DNA from: Rhizodiscina lignyota
Lineage: Eukaryota; Ascomycota; Dothideomycetes; Aulographales; Rhizodiscinaceae
Reading direction: 5' to 3'
DNA: 64,000 bases
Assembly (NCBI GenBank): GCA_010015805.1
Contig: ML978121.1
Location: 682,001 to 746,000 of the forward strand
The notes beneath the pieces were generated by a model, which was given only the letters and a program-made list of their open reading frames with translations, made no database searches and was not told the origin of the DNA. Made by a program: the position numbers and the translations under genes. Positions 1 to 64,000 of this stretch are shown piece after piece. Position 1 is the first letter of the stretch; each line of letters starts with the position of its first letter.

Positions 1-581
1 GGTGGTTAGTGGCCTCCGACGAGCGGTACAGCATCATATCCAAGTGTGCAGGACTGTACGAGTCAGCCTCAAGGTCGCTGAAGAGCCCCCACTTGTGATG
101 GAAGTGATACAGAGCTTTCTCACAGGTGCGAAGAGGAGGTGTAAGTTACGTGCAACGTGGTGCGGGAGATAACCCCCCTCGCCCCAGTGACAAACATCAA
201 GCTCTGGTAAGAAGTTCTGTACGGGCAAGGCTCAAACCTGCTACGAAGGTCTAACTTGTGACTGACACGATGCTTAGGGCATGCAGACAGAGGCGCCAAA
301 TACACTAAAATGTCTCGGCCGGTGATCCTGCACATAAGTCTGGAAGCTGTTGCGGAGCTCCGGCTTGCAATTGAACGGAAACTCGGAAGATGCTCGCACT
401 GATTGTCGCATCAAGCCCTCGCACGACCTTCCGTCGCATCAAAGATAACGATGAACGAGACTACAACTTAAGCCTTGCTAACTTCTATTATACATGTTCT
501 AGGTCATGAATCATTACTAGGAACTTCCCATCCACCGACGTCAAAAGGATTGTTTTCCGCGCCACTGAATTCTTCAATCGT
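1..581. other. Intergenic, no gene seen
   Basis: Short open frames on both strands (up to about 70 codons) have no recognisable protein similarity and no convincing splice chain. This is the region downstream of the aldolase gene; it may hold its 3' untranslated region and that of a gene outside the window. Confidence 0.5.
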
Positions 582-2077
582 TTAAACCTGGCCGGCGGTG
601 TTGAAGTCCTGCAAGGCCTCCTTAATACGCGTAGTCATGGTCTTCTCGCCTTCCCGTACCCACACGCGTGGGTCGTAGAACTTCTTGTTAGGCTTATCCT
701 CACCTTCAGGATTTCCGACTTGCGTCATAATGTAGTCCTTCTTGTTGAGGACGTAGTCGCGGATGCCGAGGAGGTAAGCCCACTGAAGGTCGGTATCGAG
801 GTTGACTTTAACCACACCGTACGAAATGGCTTCCTTGTACTGCCCACCATTAGCTTCTCAGTAGTCAAGAGCTGGGAATACGAACCTCCTCCTTCGTGCT
901 ACCGCTTCCGCCGTGGAACACGAGGAACACTGGCTTTTCATCTTTGGCGCGGGTCTGATCCTTGACGTATTTCTGGTGCTTGGAAAGAAGCTCTGGATGA
1001 AGTTTCACGTTGCCGGGCTTGTAGACGCCGTGGACATTCCCGAAACCTGCAGCGATCGAGAAGTATGGGCTAATCTTGGACAGTCTGGAGTAAATCGCAT
1101 AGATGTCCTCGGGCTGGGTGTAGAGGGAATTGTTGTCGACGTCTTCATTGTTGACACCATCCTCTTCGCCACCGGTTATGCCAATCTCCATCTCGAGCCA
1201 TTGCTTCATGGGAGCGGCGCGTTCGAGGTACTAGCCAACCACATTAATCCCTGAGCAAACCATCAGAGCTCGTCTACCAACCTTCGCCGTTGTGCTGATG
1301 TTGTACTCGACGTCCTCTTCCGAAAGGTCAATCATGCTGTTCCATATCAGCGCCGAAGACATGCAGGGCAGGCTGCATAACGGACTGGGAAGAGAAAAGA
1401 GGCTCGCCATGGAGCTTGAAGTAGGCCTCGTCGGCATCGAGCTAAAATATTGTAAGCTTCCGATCGAAACGGATATAGGATGATATGTCGCTCTCACCAT
1501 GCCATCGAGCCAGGGAAGCAGCTTCTTTGCGCAGTGATCCTATCATAATGAGCATTATTTCCACCTAAGGCACCAACCCTTCACGAACCGTGTGCAAGAC
1601 AACTGGGATATTGTAAATTGGAGCAACCGAACGGATATAGTGTGCAGCAGCGACGGCACCAGCAATCGAGGCTTCTTGGTTGGAGTTGCTCACGCCTGGG
1701 ACTTCTCAGTTCTGCCTACAGAATAGTCAAGCTGATCTAAATTACCTTTGCCAGCGAAGTAGGCCTACAGTAGACCGACGTATCAGTACCATGTTCGTTC
1801 AGTCCGTAATGGGAAGGCTTACCGATCCGCCTTGAGAGGCTTGGAGGATAATCGGAGCGTTCGCGTCTCTAGCAGCCTCGAGAGCCGCAACCACAGTCGA
1901 AGACGAAGTACAGTTGATCGCGGGTATAGCAAAGTTGTTCTCCTGGGCATACTTGAATAGTCTCCGAACATCCTCGCCGCTGTTGCACGTTAGTCTGATG
2001 CCTATCTGTTACATGTGAAAAAGTTGTGAATACACGATGACACCCGTCTTTCGGGATAAAACGTCTTTGATACCCAT
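582..2077 (-). CDS. FBA1: Fructose-bisphosphate aldolase, class II (FBA1)
   Basis: Zinc-dependent class II aldolase of glycolysis and gluconeogenesis, splitting fructose-1,6-bisphosphate into DHAP and glyceraldehyde-3-phosphate in the cytosol. Nine exons: 2034-2077, 1823-1979, 1746-1764, 1589-1695, 1498-1539, 1386-1441, 1282-1336, 886-1230, 582-839. They sum to 1083 nt, or 360 residues, the usual fungal length. Every join restores the family sequence: the start (MGIKDVLSRKTGVIVGEDV), the zinc-ligand block VVLHTDHCAKK, the EIGITGGEEDGV block with the catalytic Glu, FGNVHGVY with a zinc His, and FHGGSGS. No catalytic residue is missing, so this is an intact gene although no single exon codes more than a third of it. 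Introns are 46-58 nt, all GT-AG. The 19-nt third exon is unusually small. The start is the ATG of the MGIKD sequence, matching yeast Fba1. Confidence 0.95.
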
Positions 2078-2217
2078 TTTGATTATTATGAGATCAATGA
2101 ATGTCGATTGATTTGGAGCTGATGCTATGGAATATTTTTTCGCGTTCCCAGTAAATAATATATACCCTCACTTCTGCCCCCTCCCAAACGTTATTCGGCC
2201 CCGCCACTCTTCCTACG

Positions 2218-2411
2218 TCAGGGGCACCTCCGAAAGCACCGCAGAGCAGATACAAATGCCAGAAGAGAACTTTGCAGAATTAATATCCGCTGTTGTGCAG
2301 CTTCTTCATCTTCGAGCTTCATCTCTTCGTACTGAGTAGTGAGCACAGCTTGTTGTCGCCTGGACTTGAGGCTGCGTCCGCCATGGCGACCAAGATGCTT
2401 ACCACGCGTCA
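2218..2411 (-). CDS. Possible small hypothetical protein or exon
   Basis: An open frame from an ATG near 2411 reads MTRGKHLGRHGGRSLKSRRQ and then a charged stretch (QYEEMKLEDEEAAQQR) that looks helical, before stopping at 2218. The composition is more protein-like than its neighbours, but I do not recognise the family. There is a GTAAGC a few codons after the ATG, so the true exon structure could differ. It lies about 140 bp upstream of FBA1 on the same strand. It could equally be chance. Confidence 0.22.
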
Positions 2412-2686
2412 TAGGACACACAGCTGGCCGAAAACTTCGAGTGAGCACCGAAACAAGGTAAATCCATTGATACTCTCGTAGAGGTCAGATTAAGTACAAG
2501 GCGTAACTGTCCCATTCCGCTGTTCTCGCCCTGATGAGAATCACCGGAAACTAAGGAGTCAGGAAGCTAATGCCGTTCATTTGGTATTGTGGTAAACCAA
2601 ATCTCATGGGAACTCAGATTGCTTTTTTTACCGTAAATGAACTTGTCTCTACAGGATTCGTCAAGGATGCATTCTAAGTCTATATC

Positions 2687-4549
2687 TCATTGCACATTAA
2701 GAGCTCTATCCATGTCACACTCTCCCAGCTTCTCCACGTATTCTCTAATCTTCTCCTCCATCCACCCACTTGTCAAATCCCTCGTGTTATCTTGATTCCC
2801 ACGATCCCAGTGGGCAAATGGTTTCCGCCCCAAGCAGGGTAGATGGCCCAACCTGCACTTCCCCGGCCGCCACTTCCATTGCAGACATTCCGCCTGGCTC
2901 GCACACATATTCTTGCAGTCTTCGGCACTCGAGAACGGACCGACGACATTGGAGGCGAGCTCTTCCTCGGTGACGATGAACTCTCGCCCACCCGACAAAT
3001 TATCCCAGTTCGTGCGATTGCGCTCAGGTGAAGTGAGCGGAGCGCCGGTGACTGGATCGACAGTGGTTATGAGTTGTTGGCCGGCGTAATAGTAAAAGAG
3101 GTCACTGTAGAGGATTGGCACCTCTCTTCCCTTTGGAGGCATGCGCGTCAGCATTGTCTGTCCTTTGGCATCTTACCGGTAGAGCTTCTAGCGTGCTAGA
3201 AGTTGCTATCAGCGCGGATTCCAACATACCTTTTCCTTCAGCCAGTCCTGCTCCCAAGTCCACAGCTCCTCCACCTCTGCAGGAGTTACATGATGCCAGG
3301 TCACTGGGGCTTTACACCAATGCCACTCGTCATAATCCACGCTCCTTGGCGTCAGTCCATGTATAACTGGGTTCAAGTTCGTAATCTCCACGCCGCCGGA
3401 CTGTAACGCTTCCGCCAGCATCTGGTCTCCACAACATACCTCACTAGTCCGCTTCTCCCAGTGTTCCTTATTCTCTGGTTCCAGCTCCACAAGCATTTTC
3501 GCCGCAGCGGCAGACAAGACGTACCCACTCCCACCGTGAGCAAATGTCGTGAAGCCAATATAAACGGGACTGCCGAAGTACAAGCGCTGATTTGGGTCTT
3601 GCTTTTCGAGCCAGAGTAGTAGGTTAGACCACAGGATCGCCGAATCGGCGTCAATAAACACGAACCACTTCTTGTCTGGATACTTCTTGTATGCCTCGAT
3701 CGCCATGGGTACGTTCTTCCATTTGTCCAGCTCCCACGCTCCTTCCATGCTCAGGTCCGTCAAGTCCAGCCCCTTGTTCTGATACTCCTTCAGTTTGGGA
3801 TAGAGAGTGCTTAAATACTGGTCTTCAATTTTCCACTTGTCGCTGATGGAGGCCAGCGCGTCGTGAATCTCTAGAGACCCGACAAACTGATCCATGTCAG
3901 AGAAGATGAGGTAGTCGGGCACGCACGTCAGTGTGGTGAGCAGGTGCGTTGGCAGCTTGGAAAAGAGCTCCGTGGCACCAGTCTTAATGACCAGCAGGAC
4001 GTCAGAAGCGCCAGATAATCTTCTGCAATCGAATGTCATGTCCTCGCCGATTGTTGGAATGACAGCTAGAAGCGCTTGTTCATCGAACTCCGGAACGGCG
4101 TCCGTAGACTCTTCTCCTTCCCGAGAGATGCCTTCGATGTCCGGAGGCTCGCTGATGTCAGTTCCTTCGCTGTAGTTCTGAGATTCCGCATCAATCGACC
4201 ATTCTTCCGCCACAGTTGGGTCGTCCGTGCCTGGTGGTACTTGGGAGGAAGGCTCTACGATCAGAGCTTCTTGTACGGACCGCTCGTTCTCTACCTCTCC
4301 GACCCCTTCCACGTTGGACACTTTCCACGTCATACCAGCCCCTTTGTCTTCGACATTGGTCTCGAACTGCGGAACTTGAGTATGCTCCTGACTTGAGTTC
4401 GACGCATGCTGAAGCACTGCACGTAATACTTTTAACCGCTGTTCGACCTGACCAACCCATACATAGAGACCTAAGACGACGAGGAATGCGAGGAAGAGCG
4501 AGGTGCCATTGAACACGCCATGCCGGCGTATGGAAGGCCGTGCGTTCAT
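2687..4549 (-). CDS. GT31-type glycosyltransferase, type II membrane protein
   Basis: Predicted Golgi/ER glycosyltransferase of the fringe-like GT31 clan; sugar and acceptor unknown. Exons 3230-4549 and 2687-3157 (intron 3158-3229, GTATGT...ACAG) give 596 residues. A single membrane anchor spans about residues 15-32, followed by an acidic, probably disordered stem to about 170. The catalytic domain opens with VLLVIKTGATELF (about 185-197), typical of fungal GT31, and has the metal-binding DAD at 300-302 (FIDADSAILW). A conserved GGSGYVLS and a CCGDQ block follow, as expected for fringe-like enzymes. After the intron the tail carries several cysteines (CKNMCASQAECLQW), resembling a PAN/apple-type module seen at the end of fungal relatives. 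Start is the first ATG, directly before the anchor. Substrate cannot be told from sequence. Confidence 0.85.
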
Positions 4550-4975
4550 TGCGAAAACTCCATGAAGAATAGAGATTAGAACCGCAGCCCGAGAGGAGAA
4601 ATATGTTCACGGCTATGAAATCTGTCAAAGAACCTAGGGAATAAGTCAGAGTATGACATGAGTTTCCTTTGGTGCACCGCGGTTGAGACATTCCTCAACT
4701 CGGCATCCCTTGGTACTGAGCCATCGCAAGAATGTGATGCACGGCATCGAATCGAGAAAATGAAAATTGACCAGAACAGATGTTACCGTTGCTTTGCGAC
4801 AAAATTCCTGGCCTGATCGTGATATCAGTTGAGCAGTTGAAGATGCGATATATTCCATATCTGGGCATAGCAGACTTTTGAGGGACTACCCTCGAAACTC
4901 CATTCATAATGCACGGGTATCAGTTCCCTCCACATTCCCAAACGCCTTCCGTATGCAAATACCCAAATTTCAGAA

Positions 4976-5591
4976 TCACGATGGTGGCGCTGCCATACTC
5001 ATCCTCAGTTGCCTCTCCCTCTGTTGCGCCTGCAGCGTCAGCCTCTCAACCGCATAGCTCAGCCGCTCTTTCTTCTGCCTTAATTGTTGCACCTTGACCC
5101 CCTCGAGCCCTCCTACCCCTCCTAGACCTGCCCCACCAGTCATCCTCCTGCTGTTCCTCCCTAGTGCGCTGCTTGGCCGTGAAGACGGTCCGCCCTGGGA
5201 GAGTCGTCCCTCTTGGAGTTCGCATTGTGCGATGAGAGACTGTTCGCGGCGCTCGAGCTTGTCGAGGTAATTGGACACACGTGATAGGAGGTTCTCGACC
5301 TCGGGGCGGATTTCAGACTGTAGCGCGGATTGGGCCTGGTGGAGGTCAGGTTCGGAGATGAGTTCGAAATGCTGCAGTGGATTGTCAGCGATTGGAGACC
5401 AGGAGAAGGCAATTGAGAAGTCGGTAATTGGGAATTACGAGGAGACAATGGAGCCATACTCTTGTGGTTTGAAGGACTTTCGATAGCCGCGGGAAATCAT
5501 TGACGCCAGAATCCAGAATGGAGATGGACGAGTCGAGGAGTTGCATGCTCGAGCGCAGCGATGCTACGCAGCCATCTAGTATAGTCGCCAT
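4976..5591 (-). CDS. SPC19: DASH complex subunit Spc19
   Basis: Subunit of the DASH/Dam1 complex, which couples fungal kinetochores to spindle microtubules. Exons 5460-5591 and 4976-5371, intron 5372-5459 (GTATGG...CTGCAG), giving 175 residues. The family signature is clear: LRSSMQLLDSSISILDSGV, then DFPRLSKVLQTTR, the join into HFELISEPDL, and SNYLDKLERREQSLIAQCEL, followed by a variable basic and glycine-rich stretch and a short coiled-coil tail. Length fits fungal Spc19 (about 165-200). It is divergently transcribed from ATP18, the two start codons being 275 bp apart, so they share an upstream region. Confidence 0.93.
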
Positions 5592-5866
5592 GGCAGCGAT
5601 CTGAAGAAATAACTAATTCGGCACAATTGTCAAGTCAGTTGTAATATTCAAGTTGAGCGTCGCGATACCACGATCTGTTTACGCGTGTTCCTCGACCAAT
5701 CAGATCGCTTCAACAATTGCGGGAAACTCCGTTTTCTAGCACCGAATCCAGCTCTTCCGACTCCATCGCTTCCATCGACCTCTTCACGTCAAATACATCC
5801 ATTGACCCCTCCACGACAACCGGAACACGTCACTCGTCATCCACAAGCTCTCCTGAAGCTCTCACA

Positions 5867-6526
5867 ATGTCTCTTCTAGGCCGCAAGTGGCCTGCGCCAG
5901 TCGGTACGTTGACACTCTGGTCCCGAAAGCTCGCGAGAAGAAGAGCTTGACTGACATGAAACAGCACAACCAATGGCTCCTTTCTATGTTGCCGGTACGT
6001 CTAAACAGTCCGTAATAGCATACGCACCTATGTGGAATTTTCGAAAACGATGGAGACCACGTGTGCTCATGTCACGATCCAATCTGCATCAATCCGACCA
6101 ACACAGAAGAGCGTAACGATCAAGTTGGGAACATGGGCTTGGACCAGGGAACGGCTACGAATCACAGATCGCCTTCCTTCCCGGTGCATAATACGAACAC
6201 TCAGTGCCGATTCAAGGCCTTTGGAAGCCCATGCCGGTCTACAGGAGCTTCAATACAAACGTTGGAAGCATGGAAGCTGATTATATCTCTATGCAGGCCT
6301 CGTCATCGCATACGGCATTAACTCTTTCGCCAATGTCATGTATACCAGTGAGTCTCCCCCTCCGACGTAACCTGTCACCGAGTCTGAAGATACGAGCTTC
6401 CCTTGTACATGGCGAACGCGATGAGTGTCGATAGAAATTGAAGGCAAATGTTAACATATTGGAACAGCGCCTGAATACAAGAACGACCCACGCAATCCGG
6501 TTACAAAGGGAGGGAATAGCCATTGA
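5867..6526 (+). CDS. ATP18: F1Fo ATP synthase subunit J (Atp18)
   Basis: Small single-span subunit of the mitochondrial F1Fo ATP synthase membrane sector. Four tiny exons, 5867-5903, 5965-5994, 6297-6347 and 6468-6526, sum to 177 nt, or 58 residues, the known size. The protein reads MSLLGRKWPAPV, then AQPMAPFYVA, a membrane span around GLVIAYGINSFANVMY, and the conserved tail PEYKNDPRNP ending in KGGNSH. All joins are in phase. No open frame of normal gene-finder length exists here, so this gene is easy to miss. Intron 2 (5995-6296, 302 nt) is far longer than the others in the window and longer than the whole coding sequence. Confidence 0.9.
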
Positions 6527-8222
6527 GCAATACCTGGGTTGCACGGGGTGGATAGATGTACACATAGACTATGAGGGCCAGGCGGCAGACATGTGGCACG
6601 AGATGGAAGGCGAAAATGTAAATATATCGCTAGAGTGGTGATCCATGAATTGAGGGCAATTCGATGTTCGAGACGCTTTCTGATGAGCATGATATCGTGC
6701 TTTGCAAGTTCCATTTTAAGGAAAGATTCATCGATTTGAGCGAAAGCGATGTATATCTGCCTCTGCCAGATGAGGTGCGGGGATGATTGAAGCGAAAGGA
6801 CTTGATGGTAAGGCTATGTCATTTGCCTGATATGAGGCCAGCCGTTGCCTGCTCAAGACGCCCTTTGATTACATTTGACAAGTGACTGCAGTTCCAACGC
6901 CAGCTATAAATCAATCCAGCACATAAATATTATGGGGTCCTATAATAAAGACGAATACACTTCTGGAAACGGAACAGTTACTGTCTGTCACATCCCCTTT
7001 CGCATGATCGTCGACCGGAGGCGAAGCTTGTTTGCATGTAACGGTACCCAGACTCATTTCCTGAGATTGCAGACTGGGGTTGCGAAAAGGAGATGCAGAG
7101 TGACGCATACAGACAATAAACGATTCCAGTAGGATGCGAATGCAGAGCTTGGGGTAACTAGCAACGGCATGAGATATGCATGGGACGAAAGCTACGGATG
7201 CATGTGTTCATGCGGCCTGGCGGTTATGGAGAAAGTGGCCGACGCGGTTGCATGGCGGCAGGAGAGCATTCTTGTAAGACTTAATCAGCCAGCATTGCGC
7301 AGAAGGGCGTCTCTACAGCAGCATTGGCGACAGAAGGCAACAGAGAAGAAGCATGAGAGAGCGGAATGGCTCAAGTCGATTGCCTGAGGCCCTGTTGCAT
7401 ATATTGCAGCACAGTGTGTCGGCGTGTGATTCGACGGGTGCCACTGCTGTCTCCCAGTGGCGCCGGTTGAGCTGGGGGCAGCGGGCTTGGCATCAGCGTC
7501 GCTCGTTGCCTTTCCCGCGTGCCAACCGCCAACCTTGGAACGAGCGAGTGCACTAGCCTTGAACACCCATCTCCCACTCTCCTTCCCACTCCGCCTCGTC
7601 TCTTCTGCCAACGCTCCCGCGAACAGTCTGCTCTGCCACTGAAGCATCACCGCTCTTGAGACAGAGCTGCTTCGTCCAGACTGCCTCTCCACACGCTCAG
7701 TCAGCTGCATCGCCCGCATCCCGGCTGCCTCCTGCCGTCGGAGCCCAATTTAACGCCCAGCGTGCAGCTCCTCCACGTCTTCAATCAGCAGGTTCGTGAC
7801 TGCCCAAGCGTGTTCCCTTTGACATCAACACCAGCCGGTCGACGTACCCTTCGCCCTCGAACCGGCCCTCCTGCTTTCTTTGAGATACTCACCTTATTCC
7901 CCCTTGTTGCACGCCTTTTTTATCTCGCTGTGTACACCGCCTCGTTGCCAACGACGGCTGCTCACCGGAATCAGGCTGAACCTCAGAATACCTATCAAAC
8001 CGGCCTCGCACACACAACACGACCTGCCTACTGACGGTTGCACCCGCGAATAAACAATCTTCTTCACACTTCCTCGTGTGACACAACGAAATGACGACGA
8101 TGGTATGACACTCCGCTACACTTCAACCTCTAACCTCTGCTTCCACCACACACGTCACCCTTCTTGCTTTTTCCCACCACCACCCGCTTTCAACCACTCT
8201 CACACAACCATCACAATACAAC
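6527..8222. other. Intergenic, including casein kinase 1 leader
   Basis: No protein-coding gene is supported. From about 7560 to 8220 the plus strand becomes very rich in C and T (runs of ctccctctcc, caccacc type), the usual look of a long fungal promoter/5' untranslated region in front of a highly expressed gene, here casein kinase 1. A TATA-like tataaat lies near 6905. Long minus-strand open frames such as 7285-7719 mirror the GC-rich composition. Confidence 0.5.
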
Positions 8223-9650
8223 ATGTCAACATCGACAATGGCTAAGCAAGGGCAGGATTTGCGCGTCGGCAACAAGTACCGAATTGGCCGAAAGATCGGC
8301 AGCGGTAGCTTTGGCGACATCTACCTTGGTAAGACCTCCTCGTGTTTACTCCATATTTTCTGCTCACTAACGCGTTTCAGGTACGAACATCATATCTGGA
8401 GAGGAGATTGCCATCAAGCTCGAGAGCGTCAAGGCCAAGCACCCCCAGCTCGAGTATGAGGCTCGCGTCTACAAGTCTCTTGCCGGAGGTGTCGGCATTC
8501 CCTTCGTGCGTTGGTTCGGTACCGAGTGTGACTACAATGCCATGGTTCTCGACCTACTTGGCCCCAGCTTGGAGGATCTCTTCAACTTCTGCAACCGCAA
8601 ATTCTCCCTCAAGACCGTGCTCCTCCTTGCCGACCAGCTCATCTCTCGCATTGAGTACATCCACGCCAAGTCCTTCATCCACCGTGATATCAAGCCGGAC
8701 AACTTTCTCATGGGCATCGGCAAGCGTGGCAATCAGGTCAACGTGATCGACTTCGGTCTGGCCAAGAAGTACCGTGACCCGAAGACTCACTTCCATATCC
8801 CATATCGTGAGAACAAGAACTTGACTGGCACTGCTCGTTATGCCAGTATCAACACTCACTTGGGCGTTGAGCAGTCCCGCCGTGATGACATGGAGTCTCT
8901 CGGCTATGTCATGCTCTACTTCTGCCGTGGTTCTCTTCCTTGGCAGGGCCTGAAGGCTGCTACGAAGAAGCAGAAGTACGACCGCATCATGGAGAAGAAG
9001 ATGACGACGCCTACCGAGGTTCTCTGCCGTGGTTTCCCCAACGAGTTCGCCATCTACCTCAACTATACCCGCTCTCTTCGCTTCGACGACAAGCCTGACT
9101 ATTCCTACCTCCGCAAGATCTTCCGCGACCTGTTCGTTCGTGAGGGCTTCCAGTACGACTACGTGTTCGACTGGACCGTCTACAAGTACCAGAAGAACGC
9201 TCAGGCCATTGCGCAGGCTACTCAGCAGGACAAGCGCCCGGAGGACAAGGAGGCAGACACTGCCCAGGCCACCGGTGGTCAGACGACCAAGCGCGTCCAG
9301 ACCCGCACTCCGACTGGCGGACTGTAAGTTTGCAACCCTTGTTCCACATCCCATGGTGCTATCATTGCTTCTTCCACGCGAGGTTGGCTTCTGGCTGAAC
9401 TTGGGCACCCGCTGACGCTTTGGTGCGAAAAAGGGACGGCAGTAGTGGCCAAGCCCAACCTCGTCGAGCGTGAGTTGCTATTGAAGCCCGGTCCTTGTAA
9501 GAGGCCTTCTCCCCCAGTGCGTATAGTGGCTTTATTGAATAGCTTGGCGCGGGGGATATCCGAACTCTCGCTGACGCTACGCTTTTTAACAGAGAGAACC
9601 GCATGGAGCTCCGATCTGCAACCCGCCGTGGCAAAGATTCCGGTTACTGA
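8223..9650 (+). CDS. Casein kinase 1 (CkiA/Hhp/Hrr25 type)
   Basis: Ser/Thr protein kinase of the CK1 delta/epsilon family, acting in DNA repair, trafficking, clock and morphogenesis in fungi. Exon 1 8223-8328, intron to 8380, then the kinase body. Visible motifs: glycine loop [18 protein letters not shown] with the catalytic Lys, [16 protein letters not shown] in place of a standard DFG-APE region, and the CK1 marker [11 protein letters not shown]. An in-frame TAA at 9325-9327 would give 350 residues, but it lies inside a perfect donor (GTAAGT at 9324). Splicing there into 9434-9469 and 9593-9650 keeps phase and gives 380 residues ending in [19 protein letters not shown] favour the spliced tail because of the strong final acceptor and phase agreement; both ends may be used. 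Start could also be the ATG at 8238. Confidence 0.9.
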
Positions 9651-11210
9651 GCTACATTCGATTCCTGATGTCCGACATCATCTTACCCAATCCTTCTCTG
9701 TGAATGCATAGCATATCACACTTTCAGCATGTGAAGCGCAGCGATGCCGTCCGCCTTTGTCTAGGATGGCTTTTCTGCATACACATCAAAACGGTCACGA
9801 GTCTGATTGCATCGGCAATTCTCTGGCAAAGATCCATCGATTTCGGCAGGTTTACGCCTGCATAGTCAGGTGTACCGAATGATTCATGGCAACATTGACT
9901 TACTCTCGACACGGATTCTCTCATCTCCTTGATTCGGCATGGCTACACAATAGTACTCCAAGATGTTTTCGATGTTCTGCCTGGATCATGGAATCCTGAC
10001 CGGGATGGATCAAGAGTTTCTACTTTGCAATCAACACGACTAATATCCCCTACTGCCCTTACATTTGTTCACTTGCTTTTCCTCACTCTCACGGTGGTGG
10101 CGTGTTCAGCTCACGCCTGGGGATGAAAATTGTTTTCGGAGAGTTGGAGGTCTGGAGTGGCCCCATCGGAAGGAAGTTGGAACAGACTGGCAAATCAACA
10201 TGATAACTGGTGAGGAGGTCGCTTCGACCGCTGTAGCTTGGATGGATATGGTCAGAGGCTCTACCTTGGACTGTGTATGATTCATTGCTTGCCGCGGTGG
10301 TCGGAGGATCATCCAGATGGACGACGGTTTCATATCTCTGTACACAGGACCCTAATCAAACATGTCATGGTCATTCGTCTCCCCCAATTGCACGTGCATG
10401 CCTTCGCATCATCATTCAGGTTAGCCCTTCATCAAGAGTTGTCTGACCTGTTCTTGGCGCTGCTGTATACAGAAAGCGCAATCTGACTCAGTCGGGAAAG
10501 AGCGCTGCAGTCGAAAAAGTATAAAAACCCCTCTCGCCAGACCGATTTCACCAATTTGCCCAGCTCAACCCTTTTTTTCTTGTAAGCATCACGTTGCGTC
10601 CACGTCTGCACCCTCGAGATTGATGAACAGGAGAGCGGGAAGGCATGCTCCGAGGGATATTTGTCATTGTGTGATTCATCAGTTATGTCCTCGAGAAGCC
10701 AAACAAGACGTGACGTGACGCTCGGACAACTCATATTTACTAACTGATAGGTAGCCTTTAGTTCGTTATTTATCAATTGCGGTGATGTCGCCCGGCCCAG
10801 TCGGCCGGGACGGCCGTGTATTAGATAGCCACTCCAGGGCCATGGTGTGCTTTTGCCACGGTGTCCTCGATCCTTCAAGTGGCCGAGGGCCAATAGCTTT
10901 CCATATGGGGTCATCGTAAACTTACCTACAGTAAACCCAAAATCCAAATTGCGGCCGCTGTGCGATGCCTGCACTAGGAAAAATGGGGAGTGCTGACCCT
11001 GGGTGGATGACATAGCAACTATGTAGCAATGCTCCACTCTTCGGGCCGTGACAAGTAACAACACGAGCAGATATTGCGATTCTCACTGCCCACCAGACAC
11101 CATTCGTTCCAAACCCTAATTTGCCTTCTTGTTCTTACATTCTCTTTGAACTGTATTCAGTCTCCTTGTTCCTCTTCATGTAGACTCCGTTCATTCTTTT
11201 CACGCCCGCA
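9651..11210. other. Intergenic, no gene seen
   Basis: About 1.5 kb between casein kinase 1 and the BRE4-like gene. A 210-codon minus-strand frame (10432-11064) has no protein-like pattern and no recognisable motif, so it is not called. A TATA-like tataaaaa on the plus strand lies near 10519, but it is about 690 bp from the next start codon. A GC-rich patch with imperfect inverted repeats (ggcccagtcggccgggacgg) sits near 10795. Confidence 0.45.
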
Positions 11211-14200
11211 ATGGCTGAAGACGCGATGCTCGACGGCCAGCCGGGCAAGTACGAAAAAGGAGAAGACTCCGGCTTGTCCGGGGAAGATGCGTCCACTTCG
11301 GCAGGACAAGAAAGGGACAAGAAGGAAGAGGTGTCACCAAAAAGGAGCTTTGGGGAGAAGGTGAAAGGAATGTGGGCGAAGACTGGATTGAATGTGCCTA
11401 CCGTTTTGCTCATGGCGAAGGGTGGACTTCCGCCTGTCATTGCGCTGGCAATGTATGAAACTACAGTACATAACGACGTGAAATTTATCTGACAGGCCAT
11501 GTAGGTTCCAATCCACTTCGGTAGCGGCGCTCTTCCCAACATTGGGCTATTTACTAGGAATTGTCTCTGTCCTTGGATTCTGCATCATGCCACGAGCGAA
11601 GTTCATCCAAACCATGTTCCTCGATGTCATCAGCGTGTGCTTGGGAACGGCAATTGGACTCCTCGAGTCGTACTGTGCCGTGAAGGCTCGCCAGCATACC
11701 ACTCCTCCACTCCCCCCTGGTGCTACCCCGCCGCTGGTACCGCCATACAACTCGTCCGCCTCTGCTGTGTGCGCTATATGGCTCTTTGTGCAGGTGTACG
11801 CCGTCAATTGCTTCCGCGCGAAGTTTCCGCAGTTCGCGTTCCCAACCATAATCTACTGCATCTTCGCCAATGTCACCTCGACGTACGCCACCCAGTTCCC
11901 AACGGTGAAATACGCAATGTCATTCGAGAAGACTCTCCTCGAAGTCTTCCTCCTCGGATTGGGCATTGCGACAGCAGTCTCCTTTCTAATATTTCCTGTC
12001 AGCACTCGCAAAACGGTCTTGAAGCAGTTTGAAGCTTACATTGGAGGCATGCGCGGTTGCTTGAAAGCCGAGGTCGCATATTTCCAAAGCCTAGAAGACG
12101 CCGAGTCTTTCCGTGCCTCGATCACACAAGCTAAAGAGGATGAGGCTGAGAGGACTCCACAAGCCAAAGCCGTGAAGGGCGCAGTGAACGCCTTGCAGGC
12201 GCAGCATGGAAAGCTGCACGGAGACCTCACTTTTGCCAAGCGCGAGATTGCGTTTGGGAAGCTTGGAGCAAACGAGCTGAAGTCGATGTTTGAGATGCAT
12301 CGGCGTTGCATCCTGCCTTTGATTGGTCTCAGCGCCGTCATCGATATTTTCGAGCACCTCAACGAACTCAACGCGATCAACGAGACTGCCCCTGAAGGCG
12401 GCTGGCAGGAGGCAGAGGAAGAGCTCAGGAAGCAAACTGTCGAGGACTGGGTGGACTATATGCGCCATCTTCATGTCAACTTTGCGGACTTTGCAGATGT
12501 CATTGACGAGGGCCTGGAGCACGTTCTTCTGGTGCTGCAGTTCAAGAAGCCAGAGAAGAAGAAGCAGAAGAAAGGCGAACCTGACGCCGCTGCGAGTGGG
12601 AACGAAGACATTGAGGAACGCGCGGAGGACACAAGGCCAGGCTCGACTGGTTTCGCCGAGTATTTGGAACGGCGCGCCAACAAGTTCCATTCGGGGAAAG
12701 AGATTGCATTGCGAACCTGGTGTGAGCACAGAGGGATCGATTTAGCACCGGACTTTTTCGGTCAGTGTTATGTGAAGCAATGTGGAGTTGTAACTTGTGC
12801 TAACTTGTCTCGCGTGACAACAGACCACCCTGCTACGGCAACATATAGTTTGCACGTCGGTGAGCAAGACGAGACCTATCAACGACACCAGATAAGGCAG
12901 CGACAGCTTTATATGCTCCTTTACGTGAGTTTCAAACTTACTCGAAGTTCTAATGGCTTTCTAATTCCTCTAGATGGAATATCTACTCCACCAGACGGCG
13001 AAATCGGTCCTCGCATACGTGCGATTCGTAGATGACGTTAAGAGTTCGGGCAAGCTTTCGAGGAAGCGCTTCCTCATGCCCGGAAAGAAGCGCATCATCA
13101 AGTGGATCCAGAGCATTTTCAAGACTCAAGATGTCCCTGATGACAACGATCATACAGGGCCTGACGTCGGGGGTAATACAAAGAGTGTCGAACTAGGTTC
13201 GGCTTACAGGCAACGCAAGGATCCTGAGCACCTGCCTCCTGAGAACTGGATCGAGAGGTTCGGCGACAATATACGTGTTATACCAGCATTCTTTCGGTCT
13301 CCCGAATCGGCCTTTGGCTTGCGCGTAGCACTCGCTACTATCTCTATTGGGATTGTGGCCTTTTTGGCCGACACACAACACTGGTTCTTAGAGCAGCGCG
13401 GCATCTGGGCTTTGATCATGGTCGCCATCTCAATGAATCCGACGGCTGGGTCCTCCATCTTTAGCTTCCTGCTCCGTGTTATCGGCACTACGTTTGCGAT
13501 GTTGGTCTCATGGTGCATCTGGTACATTCCAGATCAGAAGACGCCTGGAATCCTTGTGTTCCTATGGCTGTTCGTCACCATGGCCCTCTTTATCCCGCTG
13601 AAGAAACCGCAATTCATTATCGTCGGCATGATCAGTATTGTCACAACGTAAGAATTACCGCCCACATATACTTTGGCGATATACTGACGAGCAAATTCTA
13701 GCACCATGATTATTGGGTTAGTCCCCGTACATTCGCTTAGTCAAATATGCCATTAGCAGTTGTCAGTATGTAACTAACACGGAAATCACCTAGATACCAG
13801 ATTGAAGTCCGCAAAGTCGGGAAGCAAAGGGCCACATCGAACGGCCAACCATTTTACCCCGTTTACGAGTTTGCGCCGTACCGTCTCGCGACTGTTATCG
13901 TGGGATTGACGACCGCTTTCATATGGACCGTCATTCCATACCCCATTACGGAACACTCGCAAATACGAAAGGGTCTTGGAGGCGCCCTGTATTTGTCAGC
14001 CAACTATTACAGCATTGTACACGAGCTTGCAAACTCCCGCATCAGAGGAGACGAAGGCAACCCTGACGACAAGAAGAGCCCCGGGCACCGGTTAGAGAAG
14101 GCCCGTGTGAAGGTTTTCTCGAAGATGATGCTTGCTCTGAACGGCCTCCGTGCGTATTCTGGCTTCCAGAAGTGGGAAGTGCCAATCGGCGGCCGCTTCC

Positions 14201-14631
14201 CCAGAAAGGAGTACAACGGAATTATTAACCACGTGCAAGGCATCCTCAGCTTCATGTCTCTAGTCGCCTTCGCCTCACAGTCCTTCCGTCAAACCGAGCA
14301 AGAACCTGGGTCCCACTGGACGGAAGACTTCCGGCGGGTCATGGAGTCGGCGAATTTCACGTCGCATAATATCACGTCGTTGCTCTCGCTCATGTCTGCC
14401 GCCATCAGCGGTGGCCTGCCGTTACCGCCGTACTTGAAGACGCCGAAGCCGTATCAGCTCTCCGACAGGCTGGAGGAGATTGATAAGGACATTCTGAGCG
14501 TGCGCCATATTAATGAGCCTTGTTACGCGGCGTTTGCGGTCATTCAGATCTCGACGAGGTGCATCGTGAGGGATCTGGATCACCTCTTAACGTATGGAAG
14601 CCCCAATCTTGCTTACGACTTGTGGAAATAG
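11211..14631 (+). CDS. BRE4-like multispan transporter (ER-transporter 6TM / DUF2421)
   Basis: Large integral membrane protein of the fungal family with an N-terminal putative ER-transporter 6TM domain and a C-terminal DUF2421/fusaric-acid-resistance-like domain, related to yeast Bre4 and aromatic acid exporters; transported compound unknown. Six exons: 11211-11452, 11505-12760, 12824-12924, 12974-13647, 13702-13716, 13794-14631, summing to 3126 nt (1041 residues). The first half has six hydrophobic spans (after PTVLLMAKGG to about FLIFPVSTRKTV), then a long soluble helical region, then a second set of spans (VALATISIGIVAFLAD to FIIVGMISIV, and TVIVGLTTAFIWTVIPYP). Exon 5 is only 15 nt (codes the TMIIG region). 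Joins reproduce the family sequence, for example FQSTSVAALFPTLGY across the first intron. Confidence 0.88.
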
Positions 14632-15063
14632 AAGCTGACGATACACAGGCACGTCAAATCACTTGTGGGCGAATTGGACTTTTCTTTCCATGTCGTTAGT
14701 ACTTCCGACGACTCCTCTGAGATAACATTGTGGGAGACGGCAAAGACGGTGAGGACCCGTGAAAAGCGAGATTAAATGAATTTTACACAACCTTATCGAT
14801 CTTACTCCCCAAATGATCCTTATTGATCAATGTTTACATTTTCTCGTCTGCGTAAGTTGCCTTCTGCCGCGGATTCAAACATACTATTTCACGAATCGCG
14901 TTGCTGCTACGCAGACGCATCCGTCCATGGCGAGCTCCATTTGCCTAGAGTGTGTTCAAGTCAAACCATCAGTTGCCTCACGGCGTGTGCCCGAATTCCA
15001 AGCAGCCTCGGTGATAGATATGCCGTAAATTAACTACTTAATCCACCTAAAAATATCTAACGA
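14632..15063. other. Intergenic between convergent genes
   Basis: About 430 bp between the end of the BRE4-like gene and the end of the F-box-like pseudogene on the other strand. AT-rich, presumably holding the two 3' untranslated regions; nothing else is seen. Confidence 0.5.
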
Positions 15064-16551
15064 CTAGACCAAATCTCCATATGCCTCTATGTCCCGACGG
15101 AGACGTTCCGACCAGGGTAACGGGTTGCGGCTGCAGTTGTCCAGACGTGAGTTCAGATAATTCCGCGTCATTTCAAGTGACTCCGCCATGTGCCACATCA
15201 GTAACAATCGCTGTTTAGCTCTCCAATGGTCAGGAACGTAGTCGTTGTACGTATTTATGCCCTTCTTTTCCGCAAGTTCGCAGAGATCCTCAAACATGGG
15301 GTTGACGTTATCGCTGAATCCAAGTTCAATCGCTTCGAGTCTCGGAAATCCATCGAGGCCAGTGCTGAGGAAGGAAGTCAGCGCTTCCCAAATCCGAGGC
15401 CTCTTGTCAAGCCAATTGATGGACAAACACTCCAGTGATGCTGGAAGAATGGTAATAAGATCGTCCATGTAGCCCTTCTCATCACTGCCCAAGATGTCAT
15501 AGTCGACGTGAAGGTAGTCAAGCTTATAATCTTTCAGAGAACCGATGCAGTCATCGGCGACCGTCACATCTTCCATCGGATCGTGCAAATCAATCGCCAG
15601 TACCTGAAGAGTGTGTCTGTGGGGAAAGAGCGCAGCGGCGAGCTCCTTCACTTTGAAATGAACATCTGGTGGACAGTACTCTCGGCCTCCGTAAGTGTAT
15701 TCGAAGTGTTCCAAAGCAGAACATGAGCATAGGATTGTTTGTAAGGCTCTCGTCCCCAGCCCTGAATGGATTAATTTTAAAGAAGTGATTTGGGAGAATC
15801 CACTGGAGCATTTCCACTGTTTCAAGCGGCCCGGGTGAGAGACCGTCTCGGCGTGAAGATCTTCAAACGAAGGAAGTCTGAATAGGAAGGAGAAGTCGCC
15901 AATTGAACTGGGTGCTCCGGCATCATGTCCACAAAACGTAAGTCGCTTCAGCGTCTCAAATCTATGCGGGGCGCGGCTGAGATAGACATTCCATTGCAAG
16001 GAATTGGCCATGAATGGCGCGACCCCGCTTAGAACGACATGTTCGATCCGTGGTAGATATGAAAGTAAGATCATGAGCTGTGTGTCTCCTGCTCCCCTCG
16101 CAATGGCCTTTCCGAATCTTGTATCAAAAGTATCGGCATCTCTTATGTTAGTGGGAATGATGTTGAAGTCCCCACGCTCCCAATCCGTGTCAATGATGTG
16201 TGCATTCGCTGCAGCTGAAATAAGGAAGTTGATATCGTCATTATGCGGCCGAACACGTTCAATTCTGGTGCCGGACAATGGGTGGTGGGTCTCGTCCAGG
16301 CGTATGTTGACCGTCTTGTAGTGCTTCGCATAATCGGGTCGGTTCACAATAGTTCGAAGAAATGGCAGAAGAGATCTCTCTCCGGGTAGTTGATGTACAT
16401 TTTCGTAATATTAGTAGAGAACAGGGACAACGATAGCATGCAGTGCTTTCGATGCCAAGGCAAGCTTTGCCAGAGTTGCCTGTTCCCTCCTCAAGCATTG
16501 CAGGACATCCCAAAATATGTCCGCTGGGAGGTCGTCGAGCCGAAAATGAGT
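15064..16551 (-). pseudogene. F-box-like gene with broken N-terminus
   Basis: Paralogue of the gene at 17409-18899, in the opposite direction. The frame is open for about 450 codons from 16410 to 15064 and shares blocks with its neighbour: FLFRLPSF, WKCSSGFSQIT against WKCAPGNSAVT, and SCSALEHFEYTYG against SCAALEHFEYARN, typical of fungal F-box proteins with leucine-rich-like repeats. Upstream the same frame still reads an F-box (LDDLPADIFWDVLQCL, then LALASKALHAIVVPVLY), but a TAA at 16411-16413 falls exactly where the paralogue has Ala, a TAG at 16552-16554 closes the frame, and there is no ATG between. The first usable ATG in the open part is far inside. A rescue by splicing is not obvious: any intron removing the TAA would also remove conserved residues. 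Likely a recent pseudogene, or expressed in a form I cannot model. Confidence 0.7.
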
Positions 16552-16554
16552 CTA

Positions 16555-17408
16555 TGGGTGCATCTGTCGCGTTCCGAATGCACTGGATAATTGATCAATT
16601 GGCAAAATTATTGAAAGAACGACGTCCTGAGAAAGAGACAAGTCGCTCAAAGACGCGTCAAACTCTGCGCTAAACTAAGAACAGCTGGACGACAGAGTAT
16701 TACTGACGCGCCTTTGCAAAGTACGGCTTCATAGATATTTACAAATGCCATGTGTGATCGCGATGAAATAAGCTATGAGATGGTGTCGACTTTCATTTAT
16801 GGACAAATAGCGCGTTTCTTCGTAGCGCGTGTAATTGTGACAAAATAGCCGATGCCGATGGAGGTCAAAGGGGTGGAACTCGAATTCAGTATTGCTCTTC
16901 AGAATAAGTGAGAGTATCTCTGAGAGTCATATTAAAACATACCTTAGCTATTGTCAATTGAGATTTTTTGCTTTGATCAATCTAATTTATCTTCACTAAA
17001 GACACTATGTATCTTCGTACCCCGGTGAATTGTAAAGAGGCTCAACTTTTTTGTCACACTAATCGCGCTCATCAATGCCTTTGCGCGACTCATTTCATTG
17101 ATTTCCCGCGTCCTTCAAATATCTCACGCGTCCAACTCCTTTACTCAATGTTTTGCATTACGGTCATCCTACTGTCCGTTTTGTCCAATTCTACATTGCT
17201 CTCTATGAGCTTCTACTTCTACTCTTCGTGAGATCGTCCCAGGCCGGGAGGACTATCCCCTCCCTCTGCTCCACCACATCTGAGATCGCCGCCTACATTC
17301 GCTTCTTCCCTGCGTTGGTATTCTTGTCCTGAACTCTCTGGACAAATATTACCAGCTTCATCGTGTGTGCGGGTTTTCGAAAAGAGTTGCTCAATCCGAG
17401 CATTGAAA
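16555..17408. other. Shared upstream region of the F-box-like pair
   Basis: AT-rich 850 bp between two head-to-head paralogues. No gene is supported. It may hold a bidirectional promoter left over from an inverted duplication. Confidence 0.45.
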
Positions 17409-18899
17409 ATGTCTCCACCTACTCTCGAAAGCCTCCCTGCGGAACTCCTGGTGGAGATCGTAGATTTCATCAACGAGGTTTCTTCTTTCGCAACTCTCGC
17501 GGCGACCTGCAAAACATTCAATCGAATTGCCACCCCATTCCTCTACGCTAGTTACACCAATGTTCGCGGCAACACTACGGGACGGTTCCTTCTATCCTCA
17601 AGATATTCGTTCAAGCCCTTCGTGAGAACTGTACTCGAGCGTCCAGACCTAGCCGCACTCTGCAAAGAAGTCGACATCAGACACTGGAGCACGTTATCCC
17701 TCATCGGTTCCAACGTGTGGGAACCGGAACCAATATCTGGTGAAGAACTCGTATTGTTCAAAAAGGGAGCTGTTGCAGCAAATATCCTCGACAGCGATAT
17801 CTATATTCATGAAAATACCGACCAAGACGATAGCAGTTCGGACGAATATATCAATTCGGACGACATGGAATTTGAAACTTCGCTCAAAAAAGGATCGGAA
17901 GACGCGTTACTGATAATTATGCTTGCGCATCTCCCTCGACTGGAAACGCTCATGTTTCGTGGGATGCCCGAAGAAGCATATAAGGGTCTTTCTTGGGATC
18001 GTTATCTCTCTCGGACGACTCACAACTTCAAGTTCCTGAAAACCCTCGTGTGTGGGAACGTCGAGACGGAAGGTGAATGGGAGCTTGGTCAAGTGTCTTT
18101 CTTCTTCCGGCTGCCCTCTTTTCGGTACTTCGTGGGGCGGAACATCAATCAGCCAAGCAGGATGAAAGACTGGAAATGTGCGCCGGGGAATTCCGCCGTA
18201 ACGACTATCTGCCTTCCAATGTGCTCCATGTCACTGAAAGCACTGAGAACTCTTATAGCATCTTGCGCCGCCTTGGAGCATTTTGAGTATGCACGAAATC
18301 TAGACATCTGGGATCCCAATCCCCTTAGGGCATCTGACGTGGTTGGAGCCTTGCTCTACTGGAAAGACACTTTGCAGCGTCTGACACTCACATTTACTGG
18401 CCGCGACGCAGAGCTTCTGGATCCCTCAAATATCGGAGACGTGCGACTCTTTTCGCGAATTACCCACCTCCATGTGGACTGGTTCCAGCTGAGAAACTCA
18501 GACGTGTGCAAACTGCTTCCCGAGTCACTAGTCCACCTTACCGTCAACGATCCCGATCCACGGGCACTCAGTGCCTTCACTAGCTTGGCAATATACGGCA
18601 GGAACAGCTGTCCTAATCTTAAGCGGGTCGAGTTTAGCTGTGATGAGGAGATGAATATAAATCGGTATGGAACCTCACACTTCAAAACGAGGGCTCCATA
18701 CAAGGAGCTGGCGGCTGCCTTCGCCAACGCTGGGATAGAACTTGGCCATTTCGACAGTGCACAGCGTCGCCGAAACCTTTTCGGTATTTCAGAGCCCTGG
18801 CAACCCCATCATAGTGGAGAGGAGACGGACTCGTACAGTGGAGAAGAAGATCTATTTGACTTGGAACTCAGTGCATATGATGATTATGGGTATGTCTAA
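17409..18899 (+). CDS. F-box-like protein
   Basis: Likely substrate-recognition subunit of an SCF ubiquitin ligase; target unknown. Single exon, 496 residues from the ATG at 17409 (MSPPTLESLPAELLVEIVDF); the open frame extends a little further upstream but without an ATG. An N-terminal F-box-like segment covers about residues 7-45 (LPAELLVEIVDFI, then FATLAATCKTFNRIATPFLY). The rest has spaced leucine-rich segments (LPRLETLMFRGMPEEA, FFFRLPSF, CAALEHFEYA), the usual fungal arrangement. An acidic stretch (DQDDSSSDEY region) lies around residue 140 and an acidic tail ends the protein. Its inverted neighbour at 15064-16551 is a damaged paralogue. Confidence 0.75.
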   Translation: MSPPTLESLPAELLVEIVDFINEVSSFATLAATCKTFNRIATPFLYASYTNVRGNTTGRFLLSSRYSFKPFVRTVLERPDLAALCKEVDIRHWSTLSLIGSNVWEPEPISGEELVLFKKGAVAANILDSDIYIHENTDQDDSSSDEYINSDDMEFETSLKKGSEDALLIIMLAHLPRLETLMFRGMPEEAYKGLSWDRYLSRTTHNFKFLKTLVCGNVETEGEWELGQVSFFFRLPSFRYFVGRNINQPSRMKDWKCAPGNSAVTTICLPMCSMSLKALRTLIASCAALEHFEYARNLDIWDPNPLRASDVVGALLYWKDTLQRLTLTFTGRDAELLDPSNIGDVRLFSRITHLHVDWFQLRNSDVCKLLPESLVHLTVNDPDPRALSAFTSLAIYGRNSCPNLKRVEFSCDEEMNINRYGTSHFKTRAPYKELAAAFANAGIELGHFDSAQRRRNLFGISEPWQPHHSGEETDSYSGEEDLFDLELSAYDDYGYV

Positions 18900-19506
18900 T
18901 GCGCTAGACCTGTGAGCGCAAACTTGTCCAAACTCCAAGCTGTTGCTTGCGGTTTCAGTCAAGACTTTATCTGCTTCACAATGTATGTTAGCTGCATAAT
19001 ATTTGATCTGTTAGGCTTAAGGCGCTCGACATAGTCCCATTGCTTGTTGAAATTAGTGCTAATGTTGTCTTGAAGTGATGTGATACAGCTGTTTTCGGTT
19101 TAGCGCAGAGCTGCATGCGTCGTGGCCATATAATGACTATCTACGACGTAGACAGACCACCACTCTCCAACTGACATAAGTATGTAATCGACGGCTAGTT
19201 AGTTCGGCCATTTTCAAAGTGTGTCGCTTCCCTCGCCTTCATTCGGTCTCTATTTATGTGTCCGGAATGCTTCCTGGGTCACCCGCTTTCCACCATGGTG
19301 TTTCTCCGCGGCGTTCTAATTTCGTACAAATTCAGGAGAATCGCATTCTGCAAAAGGGAAAAGCAGGGATTTTGATGGACTTTGATACTTCAGCCACCTT
19401 GGACATTTTCAACAGACGAGCTATTCTACGGAGTTGATAAAAATTGTGGCTTTATTAGGGATCGAACACCTGTTTCGAGAGGAACGACGTCTCTTTACAG
19501 TTCAAT
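18900..19506. other. Intergenic, no gene seen
   Basis: About 600 bp between the F-box-like gene and the nitronate monooxygenase-like gene on the same strand. No coding potential recognised. Confidence 0.45.
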
Positions 19507-20614
19507 ATGGGATCTCCTATTCAGAAGTCTATTCGTCTCCTCCAATCTACATACCCATGGACATCCCACCCCATAGTTGTCGGTGCTCCCATGCGCATCC
19601 TCTCCGGCCCAGCGCTCGCAGTTGCCGTATCTCACGCCGGAGGCATTGGCTTCATCGGCCCCGGTGCGAAGCCCACAGACCTTGAGCCGGCACTCAAACA
19701 AGCCTCTTCACTTATATCTCAATCCACTCACCTATCCAAGCACATAAACAAGGGATCAAAGCTGCTGCCTATAGGCATCGGCTTCCAAACATGGGCTGGC
19801 TCTTTGGCCACCGCAGCCCGCATTCTCTCCGACCCTTCCATTCAACCCGCAGCCGTATGGCTGTTTGCGCCACGACACGGCCAGAACGAACTAGATGAGT
19901 GGTCCGAGGCAATCTGTTCTGCCTCGCCCGACACACAGATATGGATCCAAGTTGCGTCTGTAAGCGACGCGCTCGCCGCCGCACACAGCAGTCAAAAACC
20001 GGACGTCCTAGTGATACAGGGCCATGACGCTGGCGGACATAGTCTTACGAAGGGCGCAGGAATCGTGACACTAGTTGCCCGAAGTAGTAGATGCACTGTC
20101 CGGATCTGCATCGACATCATCAATCCCACTTGTTGCGGCAGGAGGCATCATAGACTCGCGCGGATACGCCGCAGCATTGACGTTGGGCGCATCAGCCGCC
20201 ACGCTCGGGACGCGCCTCCTCGCAGCATCTGAAGCGATAATAAACCCTGGATATCAAGCACACGTCCTCAGCGCCACAGACGGTGGCCAGTCAACCGTAC
20301 GCACACAACTGTACAATCATCTACGCGGGACTACAGACTGGCCAGCTCCATTCGACGCACGGGGGCTGATTAACCAGAGTTGGCGAGACCATGAGGCAGG
20401 TGTAGCGTTCGAGAAGAACAAATCGCTGCATGACGAGTTGCTGAAGAAGGACGGAGGGAAAGGAGCATGGGGAGAGCAAGGTCGGACTGCGACGTATGCC
20501 GGGACAGGTATCGGACTCGTCAGAAGCGTTAAGCCTGCGGGTGAAGTTGTTGAAGAAGTGAGGGCGGGAGTGGATAAGATTCTGGAGATGGCTGTGCAGA
20601 ATGCGAAGTTGTAA
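19507..20614 (+). pseudogene. Nitronate monooxygenase-like gene with one frameshift
   Basis: FMN-dependent enzyme of the 2-nitropropane dioxygenase/nitronate monooxygenase family, which oxidises alkyl nitronates (for example propionate-3-nitronate). No intron seen. The N-terminal half (19507 to about 20073) has PIVVGAPMRILSGPALAVAVSHAGG and GFIGPG near the start, and the conserved IQGHDAGGHS segment. The C-terminal half (20075-20614) continues in another frame with LPEVVDAL, PLVAAGGIIDSRG, GASAATLGTRLLA (FMN phosphate site region) and the usual tail. Family proteins read through this point without gap, so a single extra G at about 20074 separates the halves. No intron can explain one base. 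Either a real mutation or a sequence error; if the latter, the gene codes about 369 residues. Confidence 0.8.
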
Positions 20615-21416
20615 GCGGAGAAGATATCTTTCATTAAGCGACTAAGATACGAGCGTTTAATTTACGCTCACACATCAATCGCAGATATGCGGAAGGATCC
20701 TATCCATGAGCCGAAAAGGTGTTCGCAGATCAATCGCGCGATCGTGGACGAGCATTTCTTTTCATATGGAGAATGGTACTATATCCCATCGTCGCAATTC
20801 CATTGAAGAACATTATTTGCACATTAAAGTAATGCTAGAACATAAGCTGGAAACTAGCGCAGAATAACGTCCTTAGATTGAGTCGACACTCTCCAATCAA
20901 CTGCAGGAGTAGTACTAAAGAGCAAAATGCAAAAATTGCACAGGTAGGTGCTTCCGTGTTCGTTTCCTTTGCCGTTACGTACACCATCTTGGTAAATACT
21001 TTGGGGGCTCGAACATATCGCAAATTGCATAAGCAGTCCCTGCACAGTATCGAGGGCATGCTCATCAAGAAGGGGGATTCATCAAGGCTACTGAATAGTA
21101 GAGGGAATGGCGACGAAAATTTTCCATTTGGCAGACTACCGCCCCTCTTTCTCTATGATCGATCTAGGATATCACAATTAAAGCAGTACTTGTACTGCCA
21201 GAATACCCCCAAAAAATTAACTGCGCACAAAGCACCACCGTCTCGAGAACATAAAAAGCTGACCCCTGATCTTTTTCCAGTCTAAGCCCTCCTCCGATGC
21301 AATAATACCATTCCTAAGAGAATCACAGGACGGATGATAAACTCAGAAAAACTTATCGAGTACGACCATTCTCGCAACACCAACGTTTTGGAGAGATTGC
21401 ATATGCCAGATCGCGC
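20615..21416. other. Intergenic between convergent genes
   Basis: About 800 bp. A 135-codon plus-strand frame (20878-21285) begins without an ATG and shows no family pattern, so it is not called. Nothing else is seen. Confidence 0.45.
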
Positions 21417-22199
21417 TCATCCTTCGGCGAGCCTCTTCAGCTTCTGGTCGAGCTCCGGGGCATCGAACTTGGGCGGCGGCGTCTGTGGCTCAACAAAACT
21501 TGGCGGTGTTGTTGCAGTGGACTGAGTAAGAGCTGGTTGGAGCCCAGAGCCATGGCTGCTGCTCGGCCGCGTGCTAGGTCTTGTGGAAGGCTGCGTGCTC
21601 GTCGGCATAGGAGTGCGGACTCGAGGCGGACGATGGACATCACCATCAACAAAGCTCATCATCGACGGTGTAACTGATGTTCCAGTTTCAGTCGATGAGG
21701 CTTGGCGCGTCGTCGAGCCGGAGGATTGATCATTGAGGCCTTGTCGGTCGGACGCACTCATGATGCGGAACTTTTTCGTGTCGGAGTCGACGCAGTAAGG
21801 TATCCTGCGCTCGCTGACGTCAAACACGCCGAACTCGTTCCAGCAGTAGATCCATGTGACGCCGTCGTCCATGCGAAAGAGAACACCCCTTTTCTCGACC
21901 CCTTGCTCGTCTTTGACGATGCCCCATCTCTTGCGACCCTCGAAGTCATCCTTTAGCATGAAGCGATGAAGGATACGGCAGTACGTCAGCGGCACAGGGT
22001 TGTCGAGTTTTTCGCCGTTGTCGCTGTCGATCGCAATGAGGAACCATCCGCGCCCGGGGATATACTCGTAGTAGCCAGGGAGGGGCTTATCCCAATGCTC
22101 AATCCGACCTTTGGCCTTCTGGAGGTTTGGGGTACTCTGAGCGAACCATCGACTTGGTGTGACAAGATTTCGAAGCAGAATGTAAGGGTTCGGGCTCAT
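21417..22199 (-). CDS. Hypothetical protein, conserved-looking N-terminal domain
   Basis: Single-exon frame of 260 residues from an ATG (MSPNPYILLRNLVTPSRW). I do not recognise the family. The first 150 residues look like a folded, strand-rich domain (PGYYEYIPGRGWFLIAID, GVTWIYCWNEFGVFDV), rich in Trp, Tyr and Phe. The rest is Ser/Thr/Pro-rich and probably disordered (STQPSTRPSTRPSSS), with a short charged helix at the very end (APELDQKLKRLAEG). No signal peptide or membrane span is seen. The contrast between an ordered head and a low-complexity tail argues that the frame is real. Confidence 0.6.
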   Translation of the reverse strand: MSPNPYILLRNLVTPSRWFAQSTPNLQKAKGRIEHWDKPLPGYYEYIPGRGWFLIAIDSDNGEKLDNPVPLTYCRILHRFMLKDDFEGRKRWGIVKDEQGVEKRGVLFRMDDGVTWIYCWNEFGVFDVSERRIPYCVDSDTKKFRIMSASDRQGLNDQSSGSTTRQASSTETGTSVTPSMMSFVDGDVHRPPRVRTPMPTSTQPSTRPSTRPSSSHGSGLQPALTQSTATTPPSFVEPQTPPPKFDAPELDQKLKRLAEG

Positions 22200-22829
22200 T
22201 TCGAGGGAAGTCGAGTGTGGCAGGGGATGAAAAACGAAATTAAGAACTGAAAGGGAAAGAAGAGCCCAAAAACGTTAGGCGATCGTCATGATGGATAAGA
22301 GGAGTGAGATTCGTTATGACAGAACGAATTTTCAGGATTGAATCGCAACTCAAAAAGCTGGGTGGAGTGTGAGAGGAGGCGTTGGACTGAGAGGCGAAGA
22401 AGCAGAATTTTAAAGCAACGGGTCGGCACGGTGCGCTCCTCGCTACTCCGCAGTTGAATAGCAATTAGAGCTCGGAGCACGCGAGCCCCTTCTAATCCGT
22501 TCTATTGGAGGGCTGAAAGCAGGTAAACACTCACGTACGGCAGGTACGGTCACCGCGATGGCTCTGTGCTGAGCGATGATTATCGAGGCGTATCACAAAG
22601 GCAAGTTTTGCAACTCGTTATCGGCCAATGAAAAGGCGGCAGGGGGCATCGTGGGCCGGGTGAAACCGCGGATCAGACCATGCTGCAGAGGCTGAAGTGT
22701 GTTCGTTGTCGATGATGCGAGAGCGGTGAATTGTCAAGGAGTCAGAGCGCGAGCAATTGGAGAGCTTGAATGTGGTAAAATGCAAAAATGCTGGGAACGA
22801 AATGCATGCCACCCAAACGGGCTAGCTCG
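22200..22829. other. Intergenic, no gene seen
   Basis: About 630 bp upstream of the hypothetical gene. No coding pattern is recognised beyond composition-driven short frames. Confidence 0.4.
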
Positions 22830-23282
22830 CGTCAACCACGAAAATCTCACCCCCTCCAGCTCGCCCAGCCCTTCTGATATATCAGCATGTGATAGCATCC
22901 GCCGCTCCGCATCGTACTACTTGATCTTGATCTTCTCGGGGAACGCGTCCCGCATCGCTTAGGTGCTCTTCCGCACTTCTCCACAAGCCTAGCACACCTA
23001 AGTCGTCCCTTCGTCATTGCCGAGGATGACAACCCCAAATTCTCCGCAAACCGCCTCGAACTTTGGTGGTGTGATGACTTGAGGCCGGAGCGAGATATGA
23101 GAAGGCAATATTGAAAGGAAGAATAGTCCATTGCCGAATACACATTTTTGCCCACCTACTACAGAGGAGGGCGCCATTATCAAATTGGTAGCATTTATAT
23201 GACTGGTGCAATTCATCATGCCGCTGCGGCTTTTCTCGCCGGAATTCTTCGTGTAATATGAGGTCGCGTGATGATGGACCAC
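22830..23282 (-). pseudogene. Decayed coding fragment, family unknown
   Basis: On the minus strand one frame keeps protein-like composition over more than 100 codons (segments such as PPKFEAVCGEFGVVILGNDEG, then RDAFPEKIKIK and SHADISEGLGELEG) but is interrupted by about four premature stops within a short span. I cannot assign the family; it might be a host gene remnant or a piece of a mobile element. All the stops are of types that arise by C-to-T change in CpA context, which fits repeat-induced point mutation, but the sample is small. It is treated as a fossil. Confidence 0.4.
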
Positions 23283-23643
23283 ACGATCTCAGCCTTAATA
23301 TTGTTTGACTGTTTCTCGTTCATGTTGTCCGCTATTTATTTACTCCCCTCCAATTTGATTCTTTAGCGAAGCATATTGATCGTCTGATCGTATATACGAA
23401 TCCCCTTACGTGCTTGTTAGGCTATTACTACTTCATGTAAGTAGTGCTCAGAAGATCCTTTCCTGACTCCCTCCAAAGGATGCTGGCATGATCATAAGGA
23501 TTTTGGGTGCTGCTGGTAACGTTACAAAGCTTGTGTGAGACAGGGCATTGAGCTGGATTCAGGCCGCGATTGTTGTGATCCGGTATGTCTTTCCTCTGCC
23601 TCATGAATGAGGCACTGCTTTTGCCTCTCTCCATAGTGACAAG

Positions 23644-23651
23644 TATAAATA
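23644..23651 (+). promoter_or_regulatory. TATA box of family member D
   Basis: TATAAATA, 136 bp before the start codon of member D. Member A has TATATAAG at almost the same distance (133 bp). Confidence 0.45.
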
Positions 23652-23779
23652 GATCCCCCTGGATTATATTGTGCACAGACGGCTTTGATATTGTAAAAGA
23701 GTTTCTCCTCGCTGCAACCGATTCAAGTCGTATGTCCCCTCGCTCGTATATAAGTCTGGTGCCATCATCTCTAACACAC

Positions 23780-24348
23780 ATGTCAAAGGCCACCGCTATG
23801 GGTAACAGCGGTAGCTCTGAGCCAGCAACAGAGAGCGGGCGACAGCGAGACCATGAGAGATATCTCTTGGGAATGGGCATATCCACGCTGCAATTGCAAA
23901 CGTGCGATTCCAATTTGGAAAAACTCTTTGCAGAAGAGCATGCGCATGGCAGGCATGACGCATCGCGGGAGACACTGCGTAAGTACTGTTTCTAATCAGA
24001 AACGTATGAAGGACTGATCCAGCGCCAGATCAAATCTTTGAGGCTTATTATCCATTTCGCGGTTTGCTTAAGCTGGAAGCAGACAGAAATGACATAGAAC
24101 GGAATGAGACGGCAAATGTAGATCAAGAACGTTGGTTCGTGAAGCTTAACGTATGCCCGGGCGGGAAGAATACCCCCGGTGGTTGTTTGGAGGTGCTCTC
24201 TGGTGGAGTAGAGCCCACACTCTGTGAGGCATGGACTTCCTTCCGGCATAAAGTCTTAGAGGTGGCTATTCCAAAACCAGAACCAGAAAAGTCAATACTG
24301 GAAGAGACAGGCTATGATCGATGGGATCCTGGAAGATGCGGATTGTAG
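23780..24348 (+). CDS. Small-protein family member D (unnamed family)
   Basis: Two exons, 23780-23978 and 24029-24348, intron GTAAGT...CCAG, 172 residues. Acceptor choice is open: using 24022 instead adds two residues. I do not know this family, but it is clearly related to the tandem genes at 38275-40693. The intron is phase 1 at the same place (ETL then HQIF; member C has RTL then HQIC). A short charged helical N-terminus comes first. Exon 2 has a strand-like FVKLNV, then LEVLSGG, then the helix LCEAWTSFRHKV, matching FEVLRSG and ISSAWTEFKRSI of member C; the shared Ala-Trp is at about 134-135. No signal peptide or membrane span. A TATA box at 23644 and another TATATAAG near 23745 support it as a gene. 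Function unknown. Confidence 0.65.
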
Positions 24349-24548
24349 ATCTCTTCGAGGTTCAATGGGCATTGACACTGAAACTGAGAGACTGAAAGTA
24401 CTTGTAATTCGCTGTATACGACTACAAGCAAAATGTACCGTCGAAACCGGGAAAAGTCCCTGTTATCCACCGGTGTAATGGATTTACTGACTCCATGAGC
24501 ATGCAAAAGAAACCGCGCTGTCTTTCTACAGCTACCTCCTCAAGCCAT

Positions 24549-25192
24549 TTATGATTCTGTCGTAACCTTGGCCTTGCCGTTCGTCACCTTCACACCCAAC
24601 TGCTTTGCCCTCGCAATGATGTCTATCCGCTTGCGTGCCGACACAGCGTGTGCGATCCTGAATCAAAATAAGTATCCAATATTTCATCATCGAGCCTGTT
24701 CGCGAATGAGATTAGGGACGTACTCAGCGGCGTAGACACGGTTGTGCATGAGAAGGAGGTCGACCTCGCGGACGTTGTTGACGAGGAATGCCTTGTGGCC
24801 GGAAGGCATGAGGTGTCGAGTCTTCTTGTTCGAGCCGTAGCCAATCTGCGCGAGAAATACTCCATCAGCTTCTGATATCTTGAATTGCTCCCATATTTGC
24901 GCTGCGGTCAAAGTTTTTGCGGTTCCCCATCTACGGCGCCATCGTTTCTTTACACATCCTGTGAAAGCATTCGTACCTTTGGCATAGCGGCCTGTCCAGA
25001 AAATCGTCTTCGCACACGATTGTCTATGCCCTTAGGCTTTCTCCAGCTCGGGTCGACGCATTTGAATCGGTCGCTCTGGTGGCGGTTGAAGCGCGCAGTG
25101 CCTAGATTGTCACGTCAGCCGCTAGAAGTCCAATGAAGTTAACCAGACATACGCTTCTTGACGATAGGGACGTGTTTCCGTGCCGACACCAT
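24549..25192 (-). CDS. RPL32: 60S ribosomal protein eL32
   Basis: Structural protein of the large cytosolic ribosomal subunit. Four exons, 25153-25192, 24977-25101, 24724-24845 and 24549-24657, sum to 396 nt, or 131 residues, the family length. The spliced protein starts [13 protein letters not shown], continues with [35 protein letters not shown] and [12 protein letters not shown], and ends KLGVKVTN-type with VTTES. All joins are in phase with GT-AG signals. The 131-nt second intron is twice the usual size here. High-expression introns of this kind often regulate ribosomal genes; I see no clear snoRNA boxes inside. Confidence 0.96.
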
Positions 25193-25772
25193 CTTTGCTG
25201 TATGGAGAGGAAGGTGATGTCGAGGGCAGTAATTTGTTCGACTGGTTGTGGTGCAACTGGATTTTGGAAGTGGGTGACGGAAAATGCCGCGCAGGCGTAA
25301 GCGAGATGGCCCCTGTCAATAATAGCCAATCAGCTAATGCAGTACAGTCTACGAAGTAAGTACAGCCACTACGTAGTATAATTTTTCATAAACCTTCAGG
25401 ACTCCCAAGAAGCTCCGGGTATTAGCGAGGTTGCATTTAACGCTGCCAGGAGTAGATGGCCAAGCTTGATTTGGAAGATTTGCTTCTCTTTATCGCGAAA
25501 AAGAGACCCCGTTGCAGATCTCATATGCTCACGAGAGACAGCGCCTTCGAAGAGTGAAACAAGAGCGTTCCGAAAATTATATTAAATTCAGGCCGCCTCG
25601 GCGGTAGTATCATGACACTCCATTGATATGTATCGAATCCGGCCTCGGATCAAGCCATTGTAAGAATTTGCCGTCGCTATGCTATGCTCAAATCAGATCA
25701 ACCCCGCCCTTTGCTATGCATAAACCCAAACTCATGTGCCCAAACGATTCCAAATCCTCCAGGCATTCCAAC
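25193..25772. other. Intergenic, no gene seen
   Basis: About 580 bp between the start of eL32 and the end of the ubiquitin protease gene, both on the minus strand. It should hold the eL32 promoter; no motif stands out. Confidence 0.4.
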
Positions 25773-27896
25773 TTAGAATGCAGATGCCAGCCTCATCGGC
25801 GAAGGTAACGTGTCATCCCCCTGAAGCGAGCCACTAGGACCAGCGGTCCTCATCCGTACTCTCATTGCCGAAGGCATAGAATATGACGTTGTTCCATGCG
25901 CCTCATTCTCTTCAATCAGACCATTTTGCGAATTGCCAGTTGCGGAAGAAGCTAACGCAGTTGACTGAATGTTGTCCTCTCCAGTCCCTTCAGCGTCAAG
26001 CTCTGTCTCGGCATGTGGCCGCGGTAGTACCAGACGCAGCTCATTCATCAATGCCGATCTCGATTCCGCGGTGGCAGCTGCGCTTGTGTTGGCGTGCTCA
26101 AGTTCTTCCGCTTCCATCGAACCAGACTCCACATCCTCTGCCATCATACCTGGCTCTAGAGCGGGCACTTCAATATCCAATTGCTCCTCATCTATCGCTA
26201 CCGGCAGGGGGATAGAGGCGGCAACTTCCAAGAGCCCTTGCTCATCGCTCGCCTGAGGTGTCGAGACTTGTTCGTAGAACAACATGAACACTCCGCCTTG
26301 TTGCAGAACATCACCCTCAGAAGCAGGCGATACATCTTCGTCGCTAAGCCTCCACCACCGCTCTCGTGGTTCCAACTCTTTTTCGGCGGCTTGGCCGACT
26401 ACTTTCGAAGGGTGCTTCCGATAGCAAATGTAGTGCCCATTTTCGTGACGACCAAAGTGTGTGACAACTGCTCGCAGTTCATATGGCAAAGACACGGGTA
26501 TCTGCTCTGAATCTGAACTGGGGAGCATGGACTGCTTAGGGTCCGTACTCCAGCTTTCCCTATTGTTCTTTTGTTGGTCTCCAGGTTCTTCTGTCGGACG
26601 ACCCAGGCACCACGGACCCAAGTCAAAATTCGACGGAAAGGATACATCTGCGTAATTCTTCATCTGAGCGCCAGTCATTTCGTTAAACACGCTCCGATTA
26701 ACATGAATGACGAGTGATTTTGGAGCTCGTGCAATGACCGCTTGCCTAGATTTCGTTGTAGACATCCAGTTCTTCTTGGAAATCTGGCAGGTATTCGACA
26801 ATGTCTTGTCCGTGAAATCCTCGCTTTCCAGTGCATCTTTCGTGGCTTGCAATCGTGCGGAAATGGACTGTCGTAACGGCTCGTTCATTGCAGGGGTAGT
26901 AGAAAGTCGTTCCAACATAGCCTCGAGTTGCGAAACAGTTCGTAGGAGCGTGCATTTTGCACATTCCACACCCTCTATCGCCTCAAGTTTCGTGTACTCG
27001 TCAAGACAATCGCGGATGTCGTATGCCCATTCTCTTCCTAGTGGAACCGTGAGACAGTTGAATGGTATCATCGATAAACCTTCGGAGTAACCACATTGTG
27101 TGCAAGCTACTCGCTGCGCAAGGAAGCCCTCTAAAGGGTTATGCAAATGTCCCGCAGCTCTAGCATCGTTCTGGTCTTGCGGAAGGCCGTTTTCTCCATT
27201 AAACCCCGGCAAGTCCGATCTGCACTTCGATACTTTCAAGAGCTCTTTGTCTACCTCGTCCAGAATCTTTGAGAAGTATTCCTGCGCATCTTGTTGCTGC
27301 CAACTGCTCATGGACTTGAGCTTAGCGGGCATCCACAGCATTCGGCCATTGTTTTCGGGATCATTCAGCTTCTGGATAGTCTCGTGCAGGGTGCTGTTCG
27401 TGGACTCTTCGAGCAGACCTCCGTAACTTGAGAGCGCACTCGTCAGGAACACTTGTAGCGGCTTCAGCGATGCCAGTCCCTGCACAACACTGTTTTGGTA
27501 GCAAGAGTTGTCCCAGTTGCCCATTCCCGGCGGTGCATCCGTTTGTCCTCCATTGAATAGCGATCCCAGTGTAGGTCCCTGGACAGCTTTCAGTGGCGCG
27601 AAAACGCTCTTGAGGACTCCATCTGGGTTTTGGTTGCTTTGTGAGGGTAGTCGAGGCCGTCCGAAAGGTGTCTGTCGCTGGAGCGCTCCGATTTGCACCA
27701 GCATTTTGCGCAGATGTGATTTGATTGATATCAGGAGGGCGTTCGCCGGCAGGCCTAGGTATAGAGATAGGTGGTATATCCCGTAACACAAGAGGACCGA
27801 GAACGCGATAATCGTGCCAGTTGATATTCGGTCATGGCGATGGGCATCGTGGTAGGTCTGAGTGTAGTGCCGATAGAAGTCGTCTCCCGCGTTCAT
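25773..27896 (-). CDS. Ubiquitin-specific protease, membrane-anchored (Ubp1-like)
   Basis: Deubiquitinating cysteine protease of the USP family (peptidase C19), 707 residues, one exon. A hydrophobic span at about residues 26-48 near the N-terminus suggests an ER or mitochondrial membrane anchor, as in yeast Ubp1 and human USP30. The catalytic Cys box is GNWDNSCYQNSVVQG with Cys132, the His box VTHFGRHENGHYICYR with WWRLSDEDV close after it holding the third residue. Two CxxC pairs (CTQCGYS and CAKCTLL) fit the zinc-binding fingers. The last 170 residues are acidic and low in complexity. The start ATG lies 300 bp from that of ALB1 on the other strand, so the two are divergently transcribed. 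Confidence 0.88.
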   Translation of the reverse strand: MNAGDDFYRHYTQTYHDAHRHDRISTGTIIAFSVLLCYGIYHLSLYLGLPANALLISIKSHLRKMLVQIGALQRQTPFGRPRLPSQSNQNPDGVLKSVFAPLKAVQGPTLGSLFNGGQTDAPPGMGNWDNSCYQNSVVQGLASLKPLQVFLTSALSSYGGLLEESTNSTLHETIQKLNDPENNGRMLWMPAKLKSMSSWQQQDAQEYFSKILDEVDKELLKVSKCRSDLPGFNGENGLPQDQNDARAAGHLHNPLEGFLAQRVACTQCGYSEGLSMIPFNCLTVPLGREWAYDIRDCLDEYTKLEAIEGVECAKCTLLRTVSQLEAMLERLSTTPAMNEPLRQSISARLQATKDALESEDFTDKTLSNTCQISKKNWMSTTKSRQAVIARAPKSLVIHVNRSVFNEMTGAQMKNYADVSFPSNFDLGPWCLGRPTEEPGDQQKNNRESWSTDPKQSMLPSSDSEQIPVSLPYELRAVVTHFGRHENGHYICYRKHPSKVVGQAAEKELEPRERWWRLSDEDVSPASEGDVLQQGGVFMLFYEQVSTPQASDEQGLLEVAASIPLPVAIDEEQLDIEVPALEPGMMAEDVESGSMEAEELEHANTSAAATAESRSALMNELRLVLPRPHAETELDAEGTGEDNIQSTALASSATGNSQNGLIEENEAHGTTSYSMPSAMRVRMRTAGPSGSLQGDDTLPSPMRLASAF

Positions 27897-28196
27897 TGTT
27901 GGCTGTTAGGTGTTCGAAGCATGTGGGTAGTTCTGGAAGTAGGAAGGAGGATGAAGGTTTGCGTTGGAAATATACATCGGGTGTGGAAGGTTGCAGAACG
28001 TGGTGGCGTATAAGTGACAAACGTTGAGTTGCCTGTGCTCAAGAGTGAATGTGAATGGGGCGTTGAGTTGGGTTCGGCATGCCGAGCTTCGGCCCGAGAT
28101 TTCTGTAATCGATAAAGAATTCTTGGCATAACTTTTCCCACAACATCATGGAAACCTCGACAATCTCATAACCAATCACGCACATTCTCTGGCAAG

Positions 28197-28812
28197 ATGG
28201 CGAAAACAGCAAAAGTCAAAAAAAGAGGTCAGTAACCATAAGATATATAGCGAATTGACTCAAGCTGATTGATCAACAGGTGTCTCGATCCACTCCCGCG
28301 CAGCCAGGCGCGCCACCTCCCCCTCCCTCGACCTTGACAAGTCCCTCAAAGAGCACGGGGCATCCGGAGAACCTATTCAGCCCCGACCAGACGTTCTAAG
28401 ATCTCTCGATGGAGGCATATCCAAGAAAAAGCGACAGAAACCATTGAGTCGTACGCAGAAGTTGCGGCACAGGAAAGGGATCGAGCGAGCGGATGTGAAT
28501 GCGGCTACAATGGAGGTAAAAATGAAGAAGAGTATGGGCCGGCATAAGACTATCAACTCGAGAAGAGCGGACTGGATCGACTTGAATGAGAAGATTTCTG
28601 GTGAGGAGGGGGAGGCTCCCACATTCCATACAATGCACAAAAATCCGTTCAGCAATCTGCCTCTCGAGGAAGAGGAGAACAGGCCGAAGAGACGGCTGCC
28701 ATACGCAGCGAAAGGTGCCACTTTCCAACTTCCGATATTCTCTAAGGGATCTCTGAACCCGCCACCGCCACCGCCAGAACCAGCACCGGCGATAGAAGAC
28801 GAAATCCTGTGA
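28197..28812 (+). CDS. ALB1: Ribosome biogenesis protein Alb1
   Basis: Small nuclear shuttling partner of Arx1 on pre-60S particles. A 31-nt first exon (28197-28227, MAKTAKVKKR) is joined to 28280-28812 (GTCAGT...AACAG), giving 187 residues. The Alb1 pattern is clear: lysine-rich start, GVSIHSRAARRATSPSLDLD, KSLKEHG, then KKKRQKPLSRTQKLRHRKG, which is also a likely nuclear localisation signal. The C-terminus is variable with a short proline run (PPPPPPEPAPA). The intron has a CTGATTGATC branch region just before the acceptor. Divergent from the ubiquitin protease gene. Confidence 0.88.
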
Positions 28813-29099
28813 TTGGAGATGGGAGGGGACTTGCTATGGATTAATGCATCATGGTGTTGCTTTGGGCAAGGTTCTCGGGTTCCTTCAGTCGCCCAGAAAT
28901 GCGGAGGCAAGGGCTAACGATTCAATCGAAGCTCATCTTGCGCTCGTTCAGACGACTAGTATAGAGAATATTTTCCCGCTGCGAAGTTATGAGGACATGT
29001 TGAACAGGAGCTATGAGCCTTGATTGCAGAAGCATTGCATCGCTGTCTAGGGTATCTCAAATACACATGCGAAGACGATGGTGAGGGTTATGATAGCAG

Positions 29100-30761
29100 T
29101 TATGCTTTGGAGATCTCCTCAATCATCGGCATTGAGACCTCGTCTTCGCCTTCGACGATTCCAATGGGGACAGGGCGCCAGATACCGGGATATGGCTGCC
29201 ATCCACCATAGTCTTTAGCTGAAAATGTAGACTGGGCCATTATATGGTCTCCATATTCTTCATGACCCTCATCACTGCTTTCCGCATCCCCAGTATCGTC
29301 ACGGGAGAGGTTTTCCTCCACCAAGGTGACCTGCGTATCACCCTCGGCTTCTCTAGGGCTTTCCTCCAAATGGTTCGCCTCTACCACTTCAAGCCACTGC
29401 TCTCTGAACCTCGCGTCTCCTGTTATTGTCAGTTTCCTTGCGAGTGCTTGTGTCCAGTACTCCGAAGACAAAGTGCATTCTCGGACAACTTCTGTCCTGA
29501 GCTGTCTTAAGCCGTCTTTGCTCATCTTTCGTCGACGAGCCCAGGTTGTGGAGACGAAGACGTGTTCAATCCAGCGACTTATCGCTTCCTTGTATGGGTC
29601 CTCGCTCTCAACAAGTGCTGACGGAGACGTGAGAATGTGGAGCATGCGCAACACAAACTCCACCAAAGATCTCCGGACGCTGAGTGCTAATTTTAACAGT
29701 AGTGGGTCCCATAGGATGAAAGCACCAGACATGGTACTGCCAACGGTGTGGCCCGAGGGGATAATCATTCGTTCGTCAACCAGCAGTGCCAGCAGAACGT
29801 CAAGACTGCTCGAATCTTCACGATGGAAGCGTCCCAATCTAGCACATGCACCATCTGCGGCACCGGAAACTCCTTTGGTCATTCCCTCTGTTGAAGCCTT
29901 TACTTCCTCTCTCCTTTCTTTCACGAACGATTTCAGCACCGCTTTCAGCTTTGTACCATTTTCCTTAGCCTTCATATCCTCCTCTACACCTCTCATCCTC
30001 TTAACTCCCCGCTGCTCATCATCCTCATCGCCAAGCTTGCTCCAGAACGAGTCCCAAAGCCAAGCCAATGCACCTTCGACAGCACGTTCAAGAGGTCCAA
30101 GAGCGGGTAATTCTCCGCCATGCGTGAATTGATGCCTCAACTCAACCCATTGCTCAGGGATATGCAAGTCAGAAGCGACATCAAACATGCTGCGCTTCGC
30201 AACAGAGGCTTGGTTGATGTCGCAGAAGCCGGTGACGAACCTGTAGGATGTGAGGAGGCTGCATTGTACATATGGCAACTCCACTGGACTCGGGAGACGG
30301 AAAAAAACGAATTCAAAGAGCGTCAAAATTACGCGAGGAATTGAACATAATTCCAAAGTTAAAGTGGAACGTAGAAATGAAAGCTATTCCTTCATACCTT
30401 GCTAGAGCTGTCGCAAAAGCTGCTCTCGTCGCATACGCCGAGCCTATCTCTGCATTCTCCACTGCCAGTTGGTGGAGTTGGGCTTCCACCAACAGCGCAG
30501 TCGATTCGATCGCGTGGGGGAGACGCGCCCGTCGACGCCAAATCTCGATCTGTGCGAGGTAAATGAGTGCCCAAGACAATACGTGGAATTAATGCCCGCA
30601 AGTTGAGAGAGCCTGGCCAGTCATAATGGGGTCCAACTCACCATGTCGGTCGCATCGCGTCGAGCGGCCGTATGCTCTCCGGTGTTCGAGAGGAATAGCT
30701 TTTTACGGACATCGAGCACCTCGGCTCTGTCTCTCCATGGCCTTATTTTAATTCTGGCCAT
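29100..30761 (-). CDS. LAS1: Pre-rRNA endonuclease subunit Las1
   Basis: HEPN-family endoribonuclease that, with the kinase Grc3, cuts ITS2 in pre-60S maturation. Three exons, 30642-30761, 30398-30549 and 29100-30240, sum to 1413 nt (470 residues). The Las1 domain shows the start KIRPWRDRAEVLDVR, then RLPHAIESTALLVEAQL, FVTGFCDINQASVAKRSMFDVA, and the catalytic RHxxxH motif as RHQFTH (Arg126 to His131), followed by LPALGPLERAVEGALAWLW. The C-terminal half is less conserved and ends with an acidic tract. Intron 2 (157 nt) is long for this window. Start is the ATG of MARIKIRPW, in line with the short N-terminus of homologues. Confidence 0.92.
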
Positions 30762-30955
30762 TTGTATGCAATGAGAACCGTGAGGATGAAGGAATGTGGA
30801 TAGTGCCGGAAAGGCTCTAAAATTGGGTGTCGACGTTCTTGGCATAGAAATTCACCGCAAGCGCAAAGCGTCAAGCAGGAGACATCTTGCGCATAACCTC
30901 CTAGGGTATAATTTACATTTCCAATTATTCCAACCGCCCGACGCGAGCAACCCGC

Positions 30956-32179
30956 TCAAGCGCCTAACCAGCCGTAACCGATTCCCTGGCTCGCCGTACT
31001 AATCCTCGCCGCTGGATTCTTCAGCTGCTGATACCACCATTCACTATCCACGCCCTCTCCATCCTCGAAGAAGAAAGTCTGCCCTTGCAAATTAGACTGC
31101 ACCACGCCCGTTTGTGGCATTGCTTGTGTCTGCGCCACCACTGGCCATTGTGACTGCGACTGTATCTGAAGCGCGACATTGTGCGCTGCGGCCGGGAGGC
31201 CGTTGACGACTGAAGTTGGTTGGTTCTTGGGTTGCTCGTCTTCTTCGCCGTCATCTTCGGCATCTTCCTCGTCATCAGAATCCGGAGGTGGTACCCAAGA
31301 CTCTTCAAGCTTGAGACCCTTGCCTTGACTCAGCGCGGACATGAACGGGTGTGGTGGTGTGGCTGGCGGATCATAAAGACCCATACCGATGAGCTCCTTG
31401 CTATCGCTGCGCTCAAGCTCTTCCGGGGGAGGTGTCCTGGGCACGTCATCCTCCTCTAGCTCTGGCGGGTGTTGTATCGGAAGGAAATCCTGCTGGGACT
31501 GAAGGACAGGATACTGCGTCTGTGGAATCGAGTGTGAGGTGACCGGCCAGTCTGACATGTACCATGAAGTGTTCGCAGGCGAAGAAGGATACGCAGAGGA
31601 GTATAGGGTGTCGATATCTGAGTATGGGTGAAGTGCGCCTTCGTAGTATGGCGACTCGTAAGGAGTAGTTTGGTATGTGGAGGATTCGAGCGGGAGAGAA
31701 TATGTGGAGGGAATTCCCGTGCCGTTAGGGTATATGGGCGTGCTCATCGAAGCTGGATGGCTGGCCATAATTGGAGGTGATACTTGAGAGTAGTATTGCT
31801 TCTCAAGGCCTGTAGTTGTAGGCTCTTGAAGAAATGTTCCGTTAAACTGTGAAGATGCCGGATGCCAACTCATAGGTCGAGTTGTCGGTATCGAAGCTTC
31901 CACATAGCTCACTTGTGAGTTGTCGTATGTCGTGGCCATGGTTGGGTTTCTTGAATGGCCCTGATATGAACGCATTCCCGATGTTGTCCTCCGTCTATCT
32001 ATCGCTCTTGGGCTGTTGTTTGTGCTTCGGGGCTTCTCGACCCGGCTTGACCGTGTACTATGAATTGAGCTGTATGTGCCGGAATCTCGTGATTGTCGTT
32101 GAGAGAGTCGTGCGGATGCCATGAGGGTCGAAACGTCACTGAGGACATCCTCATATTGCTGTCCGTAAAAGGTAGTCAT
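30956..32179 (-). CDS. Hypothetical low-complexity protein
   Basis: Single exon, 407 residues from the ATG of MTTFYGQQYEDVLSDVSTLM (32179); the open frame runs further upstream without ATG. I do not recognise it. The protein is rich in Ser, Tyr, Pro, Thr and Gln, with tyrosine-dense stretches (STYQTTPYESPYYEGALH) and an acidic block (DSDDEEDAEDDGEEDEQ), and is probably mostly disordered. The N-terminal 20 residues and the last 25 (WWYQQLKNPAARI) look better ordered. No membrane span. It starts a same-strand run with LAS1, 194 bp away. It could be a transcriptional or RNA-associated factor, but that is only a guess from composition. Confidence 0.6.
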   Translation of the reverse strand: MTTFYGQQYEDVLSDVSTLMASARLSQRQSRDSGTYSSIHSTRSSRVEKPRSTNNSPRAIDRRRTTSGMRSYQGHSRNPTMATTYDNSQVSYVEASIPTTRPMSWHPASSQFNGTFLQEPTTTGLEKQYYSQVSPPIMASHPASMSTPIYPNGTGIPSTYSLPLESSTYQTTPYESPYYEGALHPYSDIDTLYSSAYPSSPANTSWYMSDWPVTSHSIPQTQYPVLQSQQDFLPIQHPPELEEDDVPRTPPPEELERSDSKELIGMGLYDPPATPPHPFMSALSQGKGLKLEESWVPPPDSDDEEDAEDDGEEDEQPKNQPTSVVNGLPAAAHNVALQIQSQSQWPVVAQTQAMPQTGVVQSNLQGQTFFFEDGEGVDSEWWYQQLKNPAARISTASQGIGYGWLGA

Positions 32180-35100
32180 GGTCGCTACGGTGAACAGCCT
32201 GACGTGGGGTTGATTGAAGTGTAATGCAGCAGCTGGGCTACTCGTCAGAGTATATATGATATGAGTACGCCACACCTGCAGCGCCAAACGAACAAGGTTC
32301 CATCGTGAATGGAGCGTCAGCCGTGTTGGCCAGAAACGGGACAGGGTTACGATAATGTGCGTTAATTGACGGTGCGTGCCCGTGGTACGTCCATTAGCGG
32401 CAGTACCTTTGTGAAACTAGGACTGGTCCAGCATCTGACGAGGACCGCGTAGGTAATCTGCATGGTTGAGGATCTCCGCTGGGACGAGCAGATGGGCAAA
32501 TAGCATCCGTCATGGTGGCTCAAGCCACGCTAAGAGCGAAATCGACTCCGAGCTTGTGGCTCGCCCACTCAGAGACATAAGGAGGTTTATTAGCTCTCGG
32601 CGTAAGAGAGCGTGCGTGGGCTGGGGCGCAGATCCACTCAGATAGTAGGGGAAAAAGGCAAATGCGGGCGAATGAGAGGGGTGGACGAGCGAGAAGAAGT
32701 AAAAAACCAATGAGAGGACTTGCTGTGGAGAGTGGCAGGCCGACGCGGCCCGGTACGCATGGCAGGAAAAGCGCCGCAGAGCCACCAGCTGTCTCTGTGC
32801 CTCTTGGTGCCGTTCAAAGCTGTTTTAGAGCAGCCGTCAAATCATCAATGCCAGCGCCGGGACGCTGGTTCGCTAGCACTTACGGCAGGCGTCTAAATGG
32901 TCTAACGTGCGGTTGAAGGTTAGATGTGCGCTGGGGCAGGGCTGTCTCGGTTTGCTCCTTTGCAGGAACGAAAGCGGTCAGACACACCATCGACCCAACG
33001 ACGAGGAGTCCGGCTGCCTGGTTGCTTTGTCGCCTAGAGGTCTCATCCGCCCACTGCTGCTGTGCGAGCGTGGGCATGGTGAAGGCGGCTGGAAGGGACA
33101 GAGTGGTGACGCTGCATGAGGGCATGGATGGCAGCTCTCTGCTGCTCGTCCATCAGCGTCCTGCCAGCCACAGAGCGCTGAGACTGCGGTGACCGGCCGA
33201 GGGTATGGGCGTGTGAGCAGATGAAGTCCAGCGAGATGACGGCGCAATTGGATCAGTCAGGACCCCACCTTGCAGCAAGGCTCGTTGGAGGCCAGGAGAG
33301 CATGCAGCAGCTTGACTCGGGACGTCGGGGAGGCCAGGTGCAGGATGGTCGTTCACGTCGTGCAGTTGGTGTGTGGGGAGGCTCGTCGAGATGACGGCGA
33401 TGATCTAGAAGGCGAGAAGCACACGTTCGAAAAGCAGCCGACGCTACGCCCGGACCCCATAGCCGTGCATGCGCCAGGCGTGGCCAGGAGCCCCAAGCGC
33501 CCGTTCAAGGGTTTGCCGAGGGGTGGGCAGGCTGCCAGAGCGGCGCCCAAGGGGTACATGCATGGTGGCATGGGCGGTTGGATGGGCCTTCGATGCTCCT
33601 CGTGTGGAGATTTGGTCGCCATCACAGCACCCATCTCGAGCGCACGCAGGAAAGCCAAATACGGAATCCTTCAGCTTGGCGCCCTCTCGCCGCCATGTCG
33701 CTGTCGACTTCGCACGCCTGTCTCGCTCAGAAGGCCGGCAGCCCTGCAGCGCCGAGAGGAGAAACGCGCTGAAACGGAGTGTGCATTGGGCGATGGGGAT
33801 GACTAGCGGTGGAAGGGCTACTTTTGGCTTGCGGAGATTCAGATGGCACAGGCGCCTCATGGCTCAGATCGTCCGAGGCAATGTCCTCGCATCCTGGGAG
33901 AATGAGTGACCAGCTCGAGCCAGCCTTAGCTCCATGATCAGCGCACTCGCCGTGGCCTGCTATGGATGACACCAGAGGTGTGCCTTCGTATTAGTAGTGA
34001 CACGCGGACGGCAGAAATAACTACGTACATGCAAATGTACGTGCAACACGCCAGAGGCGACATCGAGCCTAAAGCAGAGGCGACGGCGGGACTACTGCGC
34101 GCAATTCTAATCCCTACCATTCATGTACCAACAGCCGGATGCGCCGCTGTGAGAGGCAGAGTCGTTAGACTTGATTCTGCGCCTGCTCGACCCGACATGC
34201 TGCTATTTGCTTCCACCTGCTCGACACCATCTCGATATTCCCGAGCTGGGCCACTGCCTGATTCATGAATCATGCTCGACCTGAAGCAAACACTTTTGCC
34301 GTCCACGCTCCAAGGCACAATCACCCCTTGCTGCACCACCAGCGCCAGGCAGTCATCCCACACAGCAGTGCTTGATTACGGCAATGTGGAATTGTGGAGA
34401 GCGCAGGGCCGGCAAGGCCGGGCAAGCATCAGCAGCAAATACGGATATAATCGCAGCATGATGATGGGCTTTTGAAACTGCCTCAGCAAGCAAAGTCGCC
34501 GCCGCAGGATTCGTGGATTGCCAGCATGCATCACCGCCGCTGCTCTGCAACTGTCACGGCAGCTAAACAACGGCCCCGACGCCAGCCAGTTCCTTTCCCC
34601 CTCGCTGGCCGGTCAGCGGGGCTGAAGAAAAAGAGGGCTCGTTGCACCTCTCATGTGTTCCGCATTCCTGCACTCTGCAATGAGAGGCTACACGGACGAG
34701 CATGTCGCGCACTGCCACTGGATGGATGGATGCGTGCAATGTGCTTCGATGCCTGGGATCGTGACTCTGGGCATCCATCTCTCCGATGACGTTCAATATC
34801 CCAACCGCGCACCTGCACCTGTTTGGAACGTGGCCCACAGCCGGGCTCCACCTCTGCTGCTGAGCATGGGTCTGCCGAGATCTTTCCACCGCGGCAAGCT
34901 CCCTTTTGGCCACGGCGCTTCGCTCGGGTGCTGGGAAGATGAGACCTCGAAAGGGTTCAGGCTATGACCGAACCCTACCGTTAACTTTTAGCACACCCGC
35001 CCCACGCTCGACTGCCCATATTGCTTTATTTGTACATTCCTTCCACCCATGGCCGGTGTGGCTCGCGTGCGTCCATACTCATTCTGACTCTACCTGAGAC

Positions 35101-38100
35101 TCTCTAATGTCAAATAACGCCCTCGCGGATATTCTCGACTCGGGCAACGGCTCATTTGGCTTCTCCTTCGCATCCATGACTCTCGGCTTGCTCTTCCACC
35201 TTGCATCTCCTGATTTTCGTGGTACGCTACGCATACGCGACTTCTCCGCTCCAGTGGCTTCAAGGATCGTGGCACATTGGCGCGCTTCGTGACCTGTCAC
35301 ATGTCCTAGCCTGGTTGCGGTGCGCTGGGCCGGACCTGGGGAGTTGCTTTAATAGTCTCAACATCGAGAGCAAACGCTGCCAAACAGCCCCATGCTTCAC
35401 CGCTAAACTCAACAGTACAGCTGTAGAAAAGGCCACCGATGATCCCAATGAGAGACTCGACGGTCTCACGACTCACGGTCGCGACGGTTCCGAGTAAATC
35501 CAGCCCGGAGCTGGCAGTATCGGTCTGTCTCGACAAATACCGACTGTTCGAAGCGAGTCTTCTACCCTTCACCATCTCGACAGCCTGTCTGTGAGCCTTC
35601 GGAATTACTTGATCAAGGTCAGATCGCGAACAATATGCCAGCCACAGCCGTCCACCACCTCCCTTGCCACCCCCGGAAGAGTGTTCTCTGCGATATCGTG
35701 ATCTCGTAATGACAGTGCATCATGGCATGAGGGGTGCTCAACCATCGGCGGTTGACAGGCTCGATAGGCGTAAGCGACAGGAGCATGTGTCTCAACACAG
35801 TCCGAATGCTGAGGTACAACTCCAAGCCAATGCCCGAATAATGATGTTGCTTATCGTTGTACGATAGCGGTTAAACGTCCGCATCGCAGGCATCTCCGCC
35901 ATGAAAATTATTTCTGCTGCATAGCTAACTACCTGGTATATTGCCACTTCCACTGCTACCAGCTGCTCCTGCAGGGAAGATCTCCTTTTCTTCCTATTGG
36001 TGTATGCTTACCGGTTTGATATGCTTTGAGCCATGTTCTGCAGCATGACATCCGCAGATACTTATTAAGCAACCACCCACACTTGACGTCTGAAAATAAT
36101 AATAACGAGGAGGGACTTTGGCGAATTTTCCGATTCATCATACGAGGTCGGCATAATGCTCGCCACAGTTCCACGCGCATGCTCCCTCTCCGTTGTACGC
36201 CTGTACGAGCTGATACTCCGACGCCGGGGCGCCAAATCCTAGTAATTATAGTCCTCCTGAAGATCCCGAATTAAACGAAGACGATTTGTCCAAACGCTTA
36301 TGTTTGCTTGGGATGTCATAGCGCGTGCGAGTGCAAGACACCATTCGGTAATGCCGCTCGATAGGGAAGCTATTTTGTATCAGAGAGCAGGTCATGCGGA
36401 TTGCGGCTGAGTTGCCTGTCAGGCCAATATGTGAACCTCCTACTGTGGGGTCCCGTCAGAGGGGTACTTTGGTACATGGTCAGACCGCAGACAAGGGAGG
36501 GTAGACAAGGCCGGAACGCCGAAAAGAAAAGAACATCCTCTCGCTCTCTTGGCAGGTCCGTATGTAAGCTGACTTGTACGGAGTTATGTACTGCAAATAT
36601 ATTCGCAAAACATCTTGGACAATGCTGTCATTTTCATTATTTGAGATGCTCACTGACGTGGGAGCCGCTCTCGTTTTACTTAATGAGATTGGATCGGACT
36701 TCATGATCGCGGTTACGCGCCGGAAACGGAGATGGGAGCTGCTAAAAAGAAATCCTCTGTCTGAGATCCGCGACAACCACTCTCAGCGATCATTCAGCCT
36801 CAATTGAACTGCTGATGACGTCCACTTTCTGATGACATGCTTCCCAGGGTCTGGAGGAGACAAGGAAATTGCTCCATCAAGAAGCTATGTATGTACGCAC
36901 TCCTGTCATCGACGATTTACAGCAGCGATATTCCTTTCTGCGACATGGTATAACGCCTCCTGGAGAACGAAGGTGCACTCAGAGTCAGGCACCTGTCAAT
37001 TGAAAAGCACTAAGGCATGCTTTGTGCCGCGCAGGATTGATTTCATCCCACCACCCTCAATTTACCAACATGGTCTCACCGGTGGTTCCGAAGCCGTGTC
37101 CGTACGCCAGCGGATATACTACTTCGACACTTGGATAATCCAGGACCCCGTGTGCTACGACATGTGGCCAGACTCCATGTGATCGTAATGGTCTTAGCCG
37201 CTCAAAGGCCAGAGGACAGTTGGTTCCCTCGGTTTCAATGAATCAATATGCATTGGCAACGAGAGCAACGCACCGATGTCATTCGGACTGAGCTCGCGCT
37301 GATAGATCGACCGGATATTCCAGATGCTGGTCCATGTGCACTCGAGATCTTTGGCTCTTGTCTCTCTCATACGCCGTGCTCTTTCTATTCATACACCGGT
37401 TCATTCGTAGACTTCCTTTTCTTTTCACTAATCCAATATCTATCTCTTTGATCATGGACAAACTGAATAGAGTGCTATAGAAGGCGAAAGAGTTATTAAC
37501 GTAATAGACCGCCTCCGAAATCTCCGAATCGAATGGTCGAGACATAGCGCAGCGTCTGCAATTGCTGTATAATCTATTCAGGGGTTATGCCTCTTTTCGG
37601 CTGTCAGTGAATTGATGGAATTAATAGGCACGATGCAATGTGTACGCCAAATGAAGTCTTCGTGGCTTCTCGTGAGCGTTTACCCTGTGAGAGGCAAAGT
37701 CGAGACCGAATTCGCAGCGGATTGTGAGTAGCTTGATCTGATCACTGGTCGCGTATCTTGCGACCATGAGCCAAAGGTAGATGAAGAGCTCGATTATGTG
37801 CCGCTCGCTCATTGCAAGACCGCGGAGCAACCCTGGAAACGAAATGCTGGACGAGTTACTACTCCTCCACGCGGTGACGATCTTGAGCTTGCGGGTTGGT
37901 TATGGCCTCTTCCGGTGCCTGAAAATCTCATATCAGAAGCATTTCCCCTTTAGCCGTCCTCATTTCAGCTCCTTACGCCTCTGGCGCTTCTAATGGCATG
38001 AATGAATGCTGGTTTTGCAAAATGCTGCGTCAAAGGAATTAATTCCGTATAGGATGTGCACCTATCTTTTAGCTTTCTTATTCGGTGCTCTTAAGATTCT

Positions 38101-38274
38101 CTTAAGATTCTCCAAGTACACCTCTTCTTGATTATTTTCAATATATAAGCCTTTTCGGTTCCCTTCGCTCTTCCTTTTGAGTTTAATCTCTGGTGAGCCC
38201 AACTTGTGGAGGGCAATTGTGAATTCTTATATCACTACTAATTATCACACAAGAAACTTCCCTTCCTCTTCAGT
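32180..38274. other. Six-kilobase gene desert
   Basis: No gene is supported over 6.1 kb, the largest such gap here. It has two parts. From about 32.3 to 35.1 kb it is GC-rich with many overlapping open frames on both strands (for example 33270-33806 and 33469-33909 plus, 33444-33860 minus), none with protein-like pattern, a typical composition effect. From about 35.8 to 38.2 kb it is AT-richer with short frames only. I see no transposase, reverse transcriptase, terminal repeats or tRNA. A short direct repeat (cttaagattct twice) lies near 38091-38112. It could hold long non-coding RNA, distal promoter sequence or eroded repeats. Confidence 0.5.
38142..38149 (+). promoter_or_regulatory. TATA box of family member A
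   Basis: TATATAAG, 133 bp upstream of the start codon of member A, followed by a C/T-rich tract as in fungal core promoters. Confidence 0.5.
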
Positions 38275-38738
38275 ATGGATACCAGCACCATGACAACAGA
38301 TGCCTACGATAGGCTCCTCGAGCGTGCGGCTCAGGACAGATTGCGCAGAAAGACCATCGAGAGATTTCAGGAATCAGACTATTACCTCTCCGATGTCATC
38401 GTTGATAAAGAAGACCAGTGCATTCTCAGTAAGTAGCTTCCGTTTGAAAAGGACACTATCGCTAATTGCCTGAAGACAAAATTTGCATACTCTACCCGAA
38501 CGCCCTCGAACAGCTTGAGTTGGTTACCGGCACTGTACCAGCATCGAAAGGTGACAAGCCTGATTATATCGTCGCGCTGCTTCGACGCCCGGGAAATACC
38601 GACGAGACTCCCTTCGAGGTGATCATTGCTGGCTGCCAGAGGGACTCACTGCACCGGGCGTGGTGCAGCTTTGTCAAGAACGTGAATCTGGAGATGGGCC
38701 GTCACTTAACCGCCGTACCCATGACCAAGGCTTATTGA
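38275..38738 (+). CDS. Small-protein family member A (unnamed family)
   Basis: Two exons, 38275-38428 and 38476-38738 (GTAAGT...GAAG, 47-nt intron), 138 residues. First of three tandem paralogues. The N-terminal 50 residues are charged and helical (RLLERAAQDRLRRKTIERF). Exon 2 begins at the conserved phase-1 junction (CIL then NKICILY) and has alternating strand-like segments KICILY, YIVALLRRP and FEVIIAG, then the helix SLHRAWCSFVKNVNLEM with the shared Ala113-Trp114. Strands followed by one C-terminal helix with a central Trp recall PH-like folds, but the domain is short and this is only a shape argument. No secretion signal or membrane span. Function unknown. Confidence 0.7.
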
Positions 38739-39151
38739 GCAAGCTGGGATGGAAACGGCGTGGTATTCACCCTTTTCCTTGGTACGAGCATTGGTGAATA
38801 TCAGATTGGGCACACTGAAGAAGCCTCAAATGACACATTGAATAAGAGAGACAGATTCAGAGGAGGACTCTAAGTTCCCGACTATTCATCTACATCCGGG
38901 GTTAGCCGCTTGCTCGGCCTTTTTTTAATTTCATGCTCTTCGGCATTTGTGTGGAAACTTTAACACCGGGAGAGTCATATATTTTCTCCGAAAGCTTAAA
39001 TGGTGGTGGTTATGTCACTCTGCCAGGTTTGTTTACATTTTCAAACCTTTAACACTCAGATGCTCTAGCACAAGGCTAAAACTTATCCTCTTCTCTACTC
39101 GCCGAGATCATACAACTATACAAGCTCACTACCTTCCTTTACATCTTGAGA

Positions 39152-39660
39152 ATGCCGCTCTCGGACATCGGTGATAGAATGGACGACCTAGAGAAGGATC
39201 TGGATCGATTTGAGGACCGACAGAAACGCGCGATTCTCCGCCTTGCAAAGAGCGATACTTCCCTCGAACTCGTAGACGAACGTGGTACAATCGACAAACA
39301 TGTCGAAAAGACTCTAAGTAAGCTTTTTACCCATTGAGCCCATATGTTGCCAGTTAATTATCTGAAGGGAGCATCTGCATAGTGTACGACTACCACCGTA
39401 GGGCCATCAATGGCCAAATTCTCGAGCTCCTGTCAGGCGGCTCTTACACCCATATCTTGACCTACGGTTGGTCTCAAGTCGTAGTTCTCATCGCAAGACC
39501 GATCGACGGATCTGGAAATGTCGAGATGTTGCTGTGCAGCAGTTTCAAGGATAGCATCAAGGAGGCTTGGGACGATCTTGCGTTCAAAATCCACGAAAAG
39601 GTGGGCAGCAGGGCTGTCGAGGCAATGGAGGATGTTCCTGTGCAGTGGTATATTGGGTGA
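39152..39660 (+). CDS. Small-protein family member B (unnamed family)
   Basis: Two exons, 39152-39317 and 39383-39660 (GTAAGC...ATAG), 147 residues. Second of the tandem set, 413 bp after A. The N-terminus is a strongly charged helix (DRMDDLEKDLDRFEDRQKRA). The intron is phase 1 at the family position (KTL then MYDY). Exon 2 carries QILELLSGG, the strand VVVLIARP, VEMLLCS and the helix DSIKEAWDDLAFKIHEKV with Ala117-Trp118. It has diverged most at the start of exon 2, where the ICILY strand of A and C is replaced. Start is the ATG of MPLSDIGDRM. Intracellular by appearance. Confidence 0.7.
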
Positions 39661-40131
39661 ATTGAGTGCCGATTTGGCGCACACTCTCCCCCAGCAGTGA
39701 ATTCAGTCCAAATCGCCAGTTCATATGCGATTTTGAAAGCATTGGGTGTCTCCGCACGTGGTCGGCATCGGGGCATGGGGCTGTGGCAGTGGCATCGCAG
39801 GTAGTCGTTAAAAGCGGTCTGGTTTCCTTACAAGAGATATGCAATGGTAATGGGACTCTGCGGTTGGGCATCTGGGTGGAGCAATGTCGGTGTTCGGCTC
39901 TCTTTTGGTCTGATGACAATTCGGCGAGTCACAGCCTCAGCCGAGGAAAAGTTGAGAGGTCTCTCTTCACATGTCTGAAGCGAATTTGGCGTAGACCTCG
40001 TTTCTCATCAGAGTAGCATTCACACAACGCCGACCGTTTGCATGCATAATTACAGAGAATTGGCTTTGTTGTTCCCCAGCTTCATTAACGGGAAGCCTTT
40101 TGAATATCAAGATCTTATGATAGCTACAGCT
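39661..40131. other. Spacer between family members B and C
   Basis: About 470 bp. No additional family copy can be recognised in it. The open frame 40042-40131 in phase with member C may be its leader or an N-terminal extension. Confidence 0.45.
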
Positions 40132-40693
40132 ATGACAGAGCCTCCAACGGCAGAAGCCATGACCAACGTGTTGAACGAGATGGAACTATCCACGAAACTG
40201 CTAGACAAAGCAATGAAGCGACTCGAAGAAAGCGACGAGTATCTCTATAAAGACGTGTTCGACTATGGAGGGGGTCGGTATCGCCATCGCTGGCGAAGAA
40301 CCCTTCGTGAGCTTGATCGCCGTAAAACTCATGAGGGTGGTACGCTGACTTCCACAAGATCAAATCTGCATACTCTATGACTCTGAAAGTAGAGCCCTGG
40401 AGCATCAAGTTCTGGAACTTAAACTAAGAAAGTACCAGAAAGAGAATTGGGACAAACTTGCTGTTGTACTCATCTCCCGCATGATTGGGGCAAACGAAGG
40501 GGGAAAGGGAGGCTTCGAGGTTCTTCGGTCCGGGCCTTGGAAAGGAGATATTTCATCCGCCTGGACTGAATTCAAAAGAAGCATTGAGGTCGACATGGAG
40601 GCAAGGATCAAAGAGCAGACGGAGGCCGAGGGCGCTGAGGACGTGGCAGCAGGAAGCTCTTGGAGCTATGAAGTGATCGTAATGGATGAGTAG
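40132..40693 (+). CDS. Small-protein family member C (unnamed family)
   Basis: Two exons, 40132-40306 and 40359-40693 (GTGAGC...CAAG with a gctgac branch point), 169 residues from the ATG of MTEPPTAEAM; in-frame ATGs at 40042 and 40117 would lengthen it. Third tandem member. The N-terminus is helical (TNVLNEMELSTKLLDKAMKR). After the phase-1 junction (RTL then HQICILY) come a long polar helix, the strand LAVVLISRM, FEVLRSG, and the helix DISSAWTEFKRSIEVDME with Ala126-Trp127. It has a longer acidic tail than A or B. Its stop codon is two bases from the stop of the convergent gene at 40696. Confidence 0.7.
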
Positions 40694-40695
40694 TA

Positions 40696-41750
40696 TCACA
40701 CATCTTTCATAAATTCCGCTACTGCTTTCGCCGCGAATTTCTTCCTCTCGGATTCAGGTATTGTCGCGCTCATATCTGCGGAACGGAATTAGCAGTGTCT
40801 AGACTGTTTCACTCGGAATGACATGCCTTTAACCGCTTGCATCCTCACCATCATTCTCTCCAGCTCTTCAACCTGTGCCGCCTGGTCATCATCCACTGTA
40901 CCAGAAGGTTCGCCATCTTCTCCATAGATGGCTTCCTTCATACCCATGAACTCCATATTGATCTCAACTTCTTCAGCCGCAAACGAGCCGTTGAAGTCGC
41001 CGTCCTCATCTAGGCCTAGTTCTGCCAGGGCCTCCTCCACATCATCATCGTCGGCCTCGGCCGCCCATTCGTTTGTTGATAGGGCTTCCTTTATTCGTTC
41101 GATGCCGACAGGTTCTGCATGGGTTTAGCCTTTCAGCTCCTCCGGGTGAGACAAATTCCACACCTACCACCGTACTCGTTCCGGCCCTTTGCCTCAAAGT
41201 CCACATACTCAAATCCAAATTCGCCGCACATTTCATCCCACTCCTCAAAGTCCTTCTCCAAATATGGCGTCGTACTCTGCGGCATTGCAACCGCAAGCCG
41301 TACAACCTCCCCTCCATAGCCCCAGTCCGACCCAGCTCCACCTGCAGCCCCTACGTCCTGTATGGCTTTCAGCGCCTCCTTTATTGACTCAACATCTTTG
41401 CTGTCCAGTGGTCGTCGGAAGCAATATATGAATGCTCCTAGCACAGCGACTACCTCCTTCGCCTCGTCCTTCATAAACTCCGTCCGCCACTCCGCAATGT
41501 CAGCGACCTCATCAACCCATGTTGGTATCGTCGCCTTGTAGTATCGCGTCTCAAGCCTCCATTCGTGCGATAGGCCAGCGGTCGAATTGTCAACGGGCGT
41601 GGGTGCGGAGCCTGTCAAGTCTGGAGGGGGTGGTTAGAGGGTATTCGAAGGAATGAGGCAGAGGAAGCTGAGCCGACCTTTGAGGAGCTGGAGGCTGCCG
41701 CAATTTGGCGGTCCGAGGACGAGGATTCGGCGAGGGTTCTGGACTTCCAT
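40696..41750 (-). CDS. Alpha/gamma-adaptin-binding protein p34-like (AAGAB/Irc6 type)
   Basis: Fungal relative of AAGAB/p34 and yeast Irc6, which chaperone clathrin adaptor (AP) assembly. Four exons, 41678-41750, 41168-41620, 40827-41114 and 40696-40775, sum to 894 nt (297 residues). The N-terminus has the GTPase-like ILVLGPPNCGSLQLLKD segment, then ATIPTWVDEV, FIYCFRRPLDS and EFGFEYVDFEAKG. The C-terminus has the conserved helical end LERMMVRMQAVKDMSA and ERKKFAAKAV. The last intron (40776-40826) begins with GC (AAAG then GCATGT) and ends CAG, a GC-AG intron; reading on would give a short unrelated tail. Convergent with family member C, stops two bases apart. Confidence 0.85.
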
Positions 41751-42428
41751 TTTAGCGCATATGAGATTTGGGGGAGTGTTCGCATCACATCGTGAAGTAT
41801 AACGTCGAAGGAAGCTTTCGTAAGTCGGAGTACGGAGGTGATCTCCGAATTGGGATTACTTCACGTGCATGAATACAGATGTCTACCTGCACATGCTGGG
41901 CATCGGCCTTGATGTTTTAGAGGCGCTGCAATACTTTAAAAGCTCTATTACAAAGTCCTGCCGCAGTGGTTTTATTCTTGAAGGTGTCCCAACTCCAAAC
42001 GGCCTCATCAGCAACCATGATATCGCGAAAGAATACCCCTTGCTAGTGCACTAAAGTAAGTAGCTAATGCCTCATCATAGGAAGAATATTTGTTATCAGG
42101 GCAAGCGAGATTTCATACGGGGTCTCTGGTGTAGCCTTGACATTCCAAGGGAAAGAGCTCTACACCGACAATTCAAAGGCTCGAAAGACACAGTTCTTCT
42201 GAAAGGTATGCCATTCCAGTTTGGGCTAAAGCTATCCGTTCTTGCCCTTCGCAGTGTACAATTGTACTGCAGCTTCGCTCCCAGTATGTTCAACCTCATC
42301 CATACGTGTCGTCATCGAAGTGCGCATCTCTCCAAGACAGGATTACTCCAAGCGCAGTAGCTGAGAAACGCCCCAGCCAGGGAAGACGTCGTGAGTCGTT
42401 ATTCAACGAGAAGAAGGCTTACTCTCGC
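41751..42428. other. Intergenic, no gene seen
   Basis: About 680 bp between the start of the adaptin-binding protein gene and the end of SMD3. Small plus-strand frames (for example 41869-42054) show no family pattern. Confidence 0.45.
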
Positions 42429-42951
42429 TCAGCGTCCTCCGCCGCGCTGGCCTCTAGCCCTGCTGACTGTGGCTCTTCCACGAGCCAAGCCAACACCACG
42501 GCCCTTCCTATCCTTCTGTCTAAACATCGGCGCGTTCCTGTAGGCCAAATTAGCCACCATCTTCTCTAGTTTGTCTACCAGTAAGATACAATGTCGTACC
42601 TCAACATGTCCGGTACAATGAAGAAGCGAACGTGCGAGCCGCGGATGTAGGCCTGGTCGAGATAGGACACGCGACCGTCGCGTGCAGTGACCGTGATGTC
42701 TCGCATTTGGACGTTCATATTATCCTCGGCTACTATATGGTCAGGTATCTATCACTAGCGTGGGACTGAGTTTTACTAATCGCACCTTCGATGAGCTTTC
42801 CACGGTAGACCTGGCCGGTGTTAATTTCGAGCGTGATAATGTGGCCCTGCGATATTGAGATCAGCTTCGGCGCTTTAGAATAATAATGTCGCGCAGAGCT
42901 TACCATGGCCTCATTGAGGAGCTTGATGGGGATGCCGATCGTGCTCGTCAT
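42429..42951 (-). CDS. SMD3: Small nuclear ribonucleoprotein Sm D3
   Basis: Core Sm-ring protein of spliceosomal snRNPs. Four exons, 42904-42951, 42786-42846, 42600-42732 and 42429-42537, sum to 351 nt (116 residues). Sm1 motif: [19 protein letters not shown], then [12 protein letters not shown]; Sm2 motif: [17 protein letters not shown]. The C-terminal tail [16 protein letters not shown] is Arg/Gly-rich, as in SmD3, where such arginines are usually methylated. All joins are in phase. Reading on past the last donor instead would end the protein at once after MLR plus a few residues, so the tail exon is needed. Divergent from GEP4, start codons 221 bp apart. Confidence 0.94.
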
Positions 42952-43172
42952 CGTAACTGTTGTGTCTGGGTAACTTGAACGACAACAGTGTGGAGTTGAA
43001 GCTGGGATCGTGTTTTGTAAGTTAAAGTTTAAAGTGGGGCGCCACATGTGCTTGTCGCGGAGCCGCACTAGGCCCTAATAGGAAATCTCCACACCCTTCT
43101 CCAAACTTTCTGCGGACGACATATTTCAGGACGCTTTTTTCAATATCTCTCCTTTAGAAAATTCCTTTTCAG

Positions 43173-43912
43173 ATGAATCTTTCAGGAACTGTAAATGTCT
43201 TTAGGCTAGTTCTTTCTCCCACCCTCTGTCTCCCTCACCACACCATCTCAACGTTCAATCAGCTTCCCGTGCCACTATCCAAGGCCTTTCCAACCAGAAA
43301 TGGCGAAGAGGCTGCAGACATTCGCGCGGTGATCCTAGATAAGGACAATTGTTTCGCGGAGCCTCATTCACTCGAAGTCTATGAGCCATACAGAGCAAAG
43401 TTCAAGGAACTGCGAGAAGCGTATCCTGGCTCTCGCCTGCTCATAGTCTCGAATACCGCAGGTAGTAGCTCAGATCCAGGAGGTGTGGAAGCTGAAAAGG
43501 TAGAGAAGAGCACGGGAGTACGTGTGCTACGGCACTCAGTCAAAGTATGTCATACCGTGCGATCGGAGTACAATTAATACTCAAGCCATCCACAGAAACC
43601 AGGATGCCGAGATGAGATATTGGACTACTTTCAAAAGGCGCCAGACGTCTCCATAACGTCGCCTTCGCAAATAGCAGTGGTAGGCGATCGTCTATTCACA
43701 GATGTCATGATGGCAAATTTGATGGGTGCACGTGGAGTTTGGGTTAGAGATGGCGTCGTTAAGGACTCGAGTATTGTAAGTTATTGGCTAGACCCGCGTC
43801 ATTTAACTTCAAGCTGATCAATGCACAGTTTGCAGGCTTTGAGCGTGGACTGGCTTCGTTTTTATTTCGAAGAGGATATTATGCGCCTATACCCAGGAGC
43901 GATTTTGAATGA
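43173..43912 (+). CDS. GEP4: Mitochondrial phosphatidylglycerophosphatase Gep4
   Basis: HAD-type phosphatase that converts phosphatidylglycerophosphate to phosphatidylglycerol for cardiolipin synthesis at the inner mitochondrial membrane. Three exons, 43173-43544, 43596-43775 and 43829-43912, sum to 636 nt (211 residues). HAD motif I is ILDKDNC with nucleophile Asp56 and Asp58; motif II is LLIVSNTAGS; motif IV is the VVGDRLFTDVMMANLMG segment. The C-terminus FAGFERGLASFLFRRGY is family-like. The N-terminal 40 residues lack acidic residues and could serve for mitochondrial import. Shares a short upstream region with SMD3. Confidence 0.92.
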
Positions 43913-44207
43913 AGCAGTCTCGACTTTACAGTCTCAATTGCTAATGCTGAGATGTTTGGGCCAAATCCAGCTCAGTCTATGTGAACCCCGGGTTCTGGTT
44001 TTAGTAGCTTGTACGAAGTGGTGCTCTGTCACCGATTGCACATAGCCTTCTGGTGCAGGTTGAAGGCATTCTGCTGGCCGATTTGCTTCTCCATGGACAG
44101 TGCCTTCTCTGGTGAGATATCCAGCGGCATCCCTCAATGCACCCAATAGCCGTCAGGGTGCTTCTTTCTTTGCGCATGATCTGATCACCCGTCGAATACA
44201 CCGTCTC

Positions 44208-45068
44208 TCAGCCCCCTTTCCCACCCATAATCTCCTCCCTCTCAATAACCTCCGGCGCAAACTTAATCAAAAATATCGTCTTGCCTGGCCACATACCCTC
44301 CTTTGCCCCCGCCCCACCACCATCTCCCTCGCCTACCCAATGCGCGCTCACGCTCACCGTCTTCAAACCCGCGCCATCGCACACCCCCTCAATGATCCCC
44401 GCCACGAATGCGGCGCAGTTGAGCTGGCTCATTTCGCGCGGTACCGAAATATAAGAATTGACCAAGGGCTCGTTGTCGCTGACCATGTACTCTGCGGCGT
44501 TGGCGGCGCTGCGCTCTAGCGCGTCCGCGGGCCGCGAGAAGAGGTGCCGCCAGAGGGTGGTGGTGATGAACTGTAGGAGCGGCAGGATTCGCGTGGGGCG
44601 GGTAGTTGGCGGTTGAGTAGACGAAGGCGCAGAGCGGTAGAGGAGCAGGTCGAGTAGTTTGAGGCCGAGAGGGTAGCCTTGCTCGTTTAACCTGTAAAGG
44701 AGCGTGAGTAATTTCACCAAAGGTTAAATTAAATAGCCAAACATAAGGAGAGGGGTCATAAAAGCTGTGTATAAATACCTCTTCTCCAAATCCGCAATCC
44801 CAGTGACCCGCCGCTGCGCATAACTGATCATCTCCACGAACAAGTACGCAAACGCCGCACGGCTGAGTTCAGCATTTTTGGACCGATTGAGGTTCCTGTC
44901 ATATATCGTTTTCCTGTTTGAAGGGTATCGCAGACCCGAATGGCCAGGTTGCGGAGTACCAGCAGAGCCACTTGGAGCTGGCGGTCTGACCGCTGGTGCA
45001 GTTGGTGGGGTAGAAGCACTTTGTGGCGAATTGAAGGACGGGTTTGACAGAGGACGGGAGGAAGACAT
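44208..45068 (-). CDS. TRS31: TRAPP complex subunit Trs31 (TRAPPC5)
   Basis: Bet3-family subunit of the TRAPP tethering complexes that activate Rab1/Ypt1 in ER-Golgi traffic. Exons 44779-45068 and 44208-44691 (87-nt intron) give 257 residues. After a Ser/Pro-rich N-terminus of about 65 residues (longer than in yeast) come TIYDRNLNRSKNAELSRAAFAYLF, EMISYAQRRVTGIADLEKRL, LNEQGYPLGLKLLDLLLYR, then the DNEPLVNSYISVPREMSQLNC and FVAGIIEGVCDGAG segments typical of Trs31. Start is the ATG of MSSSRPLSN; the open frame extends upstream but without family similarity. Confidence 0.9.
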
Positions 45069-45859
45069 CGTCAGGCTGGATGTTATGCGAAGCGCATTGT
45101 ATTGTGATGTATTGGGATTGCTGGATTGTAGGTCGCGAGCTTGGAGTTGAGGATACTGCGGAAGATGCCGCGTGTGGCTCAATTGTTCAATGTTGCGCTC
45201 ATTAACGACCAGCACGAGGATATGCGCTTCAGTTTGAATGTGAAAGTATTCGCTTCTTTTGAACGACCGCTTGTATACACTGTCGCCATTCGGGCCAGCC
45301 ATTAAGCGGGCGCATGATTATCCACCTAACCTACACACCATCAACTTGGCAAACTACCTTCCCACCCCCTTCACATCACATCCTTGTTCCCCAGCCTGCT
45401 ATGCAATAAATATATATTCGCCCGAAGAAACGGTTAACGCAGAAGAGAAAGCATCTCGAACCCAAAATTACCAGTGTAGAAGAAAAAGGGGTATTTGCAC
45501 GTTTCCAATCCCAATGCTATTTTGCAACCTGATCAAAGCTCGAATCACGAATCCACCAAAGTACTTGGGAAAGGGTAAAGTATGTGCAAAGGGAAAGGGG
45601 GGTATCTGGACATAGGAAAAAGTAGGCCGTGTCGGATGCCACTCCTATGTCCAAATTTTTGAAGCCAATGCCCAAGTAGGCAGAATACCCGATGGTCGTG
45701 TAGTCGTCTCAATCCAACAAATGAAAGATGCCCCGGTGGATGGGCCCGCAGTCGCAATTGGGATGCTTATACGAGAGTGAGCAGGTGAGAACCAGTGGCG
45801 ATTAAAATGGCGATGCTATGGACCATTGCTGGTGCGCGTCCTGCAAGACTGATAAGAGG
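45069..45859. other. Intergenic, no gene seen
   Basis: About 790 bp between the start of TRS31 and the end of the ADF-H/PH gene. A plus-strand frame 45259-45615 has no family pattern. Confidence 0.4.
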
Positions 45860-48800
45860 TTAATAGCGGTCCATGTCATTAAGAATTGCAAACTCACGCC
45901 TCAAAACCTCCAGCTGCCCACCACCGGTCTCACATGCACACTGTAGCGTTCGGCCGTCCACAAAGTCCAGCACAACGCTCCATGGCATCTCCTGCCTCTC
46001 CTGATCCGGCACGAACGGCCGCTTGAACTCGCTCAGGTGATACTGCTTCGTGGCATTCTTCGTACTTGCTGTCTCGTTGCTCTTGCTCGTCTTGACGATG
46101 ATATAGCCATCGCTGTCAATTTCCACCCATCGACGCTTCCAAAGCAACGTGTCGGGAAGCTGCACGTTTAGATCGCCGATCTCAAGACCATAATGCGGGC
46201 GTGACCGCATCTCCTCTGGCACAGGTGACGGGAATGGAGGATCAATTGCTTCTTCGCTGATCTTGGGGCTCACAATCTCTGCGAGCGTCTTGCGGCCGAG
46301 CGAGATGGAGTTCGACATGCGCTTGAGCATGCGACTGCCCCGTGAGCCCTTTCGCTCGTGCGTCTTGTCGTTGCTGGAGTTCGAATCCTTGCTGACCGTT
46401 GTGTCGAGGCTGGTTGATGACATACTCCTCACCATGGCGGTTGGAGAGCGCGTCTCGCTCGCACGTCTAGTACGTTGAGAAAAGGTGTTGCGCCAATTTT
46501 CCGAAGAGGACCGGGGTAGGGAGAATGCTGGTGACAGGGCACCGCGGTCTCGGCTCGGGGACGGTGATGGCGCAGGGGATCTAGACTCAGGAGTGCGCGC
46601 AGGACTCTTGTCCTCAGCTGGTATATGTAATTTCGGTACCGACGCACCGCGTTTGTGCTCGATTATGAGAGGGCTTTCGTGGAGCTCGAGGGGTGTTGTT
46701 TGTGTGGGCATCGAGAGGTCGGGATTTTCCGTGCGTGGGTCGCGGACAATACGCGCAGTCACAGATATTGACTGCCTCTTATCGTTGCGCTGCTGCACAT
46801 TGTAGACTGCTTGGATGCTGTCTTGTGATCGGGGAGATTCGTTGGCGAGGGTAGGAGATTGCTCGATGGGAAGAGCTGGTAATGGTAGGTTCTTTGATAC
46901 TGACGAGACACGACGTTCGCGCGTAGTAGGGTTAAGTGTGGAAGAGGATTGGGGACGTGGCGAAGGGGGAGTGATGTCGCGGAAAGAAGATTTGCGGAGA
47001 GCAACAATTGAAGGACCCGAGGAATCGCGGGACGGTGCTCGATCGAGTGGAAGATGCTCATTGGAGCCAGAATTTCGTGCCAGTGCCTTAATGCGCTGAG
47101 ATATTCCAGACGAAATGTTGGCTTTCTTTGCAACACTGAGGGTTCCTGGGCGATCCGAAGGTTGGTTGACCCGTGACACAGAAAGAGATCGTGGAGCGTC
47201 ATCGGAAGATGGATCCGAGGCGTTACGTGGCGGGGCACTTGGACGTCGGTCGCTGGTGTTGGGACTTGAAACAGATCGGGAAGTCGATGTTATAGCTGAG
47301 ATGGTGGCAGGTTTCATGACGGGGAAGACGGTAGCAAGCGGGGATTTCGACACTTGGACATGCTTTGCTTCCTGTACCTCAGCGTTCCGAAGCTCAACCA
47401 TGAACTCGTCGTCAGAAACGTCAACCTCAGACTCATCTGTGAAACCGTGGGCTTGCGTGTCAACGCTAATAGGACGTACAATGGCTCTGTGTTTATCGCG
47501 AACGCTTGTCTTCCTTTCTGGGAGAGCCACAGAGAGCTGGCCATCGTTCCCGTGTACAATCGACTTCTCGGTTGGTGTGGTATCGCTTGCGTTGTCTGCT
47601 TCTTCACCTGATCCCGCGTCGGCCTTGGTTGAATCCTGCAATTCTTCCGCTGGCTCCTTGATCTCCGATGCATCCACTTCTGGCATCTGCGAAGGTGTTG
47701 ACTCCGGCTCAGACTCCTTGGAAGCATCGTCCGATGGAGCTGGTATCGTCTCCTGACTTTCGTGTGCCTGCTTGTCTTGCATTTGTTCTTGTTCAACTAT
47801 CTCTTTCGCCAAAACATCTGTGGCAGCGCCCTCCTCCCCGGCCTCCGAGATTGACGATGGACGTGTCGACGGTAATTCTGACGACTGCTCCATTGAGACT
47901 GGTGAAGATGATGGACCATGTACTCTCTGCTCATCTTCAGGTTCGCGCGTGGTTTTGTCGACATCCATCTCAACGCCAGAATCCGCTTTGAGGTGATCGC
48001 CTGAAGCTCTGGTTGGATTTTTGACGAGGTCTTTCTCACTGAGTGCTGCTTTGGGTGACGCCATGGGTTCTACGGGTGAATCTTCTGGCTGAGGTTCCTC
48101 AATCTTCGGTGGTCGCTCCTTCTCGACTTCTTGAAGAGGCTCTTCGGGCGCATCTTCTTTGTTTTGCTCGGATACAGCTTCATTTAAGGCATCTGCAAGA
48201 TCCGCGCCACCCTTTGGTTCTTTGTCCGCTTCTACAGTTTCCTCATTAATCGTTGGCACAGGAGGCACTTCTGTGACAGGCACAGTCGCTGTTGTCGGCG
48301 TAGTGGGCTGGCTCTTAGATTGCATCTGCTTCTTTCGGAGCTCCATTGCCTTCATTAATCTCTTCTTCTCCTTCGACATCTTGTCACTCTTGCTCGCCAG
48401 TGTTGCCGGCATGCTCTTTACACTGGCTGGACTACTACTTGGTCGGGGAAACGTTAATATGTCCGGTGATTCTGGAATAGGAGGGGGTGGAGGTAGCATA
48501 ATGCCCACACTCAACTGGGAGCTACGAGAGGTGGGGCGTTGAGAGCTGTGCAGGTCCAAGGTGAGGTCCTTGCGTTGTTTGGGGCGCAGTCCAGGTGGCA
48601 GACTGGACGTTGGACGCGGACCAGTTTTAAGTTTGGAGGTGTCGAGAGAAGGACGCGGGCCTAGTTTGACTTTTGGTTTCGGGTAAAGGCCGGCAAAGTT
48701 GATATCAGAGAGACTTGGACGCGCTGTTGACGTGGAGGAGCGCGCGTCGTCGCCAAGATACGCGAGATGGTCGGAGCGCGTCAGAGAATTGAGCGACGTA

Positions 48801-49709
48801 GCGTAAATAGACGCTGCGTCTCCAGGATTCAGCGGGGTCTCCGGTCTTCGCGTTGAGGACTCTATTGATACGGAAGACACTGACGACAGAGGTATGCCCA
48901 ATATTGCAGCAGCTTTTCGTGACGCTAGCGGAGTTCCATTTGGTAACGTCGAGTCGCGTGTAGCTGGTCTGCTCTCAGCGTCAGTAGGTATAGGTGGGAG
49001 ATCCTTCTCGTATGGCGGCGCGCTCTCGACGATCGAGGGAATGTTCACAGGCTTCTCGACAGGCGCAAGTTGATCTTGTGCTGTTGTCGCTGCCGCTCTA
49101 GCGTCGTAGCTTGGACGTTCTTTGGGATCCTCTACTATTTCATCAAGCCTACTCTTCCGCGGGGCAGATCCGCCAGATGAACGAGTCGACTCTGCGCCTG
49201 CAGCTGAGTGTAGTGAGCACGCTTGAGAAAGCGCCGTCTCGGTGAGTTCGATGTCGGCTGCCAGTGGGAATACAGTGTCGTTGGGGGTAAACTTCTCCTC
49301 AAAGCTCGTAAAGTGAACGGCGACGCGGGCTGCCTGCGCGTTAGCAATCGCTATTCTGTAAGGGCTTCTGCCACTCCTCACCTTGCAGCAACCTCGATGT
49401 CCCCTCTGGAATGTACTTAAGCAGCACCTTCCGCCGCCGATACACTAAGAAGCCATAGAGGGGCGACTTGTCCTCGTAGTCTCCAATTGCCGCGCGTGCC
49501 TCCGCAACGCCGCCCTTTCCTTGCTTGTATATCTCCACCTCATCCCTCGATACATACTTCAACAGGAACCTGCAGACCTAATATCAGCAAATGTATGTCC
49601 GATTGAACCAGCAACACCGCCCGTGCAATCCATACCAGCCTCCAGCCTCTGCCAAGGCAGTTTGATACGCTTCTGTAACTTTCGCATCATCCAGGCCATT
49701 CAACGACAT
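45860..49709 (-). CDS. Large ADF-H and PH-like domain protein
   Basis: Three exons, 49636-49709, 49382-49569 and 45860-49329, sum to 3732 nt (1243 residues). The N-terminus (MSLNGLDDAKVTEAYQTALA, then FLLKYVSRDEVEIYKQG, KSPLYGFLVYRRRKVLLKY and RVAVHFTSFEEKF) fits an actin-depolymerising-factor homology fold, about residues 1-125. Some 950 residues follow that are Ser/Pro/Glu-rich and disordered, with a Lys/Arg/Met coiled-coil piece (KEKKRLMKAMELRKKQMQ) and proline runs. The last 110 residues (LLWKRRWVEIDSDGYIIV to RREFAILNDMDRY) look like a PH domain. Likely a cortical actin-linked scaffold; that is inference from domains. The second acceptor (GGCAG before CCCGCG) was chosen because the one four bases upstream breaks phase. 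Confidence 0.82.
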
Positions 49710-51161
49710 CGCGGCCGGGGCGCGCTAAGGTGTATTGCGTGTACAATGAGAGCAGAGTATCGCGAGGGGAATTGACGATTGTTATCGCGTTATCGTAGGG
49801 TGTAGAGCCGGTGTGCGGCTCTTCGAGGACGGGTGCGTCAGGGGGTCGAGGGATACCATACGGCAGACACGGGCAGAGTCGGTCGAAATCATGGAAGATT
49901 GGGCGCGCCAGGCACCGCTATGAATTGCTGTAGAGCTACACAAAGGAAGAGCAAAAGAAAAGAGCGATTAAGCGAATGTGTGTTGGCGGAGTAAGAAGAT
50001 GCTTTTGCTTGCGGAGGAGCAGGGAGAGGCGAGTGAATTGTAGGGTTCGCAGGTGGAGGGCGTGGATTCGGCCTGTCTGTGCCAGCGTGCACGCCCACTC
50101 GCTGTCCAGGAAAGACACTATTTCGTCCAAGTCCCTTCCACAGGCCCTGGTCCATCTTTGCTCAGCGCCAGCTGTGCCCTGAGCGAATGCGCTGTAAATG
50201 GCGCCAGTCCCTGGGCTTGCGTTCGCGGCACATCTACATTTGCTGTACGCAAGTAACCTGCCGCCCCCGTCTTTTCTCTAGGATTCCTTAGATACACGCC
50301 AGCGCTTCAGCTCGATCCGAAATCTCCTATTGGCTCAGTGCGACCTCCCGCGCATTCGAGATTGGAACAGCTAATCACCATGATCAAGCGTGGGGAATTC
50401 CGAATAATAAGCCTCCTGACCTCCCCTCCTCCAGCTTCTACAGATCTTATTCTTGCCACGGAAACATGTTTCAGTGTCATAGATGAGATCTTGCTACGCA
50501 CGATTTTGAGACGTCATCTCGCTGCAATTCATGGCTACGGGCACATAATCGTTCGTGCCGTCTACAAGGCATTTGTTCTGGGAATACCCCTGCCAAGGAT
50601 ATCAAGCGATCCGATGTGTCCAGGATAGGCATGTATACTTACTGAACGATGGATGCAGCAGCGCACTAATTTTTCAATTGACCGCTTCTCAAAAAATTAT
50701 GGCAGCAGTTATCATGTCGAGACAGATCGTTCCATTCCAGAGCTGGGGTTGGGTGGCCTCTGCAGTATGTAAACGTTCCACTATCGACCAGTTCGGACGG
50801 AGCGAGAAGTATGCATGGAAGGCTCTCTACATCTAGCATGTCAATGTAGCGATTCAACAGCTGTAGCAGCCTAGCTCAAGATTAGAACGGTCGGAAAAAA
50901 TACGCAAAGGAGCTGCTGTAGATAACTGTTCTTTTCAACTCCTCCAATGCCGTGAGTTAAATGTACATATCAAACAACTGCGGATCATTTTGACAGTGCC
51001 AACTCCGCTTGGGGCCATCAGCATTGCATGGAGACCAGTGCTGGATGGATGTCTTTGAGCAGGCACGCTTGCAATCTCATGCCAAACACAACATATAGTT
51101 GTACGAGGCTTCCATGCTCGCATGAAACATGCCGTTCCTCCTCCGATATTCCGCAATCTAT
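49710..51161. other. Intergenic, no gene seen
   Basis: About 1.45 kb. The left part (to about 50.3 kb) is GC-rich and should be the promoter of the ADF-H/PH gene. The rest has short plus-strand frames (50338-50628, 50555-50836) with no family pattern. Confidence 0.4.
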
Positions 51162-52108
51162 TTAGCCTCTGGCCTTCGTCTTTGGAGTTCCGCTCTTGAC
51201 CCTCCTGGCCTCGGGGCGCTGCAGGTGTTGAGCTGGAATCCAGCTCTCGTCGTATGCCTTTGAGCCAGACGTAACAGCCGGGCCATCGCCGCCAACAACC
51301 GCCACTTGTTCGGTGGGATCAACGCGCTTCTTTCCAGTGGAAGAAGTTTTGGCGCGCTCACCACCTTTGCCGCGACGCTTGGCCTGAGGGAAGAGGGTCG
51401 TGATCCACGTGGTGTAGATAAAGTAGCAGGTGCCACCAAATATTGCGGCTAGGAAGGCGTAGAGGAAGATACTGATACAAATTGTTAGTGATCTACCGAG
51501 CGCAATTGTTGGCATGATACTGTACATTTGAGGATCGAAGATGCTCAGAGGCGCCTCCACCACACTGACGGTCTCGTTGTAGACTTGGAAGGTATAGTAG
51601 GCGCCCTTGCCATCCTGGACGATAGCCGCCAGGTTCAATTGAAGGTCTTGTGGGTGCATCTCCGTGGTGAAACTGTACGGCACCGTCTCCGTCTCGCCGG
51701 CAGGGATCTCCACCCGCGGCGCGGTCGTCGAAAGATTGCGGACAATCTGTGGAGGTTCGGTATTCGGCGTTATCAGAGAGCCACCAACAGCCATGACCTG
51801 GATTGGCTCGGCCTCGTCATTCTTGAAGGAAAGGATGGCTTGGGTCGCGTGGCCATTGATGAGCTTGACGCCGAAGATTTCGGATTGAGGGAAGGAGGCG
51901 GAGATTTGGACCTTGAGATTGGGTGTCTCGGAAGGGTTGCCGATTTCTTCGTCTATTAGCTCCTCCACTTCTTCAACCTCCAACTACATGCTTGTGTAAG
52001 TTACTGTGCGACTGATGTCATTGCAGAATCTCGAAGTCGCACCTGAGCAAGGACAGTATAAGCTTGAAGGGCGCTGAGGCCCAGGAGGAAAGATTGGAGG
52101 AATTTCAT
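51162..52108 (-). CDS. IRC22: ER membrane protein Irc22 (TRAP-alpha-like)
   Basis: Fungal relative of the translocon-associated protein alpha subunit, an ER type I membrane protein. Exons 52043-52108, 51526-51983 and 51162-51471 sum to 834 nt (277 residues). Signal peptide MKFLQSFLLGLSALQAYTVLAQ; acidic start of the lumenal part (LEVEEVEELIDEE); lumenal domain with GVKLINGHATQAILSF, PAGETETVPYSF, LAAIVQDGKGAYYTFQVYN; a membrane span around FLYAFLAAIFGGTCYFIY; then a basic cytosolic tail. The second intron (51472-51525) is exactly 54 nt with no stop, so a retained form would add 18 residues just before the span. It has a good ACTAAC branch point, so splicing is the likely normal state. Confidence 0.88.
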
Positions 52109-52779
52109 GTTGACAATTAACGGATTGTGACCTGCGAACGGGAGACAGCTCACAAAGCAACGTGGATGGGACTTGAGGGCTGGGAAACGCAGAAGTGTCC
52201 TTAAGGGAGCAGCAAAATTGCGAGCTAGCGTCCAACGCGGCATAGCGGCCGGCGGCGCCTTCTCCACACGCCAGGCCGAGCTGTGTGAGGTGTCACTTCA
52301 CACGCTGCCTGCTCGCTCAAGACACTGTCTGAAGCCCGTGGAGTCAGGAAGAACTCTCCGTAAGAGCGACACCAACTGCGGCCGCTTCTGGACCTGGTCT
52401 ATACCATGGCAATGGCCGATGCCCGCCTATTCTCAGCAGTCTCTATCCGCCGAAGCTCCAATGGCAACGGAGCAGTACGCGCGAAGCACTGCCTCCGCTG
52501 CATTTACGCGCGGGTCGCCGTTTGTTGGCCGCGATATTGTACAATAAACTTGCCTTGCCTATCAATTAAATCGCCGAAAGATGAATCAGTCGCTGTCTGC
52601 CGTCTCAAATACTTATGCTGTTGCTGTGTTGGCATCGTCCTCTGCTCCCGATCTCCCTCCGCTTCATCCAACAACCGACGTCACCCACCGACGCAAGACA
52701 TCAACAACACCTTTAACACCTCCCGTAAACAAAATCCCACCTCTCTCTTTTTGTGCCACCCAACTTCTTTCATCCCCCA
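52109..52779. other. Divergent promoter region IRC22 / CCCH gene
   Basis: About 670 bp between two divergent start codons. The right part is C/T- and CCAAC-rich, like a fungal 5' untranslated region leading into the CCCH gene. Confidence 0.4.
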
Positions 52780-54684
52780 ATGCCGCATTTCACCAACGAA
52801 CACCCCCTTCCACCTTCCAACATGGCTCCCCCCTCCAGTTCTCAGAGCATTGCTGGCGCAGTTTCTCAGGAGCAGGTTGACGCTACCACTGCTGAGTTGT
52901 TGCAGAAGTACGAAAAGCTCAAGGCATATGACAACTGCAAAAATCAGCTCATCGAGGTACCAACTCCCGCTGCTCGCGTTTCAATGTTACCTTGCCTATT
53001 TGACTAACACCTCATAGGAACTTATCTTTCGTTATGAGTACCAGAACAAGGCCATCGCCCAGAATGCTGAAATCTTGCAACACGCCGTAGCGCTTCAGAA
53101 GTCGAACGAGGCATTGAATGAGCGACTCCGCCTTCAGGAAGAATCATTCGTATGATAATCCGCGATCTTTGACTATATTGCTAGCTAACTATTTCTAGAA
53201 CCGCAATGCCTTTGTGCTTGTGCTCATTGATGGTGACGGAATGATTGTAAGGCACTACCCCCAGTGCAATTTTTGCAAAATTTTACTAAACACAGCAGTT
53301 CAATGAGCAAGCTCTACGAGGTGGTGCAAAAGGAGGACGCATGGCCGCCAACTATCTGCACAACTGTATCAAAGCGCATATCGAACAGACGCTTCCAGAA
53401 CTGCATTCAGGTGTTAAGGTCATTACGAAGATGTACGGAAACAGGGACGGGCTCGGCGAGGCCCTCTACCGCAACGGCATCGTCAATGACCCTGGTCAAG
53501 CCGATAGCTTTCTTTGGGCACTCACCTCGCCTCAGCCACTGTGTGATTTTGTGGACGTAGGACCTGGCAAGGATCTGGCTTTTGTGAAGATTAGTGGTAT
53601 GTTATATTCGTATCCCCTTCACCTGGCAGCTGTTTACTGTTTACTCATACACCTCTCATGTTATGTAGCGAATCCACTAATAATTTATGTATTTGTAGAG
53701 CTCTTCAAGCTGTATGTGCACGACCCTCACTGCCGTCACATCTACCTAGGTTGTTCGGGCAACGACGGCTATGCTCAGCTTCTCGAACCCTATGCAGGCC
53801 ATTCGTCTGTGATCGGCCGCGTCACGCTGGTCCAAGGCGTCCCGTTCAAGAAGGAGCTTGCCGCTCTGTACTTCCCAAGCACGCAGTTCAACAACCTGTT
53901 TCGTTCCTTGGAGATCAACATCTACGGACTTAGCGTGGACGCAGACGGCAACGTTGTTTCTGGATATGCGCCGGGCCCAATCGGTACGCGCATTTCGGGT
54001 GCCGCCGCGCCTACGAACCGTGCTCACGAGAATTACACTCCTCCGACGAGCAGCGTGACCACGACGCCTTTCAATGCCGCTGCCGTCCCGTTCTTGCCTA
54101 GACGCCTCTCATCGTCCACGGCAGCGTCTTCGGAGGCTCAGCCGAAGGAGAATCCTCCGAACACGTGGGCCAATCTAGCCAAGCAGGCTCATGTCAAGGC
54201 TGAAGCCGCCGCTGTAGTCGCTGCCAAAGCCGCAGCTGCCGGCAAGGTCATGCTCCCTCCTCCAACGCCGCAGGAGCTTCTGAACAAGGGCATCATCCCA
54301 CGCAACCGCAACGGCCAGCGTATCGATCCTCATCCTCGCGCCTACGATAAGGATGAGGTCAACTGCATGCGCAGGATGAAGCTCTGCAATGTCCAGAATT
54401 TGCGCGGCCCGTGTCCGTTTGGTAGCAAGTGCACGCACGACCACGACTACAAGCCCACCAAGGACGAGCTCTCTGTGCTCAAGCTTGTCGCTAGGCTTGC
54501 CCCGTGCAACAATGGTGCTGAATGTGAGGACGTAGGATGCATCTACGGTCATCGCTGCATCGTTGCTTCCAAGCCAGGACTCGAGGGCAATGGTGGCAAG
54601 AACTGCATTATGGGCGACGACTGCTACTTCGATGCGGCGCTTCACAATGTTGACACCAAACTCGTGCTGACGACGAAGATTTGA
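52780..54684 (+). CDS. CCCH zinc-finger protein
   Basis: Member of a Pezizomycotina family of CCCH-finger proteins with a conserved N-terminal alpha/beta domain; probably nucleic-acid binding, exact role unknown. Five exons, 52780-52956, 53018-53149, 53199-53246, 53299-53596 and 53699-54684, sum to 1641 nt (546 residues; 532 if it starts at the ATG 52822). A coiled coil covers about 40-105 (QNAEILQHAVALQKSNEALN). The domain from FVLVLIDGDGMI to INIYGLSVD resembles a NYN-like nuclease fold (early Asp pair DGDG). A disordered Ala-rich linker (AAVVAAKAAAAGK) follows, then Cys/His-rich fingers: CNVQNLRGPCPFGSKCTHDH, CNNGAECEDVGCIYGHRC and CIMGDDCYFDAALHN. Confidence 0.85.
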
Positions 54685-55305
54685 CGGCTTCTCGTCACAG
54701 TTAGCTGGCCGTTTCAAACTAGTGCTCCAACTTCATGAGGCGGCCTCCACGTATGGGAATGAGCGACGATATGGCGATCGGCAAAAATGCACTGCATTGG
54801 TGAATTTTGGCGTTAGTGGCATTGAATGGGTTCCAAAAAGATTCCCCTGGGCGGTCATTTCGGTTTGTACACGAGGCTGATACCAAAGATACCACTTTGG
54901 ACGTTGATGGCACCGGAGCAGTTCTCAAGATCATTCTCTCGGAAAGCTTCCAATCTCACATTATCGGTTGTACACACGGTGGATTCTACTTGCGATTCGA
55001 TTTCTAAAAGGGTGCACTCGTTTGTGTAAATTAGGCTTGGCCAATTTGGCTGAATAACTTCGTGCTTAATGGCTGTGTCCGTGATTCAAGTGGCTTTCGT
55101 TCCAGCGTGACAAAATGACCGAACCGGATGGACGCTGAACGGACGCATACCAAACTACTTATGCTCTTCGGCTTGCGTGAGAGTATCGCTGAAAGTGTAC
55201 TTGGGCTTCAAGAATCTTCTGTTTGTGGAGATGTACTCCACAAACTATGCTGTACCTGAGACTAAATTAATACACCACAGAAGATCGCGATGAGGAAAGC
55301 CTCCG
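54685..55305. other. Intergenic between convergent genes
   Basis: About 620 bp between the ends of the CCCH gene and the NOPCHAP1-like gene. No coding pattern. Confidence 0.45.
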
Positions 55306-56439
55306 CTACACTTCTTTAATCCCAACTGACCTCTTCCGCTTCTTCCTTCCCATAAGCTTGGCCATTACATCGACCTTTGCATCATTCTCACGGTCTTCAC
55401 CATCATCTGAATCATTTTCATCATCCTCATCACCAGGTCTCTCGCTCTTGTCCTCAAGGACTCCAGGCCAAAGGTTCATCTCAACATACTGCTCCCCCTC
55501 ACCCTCATTGCCTGTATTATTATCCTCGTTTCCCTCCTCGGCACCAGCTTCTGCATCCTCGACAATCTCAATCGCTTCGCTGTCCAATTTGCCAGCTTCG
55601 CTTACGGCCTCGAGCTCTGCATTGGCGTCCCGAATTTGTGGTAGAAAAGATTGGAGACGTTGCATTAGGCTTGCAGCACCAGCGTTGGCTTGGCCGGCAT
55701 GGAAGGATGGCTTCCTGGGGCGCTTGTCGTGTGGTATAAGGGTTGTGCGTTCTTCATGTTCTGCGTCGTCTTGGTCATCTGCCATAGTAGAATCTGAGTC
55801 CGAGGAATCATCTTCATCTTCATCTTCATCTGAAGTGTCGTCCGACTCGCTTTCTTCCTCATTGGTACTGTCTACCGTCTCCCAGCCGCTGTCTGAATCT
55901 TGATCGTCGGTATTTGTGACATCGTTGGATGATAATATTTTGCGCTTCGCTGCGATCTTGGACATTGCGGCCTTCAGCTTAGGGCGCATCTTCTGCTGTG
56001 GACGTGAAAGCATGGCTCGTGGACGCGTGATTCGTGTCCCTGCCTTATGTATAAGTTTTGCACGGACGTTTCGACCTTCGTCTAGGTCTTCGTCGTCGGC
56101 ACGCTTTCGTTTCCCCGTACCGCTCTCAGGCGCAGCTTCAGCGAACTGTGCTTCCAAGTCGTCGCCACCCATCAACCTCAACATTGTCTCTAATCCCGGC
56201 TTCATACGTTCGTCTTCTGGTATACGGCGCTGCTCTCCCTTACGCCCTCGAAACTCGGCGGCGCCCTCAGATGTGGAAGAATAAGAATCGTCGCTGTTGT
56301 AGTGGTTGTTCGGATCGCGGAGGAGGTCCATGGCCTTCTGAATATTCTCAGCGGGCATCCCTCCCTCCATTGCTAATGCCATAAGAATCGGCAGAGCTCC
56401 TTCGGCAACACCATTAGCATGATCCTGAGTTTTTGGCAT
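55306..56439 (-). CDS. NOPCHAP1-like acidic nuclear protein
   Basis: Single exon, 377 residues. The segment LMQRLQSFLPQIRDANAELE and, later, QYVEMNLWPGVLED match the core of the NOPCHAP1/C12orf45 family, a chaperone that links box C/D snoRNP protein NOP58 to the R2TP machinery. Around this core the protein is very acidic (SDDTSDEDEDEDDSSDSD; DEDDENDSDDGED) with basic clusters (GKRKRADDED, GRKKRKRS) that look like nuclear signals. It is longer than the animal protein because of the acidic inserts. Head-to-head with the deacetylase gene, start codons 226 bp apart. Confidence 0.7.
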   Translation of the reverse strand: MPKTQDHANGVAEGALPILMALAMEGGMPAENIQKAMDLLRDPNNHYNSDDSYSSTSEGAAEFRGRKGEQRRIPEDERMKPGLETMLRLMGGDDLEAQFAEAAPESGTGKRKRADDEDLDEGRNVRAKLIHKAGTRITRPRAMLSRPQQKMRPKLKAAMSKIAAKRKILSSNDVTNTDDQDSDSGWETVDSTNEEESESDDTSDEDEDEDDSSDSDSTMADDQDDAEHEERTTLIPHDKRPRKPSFHAGQANAGAASLMQRLQSFLPQIRDANAELEAVSEAGKLDSEAIEIVEDAEAGAEEGNEDNNTGNEGEGEQYVEMNLWPGVLEDKSERPGDEDDENDSDDGEDRENDAKVDVMAKLMGRKKRKRSVGIKEV

Positions 56440-56665
56440 GTTGAATATAGAAGTTGCGCAATTGAATGGCTAGTTGGACGTTTAACATAATTTATTCAAT
56501 GATGATGGCAAAACTTCGGCAAGAAACGCGAACGCGGTTGCACGTGCAAGCCATGTTTCTCCCGGGCGCCGCGTTCAATGAGCCGCAACTCCTTTCAGAT
56601 ATTCAACATCGTCGCTTGTACATAGAAAGGAAATGTGGTGTTAATGCATTCCCGGTTCTCATGCA

Positions 56666-57454
56666 ATGCCTCGCCTCTTCTCAGTCTTTCGTTTGCCTTC
56701 AAAGTTGCAAAGAAGAGCTCGCCGCTCCAGAATAAGGACTATGATCGTTCTGCTGATGGTTGTCTGTCTGTTCATTACCCCTTTCTACTTTATTTACAAA
56801 CCACCAACCTTCTTAATACGATATTTCCAACGTCGCTGGCCTGATGTGCTCTGGAATGTGCCTACCGAATCTAAAATTGTGGCTCTCACAATAGACGATG
56901 GACCGTCTGAATACACGACCGAGATCATGCGACTGCTCAAAGAGAACGAAGCAGCGGCCACGTTCTTCATCATCGGAGGCCAGGTTTCCGGGCGTGAGAA
57001 GGTCCTGCAAGATCTCATCCGCAATGGCAACGAGCTAGGCAATCACGCCATGCACGACGAGCCGTCCCGCTCTCTCAGCGACAATACGCTCGTTGAGGAA
57101 ATCCACTCAGTTGAGGAGATGTTGAGTCATGCATACTCTGCTGTCGATATTGCGCCTCCACCGAAGTACTTCCGGCCCGGGTCAGGGTTCTTCAGCACGA
57201 AGATGCGAGAGACGCTCAAGAGGCTTGGATATAGGCTGGTCCTGGGGAGCGTCTATCCGCATGATCCGCAGATTTCCATGTGGAAGGTCAATGCAAACCA
57301 TATCCTCAGTATGGTCAGGCCTGGATCGATTATCATCTGCCATGACCGGAGACCTTGGACTGTGCCGATGCTCAAGACCGTGCTTCCGGAGCTGAGGCAG
57401 AGGGGATATCGAATCATGACTGTCACCGAGTTGCTCAAGGCATTGAATACGTGA
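56666..57454 (+). CDS. Polysaccharide deacetylase, membrane-anchored
   Basis: NodB-domain (CE4) enzyme removing acetyl groups from chitin or a related cell-wall polymer. Single exon, 262 residues. A basic start and one hydrophobic anchor at about 26-44 make it a type II membrane protein. NodB motif 1 is TIDDGPS (residues 75-81, Asp77-Asp78), motif 2 NHAMHDEPS with the metal ligands His127 and His130, motif 3 YFRPGSGFFS, motif 5 region IIICHDRRPW. Length is near the minimum for the family, with no chitin-binding module. Proteins of this compact, anchored type are widespread in Pezizomycotina; substrate not determined. Confidence 0.88.
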   Translation: MPRLFSVFRLPSKLQRRARRSRIRTMIVLLMVVCLFITPFYFIYKPPTFLIRYFQRRWPDVLWNVPTESKIVALTIDDGPSEYTTEIMRLLKENEAAATFFIIGGQVSGREKVLQDLIRNGNELGNHAMHDEPSRSLSDNTLVEEIHSVEEMLSHAYSAVDIAPPPKYFRPGSGFFSTKMRETLKRLGYRLVLGSVYPHDPQISMWKVNANHILSMVRPGSIIICHDRRPWTVPMLKTVLPELRQRGYRIMTVTELLKALNT

Positions 57455-59641
57455 AGAAGAAACTGCTTCGGAACGGAGGTCTGGAGCGTACTTTCCATCT
57501 TCAACGGCAGCTTTTGTGCCTTGTCATTCAGCATCATCAACCGATCACTCTCTGTTGATGGGATTGACAGCCCAAGAGTCAAATACTGTGTGTCCAATAT
57601 GCTAGCTGTGGGTAGTCTGGGGTAACGCGGCGCCACAGCATGTGTGGGAGCATATGCTGCGACTTCCTGCGGACTGCGCATGCTTTATGTCAAGGGTGGA
57701 AATACTGAGCTGGCATGACGAAGGACGACGCATGGAATCACATGGAACGGACGGTAATAGGTGCTCCCTCTGCAACGAGTCTGCTACGGGCGCCTCAATA
57801 CCGGTGGATGGACAGTTCGGCTAGACGTGCTGGTCATCATAAATGGCGGCTTTTGCACCATTTGATTTAGCATCACGGCCGCGGACGAGGGGATTGTACG
57901 GGCGGTAATGATGGGCTGAGGCAGGGGCCAACGATGAGGTGTTCACTCTGCAAGGAATGTCTACAGCGAAGTACGTGCGCTACAGCATCGGTATTTCGGT
58001 CCCAGGAGAGCAATATATAAGAGGCGTGGCGCTTCCTCTATCATCGAATATATTCTCAGCACACTAGGACATGATGGCGATGCTGAATGACACAGAGGGT
58101 ATCAACATCGGAATTTCCTTTCGGTTTTGTGTTCTACAGATAGTGTTGGACGAATCGAAAAAGGTAAACAGGACAACTTGGTGAATTTCGGCACGTGGCA
58201 CGAGACCAGTAGAAGAAAGTCAACCATACAACTTAGCAAGCCTCTTCATGTAGAGTGGTCTTTGCGGAAGAGGCTGAATCAAATGCCTTAGCTGACCTCC
58301 GCGTACAGCAGTAGATTAGTAGAAGAAGATCAGCTGGATAACTAGCTACCTCTCAGTGCATAGTGCAGCCCCGATGGAAGAACGTAATCCAGATAACTTG
58401 CTGAACTTGCGCATGTAGTATAAGCGCAGCAGAAGACGGTGAACTGCATCGCTCAGTTAACTTGTGCACATGTCGCCAGCTGATTCGAAGAGCTAGTTTT
58501 AATTTCTGCATCGTATCTCCGCACACAGTTGGGGTCTAGAGTTAGAATTTGCCCGTTTGGAGTTGAAATATGCAACTCAACTGTATGTACGGAATCATTC
58601 AGAATACTTATCTGTTATTCTATCGTGGCACCTCACACACTTGTCTTGCTAGCCATGGCTTAATCGACCTTTGGGGCCGCGGTCTATGGATGATGTCAAT
58701 TCCCAGGCTATCCCAAATCAAAGACAGAGAAAAGCCAAGACGGAATATTCACGGCATGGAGGCAGTAAGACATCTGGAGTTTGAGTAGACAACTGCTTCT
58801 TATGATCTTCGTAGCTATGTCTTAGAATTATACCAGGTCACACTTTTTCATCTTCCATGCTTCATCACCTGCGCACACGGCTCAGTGAAAAAGGTATAGT
58901 AATGTCTCCCCTTCCTCGCCTCTCAATCGCTCATCCTCATGCTTCGATAATCAAGAAAAGGCGTGGATGCCGGGTTCGTCAAATCAGAGTAGTACCGCGA
59001 GCGACAAGCATTGCTGCCGACGTATCGCAATTCGCCTTTGTGCAGGACCAGGAAGCAACCCAATGGGAATGAAAAACATTCAAAACAGGAGAAAAAACAA
59101 AAGGAAGAGGATGATGGATGACCAGAAAAGGGAATTATTTCAAACGCCTGGACAATGCATGATGGGAGGATGCCAACAGATTCGCTCGATGATGTGGAAA
59201 ATCCTGCCGTCCGATTCGTTTCGTGCCAATGCCGCCATTACAAAGAGGTGAAAGGGGTATTTAGACTTTGTGCAAAGCTTGCCGGTGCTAAAGCATGTCG
59301 GTGCTTTGTCCAAGAGTCTGTTTGTGCAATAGAGATGCTGAATGTAAACGCTGCTGCTTCCACCACTCCAACTGTTTCCCTCAATTATCCTTCGCTATTC
59401 CGTTTCTTCTGCCGTTGATGTACACCAAGAAGCGTCAAAGGTGAAGTGTATTGCGTCCTGAGCCCTGTCTAGCGTATCCGAAGAGTTCTCCGATGTGATG
59501 TGAGGATTGAAAAGAGGTGCTGATGCAGAAGATGGATATATGCTGGCTCTCCGATGGGTTGCTAACTGTATGCTCATTGGGAGGACCATCGCTGGCGCTT
59601 TGTGGACGTAAGGCAAAAGAAAACTGAAATAAGAATTCCTC
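57455..59641. other. Gene-poor region with worn tandem repeats
   Basis: About 2.2 kb without a supported gene. It holds the 55-bp tandem repeat listed separately. A TATATAAG lies near 58014 followed by an ATG at 58071, but the frame from it is only 35 codons. Two stretches near 57745 and 57926 look alike (ctccctctgcaacgag and tcactctgcaaggaat), hinting at another worn duplication. Confidence 0.45.
58175..58492 (+). repeat. Degenerate tandem repeat, about 55-bp unit
   Basis: About six copies, each opening with a version of aacttgctgaacttgcgc and ending in a cagtagaagaag-like stretch. Copies begin near 58175, 58230, 58286, 58340, 58395 and 58459, giving steps of 55, 56, 54, 55 and 64. They are strongly diverged from each other, so this is an old minisatellite. 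It shows no sustained reading frame. Confidence 0.55.
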
Positions 59642-61510
59642 TTATTGCTGCGCAGCAACGCACCAATGCCGGTGGAATACCCATGCAGCCTTCTGACACT
59701 CCTTGCTGCAGTACTTTGTCCGCCGGCATCTCCTGCACTTTGCGAACTGCCTCGTGTATTCTTCCCACTTGCCACACTCGTAATACGCGCACTGTCTGAT
59801 GCCGCCCCGCGAGTCGTCTTTGCGGCAAAGGTTCCTCATGACGACACCAGCCCAGTACTGCATGTCCTGCGAGTGATGGCGGACCGTGAACTTCTCCACA
59901 AGCGGGAAGATGTTGAGGTCTTCGGGGAGAAGGTACTCATTGTCCGGATCATCTTCGAAGGCGAGCGGTTCGTCGGTGGGAGGGATTTCGCCGTCCAAGA
60001 GCATCAGTTGTTTGCCAATCTTGAGCCCAGGGACGAGATGGGAGTTCTGGAAGTAGCGTCGTAGGTTGCAGTATTTCGAGACGTAAGCGAGGAGTTGGAG
60101 GGACATGAGAACATCTTCGTCTCGAGGTACGGCGGCGACCATTGCGGCGGCAGTGGCGCGGTCCGTGATCAGGTTGGCGATGTGACGAGGATACCACGGC
60201 AGGACAGGAACGTTCATTGTTGGCGGAGTGGCGTTCATGGCATTGAGGACGTTGAGTGTGGGAAGTTGAGGGGCTCCAAACGGTGTGGCGGGCTGTGGAG
60301 TTGCGGGGTTGACGATGCTACCATCCAGCATAGTGCGATGTGTAATGTTGAACGTCTCAGCGTCTGTTCCTTCTGGTCCTGGCGGGGCAAGGCGCACGGG
60401 TGTTGCTCCCGCTTCAAGAACGTCCTCGCTGTCTACTACGTCTGGCATCTGGATGTCGTTCTGAATGCCCACCAGAGGTTCTTCAGCAGCAGGTTCAGGT
60501 ACCGAGTCGCTGGGCGCCTCGGCGATTTCATCAGCTTGTCCATCGTCCGAGTCTCCAGACATCGAGAGCTGATGTCTGATGGATGGTCTTCGGTTTCCTC
60601 TTGACCGACGAGGACTACTCGGTCGAAGTTGTGCCGTGGCATTGGGAGTTGTGGGCGACTCCGGCTGAGATGTCACTTCCACCTGAAGAGATGGAAGCAT
60701 TGATGGCAGTCTGTCCACTTCGCGTACTGGACGAATACCGAAGGAATCTGGAGAGCTATCCAGAAGAGGTCCAGCAGTGACAAGGGGCTGGGTGATCATG
60801 TGGCGCCCATTTCCAGTTGCGAACATCTGTGGCCTGCTCTCATGGCTCCGGTGGTGATGATGGTGATGATGTGAGCGGCCAAAGGTTGTCCTCTCAGGAG
60901 GAGAACTGAGCGAGAAAGCAGGAAGAGGATTTGCGGCGTCGTTTGTGGTCGTATTCTGTCCATAAGGCTGTGGAATCTCAATCGGCGGCGGAACCTGGCG
61001 ACGAGACCTCTCAGACCGGTGACTGCTGCCAGATCCGCTATGATCATTTGCCCTCGAGCAATGTCTGGACGGAACGCCCAAACGGGCAGAAGTGCGCTTG
61101 AGCTCAGCCTCGGCCTTCTCACGGCATTTATCAACGACCTTGATGTAGTTGTCGAGTATCGTCGCGATGACCGGGACCATGTCTGCTTCAACAACTCTCG
61201 TCCTTACGTTCTCCGAACCTCGCACGCCGATATTGACGACGCACTGAAACGCGAGGTTCCACTTCCACATCTCCATCATGTCTTTGCTCCTCCCCTCTTT
61301 GAGGATGACCACCAGTCTTTCAATGCCGCCATCGACACCAAGGATATCTCTGATACGGGCTGAAGAGGTTGTGAGGTATGCGAGGTGGTTGAGGGAGTTG
61401 ACGAGAGGGAGAGTCGAGGTGCAGTCGAGGGCTCGCCGATCATACAACGCGGTCGTTATGCCGACCGACGCCTTGTTCGCGCTTGGTATGCTAAAATTTG
61501 CCTCCCTCAT
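59642..61510 (-). CDS. samB: MYND-finger protein SamB/Mub1
   Basis: Orthologue of Aspergillus samB and yeast Mub1, which with the E3 ligase Ubr2 controls turnover of targets such as Rpn4; samB affects nuclear positioning and conidiophore morphology. Single exon, 622 residues. The N-terminal 150 residues are nearly family-invariant (MREANFSIPSANKASVGITT, DRRALDCTSTLPLVNSLNHL, then MEMWKWNLAFQCVVNIGVRG) and form an armadillo-like region. A disordered middle has a His run. The C-terminus is a MYND zinc finger: CAYYECGKW, CRRCRRTKYCSKECQ and HRHWC. The start ATG matches homologues exactly. Confidence 0.94.
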   Translation of the reverse strand: MREANFSIPSANKASVGITTALYDRRALDCTSTLPLVNSLNHLAYLTTSSARIRDILGVDGGIERLVVILKEGRSKDMMEMWKWNLAFQCVVNIGVRGSENVRTRVVEADMVPVIATILDNYIKVVDKCREKAEAELKRTSARLGVPSRHCSRANDHSGSGSSHRSERSRRQVPPPIEIPQPYGQNTTTNDAANPLPAFSLSSPPERTTFGRSHHHHHHHRSHESRPQMFATGNGRHMITQPLVTAGPLLDSSPDSFGIRPVREVDRLPSMLPSLQVEVTSQPESPTTPNATAQLRPSSPRRSRGNRRPSIRHQLSMSGDSDDGQADEIAEAPSDSVPEPAAEEPLVGIQNDIQMPDVVDSEDVLEAGATPVRLAPPGPEGTDAETFNITHRTMLDGSIVNPATPQPATPFGAPQLPTLNVLNAMNATPPTMNVPVLPWYPRHIANLITDRATAAAMVAAVPRDEDVLMSLQLLAYVSKYCNLRRYFQNSHLVPGLKIGKQLMLLDGEIPPTDEPLAFEDDPDNEYLLPEDLNIFPLVEKFTVRHHSQDMQYWAGVVMRNLCRKDDSRGGIRQCAYYECGKWEEYTRQFAKCRRCRRTKYCSKECQKAAWVFHRHWCVAAQQ

Positions 61511-63165
61511 GTTCGTTGCCGGCAGAGGTGCGTCGAGATGAGATTGCGAGGCGCGGTGCGACGTGAAAGTTGGAATGTTGCAGTCGCGGTGCGGAGTAGA
61601 AGGTCAGGGATGTGCAGAGGATGTTTGTGTCGTGTCTCGGTCCCTAAAGCAACCCTCGCACCCCCAAACACAACGGGGAGTTGTAGAAAGGTCAATTCGA
61701 CTGGAAGAGGGTATCACGGAGGCACGAGACGATGAACAATGATGGCAAAGCACCACTACACTCGCGAAACTCGAGAGTGCGGAGCCGAGTCAAAGGAACG
61801 GCCCAGGCCCAAAGGTGAGGCGTCGGTGCTGCGAACCTCACTGAAGGTAGGACGACACGCGAGGATGTTGGATTGTCGTGCAAAGGCTCGCGATGCCGGG
61901 AGGAGGTGTTTTTTTTTTTGGTGAAGAGTGGATTGGAAAGCAGGTCGGGCGTGTGGCGAGGCAGAGGACGTGATTGCCGATGCGGAGGGAAGCGACTCAA
62001 ATCGACGGGGGGTAGTCGTCGTGGTCGTGGGCCCTCTCGCGCGTCTGCTCAGCGAGCCATATGATGCTGCAGTGGGCGAGTAGCGGAATGCGAGTAACTT
62101 GCTGCTCTTCGGGATGGTGTATGGGGGTGTATGAGAGGGAGTCGAGTCGGTTGGGCGTGAGGAGAGTGCAGGAGAGAGTGTCTCAAGGAAGGCCTGCTAA
62201 AGCCTGCTAAAGGCGCTGCTTATCCAATCAGGCGTGGCCGACTTTATGCGTCGCACGCCACAGCATTCCTCATTTCAGCTGCAGCGTAGCATCATCTAGA
62301 AACGCTACTAACCGGCACGCAAGCAGTTCGCTAATCACGAATTGACGAGAGCAGCTGTGCGGTGCTATCACGCACGGCGAGGTGGGAGTCTGCAGCCTCC
62401 AACGCTCCCATATCACGGCCGCTTCAATTGTAACAGGACCCGTTAGCCGCCCATGATCTATTCTGGGCTGCAGGTCACATGTTGGATGGCAAATGGCAAG
62501 ACAGGACGCCGTCTACCATGTTGGACAGCGGACTCGATGCTTGATCGCCACGAACACTCTCCTCCTTGTGCGCGCTGTGTCGCTGCATGTCTTGGATTGC
62601 ACCCGCTGGGTCCATGTCAGACGTTAGAGGAGCATCCGTGGTTTAAGGTTTGATGGCAGGCCCCGTCCCCGTCAAATAAGCAGCAGCACGTGAAGCGGCG
62701 CTCTGGGCTGCTCTGGGTACCCGCGCACCCAAATGCACGGTCGGAGGTACCGCTCGCCAGTAACCGCCAGCCAAGCCAGTCCGGGCTGCCGCTGGCTTTG
62801 ACGCTCCTCATCAAACCACAAAGGCGACGCGCAAAAGTAATCATCGACCCTGCGACCCAGCCATAGGAGTGGCCGCGCTTGTTTCCATTATTATGCGCCC
62901 TTGCCAGCAACGCGCGCCGTTCCCCTTAATTGTTCGGGTAGGTCCATAATCGTGGCGGCAGGGGATGTGTAGCGCGTGTCGTCACGTACCTCCTTTAACC
63001 CCAGACTTTGTATGACGGGAGCATCCATGACAGAAAATGTCCATCACCATCAACACTTTTCGCTGTATCTCACCACCATTCGCTAATTGGCACGCCCGCT
63101 CGCTTTTCATCTCCGGCATCCGCCATTATCATCCTTCCTTCGCAACCTATCCATGCCGTAACACA
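61511..63165. other. Divergent promoter region samB / CorA
   Basis: About 1.65 kb between divergent genes, GC-rich, with an 11-base T run at 61909-61919 on the plus strand (A run in the samB leader sense). No coding gene is supported. Confidence 0.45.
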
Positions 63166-64000
63166 ATGGCAGAGCCACAAGTTAGAGACTTCCAGACGCG
63201 TGCGAGAGCGGCGACCGAATACATCTCTACTCAAACCTTCGGCGGTGACCTCGAGGCGCAGAGAAGCAGACGGCACAGCTCATCCGTCTCCCCAAATGTT
63301 GCTACTTCAGTTTCCGGTCGAAGCGTCGGGAACGACAACTTACACCCAGACGCTCGCACTTCCGTCGAGAGCCTAAGACGACGACCTACCAGACAAAACA
63401 CCGTTCGGCACTACAGCCAATCTGCTACACATGCGCAGTACGAAGAGCCCGGTGCAGAACCTGGTATAGACACGCAGAAGGAGGATGCGATACTACGATT
63501 CCGGCACTTGCTTGCAGATTGTCAGATTACCGTGGTCGACTTCTCGGAGGATCGCATACAACAGCATGAGCTGGACAATCGCACTCTTGCCGAATTCATC
63601 ATGCAGCCAAAGCCAGATTGGGTGGCCTGCCGTTGGATGAACGTCAATGGCATCAGTTTCGACGTTATACAACTCCTACAGAAGGAGAAGAACCTCCATC
63701 GCCTTGCGGTGGAGGATCTGTTACAGAGCAGAAGTAGGACAAAGGCCGATTGGTACTCTGATCATGCTTTCCGTAAGTGCTCTTCGTTCTTTAGCTGCTT
63801 GCTTAACGAAAGCTGCAATTGTCATACTCTCCCGACAATCTATGCGTGGACGCTCCTATTTCTTGTCAGCTTCCACCTCACTAGAACCAATGTCATGTCA
63901 ATCAATTAGATCTCTTACTATGTGTTCATTGCTTCTTCAGAGAAGCTCTATACCGTGTTATCTAATGTTCTTTCAGTGCTCTTAACCCTCCAAAAGCTGG
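63166..64000 (+). CDS. CorA-type metal ion transporter, N-terminal part (runs off the window)
   Basis: Start of a CorA-family divalent cation (probably magnesium) transporter. The window ends before the membrane spans. Exon 1 is 63166-63772 from the ATG of MAEPQVRDFQTRA; an upstream in-frame ATG at 63037 exists but its extension has no family look. The cytosolic funnel domain is visible: ITVVDFSEDRI, WVACRWMNVNGISFDVIQLL, LHRLAVEDLLQSRSRTKADWYSDHAF. A donor at 63773 (GTAAGT) is most simply joined to 63977, which continues LLLTLQKL as in homologues; an alternative acceptor at 63940 also keeps phase. The 204-nt intron could hide a micro-exon. Confidence 0.8.

Follow-up and report, generated by a model that had tools for sequence, protein, structure and literature searches.

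A divergent family of four predicted two-exon genes, three of them in tandem, unmatched within the databases searched

Gene models and relatedness of the four genes

We re-derived four small two-exon genes, A, B, C and D, in the window (the whole stretch of 64,000 nucleotides that was analysed), and their predicted products appear with high confidence to belong to one real family of paralogues, as the shuffled controls and the leave-one-out profiles described below agree with the earlier proposal of divergent paralogues, three of which are in tandem. On the plus strand, A, B and C follow one another with stop-to-start gaps of 413 and 471 nt, and D is found about 14 kb upstream of them on the same strand. 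The predicted gene models are as follows (window coordinates).

38275..38428, plus strand: gene A exon 1; charged start, ends in CIL, phase 1
38429..38475, plus strand: gene A intron, 47 nt, GTAAGT...CTGAAG; the sole solution within the scanned stretch
38476..38738, plus strand: gene A exon 2 (KICILYP...FEV...AWCSF); protein of 138 aa
39152..39317, plus strand: gene B exon 1; ends in KTL, phase 1
39318..39367, plus strand: gene B intron, 50 nt; the original prediction uses a longer intron of 65 nt, up to 39382
39368..39660, plus strand: gene B exon 2 (SICIVYD...VEM...AWDDL); protein of 152 aa
40132..40306, plus strand: gene C exon 1; ends in RTL, phase 1
40307..40358, plus strand: gene C intron, 52 nt, GTGAGC...CACAAG; one acceptor further downstream is open too
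40359..40693, plus strand: gene C exon 2 (QICILYD...FEV...AWTEF); protein of 169 aa
23780..23978, plus strand: gene D exon 1; ends in ETL, phase 1
23979..24028, plus strand: gene D intron, 50 nt, GTAAGT...CGCCAG; two alternatives are also open
24029..24348, plus strand: gene D exon 2 (QIFEAYY...LEV...AWTSF); protein of 172 aa, the most divergent of the four

These models were derived by scanning for introns that start with GT, end with AG and measure 40-90 nt, the donor being sought in 40-45 nt around the junction and a minimum protein length being set for each gene, which returned one solution for A, two for B, two for C and three for D. All eight solutions are in phase 1 and seven of them use the shared donor, the eighth being a 41-nt intron in gene D with the donor GTTTCT; B, C and D each have one alternative acceptor. 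The single phase-1 intron at the same point, which had been noted earlier for all four genes, was thereby recovered, at the same alignment position in four of the four predicted models, and the two-exon structures of A, C and D were reproduced from the sequence at their original lengths. For gene B, the two exons and the phase-1 intron stand, but the original length of 147 aa does not, since the acceptor at 39367, 15 nt upstream of the earlier choice, seems to fit better, giving a protein of 152 aa with the motif ICI[LV]Y. We prefer this acceptor because B then regains the sequence SICIVYD, the counterpart in the alignment of KICILYP (A) and QICILYD (C), and because the similarity to a fragment on another contig (C8, next section) begins 3 nt before the resulting exon start. 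The strand containing FEV, VEM or LEV and the Ala-Trp pair described earlier are found in all four members, and the exon-2 residues I, Y, L, E, V, L, E, A and W are invariant across A-D.

When 2000 shuffles were scored for each pair of genes, none reached the real score for A-B, A-C, B-C or C-D. We also used profiles built from three members to search 5619 open segments together with the four proteins, and the left-out member was recovered in each case, with E-values of 7.6e-12 for C, 3.7e-8 for B, 5.3e-6 for A and 9.7e-4 for D. Codon usage, referred to 163 open segments of 90-150 codons among which the real genes were left, supports that A, B and C are coding, as they score 0.097, 0.108 and 0.087 bits per codon, respectively, all above the 90th percentile (0.024) of these segments; it does so less for D (-0.006), which exceeds the median (-0.085) only. 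This weak codon bias, together with the 27 and 65 of 2000 shuffles that reach the real scores of A-D and B-D, respectively, and a genome search with exon 2 of D that returned D alone, would agree with a relationship confined to A, B and C, the resemblance of D being due to chance. However, we consider this very improbable in view of the C-D shuffles and the leave-one-out E-value of D, and since its phase-1 junction after ETL adjoins HQI, as does that after RTL in C; moreover, an exon-2 consensus reaches D in the genome, though at an E-value of 0.09 only.

The exon-2 identity between tandem neighbours is 23-36% in the pairs that were aligned, and the longest direct repeat in the region 37500-41500 lies around the start of exon 2. 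Since this repeat is 35 nt long at 69-77% identity, the duplications that gave rise to A, B and C are not recent. The four genes make up a well-delimited unnamed family, the paralogy of which can be argued from gene structure and sequence together, and which comprises, in a single genome, the three genes in tandem, a more distant fourth member and one decayed fragment. They may thus serve studies of the origin and decay of such families and the determination of a first structure for a domain without a name, and they alone settle no long-standing question.

Related sequences elsewhere in the genome

We searched the assembly containing the window (33.4 Mb, 29 contigs) using as exon-2 queries those of C (whole and trimmed), B, A and D, their consensus, and a degenerate DNA pattern of the exon-2 start, as well as two exon-1 queries. 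All queries together returned A-D, one fragment on contig C8, one match on contig C11 and one weak match on contig C3. The exon-2 queries of A and D returned only themselves, those of C failed to find A and D, and the consensus query alone recovered all four genes; one of the exon-1 queries found C only and the other A and C only, B and D being missed by both. As several of the searches also missed known members, more divergent members may have been missed. Within this limited sensitivity, the proposal that the family is expanding is not borne out, as nothing beyond A-D, the decayed C8 fragment and two weak matches was retrieved from the genome. Profile searches detected no further members in the 50 kb on either side of the window, in 80 kb around the C8 fragment or in 20 kb around the C3 match.

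The C8 fragment (943620-943784, minus strand) is 81% identical to gene B over 162 nt, contains a pair of compensating indels and lacks the Trp helix. Over 54 codons, its dN and dS are 0.21 and 0.25, a rough ratio given that there are only 8 synonymous changes, and both become 0.17 once six codons around the indels are removed. We read it as a putative decayed, B-like partial copy, and, with its dN about equal to its dS, it points to gain and loss of copies. The C11 match to the exon-2 pattern runs into a stop codon after five residues and was rejected as a chance match. The weak match of C exon 2 on C3 (2704747-2704932, minus strand; E-value 0.0082) has 26% identity and one internal TAA; it scored E-values of 0.27 and 0.37 by profile and of 0.012, 0.21 and 0.45 in three of the four leave-one-out runs, being absent from the list of the fourth, and is probably a chance match as well.

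As a separate observation, the C8 fragment lies among short repeats (L024 3238-4069, minus strand), several of which are spaced 55 bp apart and the core of which resembles the exon-2 start motif of A-C. The pattern TCYGCATANWGTRYGA, which was drawn up after inspecting this same stretch, has 13 matches with up to 3 mismatches in 10 kb at C8, where 2.29 are expected and none of 200 shuffles reaches 13. Tandem Repeats Finder reported no 55 bp array there, and a 391 nt piece of the repeat stretch was not found elsewhere in the genome.

Comparison with known families and folds

Searches of Pfam, NCBIfam, PHROGs and the PDB sequences gave no credible match to A-D. Specifically, nothing in Pfam was above the cut-off for the four full proteins or the four exon-2 parts, NCBIfam gave 0 families for the four members, and PHROGs gave five weak matches, each with a single member; the 177,635 PDB sequences were searched with three family profiles (A1, A3 and A4) and with C alone. 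Phage records contained no match to exon 2 of C, viral contigs contained no pattern match with exon 2 of B, and the 19 pattern matches with the latter in prokaryote genomes include none encoding a relative. Among the matches listed for the literature on lineage-specific or orphan families and on GUCT, the portions of text covered hold no description of A-D. Unnamed small gene families are numerous in fungal genomes, and the family formed by A-D would seem unmatched within the databases searched and ordinary in kind.

For the fold, we applied AlphaFold2 to exon 2 of C (110 aa) and of B (86 aa) with a four-row alignment. The mean pLDDT was low for both (45.3 for C and 55.5 for B), and the other four models of the B run reach only 39.5-42.9. 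The low-confidence B model, in which the blocks of residues 41-80 have a mean pLDDT of 64-78, places strands at residues 2-6, 18-21, 36-42 and 52-56, followed by a helix at 63-85, and suggests that exon 2 may comprise four strands and then a helix. Foldseek gave no match at an E-value of 0.001 or below.

It is possible, if doubtful, that A-D have diverged from a known fold or family, whether PH-like, GUCT, SRP9/14-like or some other, which four sequences would be too few to reveal, and the lack of anything over the Pfam cut-off speaks against this. The closest candidate match is to PDB 2m3d of DDX21, which we take to be a GUCT domain (presumably Pfam PF08152). Profile A4 matches it at an E-value of 0.0084 over 42 aligned residues, in which a strand is followed by an Ala-Trp helix as in A-D, the hhalign probability on the 2m3d fragment is 36.6%, and none of 120 shuffles of the fragment scores as high. 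On the other hand, the E-value is 0.021 with profile A3 and 0.65 with A1, the best stretch alone has an i-E of 0.056, 2m3d is the best picked from the whole set of PDB sequences, and no other chain named as this helicase type occurs among the matches listed up to an E-value of 10. Furthermore, the match covers half of exon 2, A-D are without a helicase core, and no GUCT match was found in Pfam at E-values up to 10 for the four proteins and the four exon-2 parts with the HMMER filters on. We therefore regard the apparent GUCT match as borderline.

The signal recognition particle protein SRP14 (PF02290), the fold of which is alpha-beta-beta-beta-alpha, has a size like that of A-D and a helix-strands-helix order like that predicted for them, and the genome's own SRP14 gene, on contig C3, has a phase-1 intron (introns as we placed them) about 30 residues before its VIIRA strand, in a comparable part of the gene. 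However, the local scores of A, B and C with SRP14 fall below the shuffle mean and that of D is reached by 452 of 2000 shuffles, an end-gap-free alignment is reached by 313 to 1434 of 2000 shuffles, the hhalign score of 8.8 is reached by 151 of 200 column-shuffled controls, and Pfam gives no SRP14 match to A-D at E-values up to 10. As neither the pairwise nor the profile comparison rises above the shuffled controls, we rejected this link at the sequence level and attribute the shared intron to coincidence. PH-like domains also have strands followed by a C-terminal helix with a Trp, but a PH domain has seven strands whereas four are predicted in the B model, and the fold search lends no support; the two low-confidence models speak neither for nor against a PH-like fold. 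Another family, the bicycle genes of aphids, resembles A-D in diverging fast and in that gene structure helps to reveal homology, but these insect genes form a large family and have been implicated as effectors of plant galls (PMC9168663), and no relation to A-D is claimed.

Putative role and genomic neighbourhood

The four proteins have masses of 15.8-19.5 kDa and are acidic (pI 5.08-5.40). By hydropathy, no hydrophobic N terminus or membrane segment was detected in A-D, the highest 19-residue Kyte-Doolittle mean being 1.19, and there is no signal-peptide-like start either, such as secreted small effectors would carry (within the first 36 residues, the 12-residue mean peaks at 0.45). The invariant exon-2 residues are more suggestive of a packing core than of an active site, and since they hold no recognisable catalytic set, the putative mode of action is binding. 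With low confidence, A-D may be small, acidic and soluble proteins that act by binding, each paralogue with partners of its own, and that stem from old tandem duplication. Under this reading, one ancestral two-exon gene would have given rise to A, B and C by old tandem duplication and to the copy D. Each member would be a small soluble intracellular protein, in which exon 1 would encode a charged N-terminal helix and exon 2 a small beta sheet followed by a C-terminal helix bearing the invariant Ala-Trp. The Trp helix may pack onto the sheet, forming the core, and the variable loops and the first helix may provide a different protein partner for each paralogue or, alternatively, a shared oligomer.

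As a whole, this combination of old paralogues, a helix, a sheet and a Trp helix, and putative binding is our best explanation, held tentatively. A further reading, that A-D represent a new small alpha+beta domain in which a helix, four strands and the Trp helix are uniquely arranged, and which one fungal lineage would use in paralogous intracellular binding proteins, appears unlikely. The strong divergence of the tandem neighbours in exon 2 and the presence of a decayed copy elsewhere in the genome would also be expected of fast-evolving recognition genes, acting in allorecognition or intracellular immunity, the diversity of which is kept by selection. However, old age fits the divergence equally well, and Pfam showed no recognition gene among 17 translations from the window, so that we consider this quite improbable. 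All the translations named by Pfam belong to ordinary genes, namely, a ubiquitin hydrolase, a protein kinase, a TRAPP component, a PGP phosphatase, a polysaccharide deacetylase, TRAP alpha, a CCCH zinc-finger protein, a nitronate monooxygenase, a Fringe-like protein and two LRR_15 genes.

Some further features of the window were noted. No tRNA (ARAGORN in bacterial mode) and no Rfam family was found in it, and a search of the assembly for the 5.8S rRNA family gave no match. Directly downstream of C, at 40789-41633 on the minus strand, lies a probable two-exon gene, the product of which we take to resemble the Irc6/AAGAB p34 family; one of its exons gave nothing in Pfam. In the approximately 5.7 kb directly upstream of A (32500-38200), no gene was recognised by eye, and the GC content is 58.6% at 32-34 kb and 55.5% at 34-36 kb, compared with roughly 50% around. 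The two adjacent LRR_15 genes (15064-16410, minus strand, and 17232-18899, plus strand), one of which carries an F-box, are diverged paralogues with 31% identity over 369 columns.
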